56,488 nucleotides of DNA, taken from contig CALHSA010000016.1 in NCBI GenBank assembly GCA_938038205.1, positions 1-56,488 of the forward strand, in the 5' to 3' direction. The stretch comes from an uncultured bacterium. GTDB taxonomy: Bacteria; Bdellovibrionota_C; UBA2361; JANWWW01. The position numbers and the translations under genes are program-made. A model generated the notes under the pieces. That model worked only from the letters and a program-made list of their open reading frames with translations. It was not told the DNA's origin and did not search any database. This document shows positions 1-56,488 of the stretch, one piece after another (the stretch's first letter is position 1; each line of letters opens with the position of its first letter).

Positions 1-556
1 AATTCCAACTTACTAAATTGCTCTTTATTTAGCGAATAAAAGATCATATTGCTCAAAGAGCCTTTTTATAAAACTACAACCTTTACAAAATTAAAAGTCA
101 TATTTTTGTGGTTATTTTTGCAAGACTTTATTCACATTACAAAGCAAATTAAAAATTCATTACTCTGTTAGAAGCTGTTTTTTTGATATGAATGAACTCT
201 AAGGGTAAAAAACTTCAAAGGTTTAGAATCTTACCTTTATGTAGAATAAAGCAAAAAGTTCTCGTGCGATACGATTTTAGTAAGTACAAACTATAATTTT
301 TAACAGTAGAAATGCATAATCGTTATATTTTTACAATTTTAATAAGCTAAATTTTAAGGCTAATACATAATTCTTCAGACTAAAAACTTCTACTATAGCT
401 TTTCTTTGCCAAGCATTAGATAGAGTTACTGGTTCAAATCAGGTTACATAGATGCAATAAAAATCTTCGAGTAAAGTCTTTAAAAGCCTTACTTTTTAAA
501 AGTCAGTATAACTAAATCACTGATACAGTAGTAAAAGTAGAAAACTAGCCAATAAT
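1..556. other. AT-rich stretch without a recognisable gene
   Basis: No reading frame of useful length is seen on either strand across these 556 bases, which is unusual here because most intergenic gaps are under 100 bases. The stretch is very AT-rich. It contains an inverted repeat near its left end (annotated separately) and a short palindrome, ACTTTTTAAAAGT, at 491-503. It lies 3' of the minus-strand tRNA-Ser gene. It could be a decayed gene, a small-RNA locus, or the edge of a region continuing outside the window. Nothing in the bases decides between these. Confidence 0.5.
20..66 (+). terminator. Possible intrinsic terminator of a gene left of the window
   Basis: GCTCTTT at 20-26 and AAAGAGC at 55-61 form a perfect 7-bp inverted repeat. 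It encloses a second small hairpin (TTTATT / AATAAA) and is followed by CTTTTTAT. This is the layout of a rho-independent terminator read left to right. The 28-base loop is long, so the call is tentative. Confidence 0.3.
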
Positions 557-646
557 CGGAGGGAGAGGGATTCGAACCCTCGATACGGTTTTTACCCGTA
601 TACTTGATTTCGAATCAAGCGCCTTCAACCACTCGGCCACCCCTCC
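557..646 (-). tRNA. tRNA-Ser (anticodon CGA)
   Basis: The reverse complement folds as a class II tRNA. The acceptor stem GGAGGGG pairs with TCCCTCC, the anticodon stem CTTGA/TCAAG encloses loop TTCGAAA (anticodon CGA, reading UCG), and there is a long variable arm and a GAGGG-TTCGAAT-CCCTC T arm. The discriminator base is G. The 3' CCA is not encoded. The gene starts 19 bases downstream of the minus-strand lipoprotein gene at 666-1250 and may be transcribed with it. Confidence 0.95.
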
Positions 647-665
647 AGAACTCAAATTTTAAATA

Positions 666-1250
666 TCAATTACTCAAAATTCCATCCACTACACAATTTG
701 CTAACTCTTGTGAAAAATCATCCAAACTCAAATCTCTCGATGCCAGGGTTGACTCCAAAAAAGCTTTTTTTAAAGGAACTTTACTGGTAACAGTACTTTG
801 ACCGTAATAAACAGTGATGTTTCTGTTTACATCTAAAATTTTTGTGTGTAACTCCATACTGTTCTGACTACCGTTTACATAAAACAAAACTGCATAATCT
901 AATCCTAGATCCCGGCCTAATTTTAGCGTAAGGTGATTACCCTTAAAAAATTCATCCTCTAGCAAGATTTCGGTTCGATTTAGCACCTCAACCACAGGCA
1001 ATACCCCTTCCTGTAACATCTTTTGAGAGATAATTCTGGTTAATCTGTCAGAGTATCGAGAATCAACCCTGAGCCTCTTATCAACTATTACAGGGAAAAC
1101 TCCAACTCTAGGTAACCGATAATCATTTATTTTTTGTGGTATTGAGATGAAGGTACGATTTTTGCAAACAAATTTGTTCTTAGTGGGATATCTGTCAATA
1201 ATCGAACACGATATAACAGAAATTAAAAATACCCAACCGATTATACGCAT
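666..1250 (-). CDS. Putative lipoprotein, CsgG/TolB-N-like fold
   Basis: This is a 194-residue protein with a short hydrophobic signal segment ending in the lipobox V-I-S-C, predicting lipidation at Cys15 and export. After about 45 residues comes a pattern VGVFPVIVD, then a helix with a DRLTRIISQKM core, then VLPVVEVLNR, then a strand with DYAVLFYVNG. This alternating strand/helix order resembles the nucleotide-binding-like domain of CsgG, TolB-N and LpoB-type lipoproteins. That is a resemblance of layout only. The gene is divergent from the FlgO-like lipoprotein at 1273 with a 22-base gap, and tRNA-Ser follows it on the same strand. A role in flagellar-base or envelope assembly is possible but not shown. 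Confidence 0.6.
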   Translation of the reverse strand: MRIIGWVFLISVISCSIIDRYPTKNKFVCKNRTFISIPQKINDYRLPRVGVFPVIVDKRLRVDSRYSDRLTRIISQKMLQEGVLPVVEVLNRTEILLEDEFFKGNHLTLKLGRDLGLDYAVLFYVNGSQNSMELHTKILDVNRNITVYYGQSTVTSKVPLKKAFLESTLASRDLSLDDFSQELANCVVDGILSN

Positions 1251-1272
1251 CCTAATAAATAAGATTACGTTA

Positions 1273-1830
1273 GTGAGCTTCGGGTTGATCGTTTTTATCT
1301 TAGGAATTTCAATTAATGGATGCTCTCCAACAAAAACTGTTCTTCAAACTGTTTCAATAGGAGAGTTTTTTGTTCATCATCCTATCTCATTAGCGATGGA
1401 GGCCATCGCTAATGACCTTCATACCCAACTATCACACTTTATATCGACACCAATAATTGTTGAGGCATTCTTTAACGCCGAGGATAACGAAAAAGATGAT
1501 TTAGGTAGGATCCTTAGTTATGAGTTAAAAAATTCACTTACAAGACTAGGATACATTGTAATGGAGGCAGAGAATACCGCGCCGGGAAAAGCAAGCTTTA
1601 ACTACGATCTTGAGAGGGCCCAAATAAATGTCAGTGGTCGGTACTTTGTGTCTGTTAAACGCTTAGCCGTAAACGCTCAAGCAGTTGACCTTAAAACTAA
1701 CATAATTATGGCTTCAAGCTCAGCATCAGTGTTAAGGACAGAGGAAGTCAATGACTTAATCAAAAAGAGCAAGAAGAAAGGAATAATTCGTATGGAGAGA
1801 ACTCCACTTAAAAATTATTTTAGTCCTTAA
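1273..1830 (+). CDS. FlgO-like outer-membrane lipoprotein
   Basis: The GTG at 1273 gives a 185-residue protein beginning with a hydrophobic signal and lipobox I-N-G-C (Cys17). Longer upstream starts would add a stretch overlapping the divergent gene and spoil the signal peptide, so this start is preferred, although no clear Shine-Dalgarno sequence is seen. The mature part matches the FlgO-family pattern: AMEAIANDLHTQLS, a strand with TPIIVEAFF, then LGRILSYELKNSLTRLGYIVMEA, ending in a strand region that reads as a variable-bearing repeat (VSGRYFVSVKR). FlgO proteins of Vibrio sit in the outer membrane near the flagellar H-ring. Here no flagellar gene is adjacent; the flagellar cluster is about 27 kb away. 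Confidence 0.6.
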   Translation: MSFGLIVFILGISINGCSPTKTVLQTVSIGEFFVHHPISLAMEAIANDLHTQLSHFISTPIIVEAFFNAEDNEKDDLGRILSYELKNSLTRLGYIVMEAENTAPGKASFNYDLERAQINVSGRYFVSVKRLAVNAQAVDLKTNIIMASSSASVLRTEEVNDLIKKSKKKGIIRMERTPLKNYFSP

Positions 1831-1842
1831 GTTTTTTGCTAA

Positions 1843-2007
1843 ATGAGCCGATTAAATAAAAGAATGAAGCGAAAACCTTCTCGGAGGAAATCACTTAAGA
1901 TAATTGAATTAACAAAAACCAATATTAATAGTTTAACAGATTTTTTCACCTGGTTAGCTTTAAACTCAAAACAAAGGCAAAAATCAAAAGGGGTCATAAT
2001 TCACTAG
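1843..2007 (+). CDS. Small basic hypothetical protein (54 aa)
   Basis: An ATG at 1843 opens a 54-residue frame that begins MSRLNKRMKRKPSRRKSLK and is rich in Arg and Lys in its first third. A hydrophobic FFTWLAL patch lies near residue 37. It fills most of the gap between the FlgO-like gene and the LPS operon, and its stop at 2005-2007 lies directly at the -35-like box of the downstream promoter. No Shine-Dalgarno sequence is visible and I recognise no family. It could be a chance frame. Confidence 0.25.
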   Translation: MSRLNKRMKRKPSRRKSLKIIELTKTNINSLTDFFTWLALNSKQRQKSKGVIIH

Positions 2008-2036
2008 TTAAAAAACCTTTGATTTGGTTCTAAAAT
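2008..2036 (+). promoter_or_regulatory. Promoter candidate of the LPS operon (TTAAAA / TAAAAT)
   Basis: TTAAAA at 2008-2013 and TAAAAT at 2031-2036 are separated by 17 bases. The -10 box sits in the context TCTAAAATAGG. The predicted transcript start, about 7 bases downstream, leaves only about 4 bases before the GTG at 2047. The block AACCTTTGAT-N5-TCTAAA-N-TAGG is shared with the region before 18111. Confidence 0.45.
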
Positions 2037-2046
2037 AGGGCTCTAT

Positions 2047-2568
2047 GTGAGCCTTAATCATATACTAAGTACTGTTATCTACTACTTTTGTAAAGTACTT
2101 TGCGGAACCATAAGTTTTCACCCCAAAAAGCTCGATCTAGAGGACCACATAATCATCTCTGTTTGGCATGAGGATATTTTATTGCTTAGCTTATGGGCTC
2201 TAAAATCTGAACATAATTTTAGTAATTTCTCGGTCGTAATAAGTCAACATCGTGATGCCGATCTAGCAATTAAAACCCTAAAAAAATTAAGATTAAATAT
2301 AATACGAGGATCAACGACTAGAGGTTATGTTGGAGTTGTAAGATACGCTTTAAAGTCAAAAGCTCCTTTAGTGATAATCTCGGACGGCCCGCGAGGCCCT
2401 CCAAGGATATTAAAAAAAGGTGTTTTAAGTTTAGCAAAAAAAACTGGAAGAAAATTAGTTCACGTCAAGTTCTCAGATCAAAGAGTTATACGATTACCAA
2501 CATGGGATAAATTAAAACTTCCCATACCTTTCTCAAAGTATACTCTTACAGCACAAGAACTGGTATGA
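2047..2568 (+). CDS. DUF374 lysophospholipid acyltransferase-family protein
   Basis: This 173-residue protein has the DUF374 hallmarks. An early VWHEDILLL block corresponds to the family's W-H acyl-acceptor region. The motif QHRDADLAI follows, then RGSTTRGYVGVVR, and then SDGPRGPPR, the family signature. DUF374 proteins are LPLAT-type acyltransferases often found beside lipid A and Kdo genes. The protein is somewhat shorter than the usual 210-220 residues and begins close to the catalytic region. The start is GTG with almost no leader. It overlaps waaA by 4 bases (ATGA), so the two are probably translationally coupled. The acyl donor and acceptor cannot be told from sequence. Confidence 0.8.
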   Translation: MSLNHILSTVIYYFCKVLCGTISFHPKKLDLEDHIIISVWHEDILLLSLWALKSEHNFSNFSVVISQHRDADLAIKTLKKLRLNIIRGSTTRGYVGVVRYALKSKAPLVIISDGPRGPPRILKKGVLSLAKKTGRKLVHVKFSDQRVIRLPTWDKLKLPIPFSKYTLTAQELV

Positions 2569-3704
2569 GACTATACAATTTAGGTCTACTTATCGCACGA
2601 AATTTTGTTGATAAAAAGAGGATAGAGTTCAATTTCCCGGCGCGTGAGGTGTGGTTCCACTCTGCCTCTATTGGAGAGTTAAATGCGATAATGCCTGTAA
2701 TAAAAAAAGTAAAATCGAAATGGATCACTACAACATCAAGAAACGGAGTTCTTGCATTACCTAGGTATAATTTGGAAGGATCGCTTTTGCCACTTGACAC
2801 AAAAGATCTAATGCAAAAAGCATTAGAACAGGTTAATCCAAAAATCTTCGTTTTCTCTGAAAATGAGTATTGGCCTAATCTTTTTTTACAACTTAAAGCT
2901 AAAAATATTCCTTACGGGATTCTAAATCTAAAAATTCATCCGAAATTTTTTATCCAACAATGGTGGCTCAAACAAAAACAAGATTTTTTTAAAAAAGCTG
3001 AATTTATTCTCTGTCAGAACCAGTATACACAGGAAACATTAAAAAGATTAGGGGTCGAACAATCACACATCTTAGTAGCGCCTAATTTAAAGCTTGCCAA
3101 TGAACCAAATTTAAAAAAAGATGCTGAAAATTTTGCTGAACGACTAAAAAAAAAGTATCCAAGATTAATTACCTGTGCCTCTCTTCGGAAGGAGGAAATT
3201 CAAACTCTCTTCCCCGTTCTGTCTCAGTTGTTAAAAAAATTTACTGATTTATCTATTGTTTTAATCCCTAGATACCTAGAGCACTCTGATAATATAGTAA
3301 AACAGGCGGTTAAGTATTTTGGTCAGTGTAGTATTTATCCACGAGAATCCAGGATTACACTAATTAAAGAATTTGGGCTTGTCCCGTCTTTAGTTAAACA
3401 TAGCATTTTTTATTTTGTTGGAGGAACTTTTTCAAAAAATGTGGGTGGGCATAATCCCATCGAAGGAGCTTCTTTTGGAGTTGTAGGAGTAACAGGACCC
3501 GATACATATAAGATAGATGACCTCAAAGAATTGTTTGTTAAAATCAGTAGTTTAGATCAACTAGAAGAGAGCTTAACCGAGATTCTTAGAAACCCTCTGA
3601 AATTAAAAAATATTAAAAATCATCTGAGAGCTAAAGTAGAAGAGGCAAAATTAGCAGTTAAAAAAATACTAGAGATACTAAGGGAGTATGATGTCTCTGT
3701 TTAA
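2565..3704 (+). CDS. waaA: 3-deoxy-D-manno-octulosonic acid (Kdo) transferase
   Basis: This 379-residue GT-B glycosyltransferase transfers Kdo from CMP-Kdo to lipid A precursors at the inner membrane. The N-terminal domain shows HSASIGELNA (the glycine/glutamate active-site block) and TTTSRNGV. The C-terminal domain carries GGHNPIEGA around residues 290-300, the CMP-Kdo binding signature. The N-terminal membrane helix usual in WaaA (family about 420 residues) is shortened. It sits between the DUF374 gene and lpxK, both overlapping it, forming an LPS-core operon. The number of Kdo residues added cannot be inferred. Confidence 0.93.
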   Translation: MRLYNLGLLIARNFVDKKRIEFNFPAREVWFHSASIGELNAIMPVIKKVKSKWITTTSRNGVLALPRYNLEGSLLPLDTKDLMQKALEQVNPKIFVFSENEYWPNLFLQLKAKNIPYGILNLKIHPKFFIQQWWLKQKQDFFKKAEFILCQNQYTQETLKRLGVEQSHILVAPNLKLANEPNLKKDAENFAERLKKKYPRLITCASLRKEEIQTLFPVLSQLLKKFTDLSIVLIPRYLEHSDNIVKQAVKYFGQCSIYPRESRITLIKEFGLVPSLVKHSIFYFVGGTFSKNVGGHNPIEGASFGVVGVTGPDTYKIDDLKELFVKISSLDQLEESLTEILRNPLKLKNIKNHLRAKVEEAKLAVKKILEILREYDVSV

Positions 3705-4623
3705 CTATTCTTTACACAAAATATTAAAAATTGTTAATAAAGCATTAAACTTTAAACAAACTCCTTACTCACCGAAATCCTTTGTCATAGGCGTTGGAAG
3801 CCCTGTTCTAGGAGGAGCTGGCAAGACTGAAACGGTATCTTTTCTGTTTTCAAAATTAAAAAATTTTCAGCCAGTTATTTTAGCCAAAGGATATAAAGGG
3901 AGAATAAAAAGGCCTACTGAGGTTCTTTTGAACCATAAACCTAGTGATGTCGGAGATGAACCTTTAATGTTAGCACAAAGAGGCTGCACAGTATGGATTT
4001 CCAATGATAAGACTGAGGGTGTCAAAGCGCTTGAGGATAAATTTAAGATAATTATTCTCGATGATTCTCTTCAGCATCGAAAACTAAACTGTTCTTATAA
4101 TATCTTAACTTTACCGTATGATGATGAGAAAACCTTAAATAAAATATTTAGAAATCTGCTTTTTCCATTTGGGCCATTAAGAGATGATTTTTACGAAAAT
4201 CTAAAACGGTGTGATGTGGTTTTATGCATAGCTAGATCAGGTGAGCTTCCAGATTTTGATGTTAAGGTTGATAAACCATTTTACTTTGCAAAGTATCAAT
4301 TTGATGTCCCAAACATCGAATCAGCAGTGGTTGTAACGGGTATAGCTAGGCCTGAGGCGTTCATAGAATCTGTTGCAAAAAAAGTGAAAATTTGCAAAGT
4401 GTATACTTATCGAGACCACCACCAATACTCAGAAAAAGAAATCTCTAAATTAGAGCAGCTAACAATTCCAATTATTACAACTGAAAAAGATTGGGTTAAA
4501 ATAAAACAGTTTGCAAAATCAACCCTTTGGAGCCCAGTATATTTGAGCCTTTATGTGTTTGATGAAAAAAAATTTATTGACGACATAAATATTAGATTAA
4601 ATGCTAAAAATAGATGCAATTAA
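3688..4623 (+). CDS. lpxK: Tetraacyldisaccharide 4'-kinase
   Basis: LpxK phosphorylates the 4' position of the lipid A disaccharide at the cytoplasmic face of the inner membrane. The 311-residue protein has the membrane-proximal N-terminal helix and then the LpxK P-loop VGSPVLGGAGKTE at about residues 36-48. Later it shows the GYKGR block, the GDEPLMLAQR motif and the catalytic-region DDSLQHRKL, all typical of the family. An AGGGAG sequence immediately precedes two adjacent ATG codons (3688 and 3691). The gene overlaps waaA by 17 bases and the following AstE-like gene by 23 bases. Confidence 0.95.
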   Translation: MMSLFNYSLHKILKIVNKALNFKQTPYSPKSFVIGVGSPVLGGAGKTETVSFLFSKLKNFQPVILAKGYKGRIKRPTEVLLNHKPSDVGDEPLMLAQRGCTVWISNDKTEGVKALEDKFKIIILDDSLQHRKLNCSYNILTLPYDDEKTLNKIFRNLLFPFGPLRDDFYENLKRCDVVLCIARSGELPDFDVKVDKPFYFAKYQFDVPNIESAVVVTGIARPEAFIESVAKKVKICKVYTYRDHHQYSEKEISKLEQLTIPIITTEKDWVKIKQFAKSTLWSPVYLSLYVFDEKKFIDDINIRLNAKNRCN

Positions 4624-5554
4624 ATTACTTGAAAAACTTACCAAATCTTCAAGTCTCGGATCAAGAGGAAGTTTGAGTTTTAAAGCTCCAAAAAAAGGTC
4701 CCAGAATAGCTGTTATAATTATGTTACATGGAGATGAGCCGTGTGGTTTAGGAGCTTTTGAAACCTTTGTAAAAAATCCAAAAATTCTTAAAAGAGGAGA
4801 AGTATGTTTTATTCTTGCCAACATTTATGCAGCCAGATTGATTAACACAACCCCTTCACGATTCTTGGTTCTGAACATGAATAGAATACCCAAGGACACC
4901 ATATCCCCAACCCCTGAATATAAGCGTTTTTGGTCTTTAAAAGATAAGCTTTCGAGTTTTGATCTCGTTATAGATCTTCACTCCACATCAACTCCATCAC
5001 CTACAATGTGCATTCCTAACTCTGCAATGCCACAAGAATTACTTCATAGACTGCCAGTTGAGGTAGTAATTTTTGGAGTCTATTCAGTGATGAAATCACT
5101 TAGTTTAGTGGAGGCCTTAAACCCAGTTCCGGCACTCACCATAGAGTGTGGAGAACACTTATCTCCTAACTCTTGGTTTTATGCCTCTGATGTTGTACTT
5201 ACACTCCTTAACGAGGTTGGCTTAGCACACAAAAGCTACATACCTGAAATAAAGGTTCCCAGTGAAAAAAAATTAATAAAAGTTACACACTCAATTTGGA
5301 CCAAACAACCTGGCTTTAGAATGGTAAAAACTTTCTGTAATCTTGAAAAAGTTCATGAGCAACAACCACTAGCTCAAAATGACTCTGGAGAAAGCATCCT
5401 TTCTCCCGTAAACGGCTTAATTCTTTTTCCATTCTCTGAAAAAAAACAGCTTGTTACAACCGAGGAAATCTGTTTCATTGGGAAGGAAATTCCTTATGGG
5501 TTGAATAATCATAAAGCTCTTCAAGAAAGATTTTTAAACTCATGTACTCTCTAA
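4601..5554 (+). CDS. Succinylglutamate desuccinylase/aspartoacylase-family zinc hydrolase
   Basis: This 317-residue protein has the M14-like zinc site of the AstE/AspA family: HGDE (His43, Glu46), the third ligand His127 in DLHSTSTPS, and the catalytic Glu182 in TIECGEH. Such enzymes cleave N-acyl amino acids or related amides. The C-terminal half adds the small beta domain usual in the family (LSPVNGLILFPF). It overlaps lpxK by 23 bases and is the last gene of the LPS operon, so an envelope-linked substrate is a reasonable inference but unproven. No arginine-catabolism genes are nearby to support a true astE. Confidence 0.82.
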   Translation: MLKIDAIKLLEKLTKSSSLGSRGSLSFKAPKKGPRIAVIIMLHGDEPCGLGAFETFVKNPKILKRGEVCFILANIYAARLINTTPSRFLVLNMNRIPKDTISPTPEYKRFWSLKDKLSSFDLVIDLHSTSTPSPTMCIPNSAMPQELLHRLPVEVVIFGVYSVMKSLSLVEALNPVPALTIECGEHLSPNSWFYASDVVLTLLNEVGLAHKSYIPEIKVPSEKKLIKVTHSIWTKQPGFRMVKTFCNLEKVHEQQPLAQNDSGESILSPVNGLILFPFSEKKQLVTTEEICFIGKEIPYGLNNHKALQERFLNSCTL

Positions 5555-5684
5555 TGAATTTGCAACACCTTGGACATTTAACTAAGTGGTGCAAAAGCCA
5601 CCTTTGAATTTTGTCAAAATCAGATTCAAGGAGCTTGTAAGAGAGTAACCTAAATTTCTTACAGTCTTTTTTTCTCAAAGTCAT
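5475..5684 (-). CDS. Small zf-HC2 (anti-sigma-type) zinc-finger protein
   Basis: This 69-residue protein fits the zinc-binding anti-sigma signature C-x24-H-x3-C-x2-C: Cys8, His33, Cys37 and Cys40 (HLVKCPRC). There is an amphipathic helix on either side and no membrane segment, so it would be a cytosolic anti-sigma or redox sensor of the RsrA/ChrR type. Its last 80 bases run antisense over the end of the AstE-like gene. The only ECF sigma gene in the window, at 12573, is 7 kb away, so no partner is adjacent. The start at 5684 lacks a clear Shine-Dalgarno sequence, with a TAAACT box only 3 bases upstream. Confidence 0.55.
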   Translation of the reverse strand: MTLRKKDCKKFRLLSYKLLESDFDKIQRWLLHHLVKCPRCCKFIREYMSLKIFLEELYDYSTHKEFPSQ

Positions 5685-5737
5685 GACAGTTTAGATGCAA
5701 ATTTGACACAAACTTGTTGCAAATTTTTTACAAAAAA

Positions 5738-6781
5738 TTAACTAATACTATTTTCTTGATGAATCAATTCCATCCAAAAAACCCTTAGAATTGCCATAAT
5801 TACCGGACCTATAAAGATCCCAAGAAAACCAAAATTGGCAACACCTCCAAGCACTCCAATAAACATCAAGACAGTAGGAATTTTTATACCCCTTCCAACC
5901 AATATAGGACGAATAATTGGGTCAGACCCATTTACGATAGTCCAACAATAAATCATTAAAATAAGTCCTGCTGTAAAATCCTGAACAAACATCACGTACA
6001 AAGCTAGGGGTGTGAAAACAAGAGGTGGAGTGAATGGGATAGTGCCTGCAATTATTGTAAGTATAGTAAAAAACAACGGATATGGCGCGCCTGCCAAAAT
6101 ATAACCTATTCCCGCTAAACTTCCCTGAATAGTAGCCGTTATAATGCCTCCAATAAGTGCAGCACGTAAAGATTCTTTTAGAGCTGACCACAATTCTTCA
6201 AATTTAGTTCCTGAAAGAAATCTTAACCCTTTTGAAATTTGCTCCACAAAATATGGGGCGTCTTTCAAAATAAAAAATGTAAATAACATAAAAAATAAAA
6301 AGGAAATGCTCAACGATACAGCTCCTTTTCCAAAATCAGTAAAAAATTCCACTAAAAAATCCCTAATAATTGCAGCTATCTGCCCAAGTTGAGACTTAAT
6401 ATTAACTAGTATATCTTCTCCTACAAACCGTCTAATCAGATTGCTACTCTCAATTCTTGAGAATAGCTCAAGCATTGCCGATTCTGAATTGAGGATGTTT
6501 ATTATTACCCCCAACTCGTGCACCAGTCTTGCAGATAGTGGGACAATCAGTACAACTGCTCCTAAAAAAATAACCAAACAAATTAGTCCTGCCCAGAAGG
6601 TTGGATAACCAAACCTACCAGCCAGGTATTTCTGTAGTGGCCAAACAATGAAACTCACCAAACCAGCCCAGATTATTGGGCTAATAAAGGTCAAAAATAA
6701 AAGAGCTCCAGCATATAAAACAGCTCCTAGCCCAAGTAACGTAAGAATGGATAGAATTACCGCTTTACTATCAAACCTCAC
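5738..6781 (-). CDS. AI-2E family (PerM/YdiK-type) membrane permease
   Basis: This 347-residue integral membrane protein has about seven to eight hydrophobic segments. The family layout is clear: a paired N-terminal helix block with AGLVSFIVWPL, a central soluble stretch (about 100-150), then SLLFFMLFTFFILKD and the conserved C-terminal GRGIKIPTVLMFIGVLGG. Members export small molecules (quorum signal, Na+/H+) or have unknown substrates. The GTG start overlaps the sbcC stop by 4 bases (GTGA), so it is translated from the sbcDC message. Its functional link to SbcCD is not obvious. Confidence 0.88.
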   Translation of the reverse strand: MRFDSKAVILSILTLLGLGAVLYAGALLFLTFISPIIWAGLVSFIVWPLQKYLAGRFGYPTFWAGLICLVIFLGAVVLIVPLSARLVHELGVIINILNSESAMLELFSRIESSNLIRRFVGEDILVNIKSQLGQIAAIIRDFLVEFFTDFGKGAVSLSISFLFFMLFTFFILKDAPYFVEQISKGLRFLSGTKFEELWSALKESLRAALIGGIITATIQGSLAGIGYILAGAPYPLFFTILTIIAGTIPFTPPLVFTPLALYVMFVQDFTAGLILMIYCWTIVNGSDPIIRPILVGRGIKIPTVLMFIGVLGGVANFGFLGIFIGPVIMAILRVFWMELIHQENSIS

Positions 6782-8784
6782 TGTCCTACCTGAGTAACAA
6801 TAATCACTCCAGAAGATGGATCAACATCAAACATGATAACATTATCCGCATAATCCTGAATCATCTCAATATGAGAAATGACAAATATCTGCCGAAAACT
6901 GTCCCGAAAGTTCCTTAACAGATTAAGTAGTTCATATCGTCTTTCGCTATCCAGATAACCAAAAACCTCATCCAGAATCAGGAATTCAAAGGTTAAGCCA
7001 CTCCTAGAAACTATCATCTCAGATAAGGCAAGGCGTAATGATAAACTTACAACATCCTCTTCCCCTCCGCTTAAAAGACTTAAAGTATCATCTCCCAAAA
7101 GAACAGAAAAATCAAAGAACTTATCTAAAGTTACACTGGTTATTTTCCCATTAGTTAATTTAGTGACATACTTACTAGCTAACTCACTAAGATACGGTCT
7201 AAGCTTAGAGGAGACATCGAACCTGAAATCAATCAAGGCTTTATCAAAAACTTCAAGCTGATCAAGTTTTTTTTCTAGAGACTGCTTCTTTTTCTCAATA
7301 TTCATCGCCTCTTGTCGCATTCTGTTTAACTCATCAAATTTCCATCTTTTAGCTTTGATATCTGCCTTTAAGTTTGAAATTTGACTCTGTAAAGTTCTCT
7401 CTTTAACATTCAAATTCGTAAGTCTCACCTCCAAAGTCGCTAAATTTCTCTCAAGTGCCTCTAAGTCGCAAAGTTTCTCCTCATAACCGGCTAACTCTTC
7501 CACTAGCTTCTGCCTCTCAAAATCTGATTTTTTTATTAGCTCAAGTTTGGACTCATAGCTAACAATCTCTTCCTTTAAACAGGATAATCTGTGAGTTTTA
7601 CTATCGATATCTTTTTTCTGCTTTAACAGCTGTTTCCTTTTCAGATCAATTTTTTTAATTTCATTCTCTAAATTCGAACTTTGAGTGTTTACATCATCTA
7701 ATTCAGCTGTTAGTGCTTTTATTTTACTCTCTAAATGCAGCTTAGCTACTTGAGGATCTCTAAGTTCTTGACCACAAGTTGGACATTTTAGTGTTTCTTT
7801 ACCAAGTTTTTTACGCAACTGTTCAAAAATTTGAATGTCTTTATTCAACTGCTCACCCCTTAATTTTAACTCAGAGATCCTAACCCTAACCTGCTGCTCA
7901 GCTTCTGCCAAACTCAAAGTATCCGCTTCGTAAAGCTTTGAAATTTCAAGTATTTCAGACTCTAAAGTTTTATAATCAAGACGAAGATCTTCTAGTTTCC
8001 CCACTAAGGTTTTAGGATCCTCAAAATTTGATAGGGATGCTTTAATCACCTCTGCCCTCTCTCTAATCTTATTTAATTCATTTAATTTGGCACTTAATTC
8101 TTGAAACCTACTCCTAGTTTCATTGATTTCATCAATCAACCTTTTTAAGTCTCCCTCTAACTCGAAAAGCTTACCTTCACTATCTGATATTTCTTTATAG
8201 ATATTATCTGGGTCTTCTATTAAATTGTTTAGTGCGATTTGAGATAGCTCTTGCAATTTTCCCTTAGTCTCTTTTTTTTCTTCCCTAATACTAACTATAA
8301 ATTTGTCAACAATATCATATCCAAGCATCTCTAGAATAAAGTTCTCTCTGTCTGCTCTTGATTTCATTCTCGATAAAAACTCAAGCTTTTTCTGTTCCGC
8401 ATAAAAAGCACTTGTAAATTGTTCGAAAGTCATCTTTAAAAGATTGGAGATAAAAGATGATACATCCGATGTACCGGATACTATAACCTTGTCTTTTAAT
8501 TTTAGCTCTGCACCGTTAATTGTCCTAATTATTGAATATTTTTTTTTATCTAAGGTGAATTCTAGCTCAACTCTCGGTACTGATTCAGGATCCCATATAG
8601 GTATTAAATCCTTCATTTTAGTGCGTAAAGCCTGGGAGCCATAAAGAGCAAAAGAGATACCCTCAAATATTGTAGATTTACCCGAACCATTTGGACCAAT
8701 TAACGCCGTAATCCCATCTTTAAAATCAATGACAGTATTTCTATGATGTCTAAAATTACACAAAACAATCTTATCGATTCTCAT
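6778..8784 (-). CDS. sbcC: SbcC/Rad50-type exonuclease ATPase subunit
   Basis: This 668-residue SMC-like ATPase has a Walker A motif GPNGSGKST at residues 30-38. Two long coiled coils flank a Rad50 zinc hook, CPTCG at about 333. The C-terminal lobe has the ABC signature LLSGGEEDVVS (about 566-576) and Walker B/D-loop LDEVFGYLD (about 607-615). With SbcD it resects DNA ends and opens hairpins. The arms are short, as the protein is much smaller than the roughly 1050 residues of E. coli SbcC, but both ATPase halves and the hook are intact. It overlaps sbcD by 14 bases. Confidence 0.93.
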   Translation of the reverse strand: MRIDKIVLCNFRHHRNTVIDFKDGITALIGPNGSGKSTIFEGISFALYGSQALRTKMKDLIPIWDPESVPRVELEFTLDKKKYSIIRTINGAELKLKDKVIVSGTSDVSSFISNLLKMTFEQFTSAFYAEQKKLEFLSRMKSRADRENFILEMLGYDIVDKFIVSIREEKKETKGKLQELSQIALNNLIEDPDNIYKEISDSEGKLFELEGDLKRLIDEINETRSRFQELSAKLNELNKIRERAEVIKASLSNFEDPKTLVGKLEDLRLDYKTLESEILEISKLYEADTLSLAEAEQQVRVRISELKLRGEQLNKDIQIFEQLRKKLGKETLKCPTCGQELRDPQVAKLHLESKIKALTAELDDVNTQSSNLENEIKKIDLKRKQLLKQKKDIDSKTHRLSCLKEEIVSYESKLELIKKSDFERQKLVEELAGYEEKLCDLEALERNLATLEVRLTNLNVKERTLQSQISNLKADIKAKRWKFDELNRMRQEAMNIEKKKQSLEKKLDQLEVFDKALIDFRFDVSSKLRPYLSELASKYVTKLTNGKITSVTLDKFFDFSVLLGDDTLSLLSGGEEDVVSLSLRLALSEMIVSRSGLTFEFLILDEVFGYLDSERRYELLNLLRNFRDSFRQIFVISHIEMIQDYADNVIMFDVDPSSGVIIVTQVGQ

Positions 8785-9859
8785 TAGAAATAAAATTCTT
8801 AAACTTTTCCAGTAATAACTCTCTCTCGGTGGATTTTATATCATAATTTTTTATAAAGTCTTGAAATTCATCAAAAATTGTACTTTTGAAAAATCTGCTC
8901 GGGATTTTTGCCTCAAAAGAAGAGGCCAAATCCGTATCAACTTGAAGTACAAAAGTTTTTGATTTTAAATTTCTAAACCTCGTTGAAGAAAGAATAGTTA
9001 GATGCTCTCGAGTACAATTTACAAGGGAAACTTTCACCAGAGCATCAGATAAATCTTCTCTCAAGTTAGCCTCAATGATTCCTAAAACATCTTCCTTTGA
9101 GAGATTTTTACAATCTATTGGATCAAAAACGACAACTTTTCTTGTCGAAATAACTCTATGAGCGATTACCTTAAAAGGTTTTATGTTTACTTCGAGGAAA
9201 ACCTTAGGAGTTTTGATTTCACTCCAAAAATTATTTGAAACCCAATCCAAACTTCCTGAGTACCATGCGTTTAATAATACCTCCTTGCACTCATGCAAAT
9301 CTCCCATCGCTATGTAATCCATCGGGTATACTGAGTTTAAATCCGAGATGCTCAATTTAGCTCGGTCGTCTACTTCTTTAACTAGCGTGTGAAGGGTTAA
9401 TATTTTTTTATAATTTTTGTAACCATACGTTTCCCTTAAAAATTCAAAGGCGGAATCAGGCTGGCAAATGCAGTAAACAACACAACCAAGGTCATCTAAT
9501 CTTAAAACTGAATTAGAGGTAATTACATACACGTTATCGTAAAACTTTAAGCACTCCACAGGACTTACAATTTCCCTTTTTTTAGGTTTATCATGGTTAC
9601 CACTAATTATTACAACCCGTGTATTCCTCAAGTTACGGATGATTTGTAAAGCAGATACGATGGAGAAATTGCTTGGTTTAGTTGAGTCAAACAAGTCTCC
9701 GGATATAATCACCAAATCGGGGTTTAGTGATGCTGTTTTATAAACCACTTCCTCAAAAGTTTTAACAACATCAAACTCTCTTTGATTTATTCCATCGTTA
9801 GTGACTTTATTAAATCTCTGATAACCCAAATGAACATCAGAGATATGTATTACTCTCAT
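8771..9859 (-). CDS. sbcD: SbcD/Mre11-type nuclease subunit
   Basis: This 362-residue metallophosphoesterase forms the nuclease half of the SbcCD (Mre11-Rad50) complex. The phosphodiesterase motifs are all visible: HISDVHLG near residue 5, SGDLFDS near 53, SGNHD near 91, and MGDLHE further on. It is followed by sbcC with a 14-base overlap. The start ATG at 9859 is 62 bases from the divergent TadZ-like gene, so their promoters share that gap. Confidence 0.92.
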   Translation of the reverse strand: MRVIHISDVHLGYQRFNKVTNDGINQREFDVVKTFEEVVYKTASLNPDLVIISGDLFDSTKPSNFSIVSALQIIRNLRNTRVVIISGNHDKPKKREIVSPVECLKFYDNVYVITSNSVLRLDDLGCVVYCICQPDSAFEFLRETYGYKNYKKILTLHTLVKEVDDRAKLSISDLNSVYPMDYIAMGDLHECKEVLLNAWYSGSLDWVSNNFWSEIKTPKVFLEVNIKPFKVIAHRVISTRKVVVFDPIDCKNLSKEDVLGIIEANLREDLSDALVKVSLVNCTREHLTILSSTRFRNLKSKTFVLQVDTDLASSFEAKIPSRFFKSTIFDEFQDFIKNYDIKSTERELLLEKFKNFISNENR

Positions 9860-9878
9860 TTTTCGAATTCTGAATCAC

Positions 9879-9907
9879 TTAAGTATATTAAATGATTATT
9901 CTAAAAT
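9879..9907 (+). promoter_or_regulatory. Promoter candidate before the TadZ-like gene (TTAAGT / TAAAAT)
   Basis: TTAAGT at 9879-9884 and TAAAAT at 9902-9907 are 17 bases apart, and the -10 box again sits in the context TCTAAAATAG. The predicted transcript start leaves a leader of about 8 bases before the ATG at 9922. Confidence 0.45.
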
Positions 9908-9921
9908 AGAGTGAGAGCTGC

Positions 9922-11136
9922 ATGAAAATTACTGTAGTTGACGTTGATTCTCAAAGTAGAGGAGTTTGTTATCAAAAAGTTTTAGATCTGGTTAATAATC
10001 ATAAGCTCCCGTTCACTGTATCCAGTTCATCTCCTGAGGCACTTGAGCGGGAAAAAGAGGTACAGGTAGTGATTTTGGGACAATCGATTATCAGAAAGTT
10101 TAGTTCTCAGATAAACGTTCTTAAAAGAGCACATCCAAAAGCAATTTTTATAGCCTTTACTCCTGAATATCGGCTATCGGTTGGCTTTGTGGAAAAGTTA
10201 GCACTTTTAGGGGTAGATGAGGTTTTTGATTCAGAAACATCAGAGTATGAGATTAAGAAAAGGTTAATTTTTGTACTTCATAGAGTTAGGCAAAGCAACG
10301 GATATGGTGGATTAGTAACCTTGATTGGCTCAAAAGGTAACTCAGGAGTGACCTCGTTAGTTTCAGCCTTAGGGGAGAGTTTTACCAATAAAAATTTTTC
10401 TACTTGCCTTATAGATTCCGATTTTGAGTATCAAAATCTCTCCCGTTTTTTAATGTGTAAACAGCCCGCCAGTATTGAACTAGCAGATATTCTTCTTATG
10501 AATAGAGGGCTATCATTCGAAACCCTGTTATCTTCAATATATGAGTTAAATTCTACAGGTAGTTTAGGTTTATTAACCCCACCCAATCTCGGATTTGATG
10601 AAATGCTAACCAAAGATAAGATATCGCAGAATTATTTGGATTGCTTAGGACTTCTCTCAAATAAGTTTGATGTGCTAATTCTTGATTTGCCTTTTCACGC
10701 CCCAAGTAAATTCAAGGAGTTAATTATATCTAATTCAGACACTATAATATTCGTAGTCACCCCTGAGGCCACTAGTTTATTAAACTTCATAAATATTTTG
10801 CAAAAATTTAAAACTAAATTAATGCACTCAACTAGAATTGGAATTGTGGTTAATTTTCATTTTGATGGAGGGATTCCAATAAAACTAATTAAGAGTGAAG
10901 CTGAAAATATCATTGATTCGGTTAATTTTTTAGAAAAGATTAGCGCGTGTTCTAAAGCTAAATTTTGGGCAGGCTCGAGTAAGACTTTTTATGGGTCTGC
11001 TTCTAGTAGACTAAAACAAGAGATTGACAAAATTTCATCTCAGCTTAAAGAAACACTAAATTTACCTGAGAGGGCGGCGGAGGCTCTTACAGGTTCAACA
11101 ACACTTGCTTTAAATTCAGGACTGAATAATAATTAA
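9922..11136 (+). CDS. TadZ/CpaE-like pilus-localisation ATPase
   Basis: This 404-residue protein has a receiver-like N-terminal domain (about 1-125) followed by a MinD/ParA-type ATPase domain. The deviant Walker A reads GSKGNSGVTS at about 137-146. The position of the usual second lysine (KGGxGKT) is Val, which matches the atypical Walker A of TadZ/CpaE rather than true ParA. DSDFEYQNLSRFL and LILDLPFH follow as the Walker A' and B-like segments. TadZ directs polar assembly of the Tad (Flp) pilus. The flp gene follows 4 bases downstream; no other tad genes are in the window. The last 35 residues are low-complexity. Confidence 0.8.
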   Translation: MKITVVDVDSQSRGVCYQKVLDLVNNHKLPFTVSSSSPEALEREKEVQVVILGQSIIRKFSSQINVLKRAHPKAIFIAFTPEYRLSVGFVEKLALLGVDEVFDSETSEYEIKKRLIFVLHRVRQSNGYGGLVTLIGSKGNSGVTSLVSALGESFTNKNFSTCLIDSDFEYQNLSRFLMCKQPASIELADILLMNRGLSFETLLSSIYELNSTGSLGLLTPPNLGFDEMLTKDKISQNYLDCLGLLSNKFDVLILDLPFHAPSKFKELIISNSDTIIFVVTPEATSLLNFINILQKFKTKLMHSTRIGIVVNFHFDGGIPIKLIKSEAENIIDSVNFLEKISACSKAKFWAGSSKTFYGSASSRLKQEIDKISSQLKETLNLPERAAEALTGSTTLALNSGLNNN

Positions 11137-11140
11137 TATT

Positions 11141-11317
11141 ATGAGAGGTCAGTTAGGTGCTAGTGCATTAGAGTATGCTTTGTTAGCTGTTGTGGTTGGT
11201 ATTGTTATTTGGGGAGGTTTGAACTTATTTGGAACACAGATAGCCAACTTTTTAAACGCCCTTGGAGGAGCAGTAGAACAAGCAGGCCAACAAGTTCAGT
11301 TTGATTTTAACCCTTAA
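11141..11317 (+). CDS. flp: Flp-type pilin (prepilin, 58 aa)
   Basis: The ATG at 11141, 4 bases after the TadZ-like stop, encodes a 58-residue prepilin. A five-residue leader-like start MRGQL is followed by G-ASALEY, the Flp prepilin-peptidase site (G/XXXXEY), and then a hydrophobic helix ALLAVVVGIVIWGG. The C-terminus is short and Gln-rich. The predicted mature pilin is about 52 residues, typical for Flp. It probably polymerises into a Tad adhesion pilus. It is followed by an inverted repeat that probably ends the transcript. Adjacency to the TadZ-like ATPase supports both calls. Confidence 0.9.
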   Translation: MRGQLGASALEYALLAVVVGIVIWGGLNLFGTQIANFLNALGGAVEQAGQQVQFDFNP

Positions 11318-11353
11318 TATTTATCTTTAACCCCCACATTATTCAGGGTTGGT

Positions 11354-11388
11354 AAGGGGTTTGTTTATGTAAAGTAAACAAGCCCCTT
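11354..11388 (+). terminator. Inverted-repeat terminator after flp
   Basis: AAGGGGTTTGTTTA at 11354-11367 pairs with TAAACAAGCCCCTT at 11375-11388, a 14-bp stem with one T-G pair and a 7-base loop. The sequence after it (ATTGGCTTTATCTTCTTTT) is T-rich rather than a pure T tract. It lies 36 bases after the flp stop. The 100 bases between it and tRNA-Pro show nothing else. Confidence 0.6.
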
Positions 11389-11488
11389 ATTGGCTTTATC
11401 TTCTTTTAAGTGTAGATAACCTGTATACCGGCAGCCAGAAAAATCAGATTTAGTAGCAATATTTCTAAATGATATTGAATTATTAATA

Positions 11489-11563
11489 TCGGGGTGAGAG
11501 GATTTGAACCTCCGACCTCACGGACCCGAACCGTGCGCTCTTGCCAAGCTGAGCTACACCCCG
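11489..11563 (-). tRNA. tRNA-Pro (anticodon CGG)
   Basis: The reverse complement folds into a complete cloverleaf. The acceptor stem CGGGGTG pairs with CACCCCG, the anticodon stem CACGG/CCGTG carries loop TTCGGGT (anticodon CGG), the T loop is TTCAAAT, and the discriminator is A. The CGGGG 5' end is typical of bacterial tRNA-Pro. The 3' CCA is not encoded. The gene begins 4 bases after the stop of the RNase D-like gene on the same strand, so the two probably share a transcript. Confidence 0.95.
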
Positions 11564-11567
11564 AAAA

Positions 11568-12518
11568 TCAATCCTTTACTTCTATTTGTAACCTAAAATT
11601 TTTACCAACATCAATTATCAATTCTTCCATCAAGCTAGGACTAAGGTTAAATTCTCTCCAAATTGCCTTCAGTTTATCCCGTTTAACATATGGTTCAATG
11701 ACCTGGTCCGCTATTTCAGGGTACTTCTTTTTAAGCAATTCAATAGATACCTCTGTTTTTCTTACCTCTTGTAATCTAGCAGACCCATACTCATTTTCAT
11801 AGTAGTTATCGTATTTTGGCAATAAAACTTTTACTCTTTGTTTTATCTCCTCTAGGAGATAATCAACATCACTTAATTCATCAAAAATAGGTTTAATTAA
11901 ATCGGCTCTCTTCAAGGTTAGCTCTTTAAAACTTTTCAGTAATCCATCTATATCTTGAGAAAGAGTATAATCAAGTTTATCTTTAATAGACTTCAAAATT
12001 ACAAAAATTTTATACGTAACTTCAGCGTCAGATGCTGCATAAAGAATCTGAGAATCTGACAAAGGTCTTCTTGACCAATCACTTGTTTGCAAACTTTTGT
12101 CCAGAGAGTAACCTAAAAAATGCTCCGTTAGAGTTGACAATCTAAACCCATCTAAGTGAGGACGTATTTTTTTTGCAAGTTCAAGCGTGCATTCATAGTT
12201 CTTTAACTCTAGACCTAAGGATTCAAAAATCTTGTACTCGAAGCTAACATTATGAGCAACTTTTTTTACCTCCTTCGATTCAATAACAGGTTTGAAAAGA
12301 TCTGAGCAATTCTCTAATGCAATACAATCAAAAATATAATTAGTTCGAATCTCTTCAGAGGAGAACTGGGCTAAACATAAACGATTCGAGCCGTACTGCC
12401 AACCCGCTGTTTCAGTGTCAACAGCTACTAAAGCACAAGTTAGTAGATTATCAATAGCTTCCCGAGCTCTCTCCCAATCATCTATAAAATTTATCTCCCA
12501 CTCTGGTGAATATAACAC
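11568..12518 (-). CDS. RNase D-like DEDDy 3'-5' exonuclease
   Basis: This 316-residue protein has an N-terminal DEDDy exonuclease domain. Exo I is Asp34-x-Glu36 in AVDTETAG and Exo III is Tyr160-x3-Asp164 in LYAASDAEVTY. Exo II reads KKVAHNVSFEYKIFE, where the expected Asp after Phe is Glu94. The C-terminal 110 residues are helical and fit a single HRDC-like region. RNase D family enzymes trim tRNA 3' ends, and tRNA-Pro follows 4 bases downstream. The GTG start has a TAAAAT box 6 bases upstream, predicting a leaderless message. Confidence 0.8.
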   Translation of the reverse strand: MLYSPEWEINFIDDWERAREAIDNLLTCALVAVDTETAGWQYGSNRLCLAQFSSEEIRTNYIFDCIALENCSDLFKPVIESKEVKKVAHNVSFEYKIFESLGLELKNYECTLELAKKIRPHLDGFRLSTLTEHFLGYSLDKSLQTSDWSRRPLSDSQILYAASDAEVTYKIFVILKSIKDKLDYTLSQDIDGLLKSFKELTLKRADLIKPIFDELSDVDYLLEEIKQRVKVLLPKYDNYYENEYGSARLQEVRKTEVSIELLKKKYPEIADQVIEPYVKRDKLKAIWREFNLSPSLMEELIIDVGKNFRLQIEVKD

Positions 12519-12530
12519 TTAAAAATTTTA
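12519..12530 (-). promoter_or_regulatory. Leaderless-type -10 box of the RNase D-like gene
   Basis: Read on the minus strand, TAAAAT (12530-12525) is followed by six bases (TTTTAA) and then the GTG start at 12518. With normal -10 to +1 spacing, transcription would start at or within one base of the start codon. No convincing -35 box is seen. Confidence 0.35.
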
Positions 12531-12572
12531 CAAAATTATTACAATTTAGCCACAACTTGGAAACATTACAAA

Positions 12573-13238
12573 TTGGAAAATCAGCGAAAATTTTTATATA
12601 TGGTGCTGAAAGGTTCAATTAAAAAGGAATTAAGCAAATTAAAAGATCAAGATTTAGTTAAAAGGGCTCAAAAACACGATAAAGATTGTTTTATAGAGCT
12701 CTTTAAAAGATATGAAGGAAAAGTAAAGCAACTTGCATTTAGAATTACCAAGTCTATAGAAGACGCGCAGGATGTGTGTCAGGAGGTATTTACAACAGTT
12801 TACCTAAAAATAAACGATTTTAAAGGAAAATCAGCTTTTAGCTCATGGTTATATCGAATCGCTTTTAATGCTGCACTTATGAAATTACGTAAAGATAAAG
12901 ATAAACGCTTAAATTCCCCTATTGATGAGGTAGAGCAATCAAAAATTCAAGTTGAACAACCTTGCGAATTCAGAACTGAGGATTGTCACGATTACACAGA
13001 ATTAAGAGAAATTGTTTTATCAGCGATTGAAAAACTGCCACCACAGTACAAACAAATTATAAGTCTCGGTGATTTACAAAACCTAACTCATGATGAAATC
13101 GCAGTTATTACCGGTTTATCAATCTCTGCAATTAAAAGTAGGTTACATCGAGCCAGAATCCTTTTAAAGAAAAGAGTTAAATTGGCACTGATGGAGGCAT
13201 CACCAAAACTGGCCGTATATGAACAAATTCACTGCTAG
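12573..13238 (+). CDS. ECF-type RNA polymerase sigma factor
   Basis: This sigma-70 family group 4 protein of up to 221 residues has a region 2 block with CFIELFKRYEGKVKQLAFR, DAQDVCQEVF and FSSWLYRIAFNAALMKLRK. A linker follows, then region 4 with LPPQYKQII and LTHDEIAVITGLSISAIKSRLHRARILL (helix-turn-helix). It would direct an extracytoplasmic or stress regulon. The start is uncertain: TTG at 12573 (GGAAA about 9 bases upstream) or ATG at 12600, which gives 212 residues. No anti-sigma gene adjoins it; the only anti-sigma-like protein in the window is at 5475-5684. It converges on prfB with an 11-base gap. Confidence 0.9.
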   Translation: MENQRKFLYMVLKGSIKKELSKLKDQDLVKRAQKHDKDCFIELFKRYEGKVKQLAFRITKSIEDAQDVCQEVFTTVYLKINDFKGKSAFSSWLYRIAFNAALMKLRKDKDKRLNSPIDEVEQSKIQVEQPCEFRTEDCHDYTELREIVLSAIEKLPPQYKQIISLGDLQNLTHDEIAVITGLSISAIKSRLHRARILLKKRVKLALMEASPKLAVYEQIHC

Positions 13239-13249
13239 CTCAGACTTTT

Positions 13250-14339
13250 TTACTTTTTTAATAAACTCTCAATAATTTCAGATAAATCACCGTCAAGAAC
13301 ATCCTCAGCAGAGGAGGTTTCATACCCACTTCTTACATCCTTAACCAATTTATATGGGTATAAAACATAATTTCTCACCTGATTTCCAAAATCGATCTCA
13401 TTTTTACTTCCGATCAAAGCTTGAAGCTCATTCCTGCGTTTCTCTTCCTCTAAACTTACCAATTTAGAGCGCAATATTTTCATAGCTAATTCTCTATTCT
13501 TAAGCTGGCTTCTTTCAGATTGAACAGAAACTACTATTCCCGTCGGTTTGTGTTTTATTCTAACAGCTGAATCTGTTTTGTTAACATACTGGCCACCGGC
13601 TCCACTAGCTCTAAACGTTTCAATCTCTAAGTCTTCTGGCCTAATTTCAACTTTGCATTCCACCTCAACATCAGGCAGCACTAAAACTGAAGCAAAACTC
13701 GTATGTCTTCTCCTATTTGCATCAAAAGGCGATATTCTGACTAAGCGATGAACTCCTTTCTCATTTTTAAGATACCCGTAAGCATACTTACCCTTAACAA
13801 ACAATGTAGCAGATTTAATTCCTGCTTGTTCACCAGCTCTATACTCTAGAATCTCAACATCAAACCCATTTTTTTCAGCCCACCTACAATACATTCTAAG
13901 TAGCATTTCCGCCCAATCCATTGCCTCTGTGCCGCCCGAGCCCGCATTTATCTCTAAAATCGCATTTAATTGGTCATAAGGTTCAGTGAATAATAATCGT
14001 ATTCTATTCTGTTTAACTATATCCGCAAGATTCTCTAACTTCTGGTTAAGAGTGGTTCTGTACTTTTCATCAAGTTCAGCTAAATCTTTAGCTAATTTAA
14101 CTTCATCCACTAAAGAGCGAATTTTACTTGCTAAAGTTATTTCGCGCTCGAGATAAGATTTTTCTTTTAATAATTCCGCTGACTGATCACTTGATTGCCA
14201 AAATTCTCCAAAGCTTAAGTTAGCATTTATTTCATCTAACCTAGCTTGTAACTTAGAGCAGTCAAAGAAAGTCGAGTAAAGATTCGGCTTCGTTCAACAA
14301 ATCCTCAAAACTTATTACTGTTCTCTGCAAGTCATTCAT
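13250..14339 (-). CDS. prfB: Peptide chain release factor 2, with programmed +1 frameshift
   Basis: RF2 terminates translation at UGA and UAA. The 25-codon first frame starts at the ATG at 14339 (MNDLQRTVISFE) and ends at an in-frame TGA (14264-14262). A +1 shift at CTT-T-GAC continues into 337 codons, giving about 362 residues, the normal RF2 length. The second frame carries the UGA-specificity tripeptide SPF (VRISPFDANRRR) and the catalytic GGQ (GAGGQYVNKTDS). Treating the frame from 14110 as the whole gene would miss the N-terminal helical domain. The first ATG lies 16 bases from the divergent ABC ATPase gene. Confidence 0.96.
14261..14267 (-). promoter_or_regulatory. prfB +1 programmed frameshift site (CTTTGAC)
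   Basis: Minus-strand CTTTGAC places TGA in the zero frame after codon 25, followed by C, the weak-termination context of autoregulatory RF2 frameshifting. When RF2 is scarce, the ribosome slips from CUU to UUU and continues. The bases before the site (CTCGACTTT) lack the Shine-Dalgarno-like AGGGGG that stimulates the shift in E. coli. Confidence 0.92.
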
Positions 14340-14355
14340 GATTTAATTGTGACAG

Positions 14356-15294
14356 GTGGGCTTATCGGTTGTCAACGTTGCGAAAAAGTTCGAAAACGTT
14401 ATTTTTAAAAATGTAAGCTTTACTATAGAGAGAGGAGAGTCACTCACAATTTTAGGCTTCTCAGGCAGTGGTAAATCCACTCTTCTAAGAATTATTTGTG
14501 GATTAGAGAAACCATCAGAGGGTGAGGTTTATTTAGATAATAAATCAATTGAAGAGCAAGTTGGTAAAGTTGTATTAGTTTTTCAGAATTATGCCCTTTG
14601 GCCACATTTGACAGTTCTAGAAAATGTTCTTTTACCTCTTAAATATAAGGGTTTTACAAAAGATCAAGCGATCAAAAAGGCTAAAAGCTCGTTAGCCTTG
14701 TTACAAATATCTCAACTTGCCGATAAATATCCAAACCAAATCTCAGGTGGGCAGCAACAAAGAGTAGCTCTAGCTAGAGCATTAGCATTCGAACCCGATT
14801 TTGTTTTACTGGATGAGCCTTTTGCTAACTTAGACCCTGCACTTAGGAGAAACGCAGTAGTTGACATAAAGAAGTATTTTGAAATGCTTAAAATAGGATC
14901 AATTCTTGTTACTCATAATGTTGATGATGCTGCAGAGTTTTCCAAGAGTATGGCTGTGCTACACTCAGGAACTTTTTATGGCCCCTCATCGTTTAATGAC
15001 TTTTATTTCAAGCCTCCTAATCTTGAAGTAGCATCTATTTTTGGGAATATATCGTACGTAAGGACAGAAAGCGGCACGATTGTAACCCGACCCGAACTTA
15101 TTCAGATCCTGAATGGAAAAAATTTTGAAATAATTGACGTAAGTGTTAGAAGAAACTTATACATAGTAAAAGCTGTTAGGGATAACGTTATTACCACAGT
15201 TGAGATTCCAGCAGATAATGCACCTGAACTTAAAAAAGGAGACAGAGTTGATCTCAAGGTAGAATCCCATAACATACTTTTTAAACTGGTGTGA
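14356..15294 (+). CDS. ABC transporter ATPase, iron(III)/FbpC-like
   Basis: This 312-residue ATPase has Walker A GFSGSGKST (34-42), Q-loop VFQNYALWPH, signature ISGGQQQRVALARAL, Walker B FVLLDEPFANLD and the switch VTHNVDDA. The C-terminal 90 residues form a TOBE-like domain, as in the FbpC/PotA subfamily. It energises import by the permease at 15294 and binding protein at 16835. A stop lies just upstream in frame, so the GTG at 14356 is the earliest start. The stop overlaps the permease ATG. The substrate is most likely ferric iron from family resemblance, but sulfate, thiamine or polyamine cannot be excluded. Confidence 0.9.
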   Translation: MGLSVVNVAKKFENVIFKNVSFTIERGESLTILGFSGSGKSTLLRIICGLEKPSEGEVYLDNKSIEEQVGKVVLVFQNYALWPHLTVLENVLLPLKYKGFTKDQAIKKAKSSLALLQISQLADKYPNQISGGQQQRVALARALAFEPDFVLLDEPFANLDPALRRNAVVDIKKYFEMLKIGSILVTHNVDDAAEFSKSMAVLHSGTFYGPSSFNDFYFKPPNLEVASIFGNISYVRTESGTIVTRPELIQILNGKNFEIIDVSVRRNLYIVKAVRDNVITTVEIPADNAPELKKGDRVDLKVESHNILFKLV

Positions 15295-16832
15295 TGAAGT
15301 TTTTCGTACTACTCCTTTTTTTGGTAGGTTTAATTATCCCTCTAAGCGTATTCTCTGTAATATTTCTTAAAAATTTTGATTTTAGTCTTCTTAAGGTAAC
15401 GTTTTTGGACCCTTTTATACAGGAGAGTATTGTATTTACCCTTGAAACGATACTTTTAAGTATTTCTTTCACCTTGATTTTAGGCATAGCTTCAGCTCTT
15501 GCGCTCTTGAGTTTTGAACCAAGATTATCTCGAGCAGTAGCTATAATTTTAGTTTTAAGTGCTTTAAATCCGCCCTTCATTGGCGCAATTGGCATAAGAC
15601 AATTTTTTTATCTGATTGGTCTTGAGGATTATAAAGTTTTAAGCCTTGCATTAACACAAGCTCTCAACCTTTTCCCAGTTTCGGCCACCCTTTTTGACAC
15701 TGCTTTTCGAAACATAGATAAAACACTGTTAGATACCGCAAAATTATTCGGCCTGCCAATGAAAGTAAAGTTAACACGCATAATTTTCCCTCTGTTAACC
15801 CCCGCTTTTCTGAATTTCTTGGTTTTCTCTATAGCAGGTTCGTTAGCAGATATTGGCTCGCCTCTAATATTCGAGGAAAGGAGATTTATAAGTATTTTAA
15901 TTTACAATCTAATAACAGATAAAGATCCTTTCGGAGTTGGTGTTTATTTGATTAGTTATTACCTTATCATTTTTATAATTTTTCTTAGTTTGCTTAAAAG
16001 GAATATAGCCGATATGAATGTTGAAACGCTTAAAACGGCATTTGTTTCCTCGAGAGTAAATACATCTAGGATTGTTAAAATTATCTTAAGCTTAATCTTG
16101 TTTATATTTTTAGTCGTATCGTATATACCTCAGTTTTTTGTAATAGGCCTTTCTTTTAGCTCATATACGGGCGAATTTACTTTTAATAATTATTTGTTAG
16201 CTTTGTCGAACTCAAGTTTTTACAAAGCCTTTGGTATAAGTGCAGCTCTTAGCTTGCTCTCTACTTTTGCCGCTTTATTTTCAAGTTTGTATATAGGATG
16301 GTTAACAAAAAAATCCCCAAAAGCGCTATCTTCAAAGGTACTGGACTTGTTAAGTATAATACCTCAGGTTTTTCCTACTCTGCTTTTAGCATTTTTAATT
16401 ATAGTTGCATACAAAAACACACCTCTTGATAACACCTCATCTCCACTTATTTTATTATTCGTTTTATATACTCTGAGGAAAATTCCGCAGGGGGTGAGAA
16501 TTTTAAGTGGTTTACTAAAACAAATAGGTTCAGAACTTGAACAAGTTGCAAAAGTGTTTGGAATTCCAGAGTCCTCAATTTTTATAAAAATATACATACC
16601 GCTTCTTTGGCAAACTTTTTTTAGACTAACAGTAATTTTTTTCACAACCAGTTTATTTGAAACAAGTGGAAGTCTTGTATTAGCGGTAGATGAGAAAAAG
16701 TTTCCTTTGTCTAAGCTTATATACCAGTTTTACTCAGAGCCTGAGTTTTTTTTCCCTGGTTGTGCTATGCTCACACTTGTTCTGTTTTTCTCATATTTAG
16801 TCACTTTTTTAGTTTTTAAAATACTAAATTAA
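15294..16832 (+). CDS. ABC transporter permease, fused two-domain FbpB/ThiP-like
   Basis: This 512-residue permease comprises two homologous halves of about six membrane segments each, as in FbpB. Each half has an EAA-type loop: DTAKLFGLPMKVKLTRIIFP in the first and QVAKVFGIPESSIFIKIYIP in the second. These loops dock onto the ATPase. The ATG at 15294 overlaps the preceding TGA (TGATG), while a GTG one codon earlier would add one residue. The binding-protein gene starts 2 bases after its stop. Confidence 0.92.
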   Translation: MKFFVLLLFLVGLIIPLSVFSVIFLKNFDFSLLKVTFLDPFIQESIVFTLETILLSISFTLILGIASALALLSFEPRLSRAVAIILVLSALNPPFIGAIGIRQFFYLIGLEDYKVLSLALTQALNLFPVSATLFDTAFRNIDKTLLDTAKLFGLPMKVKLTRIIFPLLTPAFLNFLVFSIAGSLADIGSPLIFEERRFISILIYNLITDKDPFGVGVYLISYYLIIFIIFLSLLKRNIADMNVETLKTAFVSSRVNTSRIVKIILSLILFIFLVVSYIPQFFVIGLSFSSYTGEFTFNNYLLALSNSSFYKAFGISAALSLLSTFAALFSSLYIGWLTKKSPKALSSKVLDLLSIIPQVFPTLLLAFLIIVAYKNTPLDNTSSPLILLFVLYTLRKIPQGVRILSGLLKQIGSELEQVAKVFGIPESSIFIKIYIPLLWQTFFRLTVIFFTTSLFETSGSLVLAVDEKKFPLSKLIYQFYSEPEFFFPGCAMLTLVLFFSYLVTFLVFKILN

Positions 16833-16834
16833 AA

Positions 16835-18061
16835 ATGATATTACTTTTAATTTGTTTAAGTTCTATTTTGCATGCAGGTAATGAAATAACGATTGCAAGC
16901 CCTCATCCTAAAGTTTTAAAAATAGAATTCGAGCTAGGTTTCCAAGAATACTTTTACCGTAAATTCAGAAAGAAACCAAAAATAAAATGGCTTGAGTTAG
17001 GGGGTACCACAGATATTCTTAGATATGCATTACAGTTTAAAGAAAAAAGTGGAATTGACATCATGTTTGGAGGAGGTATAGACCCGTTTGAGGAGTTAAA
17101 ATCACTTGATCTTTTAATACCATTAGAGGAGTTTGATGACATACTTAATCAAATACCCCAAACGCTTTTTGGAATGCCCTTGAGGGATCCTGATAAAACT
17201 TGGGTTGCAACAAACTTAAGTGCTTTTGGCCTGGCTTATAGGGCAGACAAACTTCTTAATTTCTCTGAAATTACATGGTCAACCTTAACCCTTGATGAAT
17301 TAAAAGGCCGGGTATCTTTGTCAGATCCCCGAAAAAGCGGAAGTGCTCGATTTATTTATGAGATCATACTGCAAAAATATGGTTGGGATGCAGCTTGGCA
17401 AAATTTTTACAGGATGAGCAGAAATGCAAAAACTTTTGGGTTCCACAGCTCTGAATTAATAAAAAAACTATCCCTTGGAGAGATTTTAATCGCCCCTCTT
17501 GTTGAATCTCACGGTTTTAGGGCCACTATGCTTAATCCTAACATTAAATTTGTCATCCCCAAAGATCTGCCTGTTTATTTTGGAGACAGTATCGCAATTT
17601 TAAAGGGTTGCGCCGATGAGGAATTGGCGAGAGAGTTGATTAGATTCTCACTAACTGATTTCCAGTACATCTTATCGTCAAAACTTGGAGCCGAACCTGG
17701 ACCCCGATTAACTGAATTAAAAAGATTCCCTGTTCTTCCAAAGGCTTATACTTCACCACATGTCATTGTGGCTGAGAATCCTTTCTCCAGCGTAATCCCC
17801 GTCAATTTTAAATTCGATCACAAACTAGGAACAAAAAGATGGTACGAATTATCAGTTCTCTTTGGTGCTATTATCGTAGACTTAAATCACATTTTTAAAA
17901 CCCTTTCTCTTGAACAAGTTAGGAGGTTACCCTCCCCATTGAGTGAGCAAGAATTTATGGATATTGTTAATACGGGTCGTTGGAGGGATGTCGCAAACAG
18001 AGATACTGATATTTCGATGATTAGGGCCCGTTTTTTTCAGATGATAAAAAATTCAGCGTAA
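16835..18061 (+). CDS. ABC transporter periplasmic substrate-binding protein
   Basis: This 408-residue protein begins with a signal peptide MILLLICLSSILHAG and continues as a type II periplasmic binding fold: TIASPHPK, IDIMFGGGIDPFEELK, GRVSLSDPRKSGSARF and a hinge followed by LAPLVESHG-like and VYFGDSIAILKG segments. These are the usual blocks of the ferric-iron/polyamine binding family. The protein lacks a lipobox, so it is probably soluble in the periplasm. It carries about 70 residues after the domain that are longer than in FbpA. It is the third gene of the ATPase-permease-binding protein operon. Confidence 0.88.
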   Translation: MILLLICLSSILHAGNEITIASPHPKVLKIEFELGFQEYFYRKFRKKPKIKWLELGGTTDILRYALQFKEKSGIDIMFGGGIDPFEELKSLDLLIPLEEFDDILNQIPQTLFGMPLRDPDKTWVATNLSAFGLAYRADKLLNFSEITWSTLTLDELKGRVSLSDPRKSGSARFIYEIILQKYGWDAAWQNFYRMSRNAKTFGFHSSELIKKLSLGEILIAPLVESHGFRATMLNPNIKFVIPKDLPVYFGDSIAILKGCADEELARELIRFSLTDFQYILSSKLGAEPGPRLTELKRFPVLPKAYTSPHVIVAENPFSSVIPVNFKFDHKLGTKRWYELSVLFGAIIVDLNHIFKTLSLEQVRRLPSPLSEQEFMDIVNTGRWRDVANRDTDISMIRARFFQMIKNSA

Positions 18062-18074
18062 TGTTGACTTTGAA

Positions 18075-18102
18075 TTAAAAACCTTTGATCATAATCTAAA
18101 CT
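18075..18102 (+). promoter_or_regulatory. Promoter candidate before 18111 (TTAAAA / TAAACT)
   Basis: TTAAAA at 18075-18080 and TAAACT at 18097-18102 are 16 bases apart, in the same block (ACCTTTGAT-N5-TCTAAA-N-TAGG) seen before 2047. The predicted transcript start is within 2 bases of the ATG at 18111. A TTGACT at 18064 is another possible -35 but its spacing would be 27. Confidence 0.4.
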
Positions 18103-18110
18103 AGGTTCAG

Positions 18111-18518
18111 ATGAGTTTCATTTTTACCATCCAAAAGTCATTTGGGAGGTTACTTCTATACAAGGAATCAAAAAATCTTACTTTAGAATTTTACCCCCTT
18201 ATAGATGGATTAGAGGGAGGGAAAGACCATCCACAGTATTGCAAGTTGCAAGTCCCCTCATCGGAATTAGGTGAATTTCTAGTGACCGCTAGGTGCTTTC
18301 TTGAAGGAATTGAATCTTCAGACTTTTTATATTCAGCAAAATCCCAGAATGGAGAAGAAACCATGCTGAAATTATACAGAGATAAAAATAAAAACATGGA
18401 TGAATGTTGGCTTAGGTTAGTTACTGGCAAATCCGAAGATCAGAGAAAAAGAATAAAATTAACAAAAAGAGATCTAGTTACTCTTACATCTGTTTTAGAG
18501 TCAATAATTTTTGACTAA
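18111..18518 (+). CDS. Hypothetical protein (135 aa), possibly PurA-like
   Basis: I do not recognise a family with confidence. The protein is soluble, with no signal or membrane segment. It alternates predicted strands (FGRLLLYKES, LTLEFYPLI, ETMLKLYRDK, CWLRLVTGK) and ends in a helix (LVTLTSVLESIIF). Four strands and one helix recall the PUR nucleic-acid-binding fold, but this is pattern-level only. It lies 42 bases upstream of parB on the same strand and probably shares its transcript. Confidence 0.6.
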   Translation: MSFIFTIQKSFGRLLLYKESKNLTLEFYPLIDGLEGGKDHPQYCKLQVPSSELGEFLVTARCFLEGIESSDFLYSAKSQNGEETMLKLYRDKNKNMDECWLRLVTGKSEDQRKRIKLTKRDLVTLTSVLESIIFD

Positions 18519-18560
18519 AAATATTCAAGAAATTATAAATCGATATTAAAATCGAATTTA

Positions 18561-19409
18561 GTGAAAAGGGGATTGGGAAAAGGTTTAGCTGAACTTATTA
18601 CAGCAAGAAAAGATAAATTTGAAACAGGGTTTAAAACTCTGAAAATTAGTGACATAACTGTTTCAAAACAGCCAAGAGAGAATTTTAATGAAGAGAAACT
18701 TCAAGAGTTGGCAGATTCAATATCCCGCCATGGAATTTTACAACCGTTGATCGTAACCCTAACTGAAGGTCAATATAGGCTTGTGGTAGGGGAAAGAAGA
18801 TTAAGGGCTGCAAAAATGGCTGGCCTAGAGGAGGTACCTGTAATTGTTATCGAATCCAAAAATGAACTAGATATAGGCATCATTCAACTAGTAGAAAATC
18901 TTCACAGAGATGATCTTAACCCTATTGAGGAAGCAAAAGGTTATAAAAACCTAATTGATAAATTTGGATTATCGCATGAAAACATCTCTCAGCTAGTGGG
19001 TAAATCAAGAGCACATATAACCAATATGCTTCGATTATTAAATTTAGATCCTCAGGTTCAATCGCTAGTTAGAGATTCATTAATTTCTGTAGGTCACGCG
19101 AAAGTGCTAGTATCAATAAGCCCAGTAGCTCAGCGAAGTCTTGCAAAAAGAGTCGTTGCAGAGAATATATCGGTAAGAAAATTAGAAGAGCTGGTTAGAA
19201 ATTTATCTGCCATGGAACAGGGATTCTTACTAAAAAGAAAGAATAAAAAAGATTTACACCAAAGTAATAACGATTTGAATGAAACTTTATCTTCAATATC
19301 TAAAAGGCTGGGTTTGAACGTTAAATTATCAGGCTTAAGACTTATTATACGACTAAATTCCCTAGAAGATTTAAGGAGATTGGAAAAATTGCTTAAAGAT
19401 AGTTCTTAA
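18561..19409 (+). CDS. parB: Chromosome-partitioning protein ParB
   Basis: This 282-residue ParB starts with the family hallmark RGLGKGL just after the GTG start. The ParB/Srx CTP-binding domain follows, with QPRENF, GILQPLIV and the motifs VVGERRLRAAKMAG and ENLHRDDLNPIEEAKGY. A helix-turn-helix (LSHENISQLVGKSRAHITNMLRLL, given as positions about 135-160) precedes the C-terminal dimerisation helix. It binds parS and loads SMC near the origin. parA is not adjacent, and I did not find a clear consensus parS palindrome. The gene converges on the CCA-enzyme gene with a 17-base overlap. Confidence 0.93.
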   Translation: MKRGLGKGLAELITARKDKFETGFKTLKISDITVSKQPRENFNEEKLQELADSISRHGILQPLIVTLTEGQYRLVVGERRLRAAKMAGLEEVPVIVIESKNELDIGIIQLVENLHRDDLNPIEEAKGYKNLIDKFGLSHENISQLVGKSRAHITNMLRLLNLDPQVQSLVRDSLISVGHAKVLVSISPVAQRSLAKRVVAENISVRKLEELVRNLSAMEQGFLLKRKNKKDLHQSNNDLNETLSSISKRLGLNVKLSGLRLIIRLNSLEDLRRLEKLLKDSS

Positions 19410-20229
19410 TTGAACAACCAAAATGTTCAAAAAATTCCATAGCCTCCGCTTTATTCTGTTCAAAGTAATTTTGAAAAACCTGAGAGCTTGAATAGCAATT
19501 CGAATTTTTTTCAAGAAATTCAATTGATAATAACCTACATGGAGCGCTTAAACCAAGCCTTCGAATTGTATCTAAAATTATTACTGTTGGGGACTCATCA
19601 AAAAGCCTCTTAATTTCAAGAATAATTCTTGAACTCCTGCTAGTAAAAACTCCACCAGATTCTACACAGTTCTCATATTCTTGAAAGGTTGCAGCATCAA
19701 CATTAAATTTTAATCTCGCGGCATAACGCACCAAGCGTATCAACCTCGATGGATCCTCTATGAAACTATCATGCTTTAACGTTCTTAATTTTCTCTCTAA
19801 TAAATCCTGGTAACCATTTACCAGATCAATAGGATAAAAACTTTTGTTAATAAATTCTTTAACCCTTATTAAAAGCGCATTAACTGAGAAATCTCTTCTT
19901 GCCACATCCTCTCTTATTGTAGAGGGCTCAGTATAACTGATAACCCCAGGAGCCTTGTAGTACTCTTTTCGAGCTCTCACAAGATCAACTATGGTGCCAT
20001 CAATTTCAATCTTGAAACTAAGCATTTTTTCATATATGGAGTGATTTAACTTTGCAAGTTTTAAACTATTTTTTAAAGTTTCAAAATCCATCTCGGTAAC
20101 AAGATCTAAATTCAAACTGTTATCAGATAAAGTTTGTAAAAAAAAATCTCTGACGTATCCACCAACTAAGTACGTGTTATCAATATCTACAATTTTTGCT
20201 AACTTTTCTAGAACAGAAATTACTTCCAT
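19393..20229 (-). CDS. CCA-adding enzyme / poly(A) polymerase family protein
   Basis: This 278-residue class II nucleotidyltransferase has VGGYVRDFFL (residues 21-30), then NLDLVTEM where the metal-binding DxD is expected, then DLVRARKEYY, REDVARRDFSVNAL and DPSRLIRLVRYAARLKF. The first Asp of DxD is replaced by Asn (codon AAT), the second is kept. The family adds CCA to tRNA 3' ends or tails RNA. All three tRNA genes in this window lack an encoded CCA, so the genome needs such an enzyme. It is shorter than most (about 400 residues), ending soon after the head and neck. It overlaps the SMR gene by 10 bases and parB by 17. Confidence 0.85.
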   Translation of the reverse strand: MEVISVLEKLAKIVDIDNTYLVGGYVRDFFLQTLSDNSLNLDLVTEMDFETLKNSLKLAKLNHSIYEKMLSFKIEIDGTIVDLVRARKEYYKAPGVISYTEPSTIREDVARRDFSVNALLIRVKEFINKSFYPIDLVNGYQDLLERKLRTLKHDSFIEDPSRLIRLVRYAARLKFNVDAATFQEYENCVESGGVFTSRSSRIILEIKRLFDESPTVIILDTIRRLGLSAPCRLLSIEFLEKNSNCYSSSQVFQNYFEQNKAEAMEFFEHFGCSIKNYL

Positions 20230-20552
20230 GTTATTAAACTTATCCCCACCAGAGTTAAAATAAGACCGACTAGTTTTTGAAAATTAAAATTTTCACCGAG
20301 AAAGAAATAAGCAAAAAGGGCTACGACAGCTATTGTCCCACTAGTAGCAACCGGATGAACAACATTTAATGGTAATTTCTTTAAAGCCCAGGCAAAGAGA
20401 ATAAAACTTAGTCCATAAAAAAAAAGACCAAGAAGATAGAACTTGTTTAATCTTAAAAACTCGTACGATTTTGCGTCTGAGCCAATTTTCACAAATACGC
20501 TTGCAATTGCATTAACTAAAATAAGTAAGGTGATTATTAAATAATTACGCAA
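20220..20552 (-). CDS. Small SMR/DMT-superfamily membrane protein
   Basis: This 110-residue protein has four membrane helices and the SMR layout: first helix ending VFVKIGS, second YGLSFILFAWALKKLPL, third HPVATSGTIAVVALF, fourth VGLILTLVGISLITW. The essential Glu14 of EmrE is Asn14 here, so it is unlikely to be a proton-coupled drug antiporter; an ArnE/F-like lipid-linked-sugar flippase is an alternative. It overlaps its upstream neighbour, the aldolase gene, by 8 bases. Confidence 0.82.
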   Translation of the reverse strand: MRNYLIITLLILVNAIASVFVKIGSDAKSYEFLRLNKFYLLGLFFYGLSFILFAWALKKLPLNVVHPVATSGTIAVVALFAYFFLGENFNFQKLVGLILTLVGISLITWK

Positions 20553-21606
20553 GTTGAATATCTTTATTTAAGTAAATACCATGAAGGAGACTAACTAACT
20601 TACGACCATCTGTGAAGCTTCTTTTAAAAATTTTTCGTCCAACCATTAAACCAGTACCACCTGCCCTTTTATTTATAATTGAAGTTTTAACAAGCTCCTT
20701 TATATCTTCATCTCCTAAAGATTCACCCCCAGAATTTAAAAGACCAACTTTACCAGAATATGCATGTAAAACCTGCAATCGTACCATTTCTATCGGATGA
20801 GTTAGCTCAAATTCATTCATTTCTTTTGAAACTTTCACCTCATAACCTTCACTTTTTAGAATACGCATGCCCCTAGAAATTTTGGGAAGTTTCTGCTTAA
20901 CAAAGTCAGCGCCTAGTGTGCTACCCAGGTAAACCGCTTGAGATGTTATATCATCAGCTTCCTCTAAGTTTACACTTTCAAGCTGAAATCTTTTATTTCT
21001 TGGATAACACCAGCAAAATACTAGTAATCCATATTCCCTAGCTTGATGAATAACCTCAATAATCTGTTGTATTTCACTCCTACTTTCCTCTGAACCAAAA
21101 TACACGGTAAAGCCAACACCAACACAGCCTAAATTCCACGCAGATTTTACTGTTGCAAACAAATCTTGTTTCCATTTAGTTGGCAAACTTAACAACTCAT
21201 TATGGTTAATCTTGAGAATCATAGGTATTTTATCACAGAACTTTCTCGCTACATTTGATAGAATTCCATATGGAGCTGCGATACCACTGAATCCAGCGTG
21301 ACAAGCGAATTCCAAAACTTTTTCTGGGTCAAACATGCTCGGATTTGACAAGAAACTGTACATCGCTGAATGTTCCACACCTTGATCAACAGCTAGGATA
21401 CTGAGGTAACCGGATCCTGCTAATTCACCAGAGAACAAAATCCTCCTCAAATTATTAATTACCTGATTTGAAACCTCTTTATTTTTAAAATATTGTATTT
21501 TTGCCTCAACATTATCTTGATTCTGTATTAAATCAGCTGGGATTTTCGTGCATTTATACTCGAGTAAATCTTGAATTTCTTTTTCTTTTAACAGCTGTTC
21601 TAGCAT
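20545..21606 (-). CDS. fbaB: Class I fructose-bisphosphate aldolase, DhnA/FbaB type
   Basis: This 353-residue TIM barrel carries AVDQGVEHS early, ADFVKQKLPK (Schiff-base lysine region), LLNSGGESLGDEDI and the phosphate-binding RAGGTGLMVGRKIF near the C-terminus. It cleaves fructose-1,6-bisphosphate to dihydroxyacetone phosphate and glyceraldehyde-3-phosphate, or runs in reverse in gluconeogenesis, in the cytosol. About 60 N-terminal residues precede the barrel, longer than in archaeal forms. The ATG is at 21606, one base after the DedA-type stop. Confidence 0.9.
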   Translation of the reverse strand: MLEQLLKEKEIQDLLEYKCTKIPADLIQNQDNVEAKIQYFKNKEVSNQVINNLRRILFSGELAGSGYLSILAVDQGVEHSAMYSFLSNPSMFDPEKVLEFACHAGFSGIAAPYGILSNVARKFCDKIPMILKINHNELLSLPTKWKQDLFATVKSAWNLGCVGVGFTVYFGSEESRSEIQQIIEVIHQAREYGLLVFCWCYPRNKRFQLESVNLEEADDITSQAVYLGSTLGADFVKQKLPKISRGMRILKSEGYEVKVSKEMNEFELTHPIEMVRLQVLHAYSGKVGLLNSGGESLGDEDIKELVKTSIINKRAGGTGLMVGRKIFKRSFTDGRKLVSLLHGIYLNKDIQLA

Positions 21607-21607
21607 T

Positions 21608-22198
21608 TTAAAGGAATTTTAACGCAATAAAACCTCCAATTAATAGAAGAACAAATAATATACTTAAGAGATCGAAATATTTCTCAATTAATTCCTTAAT
21701 TTTTGCTCCAAATATTCGAAGCATAACTCCAATCAAAAAAAACCTTCCAGCACGACCGACGAAAGAATATAGAATAAAAACCAATATATTTAATCCAACA
21801 GCTCCGGAAAGAATCGTTATTACTTTGAAAGGAATAGGAGTGAAAGCTCCGATTAACACAATAAGCACGCCATAACGCTCATACCACAGAAAAAATTGCT
21901 CTTTCGCACTCTCTAACCTCAATAACTCTATGATATAATTTCCCACGCTCTCCATGGCTAAGTATCCAATAAGATAACCGAAAACAGCACCTGCAACCGA
22001 TCCTACCGAACAAATGACACACAGTTTAAACCAATTATCTAACCTACCTAAGATTAACGGAATTAAAAGAACATCTGGAGGAATAGGAAAAAATGAGCTC
22101 TCAATAAAGGCAACAAAAAATAACCCAAAAGCGCTGTATTTAGAATCCGCCCACGAGAGGGTCCAGGTGTACAAGTATTTCAAAATCCGCACTAACAA
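21608..22198 (-). CDS. DedA/YqaA-type membrane protein
   Basis: This 196-residue membrane protein of the VTT (DedA/YqaA) family starts with TWTLSWADSKYSAFGLFFVAFIES, the YqaA hallmark (quoted here as residues 11-34). It then has FFPIPPDVLLIP, GYLIGY, YGVLIVLIGAFTPIPFKVITILSGAVG and FFLIG segments. These proteins act as undecaprenyl-phosphate or phospholipid flippases or scramblases; the specific lipid is unknown here. The start is TTG at 22198 or GTG at 22192. No clear Shine-Dalgarno sequence is seen. Confidence 0.87.
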   Translation of the reverse strand: MLVRILKYLYTWTLSWADSKYSAFGLFFVAFIESSFFPIPPDVLLIPLILGRLDNWFKLCVICSVGSVAGAVFGYLIGYLAMESVGNYIIELLRLESAKEQFFLWYERYGVLIVLIGAFTPIPFKVITILSGAVGLNILVFILYSFVGRAGRFFLIGVMLRIFGAKIKELIEKYFDLLSILFVLLLIGGFIALKFL

Positions 22199-22212
22199 GA
22201 TATCGTAAAAGT

Positions 22213-22218
22213 TAAATT
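22213..22218 (+). promoter_or_regulatory. Possible leaderless -10 box before the YfcH-type gene
   Basis: TAAATT at 22213-22218 is followed by six bases and the ATG at 22225, the same spacing as in the RNase D-like gene. No good -35 box is visible because the region overlaps the divergent gene start. Confidence 0.3.
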
Positions 22219-22224
22219 TTGAGT

Positions 22225-23268
22225 ATGCTAGAGCTTTTAAATAAAAAATGCTTTTGGGAGTTAATTTTTGGAGAGCTTAAAGAAGTAAACCCAAAAGTCT
22301 TTGCCAAGAAAGATTTGAGTGTTAAAATTTCAAAGAGTTCTATTCAAATCACTTCAAATAAACACAACCATAAATTCGATACAAACTCATTACCTGTTTA
22401 TGTTCAGATCCTTCATGATAAGTTACACCAGCTAAATTCTCTTGGTTATCATAGAGTTGCTATCGCCGGAGGGTCAGGCTTAATTGGTCGTTTTTTAACA
22501 AAAGCGCTCAAAACCATTGGCTGGGAGACTGTTGTGATAAGTAGGAGTCGAGATAAAGGTGTATTCTCCGATTACTCATCAACTTTAGAGCTTAATCTGA
22601 ATGATTTTGATATTGTTTTCAATCTATGCGGCACCTCCGTGCTTAAACTAGCCTTAAAACCGTGGAAGTTAAAAGAAATTAGAGACTCAAGAATTAAACC
22701 CACTAAATTTCTAGCATCTGTAACTCCTAGTCATGTTCTACTTATAAACGCGAGTGCAATTGGTAAATATAACGCAGAAGGAGAAGTATATGAAAACACA
22801 CAAAACTCAACAGAAAATGAAATAACTAGATTGGTTTGTGAGTGGGAAGCTGCTTCTCTAGCCCATCCCAACTCTGTTCAATTAAGGTTTGCTAACGTAA
22901 TTTCAAGAGATTCCCCGCTTATTTTATATTCTAAAATTTTTAATTTTTTACCACTTAAAATTTTTGTATCTTCAAAAGCTATTTTTAATTGGTTAGCCGT
23001 CGAAGATATCTTGGATGGTATTTTTGAAATTTTAAATAGAGGAATACGAGGTCCAATTAATATGTACTCCGGGAGCGTAGATTGGATTTCTTTTCAAAGA
23101 ACCTTACTTCCGGCACTAGGTATAAAACTTTTTATTCCTGAAAAGGTCATAAAATTCATAAACCCGATTTTAAGTGATTTAATTTTTACCAGATTTACAG
23201 TTAGAAGCATGTACTATGTAAAAAACACAAACCTTTCTAAATATTTAGAGATTATTCAATTTAAATAG
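22225..23268 (+). CDS. TIGR01777/YfcH-type NAD(P)-binding epimerase-like protein
   Basis: This 347-residue short-chain dehydrogenase-like protein has an unusual 77-residue N-terminal extension before the Rossmann motif AGGSGLIGRFL (82-91). Family blocks follow: VFNLCGTSV, ALKPWKLKEIRDSRIKPTK, NASAIGKY, EWEAAS, LRFANVIS and NWLAVEDILDGIF. The C-terminal DUF1731-like tail is present but divergent. Its substrate is unknown across the family. The ATG at 22225 is preferred to a TTG two codons earlier. The stop lies 6 bases from the RNase P RNA 3' end, which is on the other strand. Confidence 0.85.
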   Translation: MLELLNKKCFWELIFGELKEVNPKVFAKKDLSVKISKSSIQITSNKHNHKFDTNSLPVYVQILHDKLHQLNSLGYHRVAIAGGSGLIGRFLTKALKTIGWETVVISRSRDKGVFSDYSSTLELNLNDFDIVFNLCGTSVLKLALKPWKLKEIRDSRIKPTKFLASVTPSHVLLINASAIGKYNAEGEVYENTQNSTENEITRLVCEWEAASLAHPNSVQLRFANVISRDSPLILYSKIFNFLPLKIFVSSKAIFNWLAVEDILDGIFEILNRGIRGPINMYSGSVDWISFQRTLLPALGIKLFIPEKVIKFINPILSDLIFTRFTVRSMYYVKNTNLSKYLEIIQFK

Positions 23269-23274
23269 AAGTCT

Positions 23275-23637
23275 CGGCAAGCTCTGATATAAGCGGGATT
23301 CTGTTAGGTTAAAAACCCGGTGGTCATCAATCTAAGCGATCTACCCGAGGATCCAAGGATTACCTTCCAGCGAGCCTCCTGTGCGGTAAAGACCGCGGAT
23401 CCTCTGCTTGATCTTGCTCCAGCTGAGGTTTGCCAAGCAGACGGGTCACCCCGCCTCTGGTGGGCTTTTACCCCACCGTTTCACCTGTACCCTAGAGCTA
23501 ATTTAACTCTAGGGTAGTCTTCTTCTCTGTGGCACTATCTTCACCTCACGGTGAGTTGCCGTTAACAACCAGCCCGGCTCTGGGAGTCCCGACTTTCCTC
23601 AGGTTATAAAACCCGCGACCACCCTCAGAGCTTGCCG
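23275..23637 (-). ncRNA. rnpB: RNase P RNA, bacterial class A
   Basis: The 5' and 3' ends pair perfectly as P1 (CGGCAAGCTCTGA with TCAGAGCTTGCCG). The conserved cores are visible: GAGGAAAGTC near the 5' end, AGGGTACAGGTGAAA, GGTAAAAGCCCACC, and AACAGAATCCCGCTTAT near the 3' end. The P4 helix keeps the universal bulged U: AAG[U]CGGGA pairs with TCCCGCTT. That is a covariant change from the more familiar CCGGG. The RNA is the catalytic subunit that matures tRNA 5' ends. Confidence 0.97.
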
Positions 23638-23650
23638 ATTAAACACTAAT

Positions 23651-23656
23651 ATTTTA
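23651..23656 (-). promoter_or_regulatory. -10 box of rnpB
   Basis: Minus-strand TAAAAT (23656-23651, context GCTAAAATATTAG) lies 13 bases before the first P1 base, so initiation about 7 bases downstream leaves a short precursor leader. The -35 region is weak. Confidence 0.45.
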
Positions 23657-23674
23657 GCATATTTTTTGAAATCA

Positions 23675-24814
23675 ATGTCTATTACCAACCTTATTCAGCT
23701 TTCAGGAGGGGAAGAGATTCGAGAAAAAGTCTTAAATTTTGTTAACCAAAACAAACCTCCCAAAGTCTCTCCGGAAGAGAACTTAGATGAATTCGTACGG
23801 GAAGGACTTAATTGGCAGAGAAAGCTTTTTAAGAATGGTATTATTGGACAATTTTTACCTAAAGAATTTGGAGGTCAAGGCAATCGGCTTATTCACGAGG
23901 CTTTTGCTCTTGAAGCACTAGCACTGGCAGATTCTCCTCAGCTTCCAGGGATATTTGGAATAACTATGCTTGCACCCATTCTACTTAAGTATGGGAATGA
24001 GATACAAAGGAAGTTTTTACCCCATATCTTCGAAGGGTCAACTATGTTCTGTCAGTGTTTTTCAGAGCCAGAAGCCGGTAGTGATTTATTTAACCTAAAG
24101 TCTAATTTAACTGAACAGAATGATTTTTATTTACTAAATGGTCAAAAGATTTGGACAAGTTTTGCTAGGTATTGTGGATGGGGTTTTGGGATTGCAAAAC
24201 TAGCGGGATATAAAGCAGAGAAGAAGCAAGAGGGAATTCTTTTTTTCTTAGTAGAATTAAACCAGTCAAAAAACATTCAAATAAAGCCTATAAAGCAAAT
24301 CTCAGGAGTATCAGAGTTTTCGGAGATCTTTTTTAATGATGCAAAAGTATTGAAAGATCATATAGTTGGTAACCTTGAAACCGGATGGAAAATTACTTTA
24401 GAAACTCTTTTTATAGAGAGAGTGCTATTAACTTTCGCGAGACACATTCAAACAATTAAACTGCTAAAAAAGATAAATGAAATTATCATTGATGAGTACA
24501 GACGAGAATTTGAAAAGTTGTTAGCAGAGTTTAATTTACTGCGTTTAACTGCATATAAACATATACAAGATATAGATCAGGGAAAAGAATTATCAGGAGA
24601 GAGTAGCATTGATAAGTACGTCTGGTCTGAACATTTTAAAAAATCAGCGAAAATTTACAGGCTTTTAGCTATTAAAACAAAAGACAAAACCATAATTGAG
24701 GATGCAAATAGAACTTTTTTGTACTCACTTGGACGAACAATAGCCGCGGGAACCTCCGAGATCCAAAAAATGACCGTTGCACATAGGGTTCTAAATTTAC
24801 CGAGAAGTTTCTAA
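23675..24814 (+). CDS. Acyl-CoA dehydrogenase family protein
   Basis: This 379-residue flavoprotein oxidises acyl-CoA to enoyl-CoA. It has the N-terminal helical domain, the FAD motif CQCFSEPEAGSDL, the beta-domain block NGQKIWTSFARYC, GWKITLETLFIERVL, and the C-terminal GRTIAAGTSEIQKMTVAHRVL, which closes over the flavin. The middle helical domain is about 15 residues short of typical. ATG at 23675 is preferred over TTG at 23666. tsaD begins at the base after its stop, so the genes share a transcript despite unrelated roles. Chain-length specificity is unknown. Confidence 0.9.
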   Translation: MSITNLIQLSGGEEIREKVLNFVNQNKPPKVSPEENLDEFVREGLNWQRKLFKNGIIGQFLPKEFGGQGNRLIHEAFALEALALADSPQLPGIFGITMLAPILLKYGNEIQRKFLPHIFEGSTMFCQCFSEPEAGSDLFNLKSNLTEQNDFYLLNGQKIWTSFARYCGWGFGIAKLAGYKAEKKQEGILFFLVELNQSKNIQIKPIKQISGVSEFSEIFFNDAKVLKDHIVGNLETGWKITLETLFIERVLLTFARHIQTIKLLKKINEIIIDEYRREFEKLLAEFNLLRLTAYKHIQDIDQGKELSGESSIDKYVWSEHFKKSAKIYRLLAIKTKDKTIIEDANRTFLYSLGRTIAAGTSEIQKMTVAHRVLNLPRSF

Positions 24815-25816
24815 ATGAGAAACTCTTGCTCAGATTATTTATCAATATTTGCCCTTGAAAGCAGTTGCGATGAGACTAGTTGGTGCTTAGCAGAATTTGA
24901 TAATCTTGAGCTAAAAAACAATTACCTAGTATCCCACACACAAAAGATCCATGAGGAATACGGAGGTGTAGTGCCTGAGCTATCAAGTAGAGCTCATTTA
25001 GAGGCGCTTCAAAAAAATAGAGAAGAAATACTCAGCCTAATAAATGATGCTGATGTACTAAGTGTCACTGAAGGTCCCGGTTTAAAAGGATCACTTATTA
25101 TTGGGAGCACTTTTGTTTCTGCAGTGGGAATTATGAAACGTAAGCCGGTTGTGCCAATAAATCATATAGAGGCACACCTGTTCTCTCCAATGATCAACTC
25201 ATCCCTAAGACCTCCATTTATCTCAACGGTCCTCTCCGGAGGACACACTTTAGTGTCTCTGATTGATGAAAATTACGATTTAAAAATTCTAGCACGAACA
25301 AAAGATGATGCTATAGGAGAAGCGTTCGATAAATTAGGATGCTTGCTTGGTATGCCATACCCATTTGGACCAAATTTATCAAAATTTGCCCAAGATTACT
25401 CCGGAACTATTATTCCCTTACCCATAGGATTAAAGGACAGTATTGATTTTAGTTATTCTGGATTCAAAACAGCGGTGCGAAACTACATTAAGGAAAATGA
25501 TATTAGGTCTTTGGAGGAGAAAAAAAAGCTGGCTGCCTCCATACAATATTCTCTTGTAGAGAGTGTAATCTTGAAAATAAAAATGATCAGGGAAAAATTT
25601 GGTCAATATCCGCTTGGTTTTTCCGGTGGGGTAAGCTCAAACTATTTGTTAAGACAAAGGTTACAAGAGGAGTTTGGAAATGATGTATTTATTCCGGCTG
25701 AACATCTTTGCGTTGATAATGCTTTGATAATTGCTTTTTTATGTAATTTGAAGATGCTTTTAGGTAAGGTTAGGATTGAGTTACCAAAAATATTTTCTCG
25801 ATGGATTTATCTTTAA
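24815..25816 (+). CDS. tsaD: tRNA N6-threonylcarbamoyladenosine synthase component TsaD
   Basis: TsaD transfers threonylcarbamoyl to A37 of ANN-decoding tRNAs, with TsaB/E/C. The 333-residue protein has the ASKHA start LESSCDETSWCLAEF, HTQKIHEEYGGVVPELSSRAH, GPGLKGSLIIG, the metal-binding HIEAH (His-x3-His), GGHTLVSL, and a C-terminal SGGVSSNYLLR and CVDNALIIAFL. All catalytic blocks are present. It overlaps rsmA by 16 bases, a common gene neighbourhood. Confidence 0.96.
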   Translation: MRNSCSDYLSIFALESSCDETSWCLAEFDNLELKNNYLVSHTQKIHEEYGGVVPELSSRAHLEALQKNREEILSLINDADVLSVTEGPGLKGSLIIGSTFVSAVGIMKRKPVVPINHIEAHLFSPMINSSLRPPFISTVLSGGHTLVSLIDENYDLKILARTKDDAIGEAFDKLGCLLGMPYPFGPNLSKFAQDYSGTIIPLPIGLKDSIDFSYSGFKTAVRNYIKENDIRSLEEKKKLAASIQYSLVESVILKIKMIREKFGQYPLGFSGGVSSNYLLRQRLQEEFGNDVFIPAEHLCVDNALIIAFLCNLKMLLGKVRIELPKIFSRWIYL

Positions 25817-26634
25817 AGTCGCTAACTGTAAAAACATTGGACGAATTAAACCTTAAACCTAAAAAAAAACTAGGTCAAAACTTCTTAATATCCAAGGTAG
25901 TATATAAAAAAATAGCTGAGTCAATTATAAAAAATGCAGATCTGATACACCCCGAGATTCTCGTTGAAATAGGTCCTGGTCTAGGATACTTAATTGATGA
26001 GCTGAAAAATACGAATTACAAGCTAATTGGTATTGAACTTGATAAAAAGCTGGCCCAATTTCTTAAATTCAAATTTTCATCTGAAAAGGTAGAAATCAAA
26101 AACCAAGACTTTCTAAGTTTTAATTTAAACTCATTTGATAAAGTGATCGTTTTTGGAAACATACCATATAGCATAAGCTCTCTCATTATTGAGAAATTTT
26201 GTAAATCTTATAAATCAATACCTTATGCAATAATAATGTTACAAAAGGAGTTTGGAGATAGGCTAATTTTTCAAGAGAATCTCAAATTCAGCTCCAGATT
26301 GAGCGTTTTAGTTAATCTTTATTTTGATGTGTATAAGCACTCAGTAATCTCAAAAGAACATTTCTGGCCAAAACCTAAAGTAGATTCTATTTTAATAGAA
26401 CTCAAAGGCAAAAAATCGCCTCCCAGTAAATCAATTGAGTACGTTACAAATGTTTTAAAAGTGTGTTTCTCAATGAAAAGAAAAACTATTTGGAATAATT
26501 TAAAGTATCTTGATAACTCCGTATATAAGGAAGAGCTTATAAATTTTTTCAGCTCACATATGATGCTTAACAGGAGGGCAGAAGAGATTGAGCTTGAGAT
26601 TTGGAAAAAACTGTTTTCAGATACTTTTATTTGA
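25801..26634 (+). CDS. rsmA: 16S rRNA dimethyladenosine transferase RsmA/KsgA
   Basis: RsmA dimethylates two adjacent adenosines in helix 45 of 16S rRNA. The 277-residue protein has KKKLGQNFLIS near residue 20, the SAM motif EIGPGLGYL, the acidic IELD, and the catalytic NIPYSISS (NIPY). A C-terminal helical domain contains the typical WPKPKVDS and a RRAEEIELE tail. It converges on the acyl-CoA synthetase gene, overlapping it by 18 bases. Confidence 0.96.
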   Translation: MDLSLKSLTVKTLDELNLKPKKKLGQNFLISKVVYKKIAESIIKNADLIHPEILVEIGPGLGYLIDELKNTNYKLIGIELDKKLAQFLKFKFSSEKVEIKNQDFLSFNLNSFDKVIVFGNIPYSISSLIIEKFCKSYKSIPYAIIMLQKEFGDRLIFQENLKFSSRLSVLVNLYFDVYKHSVISKEHFWPKPKVDSILIELKGKKSPPSKSIEYVTNVLKVCFSMKRKTIWNNLKYLDNSVYKEELINFFSSHMMLNRRAEEIELEIWKKLFSDTFI

Positions 26635-28245
26635 GATCTTTATCGTATACGGCTTTGAAAATAATTCTTCAAATTCATCATAAAAATAAGAGTAAATAAA
26701 ATTCTTTTTCATTTTAAGCGTAGGAGTTAGAAAACCGTTCTCAACGGTCAAATTCCCTTGTACTATTAAAAGGGATTTTATTTTCTCAAAAGGATTCAAT
26801 TTAGAATTTAACTCATTTAATTTTTCCCGATAGTAATCTAATTGTGCTAATGGAGTGTTGAAAAATATTATTCCAACCACATAATCTTTCCCATCACCAA
26901 AAACAGCTACATTTTCAGATTTGAAAAGTTTGCTTAATTCACTCTCTAGTTTTAAAACAGGGATGTTTTTACCATTCTGAAGCACAATTATCTCTTTTTT
27001 TCTTCCGAGAACATAAAGAAAGCCATCCTCATCAATTTGACCTATATCACCTGTTTTAAACCAGCCATCCTTAGTAAACGGTTGATTAGACGTAAACCAG
27101 TACCCTGAAAATATATTCTTGCCGCGAAGAAATATTTCTTCATCCACAATCTTTTGCTCTATACCCGGCAAAGGTCTACCAACACTCCCAATTTTTCGTT
27201 GTCCTGGTAGATTCACATGTGTAGCAACACAAGTCTCAGTTAAACCATATCCCTCTAAAATTAGTAGACCCATACAATCAAAAAATTTGATCGTATCAAT
27301 TGATAATTTAGCCCCACCTGAGATACAAAACCTAATTTGATTACCAAATAATTTTGGTATTAAAAATCGGCCTAAAAATTTTTTAATAAAATCTCCTTTA
27401 AAGAGATTATCTACCCATAAAATAAAACTCAATTTTTTTTCTAACTCTTGGCGTAAATGCTCAAAAAATCTGGGCACTGCAGGGATTATAGTTGGTTCGG
27501 TTTTAGGAATTAGCTTAACTATCCTTCTAAGGTCCATTTTTGAGGATGTACGGGATATTGGGGATAATAATACGGTCTCAACTCCTAGTATACAGCCAAC
27601 ATATCCACAAAGTCTTCCAAAAGAGTGAGATAAAGGAAGGAATAAATAAATTCTATCAGAGGGGGAGAATAATCCTACCTCACTTACCTGAAACAAATTC
27701 GTTGTATGATTTAAGTGAGTTTGAGGAACACCTTTTGGTAGACCCTCAGTGCCTGAAGTAAACATTAGGGTAACTATGCTATCGGGACTGGTTTTGTTAA
27801 CTCTTAAATCAGTGTTCGGGCTAAACTGACTTAAATCTGGCACGTTAAAGGAGTTTTTTTCAATAGATACAATTGGATAACCAAGTTCCTGAACTTTTTG
27901 TATCTGTTCTTCATTCTCTGCAATTATTAGCTTAACATTCGCTAGAGACAAAATTCGTCGAATATCCTCGGTATTTAAACTCGGGTAAATGGGAACAGAA
28001 ATAGTTCCAGTTAGTATACTTGCAATATCGAAAGTCATCCACTCTAACCTAGTGTTTGAAATTATTGCAACAAAATCGGACTGCCTAATATTAAAACTGT
28101 CAAAAATACTCTGAAATTTTCTAACACCATTCAAAAACTGATTTAATTCTACTTTAGAGACAGAAAAATCATCTGCCACCACTATTTTCAACTCTTTTTT
28201 AGCGATAGTGTCTAAAAATAGTTCGGTTAAGGTAAACTTTTGCAC
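26617..28245 (-). CDS. Long-chain acyl-CoA synthetase / AMP-binding enzyme
   Basis: This 542-residue ANL-superfamily enzyme has the AMP motif FTSGTEGLPKGVPQTH, SLSHSFGR-like LPLSHSFGRL, GYGLTETCVATH, the hinge-aspartate KTGDIGQIDEDGFLYVLGRKKEIIV, and a shortened C-terminal domain. The pattern is that of FadD15-type synthetases, which lack the final lysine domain in full. It activates fatty acids for lipid synthesis or beta-oxidation. The start is GTG with a TATAAA box 9 bases upstream, giving a nearly leaderless message. Confidence 0.9.
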   Translation of the reverse strand: MQKFTLTELFLDTIAKKELKIVVADDFSVSKVELNQFLNGVRKFQSIFDSFNIRQSDFVAIISNTRLEWMTFDIASILTGTISVPIYPSLNTEDIRRILSLANVKLIIAENEEQIQKVQELGYPIVSIEKNSFNVPDLSQFSPNTDLRVNKTSPDSIVTLMFTSGTEGLPKGVPQTHLNHTTNLFQVSEVGLFSPSDRIYLFLPLSHSFGRLCGYVGCILGVETVLLSPISRTSSKMDLRRIVKLIPKTEPTIIPAVPRFFEHLRQELEKKLSFILWVDNLFKGDFIKKFLGRFLIPKLFGNQIRFCISGGAKLSIDTIKFFDCMGLLILEGYGLTETCVATHVNLPGQRKIGSVGRPLPGIEQKIVDEEIFLRGKNIFSGYWFTSNQPFTKDGWFKTGDIGQIDEDGFLYVLGRKKEIIVLQNGKNIPVLKLESELSKLFKSENVAVFGDGKDYVVGIIFFNTPLAQLDYYREKLNELNSKLNPFEKIKSLLIVQGNLTVENGFLTPTLKMKKNFIYSYFYDEFEELFSKPYTIKISNKSI

Positions 28246-28254
28246 TCAAGTTAG

Positions 28255-28262
28255 TTTATAAT
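28255..28262. promoter_or_regulatory. Overlapping divergent -10 boxes
   Basis: TATAAT (28257-28262, plus strand) serves the small membrane protein. TATAAA (28260-28255, minus strand) serves the acyl-CoA synthetase. They occupy the same eight bases, and each predicts a leader of only 2-4 bases. The two promoters should compete for polymerase. Confidence 0.4.
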
Positions 28263-28275
28263 ATCATACAAGGTG

Positions 28276-28530
28276 ATGAGCATAATCAAAAATTCAACTA
28301 AAAAAGACTTTGATAGAACTCTATCCTCGATTGAACAAAGATTTTTAGAGATCTCCTCAAAATACCCTAAAATTCTGGCATTTGTAGCATTCTGCTTAGG
28401 TTATATTGCTGCAGTTGTTGGTAGGATTTTTTTTGTGCTTGTATTCATAGTTGCAATAGCTGTTTTGGTATTTTACTTGGTAAGCCCTGACTCACCCTCG
28501 ACTGAGGAAGAAAGCTCAGAGAATAATTAA
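28276..28530 (+). CDS. Small membrane protein of unknown function (84 aa)
   Basis: An amphipathic, charged N-terminal third (KKDFDRTLSSIEQRFLEIS) is followed by one or two hydrophobic segments (FVAFCLGYIAAVVG, then FFVLVFIVAIAVLVFYLV) and a short acidic Ser/Glu-rich tail. I do not recognise the family. The GTG at 28273 is an alternative start. It converges on the desaturase gene with a 14-base gap. Confidence 0.65.
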   Translation: MSIIKNSTKKDFDRTLSSIEQRFLEISSKYPKILAFVAFCLGYIAAVVGRIFFVLVFIVAIAVLVFYLVSPDSPSTEEESSENN

Positions 28531-28544
28531 ATAATTAAAAGCAA

Positions 28545-29432
28545 TTAATGTGCTCGTAACCCCTCTTCAAGAACATGTTTTGGTGGCTCTTTTAAGTCCC
28601 AAACCAATCCTAGCTTTTCAAAAATTTTTAGAACCCAATGGGTAGGGTCAACCTCCCACCAATAAAAGCCCTGTTTTTCAGATGAAGGATAATAATGATG
28701 ATTATTATGCCAGCCTTCTCCTAAACACACTAAGGCCATAATAAAGCTATTTCTGCTCTCATCACCTGTTTTAAATCGCTGATTTCCAATCATGTGACAG
28801 AGAGAGTTTATAAAAAAGGTTCCGTGATAGAGTAACGTCGTGCTTACAAAAAAACCATATGTTACAAGAGCTAAGGGAGTTAGAGTAGTTGCAGGATTTA
28901 AATTAACGTTTATGTACCCAAAAATAACCAAGATTACACATAGAAGTAGAGGCCCTAAGTAATAATATTTATCTAAAAAGACCAGCTCCGGATATTTTTG
29001 CAAATCCTTAACATTGGAGTAATCACACTCTTCCAAACCTGAATCAAGTATCCAACCCACATGCGCGTGCCAAAATCCATGTTGTTTTACTGAATGAATA
29101 TCCTTATCAGTGTCTGAGTATAAATGATGACGCCTGTGATGACTTGCCCACCAAAGAGGACCCTTCTGACCTGCAGTTAAACCCAAGAGAGCCAGAATAA
29201 ACTGAAAAAACCTAGATGTTCTGTAAGATCTGTGAGAAAAGTACCTATGATATCCAGCTGTTATTCCGAACATTCTTATTAAGTAAAGAATTAAAGCTAT
29301 CAAAACTAACTTAAAGGAGAATGGAACAAAGAAAACCAGCAAACAGCCTAAATGTACCCCTAAAAAAATTAGGGTTTTTATCTTATCTAAAAAAATAGCT
29401 TTAAAGCTTAACTCTCCATCAGTATGTAACAC
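28545..29432 (-). CDS. Acyl-CoA delta-9 fatty-acid desaturase
   Basis: This 295-residue membrane di-iron desaturase has four hydrophobic helices and the three histidine boxes of the OLE1/DesC type: HRYFSH, HHRRHH and EGWHNNHH. It introduces a cis double bond into saturated acyl chains, adjusting membrane fluidity. The start is GTG. It lies 31 bases downstream of fliR on the same strand, at the end of the flagellar operon, and the acyl-CoA synthetase that could supply its substrate is 0.3 kb further on. Whether it is co-expressed with the flagellum is unknown. Confidence 0.92.
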   Translation of the reverse strand: MLHTDGELSFKAIFLDKIKTLIFLGVHLGCLLVFFVPFSFKLVLIALILYLIRMFGITAGYHRYFSHRSYRTSRFFQFILALLGLTAGQKGPLWWASHHRRHHLYSDTDKDIHSVKQHGFWHAHVGWILDSGLEECDYSNVKDLQKYPELVFLDKYYYLGPLLLCVILVIFGYINVNLNPATTLTPLALVTYGFFVSTTLLYHGTFFINSLCHMIGNQRFKTGDESRNSFIMALVCLGEGWHNNHHYYPSSEKQGFYWWEVDPTHWVLKIFEKLGLVWDLKEPPKHVLEEGLRAH

Positions 29433-29463
29433 AACACCATTTTATAGAATTATGTATCAAGAT

Positions 29464-30207
29464 TCAAAGTAACAATTCCAATAGTTTGGAGTAATAGGAT
29501 GGAAAGTTACTAAGGAAGAAAAATGCAAAATAAACTCCAACTAATAGGGTAAGAGGATATCCCATAACAAAAACATTGAAAGTAGGTACAGCCTTTGATA
29601 TTAAACCCATAGCCAGGTTTACTAAAAAAATTCCACCGATCATTGGAATAGCGAATGTAAATCCTAAGGCAAATGTTTTACAAAAAAGATCAACAAGAAA
29701 TTGAGTAATCTCAGGTAAGCTTAACGAATTGAAAATTGAGGTGACATCAAGCAAAGTTTGAAAAAGAATTAAATGCCCTCCCGATGTTAAAAAAATTAGT
29801 ACTTTAAGATCTCCAAACAGTCGTGGCAACTCCCCTTGATTTTGGCCTAAAGCAGGATCAATTATACCTGCAAAATTAAGCCCAGATGAAACTCCAATCA
29901 AGTAACCCGCTAACCTGATAGAGCCAGCCAAAATCAAGGGTATTAAAGATATAGCAAAGGATTTAATACTAGTGAGAATTATTGTCTCCTCAACCGAGGA
30001 TATTGTGTAACCTCTTTGTACTTCAATTATAGTTACGCAAAAACCCACTGCAAGTATTATTGGAGCTCGTAACATAATCCCCGATACTCCTCCTCCGATT
30101 CCCGGCATAAAAATAAAAAGTACCGAAAGAGATGTAAGATTAACGATTAAAAGATTAACGAAATTTGGATCAAAAATTTTTAGTATGAATAAATTAATGT
30201 CCTCCAT
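29464..30207 (-). CDS. fliR: Flagellar export apparatus protein FliR
   Basis: This 247-residue FliR forms, with FliP and FliQ, the helical export gate core of the flagellar type III secretion system. Five to six hydrophobic segments are present, with the family blocks MPGIGGGVSGIMLRAPIILAV (residues about 35-55), IRLAGYLIG (normally R-x-A-G-x-L-I-G), and the C-terminal PMIGGIFLVNLAMGLISKAVP. The start lies 1 base after the fliQ stop. It is the last flagellar gene in this operon. Confidence 0.95.
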   Translation of the reverse strand: MEDINLFILKIFDPNFVNLLIVNLTSLSVLFIFMPGIGGGVSGIMLRAPIILAVGFCVTIIEVQRGYTISSVEETIILTSIKSFAISLIPLILAGSIRLAGYLIGVSSGLNFAGIIDPALGQNQGELPRLFGDLKVLIFLTSGGHLILFQTLLDVTSIFNSLSLPEITQFLVDLFCKTFALGFTFAIPMIGGIFLVNLAMGLISKAVPTFNVFVMGYPLTLLVGVYFAFFFLSNFPSYYSKLLELLL

Positions 30208-30208
30208 A

Positions 30209-30487
30209 TCATCTCAAAAGGTTTGCCATCTCAGGTATTCGCTCAAATAAAAAAATACTTAAATTCATTAACCTTGCTAAAATAAAATTTCCAAACAAAA
30301 ACAATCCAACAAATGTGGCTATTATTTTCAAAACAAAAGCTAGAGTAGCATCTTGTATTTGAGTTAGTGACTGGAAAATACTAACGCTTAAACCTACAAT
30401 AAGCCCTATTGTAATCAAAGGAGCCAGAACCCACATGCCATCTAACAACGCTTTCTGAACACTCGAGAGAACAAAAGTTTCAATCAT
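30209..30487 (-). CDS. fliQ: Flagellar export apparatus protein FliQ
   Basis: This 92-residue protein has two membrane hairpin helices (MWVLAPLITIGLIVGLSVSIFQ and VLKIIATFVGLFLFGNFIL, described as segments about 19-40 and 50-70) separated by the FliQ loop SLTQIQDATLAF. Four copies join FliP and FliR in the gate. It starts right after fliP and is of normal length. Confidence 0.95.
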   Translation of the reverse strand: MIETFVLSSVQKALLDGMWVLAPLITIGLIVGLSVSIFQSLTQIQDATLAFVLKIIATFVGLFLFGNFILARLMNLSIFLFERIPEMANLLR

Positions 30488-31207
30488 TTAAATTTGATAG
30501 CTTTGAAGTACATTCAAAATAATGAGACGCCATCCATCAATCAGAACAAATAACATTAGTTTTATGGGCAGAGATATAACAATGGGCGGGAGAGTAATCA
30601 TGCTCATTGAAGCTAAAACCGAAGCAACAACTAAATCAATTATTAGAAAAGGTACAGCAACAAAAAATCCAATACTAAAAGCAAGAGTTATTTCAGATAT
30701 AACAAAAGCCGGTAAAAGGGTTGAGATAGGAATATCTTCAGGATTACTAAAAGCAATTTTTTCATTAGCTCCAGCACTAATTCTCATGAATAGTTCTAAA
30801 TCTTTTTCCCTTACATTATTTAGCATGAACTTTTTAAATGGCTTAAAAGCCTCCGATAAAGCCTCTTGTTCAACCTTGGTTCCATCAAGAAAGGGTTTAA
30901 TACCCGAATTGTAACTCTGTTGAAACACCGGTGACATTAAAGCAAAGGTTAAAAAAATCGCTAATCCCGTGAGAACTATGTTTGGAGGACTACCCTGCAA
31001 CCCAAGCGATGTTCGTAGCAAACCAAAAATGATTATGAATCTTGTAAAGCTTGTCATTGTCATGAGAATAGCTGGACCAAACGACAAAAGGGTAAAAATA
31101 CCCATTAGCTTAATTACCCCAGACATTTGACCTTGGGGAATATTAATCGATAATATTGAATCTTGGGCGAAAACAGGTAAGACTAAAACAGCAAAATACT
31201 TTATCAT
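30488..31207 (-). CDS. fliP: Flagellar export apparatus protein FliP
   Basis: This 239-residue protein has a cleavable signal (MIKYFAVLVLPVFAQ). The FliP blocks follow: FTLLSFGPAILMTMTSFTRFIII (residues about 39-61), LRTSLGLQGSPPNIVLTGLA, FMLNNVREKDLELF, TLLPAFVISEIT and the C-terminal MITLPPIVISLPIKLMLFVLIDGW (about 201-224). Five copies nucleate the export gate. The start overlaps fliN by 4 bases. The small fliO gene usual between fliN and fliP is absent. Confidence 0.96.
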   Translation of the reverse strand: MIKYFAVLVLPVFAQDSILSINIPQGQMSGVIKLMGIFTLLSFGPAILMTMTSFTRFIIIFGLLRTSLGLQGSPPNIVLTGLAIFLTFALMSPVFQQSYNSGIKPFLDGTKVEQEALSEAFKPFKKFMLNNVREKDLELFMRISAGANEKIAFSNPEDIPISTLLPAFVISEITLAFSIGFFVAVPFLIIDLVVASVLASMSMITLPPIVISLPIKLMLFVLIDGWRLIILNVLQSYQI

Positions 31208-31557
31208 TTAGCCGCCTCTAATCTTGCTTCAGGAGATGCAATATCCGTAATTCTCACTCCAAATTTTTCGTTAACCACAACTGCCTCTCCTCTAGCAATA
31301 AGCTTTCCATTCACATATATATCCAGTGGTTCACCTGCAGGTTTCTCGAGCTCAATAACAGATCCCTGACCAAACTGTAAAATATCTTGAATACTTAATT
31401 TTGTCCTACTTAACTCAACTGTAACTGTAAGATTTACATCCAAAAGAAGGTTCAAATTCCCTCCCTTTGTTTGTGTTAGATTCAATGCTACATTTTGAAC
31501 GTTAGCTGCGGCTTCAGCAACCTTTTCCAAATCTTCAATAGTTTTTTCTTCACTCAT
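31204..31557 (-). CDS. fliN: Flagellar motor switch protein FliN
   Basis: This 117-residue protein has a short charged N-terminus followed by the SpoA/C-ring domain: LLLDVNLTVTVELSRTKL, ILQFGQGSVIELEKPAGEPLDIYVNGKLIARGEAVVVNEKFGVRITDI (quoted as blocks at residues about 35-52 and 60-108). It forms the lower C-ring with FliM. A strong Shine-Dalgarno sequence, GGAGGTG, lies 6 bases before its ATG. It sits directly after fliM with a 3-base gap. Confidence 0.95.
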   Translation of the reverse strand: MSEEKTIEDLEKVAEAAANVQNVALNLTQTKGGNLNLLLDVNLTVTVELSRTKLSIQDILQFGQGSVIELEKPAGEPLDIYVNGKLIARGEAVVVNEKFGVRITDIASPEARLEAAK

Positions 31558-31560
31558 AAG

Positions 31561-32574
31561 TTACACCTCCAAATCATTTCTAAGTTTTACCAAATCATGT
31601 TCAGGTATTTGCCTTGTTATTTTTGCTGCTTTGAATCCTCTATATTGACCAGAGATGGCATAAAATTTAGGTTTATCCTCGATGAAAACCACCGCTTCAT
31701 CATTTGGGGCATTTTTAAGCTGAATAACATCTCCAACCTTTAACTCTAAAAGTTTGGTTAGATTTATTCTACCGTATCCTACTTGTACTCTAACCTCAGC
31801 TGGAGCCTCTAAGATTATAGTTTTGATTCTCTCTTTTAATGAATCGTCTACTTCTAACCTTGTACTTTGAAATGATGTAGTTAATTTATGCTTTAAAGGA
31901 TCTATTGTGGAGTAAGGAATACAAATTTGAAGAGAAGCCATCTCTTGCTCTAATTCAATCTCAACATTTACAACAATCAAAGCCTCAGTTGGCGGCACAA
32001 TAGCTATAGCGAGAGGGTTAAACTCGCTTCGAACATAGATAAAGTCAACGGGTTGAACAGGAGCCCAGGCATCTCGTAGATTATCGAGGGCTAACATTAC
32101 CAATTTACCAACTAACCTGTTTTCAATAGCAGTATATTCTCTTCCTTCTACCTTAATCTTGCCTGAGCTGTTTCCTCCAAAAAGCACCTCTACCACACCA
32201 AAAATTAATTGTGCTGAGGCGATTAAAAATGCATAACCAGGTAACGGTGGCATTCGAAATATGTGAATGCTTGATGGTAACGGAAGTTTTTTCATAAAAG
32301 CACCAAATTTAACTAATTCAATCCCAACAACGTTGGCGAAACATGTTCTTCCAAGAAACTTCGATAAAGTACTTCGATACTGTCTCGCAAATCTGTCATG
32401 TATAAGTTCGATGGTCGGCATGCGACCTCGAACAATTCTTTCTTGATTAGATAAATCATATTTCCGGATATTTTTACGCTGATTATCAACTTCAATTAAA
32501 CCCTCCTCGATATCTGTCTCAGAGAGGCCTTTAATTAGAGAGTTTATTTCATCTTGAGTTAGAACGTCATTCAT
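31561..32574 (-). CDS. fliM: Flagellar motor switch protein FliM
   Basis: This 337-residue protein begins with the CheY-binding peptide region and LTQDEINSLI (normally LSQDEIDALL). The middle domain follows, with TIELIHDRFARQYRSTLS, then GGNSSGKIKVEGREYT (the GG..G loop) and PLAIAIVPPTEALIVVNVEIELE. The C-terminal SpoA domain includes VRVQVGYGRINLTKLLELKVGDVIQL. All switch-complex elements are intact. It overlaps fliL by 4 bases. Confidence 0.96.
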   Translation of the reverse strand: MNDVLTQDEINSLIKGLSETDIEEGLIEVDNQRKNIRKYDLSNQERIVRGRMPTIELIHDRFARQYRSTLSKFLGRTCFANVVGIELVKFGAFMKKLPLPSSIHIFRMPPLPGYAFLIASAQLIFGVVEVLFGGNSSGKIKVEGREYTAIENRLVGKLVMLALDNLRDAWAPVQPVDFIYVRSEFNPLAIAIVPPTEALIVVNVEIELEQEMASLQICIPYSTIDPLKHKLTTSFQSTRLEVDDSLKERIKTIILEAPAEVRVQVGYGRINLTKLLELKVGDVIQLKNAPNDEAVVFIEDKPKFYAISGQYRGFKAAKITRQIPEHDLVKLRNDLEV

Positions 32575-33041
32575 TGAGCTACCAATTCAAGGAAAAATAT
32601 ATCTTCAACAGAGTCAATACCAATCACGGATTTAATAGTAGAGATTAAAGTTTTTTTTAATTCTTGACGTGAATCAGGGTTTATTATTTCTGACGAAGAT
32701 TTGGTGTTAAATAGTGTAATAATTTTATCTCTTAATTCATACTCCTTCGAGAAAAAAACATTCGGGATCTCTTTTTGAAATTTAATTGCTAGCGTAAAGC
32801 GTAAAAATCTACCATCTTTTAAATTAACAGTAAAAGGATTTAATGGGTATGCCAAACCTAACACGACTTCATCTTGACTGATTTCTTCATACTGCACCTC
32901 GCCCACTTGTTCTTCCTCCAATTCAACCTTTTTTGAATGCCAAAAGAATAATCCTACCGAAAGTAAACCAAGACAAAGGGAAACAATAATTCCAAGAACA
33001 ATAAATTTTTTTTTGCTAGTTTTCTCGTTTTCCTCGGCCAT
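32571..33041 (-). CDS. fliL: Flagellar basal-body-associated protein FliL
   Basis: This 156-residue protein has a Lys-rich cytoplasmic N-terminus, one membrane helix (FIVLGIIVSLCLGLLSVGLFF, about residues 14-34), and a periplasmic domain with PLNPFTVNLKDGRFLRFTLAI and a KTLISTIKSVIG C-terminal region. FliL rings surround MotAB stators. Here it overlaps the preceding mini-MotB-like gene by 26 bases, which keeps stator genes and fliL together. Confidence 0.9.
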   Translation of the reverse strand: MAEENEKTSKKKFIVLGIIVSLCLGLLSVGLFFWHSKKVELEEEQVGEVQYEEISQDEVVLGLAYPLNPFTVNLKDGRFLRFTLAIKFQKEIPNVFFSKEYELRDKIITLFNTKSSSEIINPDSRQELKKTLISTIKSVIGIDSVEDIFFLELVAQ

Positions 33042-33222
33042 ACTCTTGAAGCATCAGGTCAAAATTTTGACCTTTTAAAACTATGTATTCAATTTTCATG
33101 CCCGAATCACCCTCTTTTTTCCTTATTAATTTCCAAGTATTTCCAGAATCAAAATTTAGTGATCTCAAATTCACTAGAACGATGATTAAGAGCACATCTA
33201 AAAAGGAGATTATCCAATTCAC
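33016..33222 (-). CDS. Mini-MotB-like stator subunit without OmpA domain (68 aa)
   Basis: This protein has one N-terminal membrane helix with motif WIISFLD (Trp3, Asp9). The spacing Trp-x5-Asp equals MotB (WKIAYAD in E. coli), where the Asp is the proton-binding residue. After the helix only about 45 residues remain, with no plug or OmpA-like peptidoglycan-binding domain (MotB is usually 250-310 residues). The start GTG overlaps the upstream stop (GTGA) and its end overlaps fliL by 26 bases, which supports translation. Adjacency to motA fits. Alternatives are an unrelated single-pass protein or an ExbD-type subunit; a full-length MotB may lie elsewhere. Confidence 0.55.
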   Translation of the reverse strand: MNWIISFLDVLLIIVLVNLRSLNFDSGNTWKLIRKKEGDSGMKIEYIVLKGQNFDLMLQEYGRGKREN

Positions 33223-33473
33223 TTTCTAAAAATTATTAACGGCTTTGATATGTCAGATAGATAAACTCTGTTTCCCCTTTTGTGAATTCTGTTTGAGATT
33301 AACTTGTATCTTTTCTGTTTAGGGAGAACGAACTCTACATCTGCTTTACGATATCCAAATTTCCGAATTTCTGATACACTAATTGGAAGAGCATAAACTT
33401 GTTGATAATTAGCGACTGAAACTATTGATGTTAGAATTAAAAAAAAACTTAAATTAATTATGTTTAACTGCAT
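33219..33473 (-). CDS. Small secreted protein of unknown function (84 aa)
   Basis: An ATG at 33473 gives a signal peptide (INLSFFLILTSIVSVANYQ, about residues 5-24) followed by about 60 basic residues with KFGYRKADVEFVLPKQKRYK and RGNRVYLSDISKP. I do not recognise the family. It lies between motA (20-base overlap) and the mini-MotB-like gene (GTGA overlap), so it is part of the stator operon. A periplasmic partner of the stator is possible. A longer start at 33521 would run into motA and lose the signal peptide. Confidence 0.6.
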   Translation of the reverse strand: MQLNIINLSFFLILTSIVSVANYQQVYALPISVSEIRKFGYRKADVEFVLPKQKRYKLISNRIHKRGNRVYLSDISKPLIIFRK

Positions 33474-34218
33474 TTCTATAACCAGATAAGTGTTCCTCCA
33501 GATAAATTGAGTGCAAACCATCTCTTAATTTAATTAAACCAGAGAAGGTTACCTCATAACTTAGCTCAAGGTGTTCAAGTTTTTGTTTAAAATGCTGATA
33601 TAGCGGGATGAAAAAAAAGTTTGCAAGGATGGCACCATAAAGAGTAGTTAACACGGCATGACTAATAGCTGTAGGATGAGAATTCATTGACAAACCGATT
33701 AATGTACCAATTAACCCAACTCCAGGACTTACATTAGCCCCAAAATTCAATAAATCTAAAAATCTTCTATTCCTATTCTTCAAAGTTTGGATCTCAGCTT
33801 TTAGCGCCTCCTCAAGTTTAAACTCTGGACCCGGATTATCAGCGATTATTCTAAGCCCTTTACGGATAAACTGATCATTAAATTTTTTTTGAAATTGCTC
33901 ACAAACTGTAAAACCCTTTCTTTTAATCTGCTCATTTATGTATATAAGCTCGTTTATCCTCGTTGAAATATCACAAATCCTTCTTGTATCTGCTACAATA
34001 TCAAGCGCTTCACGCAAATTAAAGCCACCTAAAAGCATTATGCAACACACCCCAGAAAAAACACTAAAAAAAGCCAGTGGATTAAAAAGATTTGAGATTG
34101 AAAAACCAAATTGAGCGCCAGTGGATATGAAAAATAAAGTTAAAAATCCAACAAAAATTAAAAACCGAATGTCAAAAAAATGAGATCTCACTACAAAACA
34201 AGATAATGAAAAAAACAT
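33454..34218 (-). CDS. motA: MotA-like flagellar stator protein
   Basis: The ATG at 34218 gives 254 residues; a longer start to 34305 would overlap the divergent flhB. Four hydrophobic segments and two hallmarks are present: NFGANVSPGVGLIGTLIG (conserved channel Pro) and TTLYGAILANFFFIPLYQHF (second conserved Pro). The stretch between these blocks is only about 15 residues versus about 25 in typical MotA. The large cytoplasmic loop with GGFNLREALDIVADTRR and ADNPGPEFKLEEAL is present but diverged. It is most likely a proton-driven stator subunit acting with the mini-MotB-like protein. Confidence 0.85.
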   Translation of the reverse strand: MFFSLSCFVVRSHFFDIRFLIFVGFLTLFFISTGAQFGFSISNLFNPLAFFSVFSGVCCIMLLGGFNLREALDIVADTRRICDISTRINELIYINEQIKRKGFTVCEQFQKKFNDQFIRKGLRIIADNPGPEFKLEEALKAEIQTLKNRNRRFLDLLNFGANVSPGVGLIGTLIGLSMNSHPTAISHAVLTTLYGAILANFFFIPLYQHFKQKLEHLELSYEVTFSGLIKLRDGLHSIYLEEHLSGYRNAVKHN

Positions 34219-34281
34219 ACCAGATGTAGGTACACATTTTGATAACAAAATCTGTGAGATACTTAGACAAACCTTTGACAA

Positions 34282-35355
34282 ATGGCTGAAGAAGATGACA
34301 TCCAATCCAAAACAGAGGATCCAACTGAACGGCGACTAGAGGAGCTAGCTCGGTTAGGACAATTGTTTGTCTCAAATGAGTTTAGTGCAGCCATTGCTTT
34401 CCTTATTGGTTCAATTGTTATTTATTTTGTCGTTCCAAATCTCTTCGCAACCATAACAGATATTTCTCGTTTTTACTTTTCATACTCGAAAAACCTAGAG
34501 GATTTGACAGTAAGTAACTTAGAAATACTTCCCGTTTTCAAAGTTTTTGGGGTACTAATAGTTATACTTTTAACCTTTCCTTTGGTATCAGTAGCAATAA
34601 GTTTGCTCCAAACGAAAGGAAACTTTAAAGAAAACTGGTTTAACTTAAACTTTAATGCCTTAAATCCTCTAAATGGATTAAAAAGAATCTTCTCTCTTCA
34701 GAATTTTTTTAATTTCTCTAAATCGGTGATTAAGTTACTTATTCTCGCAACATTTTTTTATTTTGCTTTCAAAGATGATGTTAAAGAGATAATTTTTTCC
34801 AAATCTTCAAATATCAATTTTTTAGCCCTAAATTTAAGTTGGTTAGCTTACAAAATACTGATTAACGGAGCAATCATACTTTTGATTTTTGGAACGATTG
34901 ATCTATCAGTAGGTTACTTACTATGGCTTAGACAAAATAGGATGACTAAACAAGAGGTGAAGGATGACAGGAGAGCTAGTGAGGGAGATGAGGTAGTAAA
35001 GAGAAAAATACTCTCAAAATCAGCTGCTAGGATACTACAACAAATTAAGAAAAACCTAGCAACTGCTACCGTTGTCGTAACAAATCCAACTCATTACGCT
35101 GTAGCTCTTAGATACATTAGTGGTAAAGATTCAGCACCAGTTGTTGTTGCAAAAGGCGTAGATTTTTTGGCTCTTAAAATCAGATCTTTGGCTGTGGAAT
35201 ACGGCATTCCAATTGTTGAAAGACCATCTTTAGCAAGAGCTTTATACAAAAGGTTAAAAATTGGTCAACAAATACCAGTAGAGTTCTTTAAGGTGGTAGC
35301 AGAAGTAATTGCCTTTGTATTTAAAACTCAAAACAAAAAACCAAAAGCGGTATGA
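34282..35355 (+). CDS. flhB: Flagellar export apparatus protein FlhB
   Basis: This 357-residue protein starts EDDIQSKTEDPTERRLEEL and has four membrane helices. The cytoplasmic domain contains MTKQEVKDDRR and the autocleavage motif NPTH in TNPTHYAVALRY at about residue 269, where FlhB cuts itself to switch export specificity. C-terminal blocks include APVVVAKGVDFLALKIR and ERPSLARALYK. It is divergent from motA with a 63-base gap and overlaps flhA by 4 bases. Confidence 0.96.
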   Translation: MAEEDDIQSKTEDPTERRLEELARLGQLFVSNEFSAAIAFLIGSIVIYFVVPNLFATITDISRFYFSYSKNLEDLTVSNLEILPVFKVFGVLIVILLTFPLVSVAISLLQTKGNFKENWFNLNFNALNPLNGLKRIFSLQNFFNFSKSVIKLLILATFFYFAFKDDVKEIIFSKSSNINFLALNLSWLAYKILINGAIILLIFGTIDLSVGYLLWLRQNRMTKQEVKDDRRASEGDEVVKRKILSKSAARILQQIKKNLATATVVVTNPTHYAVALRYISGKDSAPVVVAKGVDFLALKIRSLAVEYGIPIVERPSLARALYKRLKIGQQIPVEFFKVVAEVIAFVFKTQNKKPKAV

Positions 35356-37484
35356 GCCCTCAAAGAGTTATTGAATCATTACTTCCGCTTGCTTTGATTT
35401 TCGTTCTGACAATTTTACTTTTCCCAATGCCAGGTTGGTTTCTCGATTTTTGCTTGGCGGCAAATATAGTAATTGCTTTTGTTATATTGTTTGTTTCACT
35501 ATATGTTGAAAAACCGATAGAGTTCTCAGTTTATCCGTCACTACTTTTGATAACTACCGTATTTCGTTTAGCCTTAAATGTAGCTACAACCAGAAGAATA
35601 CTTCTTGATGGTAATCAAGGGCTTGACGTTGCTGGTGAATTAATAAAGGCCTTTGGTCAGTTTTTAATCCAAGGGAATTTTGTGGTTGGATTAATAATCT
35701 TTTTAATAATAAGTATCATAAATTTAAAAGTTATTACAAAAGGAGCCGGTAGGATCGCTGAAGTAGCTGCTAGATTTACTCTAGATGCAATGCCTGGTAA
35801 ACAGATGTCAATCGATTCAGATCTTAGTGCCGGCATAATTACCGAACAGGAAGCAAGATTAAGAAGACAACAATTAGCACGTGAAGCAGAGTTTTATGGT
35901 GCGATGGATGGAGCGGCTAAATTTGTTTCTGGCGAAGCTCTCACTGGGATATTCATCATGTTGTTAAACATCATTGGCGGCTTTTCAATCGGCTATTTTC
36001 AACATAATATGAGCTTATCTGAAGCTACACAAACTTTCACAGTTCTTACTGTGGGAGATGGTCTTCTTAGTCAGATACCAGCAATAATAATATCAGTTTC
36101 TGCTGGTTTAATAGTTTCCAGAGCAGCATCAGGAGAACATTTCAGCTTAGAGATACTAAGTCAGCTTGGAAAGACTATTTGGCCGTTACTTTTTGCCTCT
36201 ACAGCAACTGTTATGATAGGCCTTTTGCCTGGCTTGCCTTTTGTTCCATTCTTGGTAACTGGGATCATAGTGGGAATTCTAGCCTACATTAAAAGTAGAC
36301 AACAAAGAAAACTAGCTATGCAGAAACTAAAAGAGCAAAATCAAAAATCAGAAGAACCAGATCCAGAAAAAATGCTAACAACTGAAGATTTACTCAAACT
36401 GATGGAAGTAAGCCCAATTAGAATTGAAATAGGCGTAAACTTAGGATTAGCTATAGGCACAACGGCTATTAATGAAAGAACTCGGAAAATAAGATTTCAA
36501 TTAGCATCTAGATTTGGTTTTATTTGCCCTCAGCTTTATGTTACAACAACAAGGAGTGATAGAAGAGATACAAAAGATCCGTTAAAAATCCTCATCAAAG
36601 GTAGATTAGTTTTTGAGACGAGAATAGATACTGTTAGAGTTTTAGCAATTATGCCTCCACATCAAAAACAGCAAGAGAATGTACCCGATCTTGAAGGAGA
36701 GATATTTTATGACCCAATTTACAAGATTAAGGGGTTCCTGATAAACAAGGAAGATACTATTTACGCAAAGAGCCTTCATTACTATATCTCAGATCAAGCA
36801 GCACAATTTGCCACCTGCGTGACAGAAGTACTTATGTTACATATGCACGAACTGCTTCGTCGACAAGATGTGCACCTAATTATATCAAAGATTCAAAAAG
36901 AATTCCCAAGGTTAGTTGAGGATATAATACCTCAACATATATCGTTAGCTCAGATTCATCAAATACTGTCAAAATTACTCTATGAGTTTGTATCAATTAG
37001 GGATATGCAAACTATCCTAGAGTCTCTAGGTGAAATAGCCCCACTAACAAAAAACATAGATATGATGACTGAGTATGTCAGGAAAAGAGTTATAAAAGGA
37101 TCTCTTCAAACTTTATATGAGAACAATCTCTTTTTAAGAGTTGTAAACATAGATCCCCGGTTAGAACAGGCTATTCGGAATTCAATTATTGAGAAGGAGG
37201 ATTCAAGAAAATTTAATCCAAACCAAAGTCTAGCACTACCATTAGTTAACAGAATTGGCTCATTGTACGAACAGGAACTTCAATTAACGTCTTATTTAGC
37301 TGTTTTAGTTCCACAAGATATTAGACAACCTCTTAGTATGTGGCTAAAAGAGCAGTTTCCAAGAGTTCTGGTTATATCACCCGATGAGATACCCTATGGT
37401 TTAACAGTTAAGGCTATCGGAACAATCGGACTTGATGATCAAAAATCAGAGGAAGTGGGGAATAATTTGGCGGTAAGTATATGA
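35352..37484 (+). CDS. flhA: Flagellar export apparatus protein FlhA
   Basis: This 710-residue protein has eight N-terminal membrane segments with the FHIPEP block SLLLITTVFRLALNVATTR and ARFTLDAMPGKQMSIDSDLSAGII (positions about 64-82 and 138-161). A long cytoplasmic domain binds export chaperones. The length is normal. It overlaps flhB and flhG by 4 bases each. The flhF gene often found next is missing here. Confidence 0.97.
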   Translation: MSPQRVIESLLPLALIFVLTILLFPMPGWFLDFCLAANIVIAFVILFVSLYVEKPIEFSVYPSLLLITTVFRLALNVATTRRILLDGNQGLDVAGELIKAFGQFLIQGNFVVGLIIFLIISIINLKVITKGAGRIAEVAARFTLDAMPGKQMSIDSDLSAGIITEQEARLRRQQLAREAEFYGAMDGAAKFVSGEALTGIFIMLLNIIGGFSIGYFQHNMSLSEATQTFTVLTVGDGLLSQIPAIIISVSAGLIVSRAASGEHFSLEILSQLGKTIWPLLFASTATVMIGLLPGLPFVPFLVTGIIVGILAYIKSRQQRKLAMQKLKEQNQKSEEPDPEKMLTTEDLLKLMEVSPIRIEIGVNLGLAIGTTAINERTRKIRFQLASRFGFICPQLYVTTTRSDRRDTKDPLKILIKGRLVFETRIDTVRVLAIMPPHQKQQENVPDLEGEIFYDPIYKIKGFLINKEDTIYAKSLHYYISDQAAQFATCVTEVLMLHMHELLRRQDVHLIISKIQKEFPRLVEDIIPQHISLAQIHQILSKLLYEFVSIRDMQTILESLGEIAPLTKNIDMMTEYVRKRVIKGSLQTLYENNLFLRVVNIDPRLEQAIRNSIIEKEDSRKFNPNQSLALPLVNRIGSLYEQELQLTSYLAVLVPQDIRQPLSMWLKEQFPRVLVISPDEIPYGLTVKAIGTIGLDDQKSEEVGNNLAVSI

Positions 37485-38257
37485 TCTCTAAAGTAGTTGC
37501 TGTTTGTTCAGGAAAAGGGGGAGTAGGTAAAACAAACATCTGTGTAAATCTTGCTCTTGCTTTAACTGATCTCGGTCGAAAAGTTTTACTTATTGACCTA
37601 GATTTTGGTTTAGCGAATGCAGAGATACTTTTAGGAATTAAGCCACTTAAAACTTTCAAAGACTTGAAGGAGGAAAACTTTGATTTTTCAAAATTGATAA
37701 CACGCGGTCTTTGGGGGATCGATTTTATAAGTGGCGGAAGAGGCTTTTCCTGGCTTAATAACTTAACACCTGAGGATAGAAGAAACCTACTAATATCGTG
37801 GAGAAATTTCGTTTCAGATTATGAAATAGTAATTCTTGACACAGCACCAAGCATAAACCTTGACAATATATTATTTTTAAAAAATGCTGATCTCATCGCT
37901 TTAGTATCAACAACCGAAGCTCCAGCACTTTTAGATGCATATGTTAGCATGAAAACTCTTTTCTCAGTACTAAAGATAAGCAAGTTCGGTCTACTACTAA
38001 ATAAGACCTCTAATTTTTCTCAAGCAAAAGCTATTTTTAAAAACTTCTTTACGTGTACTATGGAACGCTTAAACGTTAGACTTGGATATCTGGGAAACAT
38101 ACCTTATGATGAGAGTGTAAAACATGCAGTGAATGATCAAAAACCATTTTATCTAACTTTTCCTAACTCACTCGCATCAAAATCCATTAGTAGAAGTGCG
38201 GATTTGTTGATGGAGGAATTACTAATAACAACGGATGAAGTTTCCATTGAACCATGA
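37481..38257 (+). CDS. flhG: Flagellar number regulator FlhG/FleN/YlxH (MinD-like ATPase)
   Basis: This 258-residue MinD/ParA ATPase has the deviant Walker A CSGKGGVGKTN (8-18), the Walker A' LIDLDFGLANAEILLGI (DFGLAN is the FlhG signature) and Walker B IVILDTAPSIN. It limits flagellar number and placement, usually with FlhF, which is not between flhA and flhG here. The N-terminal DQAxxLR FleQ-binding motif is absent, as the protein starts directly at the P-loop. Confidence 0.92.
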   Translation: MISKVVAVCSGKGGVGKTNICVNLALALTDLGRKVLLIDLDFGLANAEILLGIKPLKTFKDLKEENFDFSKLITRGLWGIDFISGGRGFSWLNNLTPEDRRNLLISWRNFVSDYEIVILDTAPSINLDNILFLKNADLIALVSTTEAPALLDAYVSMKTLFSVLKISKFGLLLNKTSNFSQAKAIFKNFFTCTMERLNVRLGYLGNIPYDESVKHAVNDQKPFYLTFPNSLASKSISRSADLLMEELLITTDEVSIEP

Positions 38258-38451
38258 ATACACAAATAAAAAAATTCGCAGGTTTTGTATCCGTGTTAGG
38301 TAGTATTTTTATCACAGTAAATGGTATCTTTTCTGGAGTTACTACTTTTCAAATAGGAGTAAGATTGCTTGTTTGGTTTTCAGTAACGTTTATATTTTTT
38401 AAACTTTTAGAAGTTGTTATGAAGTTTGGAGTATCTTCAAATGAAGAGTAG
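38254..38451 (+). CDS. Small membrane protein between flhG and fliA (65 aa)
   Basis: This 65-residue protein has two hydrophobic helices (FAGFVSVLGSIFITVNGIFSG and LLVWFSVTFIFFKLLEVVM, as residues 8-28 and 38-56) and short charged ends. It overlaps flhG by 4 bases and fliA by 11, so it is certainly inside the operon. I do not recognise a named family. A location-based role in the flagellar regulon is only inferred. Confidence 0.7.
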   Translation: MNTQIKKFAGFVSVLGSIFITVNGIFSGVTTFQIGVRLLVWFSVTFIFFKLLEVVMKFGVSSNEE

Positions 38452-39166
38452 TTTAACTGAGTTAGATAAAGAGGAACTTATTAATCAATACCTTCCTTTG
38501 GTAAAGAGAATTTCTGCAAAGTTTATGCATAAACTGCCCCCATCAATCGAATTGAGAGACATTGTAAATGCTGGTATAAACGGCTTACTGGAAGCGGCAG
38601 AGAGATTTGATGATAGTTTAGATTCAAGCTTTGAGGCTTTTGCATATCATAGGATTCGTGGAGCTATTTTAGATTATTTAAGGGCTTGTGATTGGTTACC
38701 TCGAAGTATACGCTCGAGAATGCACAAACTAGAAAAAGCTTACCTGATGGTTGAGCAAAAACTTGGTAGGCAAGCTACTGAGGAAGAAGTTGCTAAAGAA
38801 CTAGGCATCACAGTTGAGGAATTTCGGGATCTTTTGGGTGATGTTAGTAATATTGTTATGCTAAGCTTCGAGGAGCTTGGATTTGGAAAAGGAGAAGATC
38901 GTTTTTGGAGTAAAGATGAATCATCAACTGTGCCTCTAGATAATGTTTTAGATCAGGAGCTTGTTGATATTATCGCAAGGGCGCTGGATAGGCTACCTGA
39001 AAGAGAGAGAATGGTACTGATTCTTTATTTTTACGAGGAATTAAATCTTAAAGAAATTAGTGAGGTGCTTAATTTAACTGAGAGCAGGGTTAGTCAGCTT
39101 CGAGCAAGCGGTTTGTTAAGACTTAAAGTGTATCTTCGAAAAAGCCTTGGGATTATAAAGGATTAG
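38441..39166 (+). CDS. fliA: Flagellar sigma factor FliA (sigma-28)
   Basis: The ATG at 38441 has a GGAG sequence about 9 bases upstream and gives 241 residues. Group 3 sigma regions are visible: YLPLVKRISAKF, LRDIVNAGINGLLEAAERFD, SSFEAFAYHRIRGAILDYLRACDWLPRSIR (quoted as region 2, residues about 60-90), ATEEEVAKELGI in region 3, and LPERERMVLILYFYEELNLKEISEVL with ESRVSQL in region 4. It directs late flagellar promoters. It converges on the HerA-type gene with a 14-base overlap. Confidence 0.95.
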   Translation: MKSSLTELDKEELINQYLPLVKRISAKFMHKLPPSIELRDIVNAGINGLLEAAERFDDSLDSSFEAFAYHRIRGAILDYLRACDWLPRSIRSRMHKLEKAYLMVEQKLGRQATEEEVAKELGITVEEFRDLLGDVSNIVMLSFEELGFGKGEDRFWSKDESSTVPLDNVLDQELVDIIARALDRLPERERMVLILYFYEELNLKEISEVLNLTESRVSQLRASGLLRLKVYLRKSLGIIKD

Positions 39167-40739
39167 ACTTAATCCAAGTATCCTTAAATCTAGCGCTATA
39201 AGAACTTGGCCTTGTTTCAGGAGGTAGAACTCTAACGAGAATTGATCTCTCAAAATCTACTCCAGCTAGAATAGCCTCTCCGGTTTTTAAACTAGCAACT
39301 ACTTCAGGTGAGAAATTTTTACCAACACCTACAATAGGCCTTATCAGCTCAAAATCTCCTGGATCATTAAGCCTATGAATGAGCATACACCCTAACTGAC
39401 TTATAACCAACGGAGTTATCTCTCTAACTTGTTGGGAAGCTAACCCTAAACACAAAGCGAATTTCCTGCTCTCTTTAGCTATAGCCTCTAAACTTGAAAG
39501 CCCAAAGGTTTTAACGAATTTAAGAGCATATTCATTCAGAAAATAGTGTGCTTCATCCAAAATAAACAGTAAAGGCTTACTTAGAAATTTACCTTTTTTA
39601 GAAAGGTTAAACAAATATCTACCTAAAATATTTACAAAAGTTTCCTTAACACCAAACGCAGATGGAAAACCTGCTAAAGATATTCTTAATATTTGTTTGG
39701 AGTCCTGTTCAACGAAAATATCAATAACCTCAACTAATGAGGGAAGTTTTTTATCTGGATAAAAAATAAACCTCAAATCAGGGTCCTTTAATATAGCCTC
39801 AACTTTACCTATAAATGGTGCACAAGCAGACAGCTCAGATGAGTTAACTCCCCCCCAGTAATTAAACTCGGTTGAGCTTTGCTGAGGGTAAACACATTCA
39901 TTCTGAATTTGAACAGGCAACTTAGATATGTCAAATTCGCATTTTTCATCCTCTATGTCTTTTAGTCTCTTTTGATACAGTCTTTCAAAATCTTTCTTTT
40001 CTCTATTTGCCTTAATGACAACTCCACCAACAGCAATACTTGGTTCAAGCTTTGCAAGCTTTAATGTCTTAATAGCACTTTTTAACTTCATGAAAGTTAA
40101 CCCATCAGGTGGTTGAAAAATTGTGAACAAATCAGATTCCAATAAATCATAATAAGGCATAGTAAAAGGATGACAATTCTCTTTTCCAAATCCCAAAGAT
40201 ATACACTTTCTAAATCCATTGTACTCTCCTGCTGGATCTACTAAGATGATCTTGGGGTTATATCTTTGACACTCTTCAATTAACCTCGCAACACTCCAAC
40301 TCTTACCTGACCCAGTGCAGCCAAAAACCCCAAAATGTTTAGAGAAAAAACTCTCAAATGAGGGTTTAAAAAGAACATTTAAATTTGCGATCTCAAAACA
40401 CTCCAATCTACATTGTGTTTCCTCAGATAAATCAAATACTCGGGAAACATAATCAAGATTGCTCAAAAGGTAGACTTTATTACCAACAGATAAATCTATT
40501 GTATCAAGTAGCCTAACTTTATAATCTTCAACAGAAGCAAAAAAAACCGCTTTTCCTATCTTTTGGGATCCAAGAAGATCTGTTACCTTAAAAATAAAAA
40601 TTTTTTTATTGGACTCTGAAAAGATAAAAGAATTAACGGTTAGTTTGTGATTGGTTAAATCTAGATTATCAAATGAAAAACTTACCTCATCAGGGTAGAT
40701 ATCAACAACTGCTCCAACACAAATATTTTTAGAGATCAA
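39153..40739 (-). CDS. HerA-type (FtsK/HerA, DUF87) hexameric ATPase
   Basis: This 528-residue protein has an N-terminal HAS-barrel-like beta domain (about 1-105), then Walker A GCTGSGKSWS at 140-149 and ILVDPAGEYNGF. A large insertion follows, then Walker B LLFILDEAHYFLNE at about 397-410 and a C-terminal RxxILAGVDFERSI-type arginine block. HerA pumps DNA with the NurA nuclease in archaea and with defence effectors in bacteria. No NurA, SIR2 or DUF4297 partner is adjacent. It is the last gene of a five-gene operon with a cupin and three unknown proteins. Confidence 0.85.
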   Translation of the reverse strand: MISKNICVGAVVDIYPDEVSFSFDNLDLTNHKLTVNSFIFSESNKKIFIFKVTDLLGSQKIGKAVFFASVEDYKVRLLDTIDLSVGNKVYLLSNLDYVSRVFDLSEETQCRLECFEIANLNVLFKPSFESFFSKHFGVFGCTGSGKSWSVARLIEECQRYNPKIILVDPAGEYNGFRKCISLGFGKENCHPFTMPYYDLLESDLFTIFQPPDGLTFMKLKSAIKTLKLAKLEPSIAVGGVVIKANREKKDFERLYQKRLKDIEDEKCEFDISKLPVQIQNECVYPQQSSTEFNYWGGVNSSELSACAPFIGKVEAILKDPDLRFIFYPDKKLPSLVEVIDIFVEQDSKQILRISLAGFPSAFGVKETFVNILGRYLFNLSKKGKFLSKPLLFILDEAHYFLNEYALKFVKTFGLSSLEAIAKESRKFALCLGLASQQVREITPLVISQLGCMLIHRLNDPGDFELIRPIVGVGKNFSPEVVASLKTGEAILAGVDFERSILVRVLPPETRPSSYSARFKDTWIKSNPL

Positions 40740-41259
40740 TTTTCCCTAAGTAAATTCTAAGACTTTGTAATCGGTCTAACGCAGGTTTTTGTTTAAAGTT
40801 TTTTTTGTTGTTAAAAAAACTTTCAAATGTTTTTACGGCCTCTTGCAACAAATTTAATTCAATTAAACCTTGAGTACACTCTCTACCATGAAAGCAATGA
40901 TACCGAACTACATCTTTAGGCTTTGCTTTATCCAAACTATGTTCATCAAGAGTCGAAACCTCCAAAACCTTTAAACTTTGAATGCTACCAAGTCTATGAG
41001 GAACACCGGGAGGAATTCTGAATAGCATACCCTTACTAACCTTGAGTGTATAGAAGAGATCATCAATAAAAAACTGAACAACACCTCTACCAGATAGAAT
41101 AATCCAATATTCTAATTTTCTCTGATGGGACTGCAAACTTAATACACCATTAATACCATCCTTAGGAATTAAAATTTTGATGGTGAAATCACGGTCAAAC
41201 TCTGAGATTATCTGTTCCTTCCCCCAAATCCATTCATCTATTTTCATACTTGCATCCAC
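40729..41259 (-). CDS. Cupin, mannose-6-phosphate isomerase type II-like
   Basis: This 176-residue protein has a single cupin barrel with the sugar-phosphate isomerase pattern LSLQSHQRKLEYWIILSG (metal-ligand His and Glu), then GRGVVQFF, and the second motif MLFRIPPGVPHRLG. In mannose-6-phosphate isomerase/GMP fusions this forms the C-terminal catalytic barrel. About 50 C-terminal residues (VVRYHCFHGRECTQG onward) are extra and unassigned. It overlaps the unknown gene upstream by 16 bases and the HerA gene by 11. Its role next to a DNA translocase is unclear; the protein may be an independent sugar enzyme. Confidence 0.75.
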   Translation of the reverse strand: MDASMKIDEWIWGKEQIISEFDRDFTIKILIPKDGINGVLSLQSHQRKLEYWIILSGRGVVQFFIDDLFYTLKVSKGMLFRIPPGVPHRLGSIQSLKVLEVSTLDEHSLDKAKPKDVVRYHCFHGRECTQGLIELNLLQEAVKTFESFFNNKKNFKQKPALDRLQSLRIYLGKIDL

Positions 41260-41753
41260 TGGCTTAATCTTTCAAGTTCCTGAATCAACTCTCTAGGCCA
41301 TTTACGGAAATCAGTCGGAAGTAAATCTGCATTATCCAAAAAATATTTAACCTCGAATATTGAATCGCCATTAACTATTTGAAGCAACCTGGTTGAGTAA
41401 TCAAATTGAATCAAATATCTTGAGCTTAGTTCACCAAAAAGGTTAATTATAGGATCATCCTGAAGTCCGATAATTTTATCATCCTTGTCAATCTGATTTT
41501 TATAATATGAAGCTTTCTCCCACTTAACACCAGACCAAAATAGGTAATCTAATGCTTCAGCAAAGCAACCTAAACACTCCAAAGTATTAGACCTTTCAAA
41601 ATAATCTCTAACACATCTCGATTCTATTCCATTGCATACAATACAACCAACAGAGATATTTGATCTTGTTTGTCGCAAAAAAGATAGAAAAGCCATTAAG
41701 ATGGAGTTCAACCATACTGCTTTACCCCCGGCCAGAATACCAATAACTTTCAT
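41244..41753 (-). CDS. Unknown protein A of the HerA operon (169 aa)
   Basis: I do not recognise this protein. It is 169 residues long, with a hydrophobic start (VIGILAGGKAVW, reminiscent of a nucleotidyltransferase LAGG motif but not followed by the expected Lys). Cysteine pairs occur in CIVCNGIESRC and LECLGC, giving possible zinc ligands. A FEVKYFLDN strand matches the ExK of PD-(D/E)xK nucleases only at tripeptide level. The ATG directly follows the stop of protein B. It has no signal peptide. Confidence 0.6.
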   Translation of the reverse strand: MKVIGILAGGKAVWLNSILMAFLSFLRQTRSNISVGCIVCNGIESRCVRDYFERSNTLECLGCFAEALDYLFWSGVKWEKASYYKNQIDKDDKIIGLQDDPIINLFGELSSRYLIQFDYSTRLLQIVNGDSIFEVKYFLDNADLLPTDFRKWPRELIQELERLSQWMQV

Positions 41754-42281
41754 TTAAAAAACAAAAGGATATACATATCTGTTTATACACTCAACAAAAA
41801 CATAATCCCATGGATCCATGATACGAAGACATGGAGAAGCGGATTTTTTTTCTTCTGTTACACCATTAATCACCACTTTTACAGATTTATCACCGTTTGC
41901 AAATAACAAAGCAAAAACATCATTTTCGGTCAAGCGTGTATAAGCAAAATTTTCGGGATTCCTAATAAATTTTTTACCCTCTAAGAAAATCGAATCATCA
42001 TCACTTTTTATAAAAACCAAGAACTCATTTAGTTTATTAGCCGAGAAATCAGTATAAAATGTAACCGCAACCGCATCATCGATAACAGTTTTTGGTGCTG
42101 GTAAAACTAATGGATTTGTTGAATTAATTCTCCCCTCAAATAATAGTTGATTTGAACTCATTGAGATAACCGCTATTTCAAGTTCACGAATACTTGAATA
42201 GATTTGTGAGACAGGACAAATATGCAAATACAAAGGTTTATCAATGGCTGGAAGATAAACTAAATATGTCGCTTTTTTCAT
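41754..42281 (-). CDS. Unknown protein B of the HerA operon (175 aa)
   Basis: I do not recognise this protein. It is soluble and strand-rich (ATYLVYLPAI, LEIAVISMSS, AVAVTFYTDF, EFLVFIKSD, SVKVVINGV), so a beta-sandwich is likely. It ends MDPWDYVFVECINRYVYPFVF, an aromatic tail similar in layout to that of protein C (LDPFYIAFLPGFF), which suggests the two could be distant paralogues. It lies 8 bases after protein C and abuts protein A. Confidence 0.6.
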   Translation of the reverse strand: MKKATYLVYLPAIDKPLYLHICPVSQIYSSIRELEIAVISMSSNQLLFEGRINSTNPLVLPAPKTVIDDAVAVTFYTDFSANKLNEFLVFIKSDDDSIFLEGKKFIRNPENFAYTRLTENDVFALLFANGDKSVKVVINGVTEEKKSASPCLRIMDPWDYVFVECINRYVYPFVF

Positions 42282-42289
42282 AAGCGTGG

Positions 42290-42796
42290 TTAGAAAAAAC
42301 CTGGTAAAAAAGCAATATAAAAGGGATCTAAAAAACTTAGCTTAAACCCCTCTTCAGTTTTTATTGGCAAACACGTGACCCCCTGCGAACACTTAAAAGA
42401 TGTATAAAAACTTCCTTTATGAACTCTTACATTGCTCCAACTGTTATTAAGATTAAGTAAGAATAAACATTTTATAGAAGGAGGGAGTGAGACAATTGAA
42501 TTACCGCTTATAAACTTCATCTGTAATAGTTTGAAATACTTGGAATCAGAATGCAAATAACAATTAATAAAACCGGATAAAAGTTTTATGTAACCGAGAA
42601 CTATCCTATACTCCTTAGATACCCTAACAGGGAAAACCGAGGATAACTCCATTGTAACAGGGCTTTGGCTTTCCACTTTCAAAGTATTAACTAATCCTCC
42701 AGAAAGGTCATATAACTCAACTTTAGCCTCAGAATCTGCTGGAGGAAAAGTTATTAGAAAACGAGTCTTAAGTGGCTGAAAAATAGGAATAAACAT
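42290..42796 (-). CDS. Unknown protein C of the HerA operon (168 aa)
   Basis: I do not recognise this protein. The ATG at 42796 is preferred over TTG at 42802. It is a strand-rich protein of 168 residues: RFLITFPPAD, KVELYDLSGG, YRIVLGYIKLLSG, CLFLLNLN and SFLDPFYIAFLPGFF at the C-terminus. No signal peptide or membrane helix is evident. It is the first gene of the operon and is divergent from prkA with about 100 bases between. Frame length, orientation and spacing support a real gene, but nothing in the sequence names its function. Confidence 0.6.
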   Translation of the reverse strand: MFIPIFQPLKTRFLITFPPADSEAKVELYDLSGGLVNTLKVESQSPVTMELSSVFPVRVSKEYRIVLGYIKLLSGFINCYLHSDSKYFKLLQMKFISGNSIVSLPPSIKCLFLLNLNNSWSNVRVHKGSFYTSFKCSQGVTCLPIKTEEGFKLSFLDPFYIAFLPGFF

Positions 42797-42810
42797 TCTC
42801 AAATATTTTT

Positions 42811-42837
42811 ATTTTAGATCCTGAGAAAAATTTTTAA
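42811..42837 (-). promoter_or_regulatory. Promoter candidate of the HerA operon (TTAAAA / TAAAAT)
   Basis: On the minus strand, TTAAAA (42837-42832) and TAAAAT (42816-42811, context TCTAAAATA) are 15 bases apart, somewhat short. The predicted leader to the ATG at 42796 is about 8 bases. The rest of the gap toward prkA contains a pyrimidine-rich stretch (TCTCCTCTTGCCTTCTC) before the prkA ATG, with no Shine-Dalgarno sequence. Confidence 0.4.
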
Positions 42838-42896
42838 CAACAAGATCGGGGATTTACGAAAAATTCTGAATAGTCTCCTCTTGCCTTCTCATCTTA

Positions 42897-44846
42897 ATGA
42901 ATGTGGAAACTAAAGGTTATAAAGACGAGATACTTAATATTATTGAGGCAGACCGAGAACGCAGAAAAAAAACAGAGTGGAGAGGAACGGTTTTAGATTA
43001 TATTGAGTTGGTTAAAAAAAATCCAAAAATTGTCCAATCGGCTCACGAGAGGATCTTTAACATGATTGTAGAGCATGGCGTAAGGGAGCCTGACTACGAT
43101 GCTAACCCTAAGCTTAAAAGAATCTTTGGTAATCAAAAGATTAAAATTTACAACTTCTTTGCCTCTGAGTTCTTTGGCTTAGAGAAGACGATACAGAATT
43201 TAGTGCGATATTTTCAATCTGCTGCCTTAAAGGGGGAAGAAAGCAGACAAGTATTATTTTTAGTTGGCCCGGTTGGCTCAGGCAAAAGTTCATTGGTTGA
43301 GAGAATCAAGAGAGGGCTTGAAGCTTTAGATCCATTCTACGCTCTTGAAGATGACCCAATGTTTAGCGAACCTTTAACTATCATACCAAGACATTTAAGA
43401 CCTCAATTTGAAGAAATACTTGGAGTAAAAATTGAAGGCGATATTAACCCTGTAGTGAGGTATCGACTCTTAAACGAATTTAAAGGTAAATGGGAGAATT
43501 ACCCTGTTGCAACTTACTCTTTTTCAATAAGAGCCAGAAGAGGTATTGGAGTGGTGCCACCAGTGGATCCTAACAATCAAGATACTAGCGTTTTAATCGG
43601 AAGTGAGGATATATCCAAACTTGACAAATACTCTGAAGGAGACCCTCGTGTTTTAGATTTAACGGGAGCACTTAATAGAGGCAACCGAGGACTTGTCGAG
43701 TTTATTGAGATTTTTAAGAATGAAGTTGAGTATTTACACACTATTATTACGGCAACACAAGAAAAAAGCATTCCTGCTCCTGGAAGGCATGGAATGATTT
43801 ACGTAGATACGTGCATTATTGCACATTCGAATGAAAGTGAGTGGAAAAAGTTTCGATCAGATCCAACCAACGAAGCAATACTGGATAGATTAGTGATTTT
43901 AAAAGTACCTTATAACCTGAGGCTTGATGAGGAGATAAAAATTTATCGCAAAATTCTACGAAACTCAAATTTTAAAGCTGATATTGCCCCAAATACGTTA
44001 GAGATTGCTGCTATGTTTGCTATTTTATCTAGGCTTGAGCCTACAAATAAATGTGATTTATTAACCAAGCTTAAACTTTACAATGGTGAGGAAGTAATTG
44101 AAAAAGGAAAAACTAAAAAAATAGATGTACAAGAGTTGATGAGCGAGGCAAAAAACGAGGGAATGCACGGCATCTCTACCCGCTTTATAATGAAAGCCAT
44201 CGATAATGCACTCTCTGATAACATAGAGCTTAATTGTATCCATCCTTTATCTGTCAAAGAGTCTTTGATAAATATGGTTAGAGAGGGTGATTTTCCAGAA
44301 GATCAAAAAAAACATTTATTAGAACTTTTACAAGATACTATCCACAAAGAATATTTGCGACTGTTAGAACAAGATATAACGAAAGCCTTCGTGTATTCAT
44401 TTGAGGAACAAGCTGAGGCACTCTTCCAGAACTACTTGGATCACGCTGAAGCGTATGTAACTCGGAAAAAAGTTAAAGATAAATCAACGGGAGAAGACCT
44501 TGATCCTGATGAAAACTTTTTAAGGAGTATAGAAGAGGCGATTGGTATCACTGGATCAGCTTGCGATAATTTTAGACAAGAGGTCATAGCTTATCTCTGG
44601 TCTGCTCTTCGAAGGAACGAGAAATTAACTTACAAATCTTATGAGCCTTTAAGACAAGGTATTGAAAATAAATTGATGTTCTCTGTAAGGGATCTAGTTC
44701 GAATTACAACCAAAGCAACCACAAGAGATGAAGAGCAAAAAGAGAGATATGACAAAATAACTAAACAAATGATTGAGATGGGGTATCCTCCAAACTGTAT
44801 CGATATTTTACTCAAATTCGCAGCAAATAATCTTTGGAAGGATTAA
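42897..44846 (+). CDS. prkA: PrkA/YeaG-type serine protein kinase (AAA+)
   Basis: This 649-residue protein has the PrkA blocks. The N-terminal AAA domain carries VGPVGSGKSSLVERI at about 121-135, and YVDTCIIAHSNESEW marks the motor region. A C-terminal kinase-like domain follows (ISTRFIMKAIDNAL, DEEQKERYDKITKQMIEMGYP). YeaG-type kinases act in starvation and nitrogen-stress responses. The operon continues with the DUF444 protein (overlap 1 base) and SpoVR, the conserved triad yeaG-yeaH-ycgB. No Shine-Dalgarno sequence is seen before the ATG. Substrates are not inferable. Confidence 0.95.
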   Translation: MNVETKGYKDEILNIIEADRERRKKTEWRGTVLDYIELVKKNPKIVQSAHERIFNMIVEHGVREPDYDANPKLKRIFGNQKIKIYNFFASEFFGLEKTIQNLVRYFQSAALKGEESRQVLFLVGPVGSGKSSLVERIKRGLEALDPFYALEDDPMFSEPLTIIPRHLRPQFEEILGVKIEGDINPVVRYRLLNEFKGKWENYPVATYSFSIRARRGIGVVPPVDPNNQDTSVLIGSEDISKLDKYSEGDPRVLDLTGALNRGNRGLVEFIEIFKNEVEYLHTIITATQEKSIPAPGRHGMIYVDTCIIAHSNESEWKKFRSDPTNEAILDRLVILKVPYNLRLDEEIKIYRKILRNSNFKADIAPNTLEIAAMFAILSRLEPTNKCDLLTKLKLYNGEEVIEKGKTKKIDVQELMSEAKNEGMHGISTRFIMKAIDNALSDNIELNCIHPLSVKESLINMVREGDFPEDQKKHLLELLQDTIHKEYLRLLEQDITKAFVYSFEEQAEALFQNYLDHAEAYVTRKKVKDKSTGEDLDPDENFLRSIEEAIGITGSACDNFRQEVIAYLWSALRRNEKLTYKSYEPLRQGIENKLMFSVRDLVRITTKATTRDEEQKERYDKITKQMIEMGYPPNCIDILLKFAANNLWKD

Positions 44847-45985
44847 TGTGCGCTATTTTTCGGGACACAGCCGATACTGACCTATCGGATCAAACTGCAA
44901 AAGATAGAAGGCGACACTTAGAAAAAGTAAAACAGTCAATAAGGGATAATATTGGTGAAATAATAGCTGAGGAATCAATAATTGGACAAAATAAAGATAA
45001 GCTCATCAAGGTACCTATCAAGACAATTAAGGAATTTAGGTTTATATTTGGTGATAACTCAAACCGAGTCGCTCAGGGAAATGGTAAACAATCTGTGGGG
45101 GATGTGTTTGAATCCTCTCCCGAAACAAAAGACTCTATCGGGCCAGCAGGTGACCAGCCCGGGATAGATGCGCTTGAAACCGAGATTACTCTTGAAGAGT
45201 TGATTGACATAATGTTTGATGACTTACAGCTACCAGATCTTGAGAAAAAGAAACTAAAAAAAATAATCAGCAAGTCTGGACTAAAAAGAAAAGGCCATAG
45301 GAAACAAGGTATACGACCACGATTAGATAAGAGATTAAGCGCAAAGAATAGAGTGAAAAGAAAAATAGCCAGTAAATCAAGTGAACCAGATTTTCCTTTT
45401 CATGAAAGAGATCTCAGATATTTTTTTGTCAAACCCAAGCCTAAAGAGTCAGTAAATGCAGTGACAATTTGCATAATGGATACTTCTGGATCAATGACAA
45501 CGACAAAAAAGTATCTAGCAAGAAGTTTTTACTTTCTTCTGTATAATTTTATTCGATCAAAATATGAAAACTCAGAGATAGTATTCATAGCCCATCATAC
45601 TGAAGCTAAAGAGGTATCCGAATTAGAGTTCTTTCATAGGGTGGAGTCAGGAGGTACGTACATTTCCTCAGGTTATGAAAAAGCTATTGAAATTATCTTT
45701 TCAAGGTATCATCCCTCCTCATGGAACATATACGTTTTTCATTGTTCAGACGGAGATAATTACTACTCGGACAACGAGAGAGCAGTGCAATTAGCAGAGG
45801 AATTATGTAAGTATTGTAATCTATTCGGTTATGGGGAGATAAAACCTCATGGCTCTAGTTATTATAGTGGTACAATGCTAGACATTTATTCCAGAATAAA
45901 CAGGAGCAATTTTCACACTGTTCTAATACAAACAAAAGAAGATATTTATCCAGCACTAAGAGATTTCTTATCAAGAGAAAAATAG
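44846..45985 (+). CDS. YeaH/DUF444 von Willebrand factor A-domain protein
   Basis: The ATG at 44846 overlaps the prkA stop by one base (TAATG) and has GGAAGG 5 bases upstream, so this start is preferred over the TTG at 44834. The 379-residue protein has a charged N-terminal half (FRDTADTDLSDQTAKDRRRH) and a DUF444 VWA domain with the MIDAS motif DTSGSM at about 211-216. The C-terminal blocks are SGGTYISSGYEKA and HCSDGDNYYSDN. It is the partner of PrkA and SpoVR in a widely conserved stress operon. Confidence 0.93.
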   Translation: MCAIFRDTADTDLSDQTAKDRRRHLEKVKQSIRDNIGEIIAEESIIGQNKDKLIKVPIKTIKEFRFIFGDNSNRVAQGNGKQSVGDVFESSPETKDSIGPAGDQPGIDALETEITLEELIDIMFDDLQLPDLEKKKLKKIISKSGLKRKGHRKQGIRPRLDKRLSAKNRVKRKIASKSSEPDFPFHERDLRYFFVKPKPKESVNAVTICIMDTSGSMTTTKKYLARSFYFLLYNFIRSKYENSEIVFIAHHTEAKEVSELEFFHRVESGGTYISSGYEKAIEIIFSRYHPSSWNIYVFHCSDGDNYYSDNERAVQLAEELCKYCNLFGYGEIKPHGSSYYSGTMLDIYSRINRSNFHTVLIQTKEDIYPALRDFLSREK

Positions 45986-45986
45986 T

Positions 45987-47306
45987 ATGTATTCCTTAGA
46001 GTATTGGGATGAGAGAATTCTTGAAATTGTTAAAAAACTTGAGTTAGATACATATGACCAAGAGTTCCTTGTTGTTAATCACAATCAGATGATTGGATAC
46101 ATTGCATATGGAGGAATGCCTTCAAGATATAGTCACTGGTCCTTTGGGAAAGCTTACGAGAGAACTAAATCTTTATATTCATATGGTGTTACAGGACTAC
46201 CATATGAGATGGTGATCAACTCCGATCCATGTCTTGCATATTTAATGAAAGACAACTCATTATGTTTACAAATTCTTACAATAGCCCACGTTTATGGTCA
46301 CAATAACTTCTTTAAAGTTAATCAGTATTTCGTCAATTCTCCAGTTAAAGCAAAAGATGCATTATACATGTTCAAGATTCACGCAAGAATGGTAAAAGAG
46401 TTCATTGAAGATCCTTCGATTGGATTAGATCAGGTTGAAAGTACGATTGACCACGCTCACTGCTTACGATTTCATAACTCATCAAATTACTTAATTAAAG
46501 CATCACCCGAACAGGAAAAAAATATATTTGGTTTTGATCTCAGAGAGAATCTTCTTGGATTTATTGCTAAGAACTCTAAAAGTTTAAAGGATTGGCAGAG
46601 ATACCTACTAGAAATGATCGAGAAAGAGAGTTTTTATTTTCTGCCACAGTTGGAAACAAAAATAATGAATGAAGGTTGGGCATCACTTATTCATTACATA
46701 ATTTTAAAGCAATTGAATTTACCTCCGGATTTACATTTAGAGTTTATTGTAAATCACTCACAAGTTTTAAAGCCCAGTTTTGGAAGTTTAAATCCATATC
46801 ACATTGGCTTTGTGATCTTATCAAGAATATACTCCTCCATCTCTGGAGATTTTGACCCGCATAAAATAACAAGTGACGATCCTGGTTTTATTTCATTAAA
46901 AAAAATTATTTCTGAGGAAAGAGACTCATCGTTTCTTCGAAGGTTCCTTACAAAGGAATTAGCAGAGGAACTGTACCTTTTTGAGCATTCAAAAAAAGGT
47001 AAAAATAGGGTTGTGTCCCGTTTACCAAACTGTGATGATTACAACTCTTTTAGGGAGACTTTAATCAAACAAATAGGTATGTTAAGTATTCCCAAAATAG
47101 TTGTTAAAGATATTCTGCCTTCGAATACTCTTATTTTAGAGCACCGTTTTGATGACAGAGAATTAAATTTAGAGTGGGCAGAGAAAACTCTAAAATCAAT
47201 TCACTGGCTATGGGGCAATGATTGTATTTTGGAAACAATTTTAAATGGAAACAAAGTTCTTTTAAAATGCACAAATAACGAGGTTAAAATTGAAAAACTT
47301 AGTTAA
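45987..47306 (+). CDS. SpoVR/YcgB-family protein
   Basis: This 439-residue protein matches SpoVR throughout: GGMPSRYSHWSFGKAYERTK, INSDPCLAYLMKDNSL, IAHVYGHNNFFKVN, ENLLGFIAKNS (ERNLLYFIAKN-like), KIMNEGWASLIHYII and LNPYHIGFVIL. The His and Glu residues in these blocks are invariant in the family, though the biochemical role is unknown. It is the third gene of the PrkA triad, starting one base after yeaH. It converges on the ABC exporter gene with an 8-base overlap. Confidence 0.95.
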   Translation: MYSLEYWDERILEIVKKLELDTYDQEFLVVNHNQMIGYIAYGGMPSRYSHWSFGKAYERTKSLYSYGVTGLPYEMVINSDPCLAYLMKDNSLCLQILTIAHVYGHNNFFKVNQYFVNSPVKAKDALYMFKIHARMVKEFIEDPSIGLDQVESTIDHAHCLRFHNSSNYLIKASPEQEKNIFGFDLRENLLGFIAKNSKSLKDWQRYLLEMIEKESFYFLPQLETKIMNEGWASLIHYIILKQLNLPPDLHLEFIVNHSQVLKPSFGSLNPYHIGFVILSRIYSSISGDFDPHKITSDDPGFISLKKIISEERDSSFLRRFLTKELAEELYLFEHSKKGKNRVVSRLPNCDDYNSFRETLIKQIGMLSIPKIVVKDILPSNTLILEHRFDDRELNLEWAEKTLKSIHWLWGNDCILETILNGNKVLLKCTNNEVKIEKLS

Positions 47307-48921
47307 CCCTATCAAAACTAACATACTTTTCTATATCAATTATGATATCTGAATATTTTAGCACCGTGGACCTATGAGAGATAAAAATTATAGTTTTCAT
47401 TTTTAATTTTTCAAAAATGAAATCAATTACTTTTTTCTCCGTTTCAACATCAAGCGCAGATGTAATTTCATCAAAAATATATATTTGAGAGTTCCTGCAC
47501 AAAGCATTTGCGATAAAAAGTCTTTGCTTCTCTCCTCCACTAATATCAAAAGCAAACTCACCTACATGGTTATTCTGCAACCTTTCAAAGATATGAAAAC
47601 AACCTAACTCAGTAAATATCCTCTGAAGTTCCGTTTCATTACATGAATAACCGAAATTCAACATGCCAAGATTTTCAAAAAAAACAGGAGATTGAGGTAC
47701 ATAAGTTATTATCTCGCGCAGATACTCATTATCAATCTGATCTAGCGGTATCCCACCAATCTTAATAATCCCATGGTGAGGTTTGTTATAACTTATTATT
47801 AAATCAGCTAAAGTTGATTTGCCTATACCACTTGGCCCTATGACGGCAACCTTACTACCAAAGGGTATACGTAATGAGAAACGGTCAAAAATTGTTTTGG
47901 AGTTGTATGAAAAACTTACTTCTTTAAGCTCAATATCAAAATTATCCAATCTCCGTACCGCACCAGTTAATGCGGGTTCTCTTTGTGAAAAAATAGTTTG
48001 AACCCTTTCTAGGGCCCCTAAAGTAGCACTTATATGAGTTTTAGTTTTACTAAGTTTTTTAATTGGACCATAAATAAACCCAAGCGTAGCCAAAACCCCA
48101 AAAAATTCTCCCTGAGTAACCACACCACTTTGAATTTGAGATACCCCAAAAAACAAAATAAATGTAACAATTAAAGCCGCAAGAACCTCATTAATGGGTA
48201 CTGAAATATTCTTTGTTAGATCAGCTCTTGTGGAGAACAATCTATTTAATTCAGAGAATTTTTTAAATGATTCTTGGAGAGCAGATTCAAGCTTAAAGGA
48301 TTTAAGAGTCTTAAATCCAAGGAGAGCATTGATTACAATCGAAGTTAATTTTCCAAGTTCAACTTGTGCGGTGTTTGCAAGATTTTTTGAGGTTTTTGAG
48401 ATTTTTTGCACTAAAAAAACTATTAATGGAGCAACTAAAATTATACTTAGCGAAATTCTCCAACTTAACCAGAAACTGGAGAAAATTAACGCTACCAAAC
48501 GAAGAGATTCTCTTAAAAATTCTGGAATATGGTTTACTACAAGCTCTTTTAAAAAGATTGTGTCATTAATAACTGTGGAGCTTAACTTTGAACCCCCCAA
48601 TTCAAGAACTTTTGATGGATTAAGATTAAGAATTAAGTTGAAAAGTTTAGACCTCACTTCAAATATGACCTGGTTACCCAAAGATGCAGCAAGCTTTATG
48701 TAAAAAAAATTCAAGATTCCCCGCAAAAGTCCAAGTGCTAAAAAAGATAGTGAAAATACAACTAATTCTGACTTATCACTTTGTATAACACTGTCAAAAA
48801 AAAACTTTATAAGAAAAGGAATAGCACCATCAGTGCCCCCAATTAGTATTGCCAGAATAGACAATACTAAAATTTGAACTCTAAATGGTTTAAGGATTTC
48901 AAATATTAATCTACTTTTCAC
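47299..48921 (-). CDS. ABC exporter, MsbA-like half transporter
   Basis: This 540-residue fused membrane/ATPase protein has six N-terminal helices with the coupling region LRESLRLVAL. The nucleotide-binding domain carries Walker A GPSGIGKST at about 360-368, Q-loop VPQSPVFFENL, signature ISGGEKQRLFIANAL, Walker B IYIFDEITSALD and the switch ISHRST. It probably exports lipid A or another lipid, or a drug. It starts GTG, overlaps the histidine kinase by 11 bases and closes the lolA-rimO-birA-kinase operon. Confidence 0.9.
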   Translation of the reverse strand: MKSRLIFEILKPFRVQILVLSILAILIGGTDGAIPFLIKFFFDSVIQSDKSELVVFSLSFLALGLLRGILNFFYIKLAASLGNQVIFEVRSKLFNLILNLNPSKVLELGGSKLSSTVINDTIFLKELVVNHIPEFLRESLRLVALIFSSFWLSWRISLSIILVAPLIVFLVQKISKTSKNLANTAQVELGKLTSIVINALLGFKTLKSFKLESALQESFKKFSELNRLFSTRADLTKNISVPINEVLAALIVTFILFFGVSQIQSGVVTQGEFFGVLATLGFIYGPIKKLSKTKTHISATLGALERVQTIFSQREPALTGAVRRLDNFDIELKEVSFSYNSKTIFDRFSLRIPFGSKVAVIGPSGIGKSTLADLIISYNKPHHGIIKIGGIPLDQIDNEYLREIITYVPQSPVFFENLGMLNFGYSCNETELQRIFTELGCFHIFERLQNNHVGEFAFDISGGEKQRLFIANALCRNSQIYIFDEITSALDVETEKKVIDFIFEKLKMKTIIFISHRSTVLKYSDIIIDIEKYVSFDRVN

Positions 48922-50542
48922 TGAAATTTGTATTATGTCGAACCTGTTTGTGAGTTTCTATTAAATCAATTATCTTCAAAGCTGCATCTTCAAGATTAAA
49001 AGGTTGAATTAAACATAAATCAAAACCACTTTTCACGCTCATCTCAATCTCAAAGTCAAAGGATTTTGGGCTTATCAAACCAAGTGGCACATGTTTACCT
49101 CCCGGCAAAGAACGTAAAACCTCGACAAACTCCCTTTGCCTCTTCCCAAGAAACTCAGTATCCACTAAAATCAAATCTACTGGATAGGAACCTACTAATG
49201 AATATAAATCCTCAAAAGTTTTGACAAAAGCAAGTTTAAAATTACGCTGTGCTAAATATCGAATTAATGCACGCAAGTTAGTATTAAGAGTTTCAGATAT
49301 TGCGAGCATAGCCCCTTTGCCATCAACAACCCTTTTCTCTGCAGTCTCCTCACTTTTTTCCTGGAGATCAGAAATTAGAAATCCTAAAGAAAATACGCTA
49401 CCCTCTCCCACCTCAGATTCAACTTCAATAACACCATCATTAAGCTCAACCAATTTCTTGACTAAAGCCAGCCCTAATCCTGTCCCAGTTTGCTCATTTA
49501 CACCAGGCTTATTTTCGCGTTCAAAAGGATCAAAAACTTTTGGCAAAAACTCAGGGGAAATACCTACACCGGTATCTTTTACACTGATAATAAAACGCTT
49601 ACCCTGAATCATCCCTTCAATAAACACGCTTCCACCTTTTTTGTTGTACTTTATAGCATTCGATAGAAGATTTAACATGATTTGTTTAATTTGCCTTTTA
49701 TCCGCAAAAATATGTACATCTTGATCCGGTAAATTTATAAAAATTTTTACATCTTTTTTAGAAGCAAAACTTCTCATCAAATCAACACACTCTCTCAATA
49801 ACTTTGAAATATTCAATGGTTTTTTATCAGCTGATGGACTAGCCTCAGTTTTTGCAAACTCAAGAATATCGTTAATCAAGGTTAGCAGATGTCTACAATT
49901 TTTTACTGCAATCTCTGCTAACTCTTTTGCCTCTTCAGATAAAGATTTCTCCTCTAGAATCATCTCTACTGAATTTAAAATATTACCTAATGGTCCTCGT
50001 ATTTCATGACTTAGGTTAGCTAAAAACCCGGTTCTAGCCTTAATGCTTTGCTCACTTAATTTTTTAAGTCGAAAAATTTCTGTTCTAAATTGTGATACCA
50101 ACATAGCAACTGCTGCTCTAAACCCTAACTCTTCAACAAGACGCTGCCTATAACCTACTAATTCTGAATTTGAGTAAACCTTAAAATTACCAAATTCTAA
50201 ATCCCCAACTGCTAACTTGAAAATCGTTTGTACAGAGTCAGGTTTTGGAACCCCAAAAGCAAAACTTTTATAAGCTGGAGCATCTATGGTCTCAGATAAA
50301 TTTATTTCAACAGATAAAATACCCGGTATTTTGAACAATTCTGATACTAGAGCTTTTAGCGGATCTGATAAAAACTCTTCCGAGAGAATTTTTACAACTC
50401 TCTCCTTCAAACTAAAGGTCAAATAAACTAAGCTGGAAATAGCAATTAGAGAGCTTAGCACGATTAAAGTGGTGTTGGTTAAGATTAAGCCTAAAACCAT
50501 TAAACACATTGAAACTAAGGAAGCGATAATTTTTAATCGCAT
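48911..50542 (-). CDS. Hybrid-like sensor histidine kinase with degenerate receiver domain
   Basis: This 543-residue kinase starts with two membrane helices (about 5-40) and no recognisable extracellular domain. It continues with a region of about 120 residues, a DHp domain with LSHEIRGPLGN (phospho-acceptor His at about 177) and an HATPase domain (NLLSNAIKYNKKGG, KDTGVGISPE, GTGLGLALVKKL). The C-terminal 130 residues fold like a receiver. They keep Asp in LILVDTEF, but the acidic pair is replaced (MLAISETLN) and the conserved Lys is Gln (LIQPF). It probably no longer accepts phosphate normally. No response regulator is adjacent. Confidence 0.9.
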   Translation of the reverse strand: MRLKIIASLVSMCLMVLGLILTNTTLIVLSSLIAISSLVYLTFSLKERVVKILSEEFLSDPLKALVSELFKIPGILSVEINLSETIDAPAYKSFAFGVPKPDSVQTIFKLAVGDLEFGNFKVYSNSELVGYRQRLVEELGFRAAVAMLVSQFRTEIFRLKKLSEQSIKARTGFLANLSHEIRGPLGNILNSVEMILEEKSLSEEAKELAEIAVKNCRHLLTLINDILEFAKTEASPSADKKPLNISKLLRECVDLMRSFASKKDVKIFINLPDQDVHIFADKRQIKQIMLNLLSNAIKYNKKGGSVFIEGMIQGKRFIISVKDTGVGISPEFLPKVFDPFERENKPGVNEQTGTGLGLALVKKLVELNDGVIEVESEVGEGSVFSLGFLISDLQEKSEETAEKRVVDGKGAMLAISETLNTNLRALIRYLAQRNFKLAFVKTFEDLYSLVGSYPVDLILVDTEFLGKRQREFVEVLRSLPGGKHVPLGLISPKSFDFEIEMSVKSGFDLCLIQPFNLEDAALKIIDLIETHKQVRHNTNFSEK

Positions 50543-51219
50543 AATCTAATCTCCGTGGCTGAAATAACTTCAACTATAACTCCTAAATGATTCAAACATA
50601 GCAATGCCCCTGATTCACTCAATCCAACAGGTAGCAACTTTTGATCCCGATAAATCGAGTCAGTAGTGGTAATCCATCTGCCTTGAAAATAGTCATACTG
50701 CCATATCTCTTGGGTTGGGAGAATAAAATCATGGCTTGAGTATTTGGTAAATGCTTCGTTTACCGCATTAAGAAGTATATCTAGTGCTCCTTCGCGCGAC
50801 AAATTTATACCTACATCAAACAATGAACCAAATGTTTTCTCTGATTTGAGATTTAAGCCTACACCGACTAATATAAAATCATTCCAAATTTCAATTAGAA
50901 TACCACAAAACTTTTTGCCAGATTTACTTAAAATCAGATCATTTGGCCATTTTAAAAGAGCTTGATCTGGAGTTAGATTTAAGGATTTCAAGATCTCATA
51001 ACCAAGAAAAACAGAGAAACCATCATATGATTCTTTTCTTCTTTCAAAACCAAAGGTTCCATAAAAGCCCTCATCAACGTTATGCCATAAATTTTTGCCT
51101 CTACCCCTTCCCTTTTCCTGGAACTCAGCAACTACGCACACTGGAGCACCATGGGTAGAAATAAGATCTTTACATACATCCATAGTCGAAGAGACAGTCT
51201 TAAATTTGAAGACCTTCAC
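50533..51219 (-). CDS. birA: Biotin-[acetyl-CoA-carboxylase] ligase
   Basis: This 228-residue catalytic-core biotin protein ligase lacks the N-terminal DNA-binding domain, so it is not a repressor. Motifs: STMDVCKDL near residue 12, AEFQEKGRGRGKNLWH (biotinyl-AMP loop), LKWPNDL (catalytic Lys) and KFCGILIE. The GTG at 51219 (MKVFKFKTVSST) fits the family start better than TTG at 51246. It overlaps the rimO stop by 20 bases and the kinase gene by 10 bases. Confidence 0.92.
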   Translation of the reverse strand: MKVFKFKTVSSTMDVCKDLISTHGAPVCVVAEFQEKGRGRGKNLWHNVDEGFYGTFGFERRKESYDGFSVFLGYEILKSLNLTPDQALLKWPNDLILSKSGKKFCGILIEIWNDFILVGVGLNLKSEKTFGSLFDVGINLSREGALDILLNAVNEAFTKYSSHDFILPTQEIWQYDYFQGRWITTTDSIYRDQKLLPVGLSESGALLCLNHLGVIVEVISATEIRLCD

Positions 51220-52537
51220 ACAACTTAAGATTTGTAATTGGCTCAACCACTAAATCATACGGTCCGGATTCTCTAACATAAACCTCAATAAACGAGTCAG
51301 GCCGTAAGTGGCCATTCTTAGGTACACACATACCGTCTATCTCAGGGGCTTGAAAATAAGCTCTGGCACTTTTACCATTTTTTTCAGTCAGAACTTGAAG
51401 CTTTGTTCCAACTAACTTGGCAAGTTTTGTTGCACTAATTCTTTGCTGAATTCTCATCAGCTCAGCTCTTCTCGCCTTTGCTGTATTCTTACGAATTTTT
51501 TCTTGTAATCTAAAACTTTCTGACTCAGGCTCATCACTGTAACAGAAAACACCAACATTATCTAGCTGTGCCCATGAAATGAAATCGATTAGGTCTTTAA
51601 AATCACTCTCGGTTTCCCCCGGATGGCCCACTATGAAGGTTGTTCTTATACTTAACGAGCTAGAAATAGATCGAATTTTTTCTACTAAGCTCCTGGGAGA
51701 AAACCGCCCTATAGGCCGTTTCATAAGTTTCAGCACTCTTTCACTGCTATGTTGAAAAGGAATATCCAAATACTTTACTACCTTGTCTAAGTTTACTATC
51801 GAATCTAAAAGAGCATCTGTTACTCCTATTGGATACAAATACAAACATCGAATCCAAAATTCTCCCCTTAGATCATTAAGTTTCTGTAAAAGAGTACATA
51901 AATTAACCCGTGGATAAAGGTCTGATCCATAATTTGAGAGATCCTGAGCCACTAAAATAATTTCCTTGAATCCTTGAGATATCAATTCTTCAGCTTCGAT
52001 GATAATGTCCTCAATTTTTCTACTTCTAAATTTACCCCTGATTTTTGGAATTACGCAAAAAGAGCATGGACGATTACATCCCTCTGAAATTTTTAGGTAG
52101 GCATAATTGCGGTTGGTAAAATTGCTTGCCCCTGGTCGAGTTTTGTAAATATACCCTTGCTCAGAGAACTCAATCTTCTCCCTAAAATTATTCAAGATAA
52201 TTTCTCCAAGTATCGGCTGATAATTCCCCGGTATCCAAAAATCTACTCGAGGTTCGAGATTTTGAACCTCTTCCTTGAATCTATCAACCAAACAGCCAGT
52301 TACAGCAACCTTAAATTTAAATTTTTTCTTTAAATCGCATATTTCTCGGATTCCTTTAATGTTCTCCTTAATTGACTCCTGTAAGAATGAGCAAGTGTTA
52401 AAAATTACAAAATCAGCATCATCTAAACTAGTTGTTGCTGCGAAACTGGATGAGTTTATTAATCTAGATGCAATAATATCAGAGTCTACTTCATTTTTAG
52501 GGCACCCATACGTTATTAAAATAAATTTCTTTTTCAC
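51200..52537 (-). CDS. rimO: Ribosomal protein S12 methylthiotransferase RimO
   Basis: This 445-residue radical-SAM methylthiotransferase modifies Asp of S12. The UPF0004 domain has TYGCPKNEVDSD with Cys12, FNTCSF and VTGCLVDRF. The radical SAM cluster binds in SEGCNRPCSFCVIP (CxxxCxxC). The C-terminal TRAM domain spans GTKLQVLTEKNGKSARAYFQAPEIDG (about residues 374-399). All Fe-S cysteines are present. It overlaps lolA by 4 bases. Confidence 0.95.
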   Translation of the reverse strand: MKKKFILITYGCPKNEVDSDIIASRLINSSSFAATTSLDDADFVIFNTCSFLQESIKENIKGIREICDLKKKFKFKVAVTGCLVDRFKEEVQNLEPRVDFWIPGNYQPILGEIILNNFREKIEFSEQGYIYKTRPGASNFTNRNYAYLKISEGCNRPCSFCVIPKIRGKFRSRKIEDIIIEAEELISQGFKEIILVAQDLSNYGSDLYPRVNLCTLLQKLNDLRGEFWIRCLYLYPIGVTDALLDSIVNLDKVVKYLDIPFQHSSERVLKLMKRPIGRFSPRSLVEKIRSISSSLSIRTTFIVGHPGETESDFKDLIDFISWAQLDNVGVFCYSDEPESESFRLQEKIRKNTAKARRAELMRIQQRISATKLAKLVGTKLQVLTEKNGKSARAYFQAPEIDGMCVPKNGHLRPDSFIEVYVRESGPYDLVVEPITNLKLCEGLQI

Positions 52538-53169
52538 TTCTTCGGGATTTCAAAAAAAGAATCACTTAACTCTATATTTGCTAGGAAATTTTTAAACAAA
52601 AACATATTAACTACACCTCCAAAATCCTCAAACTTAACCCCTTTAACCGAATCAAAGTTTTTTCCAATTACTACTGTTAGGGAGTATTCAGTTTTATCGC
52701 CTGAGATTTTATCAAACTTTGATACATAGCCAAAAAAGTTCTCACACGATCCAACATAAATTAAACTCTCTCCAAGCTTGCCATCAATAATCAAGCTAAC
52801 AGGCAGACGAGACATATCACTATCCTCTATCTTAAAATATTCGCTTTCCCCACTTTCCCTGTTAATGGATACTGCGTTTTCCTCCACAATTGTGAACGTG
52901 ACAGGTTCGGGAACTGAGTATTCCAGTTTCACACTTTTAGGTTTTTTACCAAAAATAATTCCGTTACCAATATCTACTTCCAAAGATGAACCACTAAATG
53001 AGGTTTGTTCAAAATTTGCTCGAAACGTTTTTATCCCTTTTAAAGTATCCAGAATTCGAGCATTTAAGGCGCTATCTTTTTTCCATTTTGGGCAAATGAA
53101 CTCTGGCTGGTTTAATTCTGCAAATCCATAGGCGATAATAAAAGTAATAATGAGCAATCTTGAGTTCAT
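52534..53169 (-). CDS. LolA-like outer-membrane lipoprotein carrier protein
   Basis: The ATG at 53169 gives 211 residues with a signal peptide (LLIITFIIAYGFAEL). The LolA fold is suggested by LKGIKTFRANFEQTS (FRANFEQ matches the LolA entry pattern), GNGIIFGKKPKSVKLEYSVPEP (W/K-E-x-P normally) and TFTIVEENAVSIN, with an FEIPKK C-terminus. LolA shuttles lipoproteins across the periplasm. It is the first gene of the minus-strand operon with rimO. The start overlaps the divergent zinc-ribbon gene at 53150. Confidence 0.8.
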   Translation of the reverse strand: MNSRLLIITFIIAYGFAELNQPEFICPKWKKDSALNARILDTLKGIKTFRANFEQTSFSGSSLEVDIGNGIIFGKKPKSVKLEYSVPEPVTFTIVEENAVSINRESGESEYFKIEDSDMSRLPVSLIIDGKLGESLIYVGSCENFFGYVSKFDKISGDKTEYSLTVVIGKNFDSVKGVKFEDFGGVVNMFLFKNFLANIELSDSFFEIPKK

Positions 53170-53437
53170 AATCTGCAACACATGTTCGAAAAAATTAGAA
53201 TACCAAAAAATTAGTTTTAGAGATAGTTGCCCTTTTTGTGGTGTAGATCTTCACACCTGTACAAATTGCCAATTTTATTCTCCCGGTTATTATAATGATT
53301 GCCTAGAGCCACAAGCAGAGCGAGTTGTTCAGAAAGATAAAGCTAATTTTTGCGAATTCTTTCGGTATACACAAAAAAATAAATCAGATACTAAAGACCA
53401 GTTAAAAAAATTAGATGAATTGTTTAAAAAACAGTGA
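53150..53437 (+). CDS. Conserved zinc-ribbon protein (95 aa)
   Basis: Eight cysteines are arranged as CNTC (9, 12), CPFC (27, 30), CTNC (37, 40), Cys51 and Cys68. They build two zinc sites, with a FYSPGYYNDCLEPQAERVV block and a KANFCEFF end that recur in uncharacterised proteobacterial proteins of this type. The C-terminus is a Lys-rich helix. No function is known to me. The start at 53150 overlaps lolA by 20 bases on the other strand. The next gene's GTG overlaps its stop. Confidence 0.75.
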   Translation: MSNLEFIICNTCSKKLEYQKISFRDSCPFCGVDLHTCTNCQFYSPGYYNDCLEPQAERVVQKDKANFCEFFRYTQKNKSDTKDQLKKLDELFKKQ

Positions 53438-54192
53438 CTTGTTCAGAAAATAGGCATTTGAGAGAATTCAGGAAGATGTTAATTACAATTTTTTTAAGTA
53501 TTACAGTTGGCATTTTAGGTTGCTCCTCCAATATGCGTCAAGCTGAAAGACACTCAGAGATTCTAGCTTCAAACACCGTAAGCTTAGCTGGCGGCGGTGC
53601 CTTAGCTGGGGCGAAGTTGGGAGTAGGAGCCCTTCCGGGAGCAGGAGTTGGTTTAGCATCTGCAGCTCTGATATCTGCAATTCAAAGCTTTGTGATAAAC
53701 AGGACTGATGATTCATTATTGCGATTAGAGAATAGCTTAAAAACCGCTAAGTACAGCTCTACAGGGCAGCAACTTCTTCTTTCGTATTGGGAGATTAGGA
53801 ATAAATATTTTCCTAGTAGAGACATCTTTCCTGCCGAATTTTTTTTTGAAGTCGATTCAACCAATTTATCAAGCTTAGGGAAAGGACTTTTGCAAGAGAT
53901 ATATTTGTTAAACAAGGATAGATTTCCTTGGAGTAGGTTCGGTATTATCTCTTACGTTACAACTACTGATGATAGGAATAACTTTTCAAAGGACCTTGCG
54001 GTTAAGCAGGTAAGGGTAATAGGTTCATATTTAATAAGCCTGGGTTTAAATCCAAGACGAGTTTCAGCCTCAGCATCACTCACAGATAGACCTCTTGTTC
54101 AAACTAATGATCCTAATATTGATAAAATGTTCTTTAATGCTATTGAATTTGTGCCACTGGATTTAGTTATAAGTGAAGATGTTAGCGGGTGA
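53434..54192 (+). CDS. Lipoprotein with glycine-zipper and OmpA-like C-terminus
   Basis: The GTG at 53434 overlaps the previous stop (GTGA); TTG at 53458 or ATG at 53476 would also keep the signal helix and lipobox ILGC. The mature part has a Gly/Ala-rich stretch (SLAGGGALAGAKLGVGA, then GAGVGLASAALISA) typical of a glycine zipper. A divergent OmpA-like segment follows, with KQVRVIGSYLISLGLNPRRV. Such proteins anchor the outer membrane. The last four codons and the stop lie in the tRNA-Gly gene on the other strand (9-base overlap). Confidence 0.75.
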   Translation: MTCSENRHLREFRKMLITIFLSITVGILGCSSNMRQAERHSEILASNTVSLAGGGALAGAKLGVGALPGAGVGLASAALISAIQSFVINRTDDSLLRLENSLKTAKYSSTGQQLLLSYWEIRNKYFPSRDIFPAEFFFEVDSTNLSSLGKGLLQEIYLLNKDRFPWSRFGIISYVTTTDDRNNFSKDLAVKQVRVIGSYLISLGLNPRRVSASASLTDRPLVQTNDPNIDKMFFNAIEFVPLDLVISEDVSG

Positions 54193-54256
54193 AGGGACTC
54201 GAACCCTCGACCTCTTCCTTGGCAAGGAAGCGCTCTACCAACTAAGCTACACCCGC
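54184..54256 (-). tRNA. tRNA-Gly (anticodon GCC)
   Basis: The reverse complement gives the acceptor stem GCGGGTG pairing with CACCCGC, anticodon stem CTTCC/GGAAG with loop TTGCCAA (GCC), T loop TTCGAGT and discriminator T. The 3' CCA is not encoded. The 3' end overlaps the stop codon of the OmpA-like lipoprotein gene by 9 bases on the opposite strand, and a spurious frame runs through it into the PBP4-like gene. Confidence 0.95.
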
Positions 54257-55288
54257 TTTCTTGGTTCAGTTTACTTTGTTTTTTTTTTAATTTTCAACTG
54301 CCTAGGAGATGATTCTAATTATAAGCTTTCAATCCTGATAAATTTCTCAGATGGCAGGGTCCACTGTAAAGATTGTAACAGAGCATTAATACCTGCTAGA
54401 GTAATTAAATTAATTCCTTTTTTTTTATTATACTCGCAAAAGAGAGATGAAATTACAAAAGCGAGAATTTGTCAGAGGGATTCATTTACAGAGCTTGAGT
54501 TGCCCCTTGATCCGACCATTACCTCAGGAGATATTTACAATATCTTAAGAATTATACCAAAAAGATCAAATCTTAGGATTCACTTACCCCAAGTTTTAGT
54601 TTCAGACAATCAAGCAAAACTTCTAAATCTCGAAAAAAGAAAATTTTATCCCCTTGATTTTGGGTTTGAACTAGTTTTTGAGAACAATTCTCTGAAAAAA
54701 AAACCTATAAATGATACAGTCAAATTAATCACTCAGATATGTAAAAACTTAAGCTTAACATGTTCGTTTTATTATCAACAGCTTCAAGGAGATGAATGCA
54801 CGCACTTCCCAATAAATACTTACGACAAAATTTTTAGAGCAATCTCATCCTACTCAAATAACTTTGTAACACTAATATCGTTGGCGTTAATGACCAAAGA
54901 GTACAACTTAAGCAACGCAGAGAGAGCCGTTATTAAGCAAGTTGCTAAAGAGTTTCCACACTCTACCATAATCGAGCTCACTGGATTAGATATAAATAAT
55001 AGGTTAGCTTGCAGCGATATATTGAATTATTTTAAGAGGAATGTTAACCAGTTTCCGGAGAGTTTAAATTTTCTTAAAGTTTCATCAAATTACAGTGTGT
55101 ACAAACATTTGCAAAATTTAACTGATGTTTATGCGAAAACTGGAACTCTAAGTGGAGTTTCAGCAGTAGTAGGCGTAAGAATTAGAGAGAGTGGAAAAGA
55201 TTTTTTCTGTATAATTCAAAATTGTCAAAATTGCTCTTTTGATCTAAAATCTAGGGAAAAGCAGTTATTAGAGTCGCTCTTAAAGTAG
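54257..55288 (+). CDS. PBP4/DacB-like (peptidase S13) protein, degenerate
   Basis: The frame resembles D-Ala-D-Ala carboxypeptidase PBP4: the SxN motif (YSNNF, near 54854) and the KTG motif (AKTGTLSGVS, 55133-55162) are kept. The S-x-x-K nucleophile block reads PARVIK: codon AGA (54398-54400) where the catalytic Ser belongs. Downstream of tRNA-Gly no in-frame ATG, GTG or TTG opens the gene; only ATT at 54290 is available, or a TTG at 54261 one frame away across a T10 run. The gene is short (about 340 residues, no PBP4 insert domain). It is either a pseudoenzyme or a decaying gene, or carries a base-calling error. Confidence 0.65.
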   Translation, partial: FLGSVYFVFFLIFNCLGDDSNYKLSILINFSDGRVHCKDCNRALIPARVIKLIPFFLLYSQKRDEITKARICQRDSFTELELPLDPTITSGDIYNILRIIPKRSNLRIHLPQVLVSDNQAKLLNLEKRKFYPLDFGFELVFENNSLKKKPINDTVKLITQICKNLSLTCSFYYQQLQGDECTHFPINTYDKIFRAISSYSNNFVTLISLALMTKEYNLSNAERAVIKQVAKEFPHSTIIELTGLDINNRLACSDILNYFKRNVNQFPESLNFLKVSSNYSVYKHLQNLTDVYAKTGTLSGVSAVVGVRIRESGKDFFCIIQNCQNCSFDLKSREKQLLESLLK

Positions 55289-55295
55289 CCAAGTA

Positions 55296-56447
55296 ATGAG
55301 AATACTACTTTTTCTTGTATCTGTAGCATTTGCCACACCTTTACCAGTACCCGTTGAAATGGTTGGAAGAGTTGAGTTTTGGATTCGGGTTTTTGGGGAG
55401 TTATCCTCTCATAAAAAAGTAATTCATCACCGATGGTTCCCTGACTGTGTGTTTATGACTTTGGATTTTACTGTTGAAGCAGCTCTTTTATCAAAACCTG
55501 ATTTGCAGAAATTAATCGATGAAACTGAGAGGGAAACAATATCAAAAATTAAAGCAAGTTTAAAAAGAATTGCTCAAAATCAACCTACGCTATCTTTGTT
55601 TGACTTACGAATAAAAGAGGTTGTAGACCAATGCTTAAGAAAAAAAAGGAAAAATGTTATTTTATGGACTCTAGAGGAAGATCTAATTAGATCACAAACT
55701 GGGGTAATGGAAAAAACACGCGATGCTGTAAAAAAAGGGGGTAGATATCTTAATTTTATACAAAATGTTTTTAGAAGTTATGGGATCCCAGATGATATTA
55801 AGTATCTTCCAATAGTTGAGAGTAGCTTTAATGTTAATGCAACCAGCAAGGCTGGTGCTGTTGGTATGTGGCAATTTATGCCACAAACAGCAAAAAATTA
55901 TGGGTTAGTTGTGAACAAGTATATTGATGAGAGAAGGGATCCTTTTAAATCTACTGAGGCTGCTGCTCGGTATCTAAGGGAGGCTTACTCTGTATTTAAA
56001 AGTTGGCCTCACGCTTTGATCTCCTACAATCATGGAATAATGGGTTTGAAATCAAAACTTGATCAGTCTGGTATAGGTTTAGATTTGGTAAAATTAATTG
56101 AAAATCCATTTAACCGAATCCTTGGTTTTGCATCAACTAATTTCTATCCAAGTTTTTTAGCAACTGTCTATATTGCTAAAAACTATAAAAGCTTTTTTGG
56201 CGACTTTGAGCCTGATCCTCCATTAAATGTTACCAAGCATTATTTAACAAAAAGCTTGTCTATCTATTCTTTAGTTACCGCAACAGGGATTTCAAAAGAT
56301 AAGTTACTTGAGTTAAATCCTCAGTTTAACCCAATAATTAGAGACGGCAAACAAGCAATACCAGCTCACACCCTGGTTTACCTTCCACCTAAAACACAGG
56401 TAGATTACTCTAAAATCCCAACCATCAAAAAAAAGAGTAATAAGTAG
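55296..56447 (+). CDS. MltD-like membrane-associated lytic transglycosylase
   Basis: This 383-residue protein starts with a signal peptide (MRILLFLVSVAFATP). An SLT goose-type domain at about 165-270 carries the catalytic Glu in LPIVESSFNVNATSKAGA. VGMWQFMPQTAKNYGL, RYLREAYSVFKSWPHALISYNHG and NFYPSFLA follow. The tail (ISKDKLLELNPQF and IPAHTLVYLP) resembles one LysM-type repeat. It cleaves peptidoglycan glycan strands. It follows the PBP4-like gene by 7 bases, and both belong to wall turnover. The last 41 bases of the window hold nothing recognisable. Confidence 0.9.
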   Translation: MRILLFLVSVAFATPLPVPVEMVGRVEFWIRVFGELSSHKKVIHHRWFPDCVFMTLDFTVEAALLSKPDLQKLIDETERETISKIKASLKRIAQNQPTLSLFDLRIKEVVDQCLRKKRKNVILWTLEEDLIRSQTGVMEKTRDAVKKGGRYLNFIQNVFRSYGIPDDIKYLPIVESSFNVNATSKAGAVGMWQFMPQTAKNYGLVVNKYIDERRDPFKSTEAAARYLREAYSVFKSWPHALISYNHGIMGLKSKLDQSGIGLDLVKLIENPFNRILGFASTNFYPSFLATVYIAKNYKSFFGDFEPDPPLNVTKHYLTKSLSIYSLVTATGISKDKLLELNPQFNPIIRDGKQAIPAHTLVYLPPKTQVDYSKIPTIKKKSNK

Positions 56448-56488
56448 TTTAGTAGTTTATTTGATTAAGAGTTTATTCGATACAGTCT

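Follow-up and report, generated by a model that had tools for sequence, protein, structure and literature searches.

A putative second, reduced flagellar stator with a truncated MotB-type helix in an uncultured bacterium of Bdellovibrionota_C

A flagellar gene cluster with a stator-type gene trio

The DNA studied here, referred to as the window, is a stretch of 56,488 nt from an uncultured bacterium of Bdellovibrionota_C (contig CALHSA010000016.1). On its minus strand, a motA-like gene (33454..34218) encoding a MotA/PomA-type A subunit of 254 aa (PF01618, E=5.3e-15) is followed by a gene for an 84-aa protein with a hydrophobic N-terminus (33219..33473), by a gene for a 68-aa protein with a single MotB-type helix, hereafter mini-B (33016..33222), and then by fliL (32571..33041; PF03748, E=9e-16), fliM (31561..32574; PF02154, E=1.4e-53), fliN (31204..31557; PF01052, E=1.6e-27) and fliP-fliQ-fliR (29464..31207; fliP by PF00813). 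The genes of this run have overlapping ends. The 84-aa gene overlaps motA by 20 nt and the mini-B gene overlaps fliL by 26 nt, and at the junction between the 84-aa and mini-B genes the start GTG at 33222 and the stop TGA at 33219 overlap as GTGA. The positions given for the first three reading frames in the original prediction (34218-33454, 33473-33219 and 33222-33016, all on the minus strand) were correct, as was their GTGA coupling, and the call of a stator locus is supported.

Divergently from motA, flhB-flhA-flhG-(65-aa ORF)-fliA occupy the plus strand (34282..39166), with flhG being of ParA type. Within the window, Pfam supports FliL, FliM, FliN, FliP and the MotA-like protein; the other flagellar names, e.g. 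fliQ, fliR, flhB, flhA and fliA, were assigned from sequence and gene order. G001 (L035), which represents a second genus of the window's family, shares this layout, its two small proteins being 88 and 66 aa long, and it also has the flhB-flhA-flhG-fliA order.

Some further features of the window were noted. The flhA gene directly overlaps flhG at 37481-37484 with no flhF in between; the usual order is flhA-flhF-flhG. A conserved two-helix membrane protein of 63-65 aa is encoded between flhG and fliA in both genera (window 38254-38451; L035:735-926), and it matches DUF6814 weakly (E 0.006, below the cut-off). Further along, at 42897-47306, consecutive genes resemble those for a PrkA-type AAA kinase, a YeaH/VWA-type protein and SpoVR, as read from the sequences by eye.

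Mini-B and the MotA-like protein

Mini-B starts with MNWIISFLDVLL and contains the channel motif WIISFLD (33196..33216, minus strand), in which Trp3 and Asp9 have the Trp-x5-Asp spacing that had been predicted. The AlphaFold2 model of the single chain showed one confident helix (residues 3-25) and nothing confident afterwards, including no confident second helix; the tail may still hold a cryptic fold. About 40 residues follow the helix. The expected absence of a plug and of a peptidoglycan-binding domain was borne out, as Pfam gave no match of mini-B to the plug (PF13677), to OmpA (PF00691) or to any other domain even at E<=10; the NCBIfam search gave no match for mini-B or for the 84-aa protein.

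Single-sequence searches with mini-B gave weak results. When a helix-only profile was compared with 185 ORFs of the window, mini-B ranked first and the 84-aa ORF second, with E values of only about 0.2 (mini-B E=0.22), too weak to be taken as proof. Together with the empty Pfam result, this is what speaks for an unrelated single-pass protein carrying Trp-x5-Asp by chance. Across all six reading frames, the window contains a single match to the pattern, against 0.14 occurrences expected per shuffled window and 9e-5 per 68 residues. A two-sequence profile built from the window and G001 proteins gave E=4.1e-5 against the profile of the corresponding proteins in other families, with the Trp and the Asp of both profiles in register, and controls with small membrane proteins and neighbouring gene products gave E >=0.04 (best control match E 0.04). 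In the relatives, the gene immediately before fliL encodes a product of 145-280 aa that opens with a helix such as WLVSFGDLLTLLLCFFL; we call this product B. An alignment of 14 B proteins (window, the 66-aa protein of G001 and 12 relatives of the phylum) contained Trp3 and Asp9 as its sole invariant columns, an invariance that is partly circular since the B genes were collected partly by the Trp/Asp pattern; selecting simply the gene upstream of fliL yielded the same B set plus G021, which the pattern had missed. With the family profile match, the conserved place beside fliL, the invariant Trp and Asp and a MotA in the same operon all against it, a chance motif is highly improbable, and the profile match and the alignment have already largely refuted it.

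By sequence, then, mini-B is a truncated relative of the membrane helix of MotB. We file it as such and not as a MotB, because the plug and the OmpA domain, the two defining features of MotB, are missing; it may function like MotB despite the missing domains. Codon positions show constraint on the protein. Identities between the window and G001 at first, second and third codon positions were 44/72/38 for mini-B and 51/74/33 for MotA. With the layout repeated in a second genus, and with much higher conservation at second than at third codon positions, the coding sequences are real. The 84-aa gene showed the weakest constraint of the stator trio (39/60/34).

The MotA-like protein scored 55.7 bits against PF01618, for which the curated cut-off is 22.9. 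In 20 MotA sequences (window and 19 relatives) the pore prolines P165 and P205, the TM4 threonine T192 and the stretch G168-T172 were invariant, which confirms the predicted retention of both channel prolines. A K-x-x-G-x4-E motif (KRKGFTVCE) was matched by eye to the rotor-facing R90/E98 of E. coli, with Lys replacing Arg. The closest NCBIfam models were MotP/PomA, all under their curated cut-offs; the ion may be either Na+ or H+. The periplasmic TM3-TM4 loop (33664..33690, minus strand) is indeed shortened, by 8 residues and not by about 10 as predicted, when compared with relatives outside the family, and in the MotA alignment this gap is confined to the sequences of the window and L035. 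Crosslinks in Vibrio connect the large periplasmic loop of PomA with the plug of PomB (PMC9093738). Loss of the MotA loop together with loss of the plug would thus be what a plugless stator allows.

Operons with two MotB-type genes and the place of the 84-aa protein

The gene order of the window was compared with that of related genomes. About 30 of them have the same order, with B directly upstream of fliL, and the conserved operon reads motA - B' - B - fliL - fliM, where B' denotes the product encoded between motA and B. The window matches this order, with the 84-aa protein in the B' slot and fliN following. In G002, G008, G013, L060, L097, L106, L109 and L122, B' is clearly recognisable as a paralogue of MotB and has an OmpA-like domain, yet there is no Asp in its helix (e.g. 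FTVPFTSLTTILLCFF and WQSIYCSLVLILVAFF). Within the window's class, Asp was missing in 28 of 29 proteins that are B' or hold its position. Profiles of B and B' matched each other at E=7e-10, the Asp of B lying opposite a Ser of B', which makes the two families homologous. Asp-less B' proteins of other phyla match both the MotB_plug and the OmpA Pfam models. Even a degenerate B' (L055) was predicted to consist of a helix and a beta-alpha-beta-alpha-beta-beta domain, with pLDDT above 90 over most of the domain, whose best structural matches were OmpA, TagL and MotB (Z about 10-11). The one B' with a helix Asp (FIILFTDLSIILLTF) was found in G029 (L029:771-1430); it is nested among Asp-less B' in the tree, and its Asp was either retained or regained.

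In a sample of 80 named loci fetched by MotA similarity, with operon classes counted by hand, 25 operons had two Bs of which one was Asp-less (12 of the 25 lie on contigs of the window's phylum or match such contigs), seven had two Asp-bearing Bs (Desulfovibrio, Omnitrophota), and 29 had a single B, always with Trp-x5-Asp. The arrangement recurs in Myxococcota/"Deltaproteobacteria" and in Planctomycetota; the named relatives are filed under Deltaproteobacteria, Bdellovibrionales, Dadabacteria and others. In the Desulfovibrio and Omnitrophota loci (L059, L061, L077, L086, L087, L096 and L056), Trp and Asp are present in each of the two tandem MotBs.

In a tree of 55 B sequences, the B' of the window's class formed one clade with those of Myxococcota/Deltaproteobacteria-like, Methylomirabilis and unplaced loci (support 95/96, which may partly reflect the common loss of Trp and Asp). 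When the membrane-helix columns were removed, the single B' clade was no longer seen, nor was it rejected (p-AU 0.43). An old duplication with loss of Asp likely lies behind B', as far as the sequences indicate. The Asp-less B proteins of Planctomycetota fell outside this clade on long branches; judged from this placement they apparently arose independently and are a possible second case of an Asp-less B. In three of the Planctomycetota loci (L057, L065, L127) the order is reversed, the Asp-bearing B coming first and the Asp-less B, with YCSIMTLLLAFF, second.

The 84-aa protein of the window and its 88-aa counterpart stand between motA and B, i.e. exactly in the B' slot of approximately 28 relatives. 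The 84-aa protein has no Asp in its hydrophobic segment. No similarity to B' was detectable, neither the 84- nor the 88-aa protein giving a significant match to the B' profile (E 0.13; best control E 0.04). On account of its position, the 84-aa protein most likely indicates the site of the second MotB paralogue, the one lacking Asp. It had been predicted as secreted; a hydrophobic N-terminus is present, but secretion is just one reading of it, as the relatives have a MotB-like protein with a membrane anchor at this place. Instead of a B' remnant, the protein could be a displaced FliO or a small membrane protein of unrelated origin, a less probable but quite credible identity. Neither the window (31204-31207) nor G001 (L035) has fliO between fliN and fliP, where the gene usually lies and where most relatives carry it, and FliO was not found in the window genome (81% complete). 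The match of the 84- and 88-aa proteins to the FliO profile (E 0.11) is also not significant and is as weak as that to B', PF04347 (FliO) gave no match, and the Pfam and NCBIfam searches with the protein were empty. Against this identity stand the slot itself, which is that of B' in the relatives, and the normal place of FliO after fliN.

Compared with these relatives, B declines in length from about 200-280 aa via 145 aa (G003) to 66-68 aa in the window's family, and the product at the B' place from about 160-270 aa via 111 aa (G003) to 84-88 aa. The extreme form is known from two genomes, which belong to two genera of one family and are 81% and 85% complete. Going by these comparisons, the window's family is the reduced end of the two-B arrangement, with no plug, no peptidoglycan domain and a MotA loop that is shorter at the site a plug would occupy.

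A possible stator and its relation to known systems

The window assembly (1.22 Mb, 46 contigs, 81% complete) contains three genes of the MotA/ExbB family, namely the MotA of the window, an ExbB beside ExbD- and TonB-like genes, and a canonical motA. The latter forms a motA-motB pair on contig 19; its MotB carries WKIAYAD and a plug (PF13677, E=3e-19) and is OmpA-like at the C-terminus. The genome also encodes FliG and several proteins of the flagellin family, and most genomes of the window's class have, in addition to the set in the fli operon, a MotB elsewhere that matches the plug strongly. With the canonical pair on another contig, the mini-stator is a supplementary set, and a clamped stator is available to the cell. 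The original prediction would have taken mini-B for an unrelated protein if a canonical pair existed and Trp3 and Asp9 were lost among homologues; the pair exists, but the residues are invariant.

We consider it somewhat more likely than not that the locus is a second, reduced flagellar stator descended from the motA - B' - B - fliL - fliM operon with two Bs. The canonical motAB could supply all torque, and the set of the window might then be a vestige decaying through genome reduction. The small genome, the stepwise loss of domains and the poor conservation of the 84-aa protein (26% identity) would fit such decay. We regard it as unlikely, because the overlapping reading frames are intact in two genera, Trp/Asp and the MotA pore residues are retained, identity in mini-B and MotA is 72-74% at the second codon position versus 33-38% at the third, and the loss of the MotA loop pairs with that of the plug, as in adaptation rather than decay.

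For a working stator of this kind, the best supported arrangement, as judged from the sequences, is a MotA ring around an axle containing mini-B, with Asp9 binding the ion and torque being exerted on FliG. In the ancestral operon, B would bear the ion-binding Asp and B' would be a MotB paralogue lacking it; in the window's family, only the channel helix and approximately 40 residues of B would be left, and B' would have become a short protein of the membrane or periplasm, probably the 84-aa one. The axle around which five MotA subunits rotate would consist of two B-type helices. As mini-B alone would supply an ion site (Asp9), the two half-cycles of the rotary mechanism would not be equivalent. 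MotA, with its FliG-facing charged residues retained, would drive the rotor. Since neither B has a plug or a peptidoglycan domain, holding of the axle and gating of the channel would have to come from outside and may have been handed over to other proteins, most likely the FliL ring, whose gene comes next in the operon, with or without periplasmic scaffold proteins.

We put forward only tentatively, as a possibility short of an even chance, that such an asymmetric axle, with one Asp-bearing and one Asp-less helix per MotA ring and one ion site instead of two, is widespread in Myxococcota/Deltaproteobacteria-like bacteria, and that the window's family has a plugless version held by FliL or another scaffold and lacking a peptidoglycan grip of its own. 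It is somewhat doubtful, yet conceivable, that no single heteromeric axle exists. MotA would then assemble with two copies of B (two Asp), and B' or the 84-aa protein would act separately, modulating assembly as a regulator, chaperone or placeholder. Both members of the Desulfovibrio and Omnitrophota pairs have Asp, so a heterodimer does not follow from the presence of two B genes. In Aquifex, MotB1 and MotB2 were each paired with MotA and tested separately, and chimeras joining either of them to the periplasmic part of the E. coli protein were functional (PMC4525482). However, B' keeps a MotB-type helix and an OmpA domain, and many lineages co-encode it in a tight gene order; loss of Asp with all else retained would suit a partner relying on B for the ion site.

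We judge the set of the window to be a variant of the MotAB stator, with a presumably heteromeric B and, to judge from its sequence, no anchoring by MotB. With MotAB/PomAB (PF01618 + PF13677 + PF00691) it has in common the pore prolines of MotA, the rotor-facing charges, the Trp-x5-Asp of the B helix and an operon with fliL and switch genes; unlike them, the window set lacks the plug and the OmpA peptidoglycan domain and has a MotA loop shorter by 8 residues, and the operon type has two unlike Bs. Aquifex aeolicus likewise has one motA followed by two motB genes (motA/motB1/motB2), whose products are 97% identical in the N-terminal and membrane regions and differ in their periplasmic parts (PMC4525482). 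In contrast, the second B of the two-B operon has no Asp, and the window's family has lost the periplasmic domain in both. The Myxococcus gliding motor AglR/AglQ/AglS also combines one MotA homologue with two MotB homologues (PMC9389320, PMC9120999), but it is not flagellar; AglQ and AglS are both described with the conserved Asp, and heterodimer formation between them is described as not known (PMC9389320). The Desulfovibrio operons with tandem motB (L059, L061, L086, L087) have motA, two MotBs and then fliL/fliM as here, with Trp and Asp kept in both. In Campylobacter jejuni, MotB does not touch peptidoglycan and the stators are held by FliL, PflA, PflB and cage proteins (PMC11870540). This likeness concerns a stator without MotB-peptidoglycan contact, whereas the C. 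jejuni MotB keeps its periplasmic domain.

A published Asp-less flagellar B, or a natural MotB without a periplasmic domain, was not found in the open-access literature of PubMed Central, and the two-part version, in which just one of two MotB-type subunits keeps the ion-binding acid, is apparently undescribed. Current models of 5:2 MotAB rotation assume two equivalent MotB helices with alternating aspartates. A natural stator with an Asp-less second B would show directly whether one ion site suffices, and the reduced form of the window would test whether torque needs peptidoglycan binding by MotB or whether this role can be handed over to FliL or a scaffold. In environmental lineages, two-B operons occur often enough to matter when MotB is assigned by proximity. 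A MotAB survey of 2025 describes such an assignment, with the gene that directly follows motA taken as MotB, and no discussion of tandem Bs was found in it (PMC12505986); in two-B operons, surveys of this type would pick the Asp-less one.
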